Assembly: GCA_003353825.1 (NCBI GenBank)
Contig: PIVW01000259.1
Coordinates: 1-8,156, forward strand
Source: Chloroflexota bacterium
Lineage (GTDB): Bacteria > Chloroflexota > Anaerolineae > J102
Direction of reading: 5' to 3'
DNA: 8,156 nt
Shown: positions 1 to 8,156 of the stretch, piece by piece
Layout: the number at the start of each line of letters is the position of its first letter
How positions within the stretch are numbered: the first letter of the stretch is position 1
Position numbers and translations under genes: made by a program
Notes under the pieces: generated by a model
The model's database searches: none
What the model saw: the letters and a program-made list of their open reading frames with translations, nothing else
Told to the model about the DNA's origin: nothing

Positions 1-100
1 TTTGAGAAGAAATCACACGCAGGCCATTCAGAAGGATCGCTGACTGAGGACAACTCGCCGTTGGACAATTTTTGCTTGGCTCTATCCCTGATTCAGACTC

Positions 101-271
101 TCATCCAGCTTTGTACATCCACTCTAGTACCCATTTCCCCCGTTCCAAATAGGCGGCGATTTGAGTAATATGCCGAGGAAAGTAAGCCTGAAAATAGCCA
201 TCTCGCCCATGCCTCTGTCGCACTTCTCGCCCATGTAAACGGGCGAGAAGTGCTGCAACTTCGTAGGTCAA
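101..271 (-). CDS. Small hypothetical protein (56 aa, TTG start)
   Basis: I do not recognise a family. The reading frame from a TTG at 271-269 to a TGA at 103-101 encodes 56 residues with a natural-looking composition: a basic and His-rich middle (LHGREVRQRHGRDG), then an aromatic, amphipathic stretch with GYFQAYFPRH and ending KWVLEWMYKAG. It has no signal peptide or obvious membrane span. No ATG is available, because the frame is closed by a TAG just upstream, and the only weak Shine-Dalgarno-like element is GGTG about 6 bases before the TTG. It lies immediately after the probable restored end (276) of the upstream lipoprotein gene, as expected for the last gene of the cluster. A perfect 13-bp palindrome lies inside it (220-253). 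It could instead be the remnant of a longer gene or a chance open frame. Confidence 0.35.
   Translation of the reverse strand: MTYEVAALLARLHGREVRQRHGRDGYFQAYFPRHITQIAAYLERGKWVLEWMYKAG
220..253. repeat. Perfect 13-bp inverted repeat (stem-loop)
   Basis: GCACTTCTCGCCC at 220-232 pairs exactly with GGGCGAGAAGTGC at 241-253 across an 8-base loop. No T-run follows on either strand, so it is not a standard intrinsic terminator. An additional direct repeat TCTCGCCCATG occurs at 201-211 and 225-235. The stem sits just beyond the probable real end of the DUF6174-like gene, so it could be a factor-assisted terminator or a 3'-end stabiliser. It is also inside the small open frame 101-271. Confidence 0.7.
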
Positions 272-301
272 TGGGTCACCATCCTATCATGCCGTCGCCC
301 A

Positions 302-616
302 TCATGCCGCCACCCGTGCCGCTGCCGGGTTACATACGATGGGCAGTGATGAGTTGGTAGACAGAACCATCGTTGCCTCAGATACTTCTCCGCCGCGAAC
401 AGTAACATCGTTGCGCCTGAGTTCGTCCGGTCTCTTTACCTCGACGACAATATGATAATCAAGGATAGGATTCTCTTGCCACGTGGTTTCCGCTGCATCC
501 ATTTCGGCTACAGTTGTGCCACGCAAGCGCAACTCACAACCCGATAAAAGTAGGACGAGGAAAGGCAGCGCTAGCAAGGCGACTCGACGAATGATGCTGA
601 CCTGTAAAGGGTTCAT
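302..616 (-). CDS. Small lipoprotein, DUF6174-like; probable frameshift near the 3' end
   Basis: This is a predicted extracytoplasmic lipoprotein of unknown function. From the ATG at 616 the protein begins MNPLQ, followed by two arginines and a hydrophobic core ending in the lipobox LLSGC (Cys27), so a short lipid-anchored protein of 104 residues is expected. The mature part contains a tryptophan, then DYHIVVEV and a NDVTVRGGEVSEA segment, the pattern of DUF6174-type proteins (Trp, Tyr-x-h-x-V, then V-x-V-x-x-G-x-V). An upstream ATG at 643 is also possible. The open frame ends with CNPAAARVAA at a TGA (302-304). Adding one base in the CCGGG run at 325-329 would instead give a Gly/Met-rich tail (PGSGTGGGMMGDGMIGW) ending at 276. 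That looks more natural and suggests a deletion or a sequencing error. It is the second-to-last gene of the cluster. The family assignment is tentative. Confidence 0.55.
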   Translation of the reverse strand: MNPLQVSIIRRVALLALPFLVLLLSGCELRLRGTTVAEMDAAETTWQENPILDYHIVVEVKRPDELRRNDVTVRGGEVSEATMVLSTNSSLPIVCNPAAARVAA

Positions 617-686
617 GACCTTCTTATGGCTCGTGCTAAGCATTATTCCGCATGGGCGTACATTCACACCCGCGGCGAGATGCCAC

Positions 687-971
687 CTAAACGGGGGCCA
701 GATGTCGGGGTCTAGTCGCATAATTGATGTTGCAATCATCTGTCGCATTTGGGCTCGCATTGATGTGCGGAATACTCACATCGGCTACTTTTTCATCAGG
801 CTGGGCTGAGATAGAGCGTGTGATGAAGAGGGCTACGAGCACCACAAGTAGAATAACTTCGCCTTTCCAAACAACGGAACTAAGTAGTCGTCGGCGAGCG
901 TTGGTGGCTTCTTCCGTCTGACATTGCTCTGGTGATACGGATGTCCGATGTTGTACTTTATCGCCTTTCAA
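687..971 (-). CDS. Small single-span membrane protein, unknown function
   Basis: I do not recognise the family. The frame encodes up to 94 residues: a charged N-terminal stretch rich in Arg and Glu, one hydrophobic segment at about residues 38-51 (VILLVVLVALFI) preceded by a positively charged patch (ARRR, WKG), and a short polar C-terminus that would lie outside the membrane. The only conventional start is the TTG at 971-969, and no good ribosome binding site precedes it. An ATG lies nearby in a different frame (about 932), and removing one base after it would give MQTEEATNARRR, so the real start may be hidden by a frameshift. It begins 26 bases after the stop of the DsbA-like gene, consistent with the same transcript. 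Its C-terminal end overlaps, in another frame, the open frame upstream of the DUF6174-like lipoprotein. Confidence 0.4.
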   Translation of the reverse strand: MKGDKVQHRTSVSPEQCQTEEATNARRRLLSSVVWKGEVILLVVLVALFITRSISAQPDEKVADVSIPHINASPNATDDCNINYATRPRHLAPV

Positions 972-997
972 TAGGGACCGATTTCGTAACTTAATGC

Positions 998-2413
998 CTA
1001 CTCATTCTCCTCCAGTAGTGCTTCGATTAACTGTTGAAACACCTCGTAGGGTTGAGCACCACTTACAAATTGGCCGTTGATAAAGAAAGCGGGCGTGCCC
1101 GTTACCCCTGCCTGAACACCTTCATTCAGATCGGAGCTAACCTCTTCGGTGTAGCGGCCGCTATCCAGACATTCATCGAAGGGTGCGGTATCCAGGCCCA
1201 ATTCTTCGGCGTAGGACTTAAAGATATTGACAGCGTCGGGATTCTGATTCCAATCCGCCTGCTGACCCTGGAACAAGCGATCGTGCATTTCCCAGTAGCG
1301 TTCCTGTTCCCCCGCACATTCTGCTGCTTCCGAGGCCTTCGGAGCTTGTGGATGAATGCCGGTAATGGGAAAATCCTTGAATATGTATCGCACGTTGCCG
1401 GTGTCGACGTATTGCTCGATGATTTTTGGCATGGCCTGCTCGAAGTGACGCAGGCAGAACGGACACTGGTAATCTGAAAACTCGTAGATGGTGATGGGAG
1501 CATCTGCATCACCGCGCATGGCGGTTGTTTCGGGATCGAAATCAGTGTCGGGTGTGGGTGATGGCACAGTTGTGACTACTGAATCGGGCAGTTCACCTGT
1601 TTCAGACTCGACGATTAACGCATCTACCATCGCCATGAACTGCTCCGTTGGGAGCAATCCCCCAACAATGTGACCATTTAGGATAAATGTTGGTGTACTC
1701 TCAGCACCAAACGTCCGACCTTCGTTATAATCTTCTCGGACAATGTCCAACGGTGCTTGCCCATCAAAGCAAGCATCAAACGCGTCGCCGTCCAATCCCA
1801 GGTCTCTGGCTCCCGCTTTAACGTTGGTAAGTGCATCACCACTCCGCCACTGGCTGACATTGTTGAACAGCCAATCATGCATGTCCCAAAATTGATCCTG
1901 TTCGGCGGCGCACTGACCAGCAAAACTGGCGATGACCGAGGCGTCACCTAAAATGGGATATTCTTTGTAAACAAAGTATACCTTGCCTGTGTCGATATAC
2001 GCTTCTTCCAGAAGCGGAGCGGTTTCGCTAAAAAAGCGACCGCAATAAGATCAGATATAATCTGACCACTCGTAGATTACCACCGGCGCGTTGGGGTCGC
2101 CTTTGCTGCTGGCTGGTCTGAGCGCAGGATCGAAATTCTCAACTTGAGGAGGCAGTACAAGGGGTCTGGCAACAGCCGGAGCTGGTGTTGTTTTGGGTTC
2201 AACTTGAACATCGCTTGCTGACGCTTTAAGCGTCGCTGCTGGTTCGGGGCTGGTGGTAGCTGATCCCAAGTCTGACTCCGTCGCTATGGCGGTTAATGTC
2301 GCCTGAACGGCGGCTTCAACATCAGGCTGGGAACCTTGTGGGGGCGGTGCGGTACACCCGGTGATCAGTAACAGCATGAGCAATACGAGAACAAATAGGG
2401 TCGGAATGCGCAT
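998..2413 (-). CDS. Tandem DsbA-like thioredoxin-fold lipoprotein; predicted selenoprotein (UxxC in domain 1, CxxC in domain 2)
   Basis: This is a predicted extracytoplasmic thiol oxidase or isomerase, lipid-anchored, made of two DsbA-like (Thioredoxin_4 type) domains in 471 residues. The ATG at 2413 is chosen because AAGGAG sits 6 bases upstream (2425-2420) and the protein then starts with a signal peptide ending in the lipobox LITGC, followed by a Pro/Ala/Thr-rich linker. Domain 1 begins VVIYEWSDYI, then an in-frame TGA at 2053-2051 (residue 121), then SYCGRFF. Reading continues in the same frame with family-typical sequence through the STPTF cis-Pro loop (Pro241). Domain 2 has SDYQCPFC (Cys317, Cys320) and TGTPAFFING (Pro441). 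The TGA exactly replaces the first, nucleophilic Cys of CxxC, so selenocysteine is the best reading. A nonsense mutation is the alternative, which would leave a 120-residue stub. The gene lies 73 bases after the DUF3105 gene. Confidence 0.85.
2000..2043 (-). promoter_or_regulatory. Candidate SECIS-like hairpins after the dsbA-like UGA
   Basis: Two stems follow the TGA at 2051-2053 on the minus strand. Stem A (2043-2019) pairs GCGGT with ACCGC and CGCT with AGCG around a UUUUU loop, with a 2-base AA bulge. Its loop begins 17 bases after the UGA, which is a good position, but it lacks the G expected in the first two loop bases. Stem B (2016-2000) pairs CGCTTC with GAAGCG around TGGAA. It has the loop G, but the loop starts 41 bases after the UGA, somewhat far. 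Neither is a perfect match to the bacterial SECIS consensus. Confidence 0.35.
2051..2053 (-). other. In-frame TGA at the nucleophilic Cys position (predicted Sec121)
   Basis: Codon 121 of the DsbA-like gene is TGA in the context Asp-Tyr-Ile-[TGA]-Ser-Tyr-Cys-Gly. The equivalent place in domain 2 of the same protein is Asp-Tyr-Gln-Cys-Pro-Phe-Cys. There is no other stop in this frame from 2413 to 998. Confidence 0.8.
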
Positions 2414-2486
2414 TAAGGTCTCCTTAAAATATGGTTGGTGCAACAGGTAAATTGGCAGTGCTTGTTGGCTTAGGAGGTCGAGAATC

Positions 2487-3110
2487 CTATTGAGCGTGAT
2501 GGTCAATGCCTCGGTACGCCTTGATAAAGTTCGTGATCCGCTGTTCATCAAATTCTTCAAGCCGGTCAATTCGGTTCCAGGCAGTGAGGGCGATACGTGT
2601 TTCCATGTCGGAATAAGGCGCCATTACCAGACCGTCCTCACCTTTATCACTGACGATACCCTCGAGCTGTGCTACTAACTCCGGACATCCCTCGGGGCAG
2701 TCAAACCATAGTCCGACGCCACCATCTTCGAGATTGTGAATCTGACGGCCTTCCGGGACGGGCTCGTCATAAACTCCCCAGGGCAAAATGCTGCCCAGGT
2801 GGGGACCCGATGTCGGTGGCCGGGAATTGTATTCAAATGCTTCAACCTCCGCTTCACCAACATGGGTATTACCCTGTGTTAGCACAAGTTCACCTGGCCG
2901 CTTGAACATGCCTTGACCAACAACAAAGACAAGTAATCCAATCAATACGACACCAACGGCAATTAACGTATAAGTACGCATCTTACGCTTGCGTTCACGA
3001 GCGGCGCGCGATGTCTGACGGCGCGAGGCTGCCGTGGAGGATTTTTGGGTGGTGACGGTTTCTGAAGTTGGGGATGCTTTCTTTGAACCGGCGCGGCGTT
3101 TCTTGGTCAT
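2487..3110 (-). CDS. DUF3105 membrane-anchored protein
   Basis: This 207-residue protein of unknown biochemical function belongs to the DUF3105 family. A Lys/Arg/Ser/Thr-rich cytoplasmic N-terminus (residues 1-46) precedes one membrane span (about 47-66, YTLIAVGVVLIGLLVFVVG), so the conserved domain lies outside the membrane. The family signature is visible: RPPTSGPH (98-104), WGVY (111-114) and IHNLEDGGV (124-132). Where the family usually has Leu-Glu-His-Gly-Gly-Val, this protein has Asp in place of His. A CPEGC pair (Cys138, Cys142) follows, a possible metal or redox site, and these cysteines are ordinary TGC/TGT codons. The ATG at 3110 is preceded by AAGGAG at 3126-3121. It lies between the thioredoxin (26 bases upstream) and the DsbA-like gene, so it is probably co-transcribed and may assist extracytoplasmic thiol or metal chemistry. 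That last point is inference from neighbours only. Confidence 0.85.
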   Translation of the reverse strand: MTKKRRAGSKKASPTSETVTTQKSSTAASRRQTSRAARERKRKMRTYTLIAVGVVLIGLLVFVVGQGMFKRPGELVLTQGNTHVGEAEVEAFEYNSRPPTSGPHLGSILPWGVYDEPVPEGRQIHNLEDGGVGLWFDCPEGCPELVAQLEGIVSDKGEDGLVMAPYSDMETRIALTAWNRIDRLEEFDEQRITNFIKAYRGIDHHAQ

Positions 3111-3135
3111 TCCTGTCCTTCTCCTTATCTAGTTG

Positions 3136-3540
3136 CTAGGGTCCAATGGCGGTTTCAACGGCATTGACGATTTCCTCCCGAGATAAAACACCGGGACGCT
3201 TCCAGAGGATATCTCCCTGGGGATCGATCATGATGATAGTGGGATGGCCACGTACCTGGTAGGCTCGGGCTGCCAATCGGCCTTCTGGTTCATCGACATC
3301 CAGATGTTGAAAGGCAATCCGTTCGCCATACTCTGCTTCAAGCCCATTCACGATGGGCGTCATTTGCTCTCAAGCGGGTCAGGGGGCGTACCAGAGGAAT
3401 ACAAAACTGGGTTGACCCTCGGCAATGCCTGGTGGTGTGGGCACAGCCTCATTGCTATCGTTACTGCTACAGGCTGCCAGAAACGCCACAGCAAGCGTCA
3501 ACAGAGATAGATACAGGACGCTATATTTGAATCGAGACAT
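3136..3540 (-). CDS. Lipoprotein thioredoxin; predicted selenoprotein with UxxU active site
   Basis: This is a predicted extracytoplasmic thioredoxin-fold redox protein of 134 residues. From the ATG at 3540 it starts MSRFKYSV, with a hydrophobic signal ending in the lipobox FLAAC (Cys24), then a short linker and the thioredoxin core FVFLWYAP. Two in-frame TGA codons follow, separated by Pro-Ala (3379-3381 and 3370-3372, residues 54 and 57), then EQMTPIVNGLE. The rest is canonical: HLDVDEPEGRLAARAYQVRGHPTIIMID with the cis-Pro loop at His-Pro-Thr, and a C-terminal helix. Spacing fits CxxC exactly, so the motif is read as U-P-A-U. Reading TGA as Trp would leave no redox residues. An ATG at 3546 in the same frame is an alternative start, and neither has a clear ribosome binding site. 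The gene follows the cytochrome c by 58 bases and precedes the DUF3105 gene by 25. If the TGAs were true stops, the protein would end before its active site. Confidence 0.85.
3342..3358 (-). promoter_or_regulatory. Candidate bacterial SECIS hairpin for the UxxU thioredoxin
   Basis: On the mRNA strand GCCCAT (3358-3353) pairs perfectly with ATGGGC (3347-3342) around a 5-base loop CGTGA. The loop has G at its second position, as bacterial SECIS elements require. It starts 18 bases after the second TGA and 27 bases after the first, so one hairpin could serve both codons. CAA (3366-3364) and TTG (3341-3339) could extend the stem below a 5-base bulge. Confidence 0.6.
3370..3381 (-). other. TGA-CCC-GCT-TGA: both CxxC cysteine codons replaced (predicted Sec54 and Sec57)
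   Basis: The two TGA codons are spaced exactly like the two cysteines of a thioredoxin CxxC motif, with Pro-Ala between them, directly after the conserved Trp-Tyr-Ala-Pro strand end. No further in-frame stop occurs before the TAG at 3136. Confidence 0.8.
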
Positions 3541-3598
3541 AATCATACGTAGAGATGAGTGAGTGTTGGTTGAAAAGGACCTAAGTGCCGAGGAATCC

Positions 3599-4084
3599 TT
3601 ACGAACCCGGCAGTGGATATTGCTGACTCATTTCAGACTGGAGCTGGCGCTGTTCTTCAGGCCATAAAATCTTAATGTAGTCCAGAACTGCGACAATCTC
3701 TTCATCATTCAATATTTCTGCAAACGCCGGCATATTACTCGTAAAGTTGGGGATATTTAGGCTGTCGCCGCCGCCTTTGATGATCGCAAAGAGTGTGCCA
3801 TCACCATGATGCCAGGTATGACCATCGACTGTATGCGGTGGTGCAGGATAGGTTCCATCTTCCTTGGGTGTCTTCCAATTTGGTTCCCCTTCGCCGTTGA
3901 GTCCATGGCAGGATGCACAGCTAGCATTATAGATGGCTTCACCGTCAGTTTTAAGTGCGATTTCAGGGTCGCGTCGGTCGGTGGTATAATCCGTTGGACT
4001 GCAGGCGGCTAACAACAAAATGGCGCCCATAAACAAGATAATTCCATACGCTCGCTTGCTGCGCAGATATCCATTTCCCCACAT
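3599..4084 (-). CDS. Lipoprotein c-type cytochrome (single haem)
   Basis: This is a predicted membrane-anchored, extracytoplasmic electron carrier of 161 residues. The ATG at 4084 gives MWGNGYLRSKRAYG, then a hydrophobic signal and the lipobox LLAAC (Cys28). The haem-binding motif CASCH (Cys56, Cys59, His60) follows GEAIYNAS, a typical class I cytochrome c entry. The probable distal ligand is Met118 in SNMPAF, and the C-terminal helix reads EEIVAVLDYIKILWPEEQR. The region between the haem site and the Met includes several His residues (HTVDGHTWHHGDG). The start lies one base after the stop of the SHOCT gene, so translation is probably coupled. The open frame extends further upstream, but that part is the SHOCT gene in another frame. 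It may pass electrons from the thiol-redox proteins encoded next to it, which is inferred only from position. Confidence 0.88.
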   Translation of the reverse strand: MWGNGYLRSKRAYGIILFMGAILLLAACSPTDYTTDRRDPEIALKTDGEAIYNASCASCHGLNGEGEPNWKTPKEDGTYPAPPHTVDGHTWHHGDGTLFAIIKGGGDSLNIPNFTSNMPAFAEILNDEEIVAVLDYIKILWPEEQRQLQSEMSQQYPLPGS

Positions 4085-4085
4085 G

Positions 4086-4340
4086 CTAAGATGCACCGCC
4101 CAGAATCTCGCCACGCATCTCCTCATACTCATCTTTGGTGATTTCTCCTCTAGCATACCGTTTCTTGATGATATCAAGTGGTGATTCGCTGTCCGAAGTG
4201 TATGAACGCAAACTAGTGGAGCCAGAATTGGACTGGCGCGGGAAAAGAAGGCTGACAAGCCACACCGCCAGGCCAATGATCAAAATAATAAAGAGCAGCA
4301 TAAACAATAAGCCGAAACCTCCAAAGCCAAAACCCATCAT
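4086..4340 (-). CDS. SHOCT-domain small membrane protein
   Basis: This is an 84-residue protein with a Gly/Phe-rich start (MMGFGFGGFG), one long membrane span at about residues 10-33 and a C-terminal SHOCT motif (about 53-79): PLDIIKKRYARGEITKDEYEEMRGEIL. SHOCT domains are short C-terminal helical modules thought to mediate oligomerisation, and the exact role here is unknown. The start is secure: GGAGGT at 4352-4347 lies 6 bases before ATG 4340, and a second ATG follows directly. It is the first gene of the redox cluster and its stop (TAG, 4088-4086) nearly touches the cytochrome start. Small SHOCT membrane proteins next to redox or metal-handling genes are common in Chloroflexota and Gram-positive genomes. 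The insertion sequence ends only about 40 bases upstream, so its native promoter region may have been separated from it. Confidence 0.85.
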   Translation of the reverse strand: MMGFGFGGFGLLFMLLFIILIIGLAVWLVSLLFPRQSNSGSTSLRSYTSDSESPLDIIKKRYARGEITKDEYEEMRGEILGGAS

Positions 4341-4363
4341 GATGCTACCTCCAGATGAAATAG

Positions 4364-4379
4364 GACTGAGAATTCAGTC
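4364..4379. repeat. 6-bp inverted repeat upstream of the SHOCT gene
   Basis: GACTGA (4364-4369) and TCAGTC (4374-4379) flank GAAT, just upstream of the SHOCT ribosome binding site and at the edge of the insertion sequence. It could be an operator half-site pair or part of the right end of the element. It is too short to decide. Confidence 0.3.
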
Positions 4380-4384
4380 AGAGA

Positions 4385-4403
4385 CCACCGGCAAAGCCGG
4401 TGG
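4385..4403. repeat. IS right-end hairpin
   Basis: This is a perfect 8-bp stem with an AAA loop. A second hairpin, AACCGCT/AGCGGTT (4416-4432, loop CAA), lies just inside it. Such imperfectly similar hairpins at the ends are what TnpA recognises as single-stranded DNA. Confidence 0.7.
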
Positions 4404-4468
4404 CTTGAAAATGTGAACCGCTCAAAGCGGTTATTGGGAGCGCCTAAAGACGCAAACTCTTATGCAGG

Positions 4469-4909
4469 TTACTCTTCGTCATCAAACAAGTTCAACTGGT
4501 CTATTCGCCGATCTTCACTTTCTTGACCCTGTATGTACGGCCGGATCACGGCCTCTTCTAGGCCAACTGTCGATACGTAGTAGCCTCTCGCCCAGAAGTG
4601 CTGGCCTCGAAAGTTCCGTTTCCAACCCATGTAGTTCCGGGCTATGTGGATTGCACTCTTGCCTTTGACATATCCGACCACCTGAGAAATCGCATATTTC
4701 GGGGGAATCGAGATCAATATGTGCACGTGGTCCATCAGCATCCGCCTCTCTATAATCTCGCATTCTCGATGCCTTGCCAGATCACGCAACACTGGCCCTA
4801 GCTCTCGATGCAATTCTCCAAACAGATGCTTCTTGCGATACTTCGGTATCCATATGATGTGGTACTTGCAGTCCCATTTTGTGTGCGCTAGACTTCGTAA
4901 CTGAGCCAT
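4469..4909 (-). CDS. tnpA: IS200/IS605 family transposase TnpA (Y1, HUH)
   Basis: This single-strand DNA transposase makes and rejoins nicks at the hairpin ends of its element. The 146 residues match the usual family length. The N-terminal strand reads WDCKYHIIWIPKYRKKHL, the metal-binding HUH motif is DHVHILI (His61, Val62, His63), and the nucleophile is most likely Tyr125 in the RPYIQGQ segment near the C-terminus, after GYYVSTVG. All are intact, so the enzyme could be active. The start is supported by AAGGAG at 4922-4917, 7 bases before ATG 4909. It is the only gene in the element, so any ancestral tnpB has been lost or was never present. It is a mobile passenger, unrelated in function to the redox cluster it interrupts. 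Confidence 0.95.
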   Translation of the reverse strand: MAQLRSLAHTKWDCKYHIIWIPKYRKKHLFGELHRELGPVLRDLARHRECEIIERRMLMDHVHILISIPPKYAISQVVGYVKGKSAIHIARNYMGWKRNFRGQHFWARGYYVSTVGLEEAVIRPYIQGQESEDRRIDQLNLFDDEE

Positions 4910-4992
4910 GTAGATTCTCCTTCTGTGAATTTTGAGCGGTTCACTTCTTGGAGATTCTACAGGCTCCCGGATTTGTCAAACTCTACGCGTCG

Positions 4993-5009
4993 CCCCGGCT
5001 TAGCCGGGG
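4993..5009. repeat. IS left-end hairpin
   Basis: CCCCGGC (4993-4999) pairs perfectly with GCCGGGG (5003-5009) around TTA. It lies upstream of tnpA on the opposite side from the right-end hairpin, the normal IS200 layout. Confidence 0.65.
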
Positions 5010-5015
5010 GTTTAC

Positions 5016-5377
5016 CTTTTATAATTCAATTATATTCAGAAGTATACATTCAGTTGAAGACGCAGTTCTATAGGTTATTATGTCCTGAGTCTTTAAAATC
5101 ATTCGTCGAACCATGCTACAATCATAGAAGACGAATGTGAAGGCTCATTAAAGCCTATATGACGATTTCATGAAGATTCCATATACCCCAATTTGAGGTG
5201 CTGTGGGTTTAGATCGATAGACGTCATTATCGACGTGGACAAAACGCATCACCATTGCGTTCTGGGTCGAAGCGTTCCTAAACAGCTGAAATTATGCTCA
5301 CTCCAGATCGCAATTCCCAAAGTCTCATGTCAGTGACCCCTTCCCACACCTACCGATCTGGTTCCCGACCGTCATCC
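5016..5377. other. Intergenic stretch without a convincing gene
   Basis: About 360 bases between the kinase stop and the insertion sequence, AT-rich near the element. I see no tRNA or protein gene. It holds an 8-bp inverted repeat CATTCGTC (5100-5107) / GACGAATG (5130-5137). Between its arms is a plus-strand TGCTACAAT (5114-5122), resembling an extended -10 without a good -35. A short stem AACGCA/TGCGTT (5243-5261), followed by TTTT on the minus strand, could be a weak terminator for the kinase operon. This stretch probably contained the original promoter of the SHOCT-led cluster before the insertion. Confidence 0.5.
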
Positions 5378-6502
5378 TCACCCCTGCGACTCGGCCACTG
5401 ACAATGTGAATGCAAAAACACTACCTTGTGCCACGCCTTCGCTAGTCATCCAGATACGTCCTCCCTGACGCTCAACCAAGTGTTTGGCGATGGTGAGACC
5501 AATACCACTGCCACCGGTGGCGCGAGAACGAGACTTATCAACACGATAAAATCGTTCAAAGAGACGAGATACATCGGCCGGCGAGACGCCGATACCCGTG
5601 TCGGAGATCGTAAACATGACATCTGTGTCTTGACGCTGCACTCGAATTGTTACTTGGCCCCCGGCTTCCGTGTATTGCAGTGCGTTACCTAGTAGATTGA
5701 GCAGAATCTGGTTGGCACGAGCAGGATCGGCGCGTACAAGCGGCATGTTTTCCGGGACATCCACAACCAGTACCACCTCTTTATCTTCGAATTGCAGGCG
5801 TAGACGCTCACATACCATATTGACCAATGCCACAGGCGATACAGTGCTCAGATCGAGATAGGTCTCGCCCGCTTCTACCCGTGAAAGTTCTTGCAGATCT
5901 TGCACGAGGCGCTGCAGTCTGATTACCTCTCGTTGCACACTGGCGTAGCTGTTGGGCTCTGCCGGAAGCACACCATCCATTAACGCCTCCATTATACCCC
6001 GGATATTAGAAAGGGGAGTGCGCAATTCGTGAGCGACGTCACCGATCAGCGCCAGTCGACGCTTCTCTGTTTGCTCCAGCTCCGCCGCCATCTGGTTGAA
6101 GGATTTGGCGAGATTACCTAATTCGTCTTGGCTTGGCACTTCCACTCTTTGTTCGAAATGGCCGGCCGCAATATTCTGGCTGGCCGACATCATTGTGCGG
6201 ATGGGATTGGTAATCCGCCTGGCTGTAAATACGCTGACCACAACAGCAACTACGAGGGCAACCATAGCTGCCGTCAATGTAATTTCGTTGACTGCCTCAG
6301 TAAAATTCTGACGTAAATCTTCCACCAGACCTGGATCAGACAGCAAGTGTGATTCCATACGATCAACATGACGTTGGATGGCAGACGGTGTCTGCAATTG
6401 AACAGCCCCTGCCAGAACGAGTACACCAACGGCAATTACGATTAGGTATGAGACGAATAGCTTCCAACCCAGACGTCGACGAATGCCCTCAACGGCTCTC
6501 AT
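5378..6502 (-). CDS. Two-component sensor histidine kinase (HAMP, HisKA, HATPase)
   Basis: This is a complete membrane sensor kinase of 374 residues. The first span is at about 14-34 and a short extracytoplasmic loop at about 35-74 contains the sensory region. The second span is at about 75-94, then a HAMP linker (about 92-145), the HisKA dimerisation helix with DVAHELRTPL (phospho-accepting His158), the N-box NLLGNALQYT (269-278), the G1 box DTGIG (301-305), the F-box LFERFYR (314-320) and the G2 box GGSGIGL (330-336). The extracytoplasmic loop is small and has no cysteines, so the stimulus cannot be deduced. Its start overlaps the response regulator stop as ATGA, a sign of translational coupling. 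The stop is TGA, showing that TGA terminates normally here. Its neighbours suggest that it may sense envelope or redox stress, but this is inference. Confidence 0.95.
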   Translation of the reverse strand: MRAVEGIRRRLGWKLFVSYLIVIAVGVLVLAGAVQLQTPSAIQRHVDRMESHLLSDPGLVEDLRQNFTEAVNEITLTAAMVALVVAVVVSVFTARRITNPIRTMMSASQNIAAGHFEQRVEVPSQDELGNLAKSFNQMAAELEQTEKRRLALIGDVAHELRTPLSNIRGIMEALMDGVLPAEPNSYASVQREVIRLQRLVQDLQELSRVEAGETYLDLSTVSPVALVNMVCERLRLQFEDKEVVLVVDVPENMPLVRADPARANQILLNLLGNALQYTEAGGQVTIRVQRQDTDVMFTISDTGIGVSPADVSRLFERFYRVDKSRSRATGGSGIGLTIAKHLVERQGGRIWMTSEGVAQGSVFAFTLSVAESQG

Positions 6503-7190
6503 CCAGGCTCAACCTCGAAACGATAGCCCACACCTCGCACAGTCACTATAGGCAGAAGACCTGAGTGGATAGCCTCGATTTTCTTGCGTAAGCGGCCGAT
6601 GTGAACATCTACTACCCGGGCGTCGCCGTAATAGTCATAGCCCCATACGTGCTCGATCAACTGTTCTCGACTGAGCACCCGGCCATGGTGACGAACCAAA
6701 GCATACATTAGGTCAAATTCGATTGGCGTGAGTTCGAGCTGCGTATCATCGATCCAAGCTTGCCTGGCCCCAGCATCTATCCTGGCCGGTCCTAGCGTGA
6801 GCGAGGGCTCCAGGCGCTCAACACCTCGCCCTCGCCTTAATATGGCTTGAACACGAGCTACCAGTTCGCGAGGGCTGAATGGTTTGGTTAGATAGTCGTC
6901 GGCTCCCATCTTCAGCCCTACGACTTTATCGGTTTCCTCCGAGCGGGCTGTGAGCATCAGTACGTAAGTATCCGATTCCTGGCGTAAGCGTTGTAGTACT
7001 TCTAGACCATCGAGACCTGGAAGCATGATGTCTAGGATGACGAGGTCCGCGAGAATGAGCGGAAAGCCTGTATCGCTGCTAGCCCATCCGCAGCTGTGAA
7101 TACCTGATAGCCCTCTTTCTGCAGATAAGAACACACGGTATCCCGAATGGTATGCTCGTCGTCAACGACGAGAACCGTTGCTTTATGCAT
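6499..7190 (-). CDS. OmpR/PhoB-type response regulator, frameshifted by a probable one-base deletion
   Basis: This DNA-binding response regulator is the partner of the adjacent kinase. From ATG 7190 it begins MHKATVLVVDDEHTIRD (acidic pair Asp10, Asp11). After residue Ser47 the frame breaks near 7048-7049. Adding one C there gives FSPDLVILDIMLPGLDG without a gap, with the phospho-accepting Asp54, LTARS, KPFSPREL, and the C-terminal winged helix ending GYDYYGDARVVDVHIGRLRKKIE and VRGVGYRFE. The restored protein would have 230 residues, normal for the family. As written, translation stops at a TAG at 7034-7032, and the downstream part (from about 7134 in the second frame) lacks the receiver N-terminus. 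A sequencing or assembly indel is the simplest explanation, and a real loss-of-function mutation is possible. The stop TGA (6501-6499) overlaps the kinase start. A strong promoter lies just upstream (7233-7261). Confidence 0.88.
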
Positions 7191-7232
7191 AGTGCCTGAT
7201 CCGTATTGTAATCAATGACTGTGTAGACCTCA

Positions 7233-7261
7233 ATTATAGGATAGTCATGTGGCAATGTCGA
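7233..7261 (-). promoter_or_regulatory. Near-consensus sigma-70 promoter for the two-component operon
   Basis: On the minus strand TCGACA (7261-7256, five of six matches to TTGACA) and TATAAT (7238-7233, perfect) are separated by 17 bases. Transcription would start near 7226, leaving a leader of roughly 36 bases before the regulator ATG at 7190. Confidence 0.7.
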
Positions 7262-7368
7262 AACCCAACTCACAACTACTGACCAGGACCTGAGAGTTTT
7301 CAGAGAGGTTGAAGTACAAAAACATCATAACTTGCGTCACAGGTGATACTGTTCCATCGCTAGTCTCG

Positions 7369-7869
7369 CTATACTTCTCCTGTTATTGATTCTGCTGTTG
7401 TCAGATTTTCAAACGGTTCGATATCTTCCCCTGTCGAATCATCGTCGCTCGTGAACACGACTATCATAGCGATGGTTATGATCAAAAACGCTGTAAGAGC
7501 CAAAAATGGAATGGTTACGAATCCAAACCAATTGATCCAAGTTGTGGTACAGGGCGCTCCAGCAGTGCAGACAGTACTGCTGGTAAACAAGTCTGTCTTT
7601 TGTAGTAAATAATGGTATGTAGAGACACTAATCCCCAGAAGTGAGAATGGCAGTACAAAGTATGGCGCATCCTCATCCAAAAACCTGATGATGATGATCA
7701 TCAGTAGTATGACCGTCAGTGGATACATTAGAATGCGCTGATACCAACATAATTTACAGGGGATAAAACCGGCTACTTCACTGAAATAGAGGCTGCCCGC
7801 CATTGCGATCACTGCTGCCGCCAAAGCAATGTACAGACTTATTTGGGTGGTTCTATTGTCGTATCTAAT
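7369..7869 (-). CDS. Disulfide bond formation protein DsbB/BdbC-like
   Basis: This is an integral membrane thiol oxidase that re-oxidises DsbA-type proteins and passes electrons to quinone. Four hydrophobic segments are visible, with the family signature [17 protein letters not shown] after the first span and the second cysteine pair in [25 protein letters not shown]. Cysteines are 38, 41, 101 and 107 if counted from an AUU start at 7869. That AUU is preceded by GAGAGG at 7881-7876 with 6 bases between. The only conventional in-frame start is a TTG at 7824, which would cut off the front of the first span and has no ribosome binding site. A TGA at 7914-7912 and a TAA further up close the frame. 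The C-terminus is acidic and cytoplasmic. Its presence alongside a DsbA-like lipoprotein suggests that it is the oxidant for the cluster, though it is separated from it by the two-component genes and the insertion sequence. Confidence 0.9.
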
Positions 7870-8156
7870 GATATTCCTCTCAGTTATTGAGTTAGGACGT
7901 CATCCGGCTTACGAGGCTCTTTGTGCAAGCTCGACGTTGTGCTCAATGGCTGTTGGAGTATATAAACCAGTGGTGCTAGTTAGAACTCTTCAAAAATTAA
8001 CCAGATTTGCACTTCTGACGAATAATATTCGGTAAAATGTATTGGTCAAGCGCATGTTGCACATCGGCTGAGGAATGAACTTCCCCAGTATCAGTCATTT
8101 TCGCGGTTGAAACCCCGTCATTCAGGGATGTCGGCTCCGAAAAAGGCGTGGGCCAT
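7870..8156. other. Right-end region without a convincing gene
   Basis: The last 287 bases lie upstream of the DsbB-like gene. Only short open frames occur: a 33-codon one at 8098-7997 on the minus strand and 12 codons running off the edge at 8156-8118. Neither resembles a known protein. The stretch mainly holds a candidate promoter and a long leader for dsbB. Confidence 0.45.
8022..8049 (-). promoter_or_regulatory. Candidate sigma-70 promoter upstream of dsbB
   Basis: On the minus strand TTGACC (8049-8044) and TATTAT (8027-8022) are separated by 16 bases, each with five of six consensus matches. The predicted transcript would start near 8015, about 145 bases before the proposed DsbB start. 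That is a rather long leader, which lowers confidence. Confidence 0.35.

What the first reader, a model, noticed from the sequence alone, without database searches (positions are those of the whole stretch)
3136..3540. Lipoprotein thioredoxin with both active-site cysteines encoded by TGA (UxxU)
Seen: a continuous frame from ATG 3540 to TAG 3136 encodes a lipobox signal and a full thioredoxin core, interrupted only by two TGA codons at 3379-3381 and 3370-3372. They occupy exactly the two cysteine positions of CxxC (U-P-A-U). Known: Sec frequently replaces catalytic Cys in thioredoxin-fold proteins, and UxxU motifs are rare but reported (SelL family). Inference: this is a di-selenocysteine extracytoplasmic thioredoxin, possibly forming a diselenide. 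Two random nonsense mutations hitting just these two codons and nothing else would be an unlikely coincidence. Standard gene callers would report only the fragment after the second TGA, so the gene is easily missed.
Basis: partly seen in the sequence, partly recalled or inferred. Interest (0 to 1): 0.95.

Follow-up and report, generated by a model that had tools for sequence, protein, structure and literature searches.

The report
Bacterial thioredoxin with two selenocysteines
This gene and 33 relatives read here in Chloroflexota genomes encode a thioredoxin with a lipoprotein-type signal in which both active-site cysteine codons are TGA, predicted to be read as selenocysteine with the help of one conserved RNA hairpin that would serve both codons, and the relatives listed from protein databases are almost all fragments cut off at those codons.

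Summary
Minus-strand frame 3540-3136 encodes a lipobox signal and a thioredoxin fold, broken only by TGA at codons 54 and 57, the two active-site cysteine positions (UPAU). It is not a local accident: I read 33 further UxxU genes in 28 Chloroflexota genomes, all TGA at both positions, plus UxxC and CxxC relatives. A 6-bp hairpin follows the TGAs in one register: 33 of 34 UxxU genes form 5 or 6 of its pairs, four of six pairs covary across 32 aligned TGA sequences, and its codons CCC ATC GTG AAT GGG are identical in 11 of 11 genes that are 26-38% identical to the window's protein. The loop lies 26 and 17 nt after the two UGAs, both within the published bacterial SECIS range, so one SECIS probably serves both. 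SelB is found in 23 of 28 UxxU genomes, tRNA-Sec in 10 of 15 tested. Against: SelB is similarly common in genomes without the gene; two UxxU genomes lack all four sel genes and a third lacks selA and selB; three of eleven CxxC relatives still form 5-6 pairs or a fossil hairpin. Inventories seen list UxxC, not UxxU, thioredoxins. Selenium insertion, diselenide and reductase role are inferred.

The parts
3136..3540 (-). UxxU thioredoxin gene with lipobox signal; TGA at codons 54 and 57
3379..3381 (-). first TGA (codon 54), at the first Cys position of CxxC
3370..3372 (-). second TGA (codon 57), at the second Cys position of CxxC
3342..3358 (-). hairpin GCCCAU-CGUGA-AUGGGC, predicted SECIS for both TGAs (loop 26 and 17 nt after them)
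3469..3471 (-). lipobox Cys codon (codon 24, LAAC)
   Evidence: Cys invariant in 11 of 11; acylation not tested
2487..3110 (-). DUF3105 protein, next gene downstream
   Evidence: recurs in 4 of 10 loci
998..2413 (-). protein with lipobox and two DsbA-type domains; in-frame TGA at 2053-2051 (USYC) in domain one, CPFC in domain two
3599..4084 (-). c-type cytochrome with lipobox, next gene upstream (start codon chosen by me)
   Evidence: recurs in 6 of 10 loci
7369..7824 (-). DsbB-type membrane protein, farther upstream

Best explanation
The gene encodes a thioredoxin with a lipoprotein-type signal whose two active-site codons are TGA and are predicted to be translated as selenocysteine by SelB and tRNA-Sec, with one conserved downstream hairpin likely acting as the SECIS for both codons. 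Shown here: the two TGAs, their conservation at exactly the CxxC positions, the covarying hairpin 17 and 26 nt downstream, a thioredoxin-fold model, and Sec machinery in most host genomes examined. Inferred: both codons become Sec; the protein is anchored outside the cytoplasmic membrane; its redox centre cycles between diselenol and diselenide; and it likely reduces extracytoplasmic disulfides or oxidised thiols, with the neighbouring Dsb-type protein and c-type cytochrome as the most likely partners. UxxU appears to have arisen once, within a family that switches often between UxxC and CxxC.
For: TGA at both positions in 34 of 34 UxxU genes read, from 28 genomes plus the window. UxxC and CxxC relatives align at the same columns. 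Hairpin: 95.8% of cells paired in 32 TGA sequences against 10-50% when slid, four pairs changed on both sides, 0 of 500 shuffles as high for paired cells, two-sided cells and covariation score. Hairpin residues P62-G66 use one codon each in 11 of 11 genes while other invariant residues use 2-5. Geometry fits the bSECIS model quoted in PMC13188914. SelB in 23 of 28 UxxU genomes; tRNA-Sec in 10 of 15, all ten named SeC(tca) by ARAGORN; six full-length SelD genes in these genomes themselves hold one TGA. TGA still ends other genes of the window. Fold model pLDDT 89.3 with E. coli thioredoxin as best PDB match. Purifying selection between L003 and L004, dN/dS 0.14.
Against: G003 and G004 show none of SelA, SelB, SelD or tRNA-Sec, G432 no SelA or SelB. 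SelB is not clearly enriched: 15 of 19 family members with UxxU against 27 of 42 without it found, and 307 of 400 in the phylum sample. Two of five covariation measures are not exceptional in the 32-row set (pairs changed on both sides 36 of 500, further pair types 248 of 500). The window hairpin alone does not fold better than shuffles (z -0.5 and -0.3), and 10 of 32 hairpins are weaker than -7.5 kcal/mol on their own. Of 11 CxxC relatives scored, three form 5 or 6 pairs, and the xGU loop is also found in 3 of 3 late-added CxxC relatives, so the loop letters do not discriminate. No protein evidence. The window's own genome could not be searched.
Confidence: 0.84

Rival explanations
1. The TGAs are read by something other than the Sec machinery, for example as cysteine by a suppressor or near-cognate tRNA-Cys, giving an ordinary CxxC thioredoxin.
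For: G003 and G004 keep UxxU genes but show no sel genes; G003 has a second, divergent tRNA-Cys(GCA) whose T-arm resembles that of tRNA-Sec.
Against: No UCA-anticodon tRNA among the 45 tRNAs found in G003. Most UxxU genomes have SelB and the hairpin is kept as a SECIS would be. TGA is a stop elsewhere. That the second tRNA-Cys reads UGA is speculation.
Confidence: 0.07
2. Only one of the two UGAs is read as Sec efficiently; the second acts as a selenium-dependent brake or stop, so that much of the product is truncated.
For: Two UGAs in a row should lower yield (inference); UxxC relatives use the same hairpin for the first UGA alone.
Against: The reading frame after the second TGA is conserved, including the cis-Pro (P100) in 35 of 35 rows, so read-through product is selected for.
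Confidence: 0.06
3. A pseudogene or sequencing error with two nonsense codons.
For: The window's response-regulator gene seems frameshifted near 7100, and one UxxU relative, L167, has a shifted C-terminus.
Against: The same two codons are TGA in 33 other genes, with frozen hairpin codons and dN/dS 0.14 in the one pair tested.
Confidence: 0.01

Closest known systems
Selenocysteine thioredoxin, UxxC (PF00085), and thiol:disulfide interchange protein, UxxC (PF13098), as listed in PMC13188914
   Same: Thioredoxin domain with Sec at the first active-site position; PF00085 and PF13098 both match the window protein
   Different: Those entries are listed as UxxC with one Sec (passages); here both positions are TGA
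Prx-like thiol:disulfide oxidoreductase with UxxC/UxxU (PF00578) and the GOS Prx-like 2 family with UxxU
   Same: Bacterial selenoproteins with UxxU (passages)
   Different: Peroxiredoxin-like families; the window protein matches thioredoxin families and thioredoxin structures
SelL of aquatic animals (Shchedrina 2007; paper not held, recalled)
   Same: UxxU motif; a diselenide reported there, by the paper's title as printed in a reference list
   Different: Called Prx-like in PMC2398784; eukaryotic decoding with a 3' UTR SECIS (recalled)
DsbG-like / Thioredoxin_4 (PF13462) selenoproteins, UxxC
   Same: Fits the window's second TGA protein (PF13462 match, USYC)
   Different: Single Sec; a different protein from the finding
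Extracytoplasmic thioredoxins ResA and StoA
   Same: Membrane-tethered thioredoxins outside the cytoplasm (recalled); NCBIfam matches to ResA in 6 of 11 members and StoA in 3 of 11
   Different: Window member scores 22.6 bits against a ResA cut-off of 170; the Cys pair is TGA here

Membership tests
Thioredoxin fold / Pfam Thioredoxin | Profile match over the curated cut-off | tested here: met
   PF00085 34.4 bits, cut-off 23.5; PF13098 30.2, cut-off 27
Thioredoxin fold / Pfam Thioredoxin | Thioredoxin fold with redox motif at the start of helix 2 and a cis-Pro | tested here: met
   Model pLDDT 89.3, helix 55-71; E. coli thioredoxin E 8.5e-9; P100 in 35 of 35 rows. That P100 is cis was not measured
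NCBIfam thioredoxin TIGR01068 (equivalog) | Score over the curated cut-off | tested here: not met
   39.1 bits against 96.8
Bacterial selenoprotein | In-frame UGA aligned with Cys in homologs | tested here: met
   CxxC, UxxC and UxxU rows in one alignment
Bacterial selenoprotein | bSECIS: 3-9 nt loop, 4-16 bp stem, G in first two loop positions, 16-37 nt from UGA, MFE at most -7.5 | tested here: met
   Window: 5 nt, 6 bp, G at position 2, 26 and 17 nt, -7.7 kcal/mol. 10 of 32 sequences miss the energy limit on the hairpin alone
Bacterial selenoprotein | SelA, SelB, SelC, SelD in the same genome | tested here: inconclusive
   Window genome not held. Relatives: SelB 23 of 28, tRNA-Sec 10 of 15, none of the four in G003 and G004
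Bacterial selenoprotein | Selenium in the protein | not testable with these tools
   Needs mass spectrometry or 75Se
Lipoprotein | Hydrophobic signal ending in a lipobox Cys | tested here: met
   LAAC in the window; C24 invariant in 11 of 11; no signal-peptide program run
SelL | Membership in the Prx-like SelL family | not tested
   No SelL sequence was compared; only the UxxU motif is shared

The most novel reading that the evidence does not exclude
A clade of Chloroflexota thioredoxins has moved its whole redox centre from sulfur to selenium: a diselenide thioredoxin outside the cell membrane, made by a single SECIS that recodes two UGAs nine nucleotides apart, present in up to three copies per genome and in hundreds of database entries that hold only stumps of it; and in one lineage (G003/G004) it persists without any recognisable selenocysteine machinery.
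Probability: 0.6. Interest if true: 0.88.

Novelty: new variant of a known kind. Interest (0 to 1): 0.8.

Why it matters
The selenocysteine thioredoxins in the inventories I saw replace one cysteine. A conserved family that replaces both offers a natural test of what a diselenide thioredoxin is for, and of how one SECIS can serve two UGAs nine nucleotides apart. It also points to a systematic annotation error: of the 120 best database relatives listed (of 572), 118 are fragments of 73-86 residues. The genomes that keep the gene without detected Sec genes make a sharp test case for how UGA is decoded.

Tried and rejected
Genome-wide TGA reassignment: rejected, since TGA ends the kinase and response-regulator frames of the window. 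Pseudogene or error: rejected by conservation. Rfam scan of the window: no match up to E 5. No tRNA in the window. Plasmid collection: two weak thioredoxin hits; the phage and E. coli collections were not searched. Viral contigs: 0 exact matches to the double-TGA/hairpin pattern. Co-occurrence of SelB and UxxU: no clear excess over the base rate. Folding the window hairpin alone: no better than shuffles. UCA-anticodon tRNA in G003: none among 45 tRNAs, but only 150 of 159 first-look candidates were scored and Ala-TGC and Ile-GAT are missing. In G004 only 17 tRNA loci were read (19 tRNAs). tRNA-Sec searches scored 150 first-look candidates per genome. The SelL paper is not held. PMC7609411 held the searched terms only in its reference list.

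Full report
Observation. On the minus strand, ATG 3540 to TAG 3136 is one frame of 134 codons with TGA only at codons 54 and 57; read as U the motif is WYAP-U-PA-U-EQM. Codon 24 is the Cys of a LAAC lipobox. Pfam Thioredoxin fits the read-through protein (34.4 bits, cut-off 23.5). ARAGORN finds no tRNA and Rfam no RNA in the window.

Relatives. A protein search with the read-through sequence returned 8 entries among 26 candidates, the window's own fragment included; all are 74-79 residues and begin at the Met after the second TGA. A profile of 17 such C-terminal pieces returned 572 entries at E 1e-6 or better among 1388 candidates (41-131 residues by the tool's length rule); of the 120 listed, the window's own included, 118 are 73-86 residues and the other two 99 and 128. 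I take this as the family being cut at the TGAs by gene callers; the DNA behind most of these entries was not read. A scan of genome contigs gave 10 loci, all Chloroflexota MAGs by title. In all 10 the two codons are TGA: UPQU, UTPU, UPRU, UPRU, UPPU, UPPU, ULPU, ULPU, UVPU, UAPU. A profile search of 400 Chloroflexota genomes gave matches in 263; the 30 places with loci were read. Six are UxxU (one is the L005 gene again), the others UxxC (16, one of them UxxS) or CxxC (8). Later searches, one of them over 61 genomes of the family of G003, bring the count to 34 distinct UxxU genes: the window's and 33 in 28 genomes, three each in G004 and G006.

One origin. On a 35-row tree (16 of the 34 UxxU genes) with the active-site columns removed, UxxU needs one change (support 76/73; 75% of bootstrap trees), UxxC needs 7 and CxxC 6. 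The support is moderate and two end branches are long. The window groups with L001 (93/83).

The SECIS. Eleven genes whose proteins are 26-38% identical to the window's share CCC ATC GTG AAT GGG without a substitution. P62, I63, V64, N65 and G66 use one codon each in 11 of 11, while C24, P44, L67, G98, H99, P100, G109 and G117, also invariant, use 2-5 codons. The block forms xCCCAU-CGUGA-AUGGGy. In 32 TGA sequences (16 UxxU, 16 with TGA at the first position only) 95.8% of cells pair, against 10-50% when slid; four of six pairs show changes on both sides; no shuffle of 500 reaches the paired fraction, the two-sided cells or the covariation score, but 36 of 500 reach the number of pairs changed on both sides and 248 of 500 the number of pair types. 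Relatedness can inflate the shuffle test; the slid control keeps it. UxxU alone: 97.9% paired, three two-sided pairs, 1 of 500 shuffles as high. Over all 34 UxxU genes, 29 form six pairs, 4 form five and 1 four. UxxC: 21 scored, all with five or six. CxxC: 11 scored, forming 5, 3, 3, 2, 6, 1, 1, 3 and 3, 5, 4, so the hairpin is usual in TGA genes and uncommon but not absent in cysteine relatives. The loop begins xGU in 34 of 34 UxxU genes, but also in the 3 CxxC relatives checked for it. The bSECIS model as quoted in PMC13188914 (passages) asks for a 3-9 nt loop, a 4-16 bp stem, a G in the first two loop positions, 16-37 nt from UGA, and at most -7.5 kcal/mol. The window has 5 nt, 6 bp, G at position 2, 26 nt from UGA1 and 17 nt from UGA2, and -7.7; 10 of 32 hairpins are weaker than -7.5 on their own. 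The window hairpin is not unusual against shuffles; the case rests on conservation and covariation. UxxC relatives keep the same register, so a second UGA was apparently added under an existing SECIS, 9 nt closer to it (inference).

Machinery. In the ten genomes of L001-L010, SelB is over cut-off in 8, SelA in 7, SelD in 7, and tRNA-Sec(UCA) is found in 6. Six full-length SelD genes contain one TGA themselves, an internal sign of Sec use. Over the 28 UxxU genomes SelB is found in 23. tRNA-Sec was sought in 15 and found in 10, all named SeC(tca) by ARAGORN. Of the five without SelB, G395 and G433 have SelA and are probably incomplete; G003, G004 and G432 have neither. SelB is common anyway: 307 of 400 in the phylum sample, and in the family sample 15 of 19 genomes with UxxU against 27 of 42 without one found. 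Co-occurrence is therefore consistent with, not proof of, Sec decoding.

The anomaly. G003 has contigs up to 2.7 Mb and 45 tRNAs, yet none of SelA, SelB, SelD or tRNA-Sec and no UCA anticodon. G004 also lacks all four but holds three UxxU genes, one with a shifted C-terminus. The gene they share is under purifying selection (dN/dS 0.14 at dS 0.30) and keeps the hairpin. Missing contigs, recent loss or another decoder remain open. G003 has a second tRNA-Cys(GCA) with a T-arm like that of tRNA-Sec; that it reads UGA is speculation. Conversely G441, in which no SelB was found, has a CTTC relative that still carries CCC ATC GTG AAT GGG, which looks like a fossil SECIS after a return to cysteine.

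Structure and setting. The AlphaFold2 model (35-row alignment, cysteine in place of Sec) has pLDDT 89.3 and thioredoxin topology; helix 55-71 starts at the motif. Foldseek puts E. coli thioredoxin first (E 8.5e-9); spinach thioredoxin m has TM 0.81 by target length. Downstream lie DUF3105 and a lipobox protein with two DsbA-type domains, upstream a lipobox cytochrome c, farther off a DsbB-type protein. The cytochrome recurs in 6 of 10 loci, DUF3105 in 4, the DsbA-type protein in 3; several loci are cut by contig ends. The DsbA-type protein has its own TGA at the first Cys of domain one (USYC); domain two has CPFC, and L001 has Cys at that place. I infer an extracytoplasmic thiol-redox locus, with the UxxU thioredoxin as a strong, oxidation-tolerant reductant. 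That a diselenide is more reducing than a disulfide is general knowledge, recalled.

What is known. The 2026 and 2022 inventories (passages only) give UxxU for a Prx-like oxidoreductase, a metal-binding protein or mercuric reductase and, in 2026, an FmdB-like protein; thioredoxin (PF00085) and the PF13098 protein stand in the 2026 table as UxxC with one Sec. The GOS study (passages) reports UxxU in a Prx-like 2 family. 'Chloroflex' does not occur in the main text of these three. A 2006 study counts 3 selenoproteins in Chloroflexi (passages). The listings of searches (titles and abstract openings) show no UxxU thioredoxin; the library lacks most subscription journals. NCBIfam has no model over its cut-off for the window member. 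Hence a new variant of a known kind.

Noticed in passing
window 2053-2051 (within 998-2413, minus strand): A second in-frame TGA at a redox Cys: DsbA-type domain with USYC, aligned with CPFC in the second domain; two hairpins follow (z -2.8) but the loop with G is about 40 nt away, outside the usual SECIS range.
   Followed up: partly
G003, G004 (L003, L004, L155, L156, L161, L167): Genomes that keep UxxU genes but show no SelA, SelB, SelD or tRNA-Sec.
   Followed up: partly
L143 (G003:C3:267850-268020): A second, divergent tRNA-Cys(GCA) with a T-arm close to that of Chloroflexota tRNA-Sec.
   Followed up: partly
L187 (G441): CTTC thioredoxin relative that keeps the CCC ATC GTG AAT GGG block in a genome where no SelB was found: looks like a fossil SECIS.
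   Followed up: partly
L073, L075, L078, L079, L088 and other matches: Chloroflexota genomes also hold UxxC thioredoxins with hydrophobic N-termini; many weaker matches list one TGA and frames of 75-79 residues, so the phylum may have far more selenoproteins than the 3 counted in 2006.
   Followed up: partly
window 7190-6499 (minus strand): The response-regulator gene is split over two overlapping frames near 7080-7130, a likely frameshift or sequence error.
   Followed up: no
window 4469-4909 (minus strand): An IS200-type Y1 transposase gene between the cytochrome/SHOCT genes and the two-component genes.
   Followed up: no
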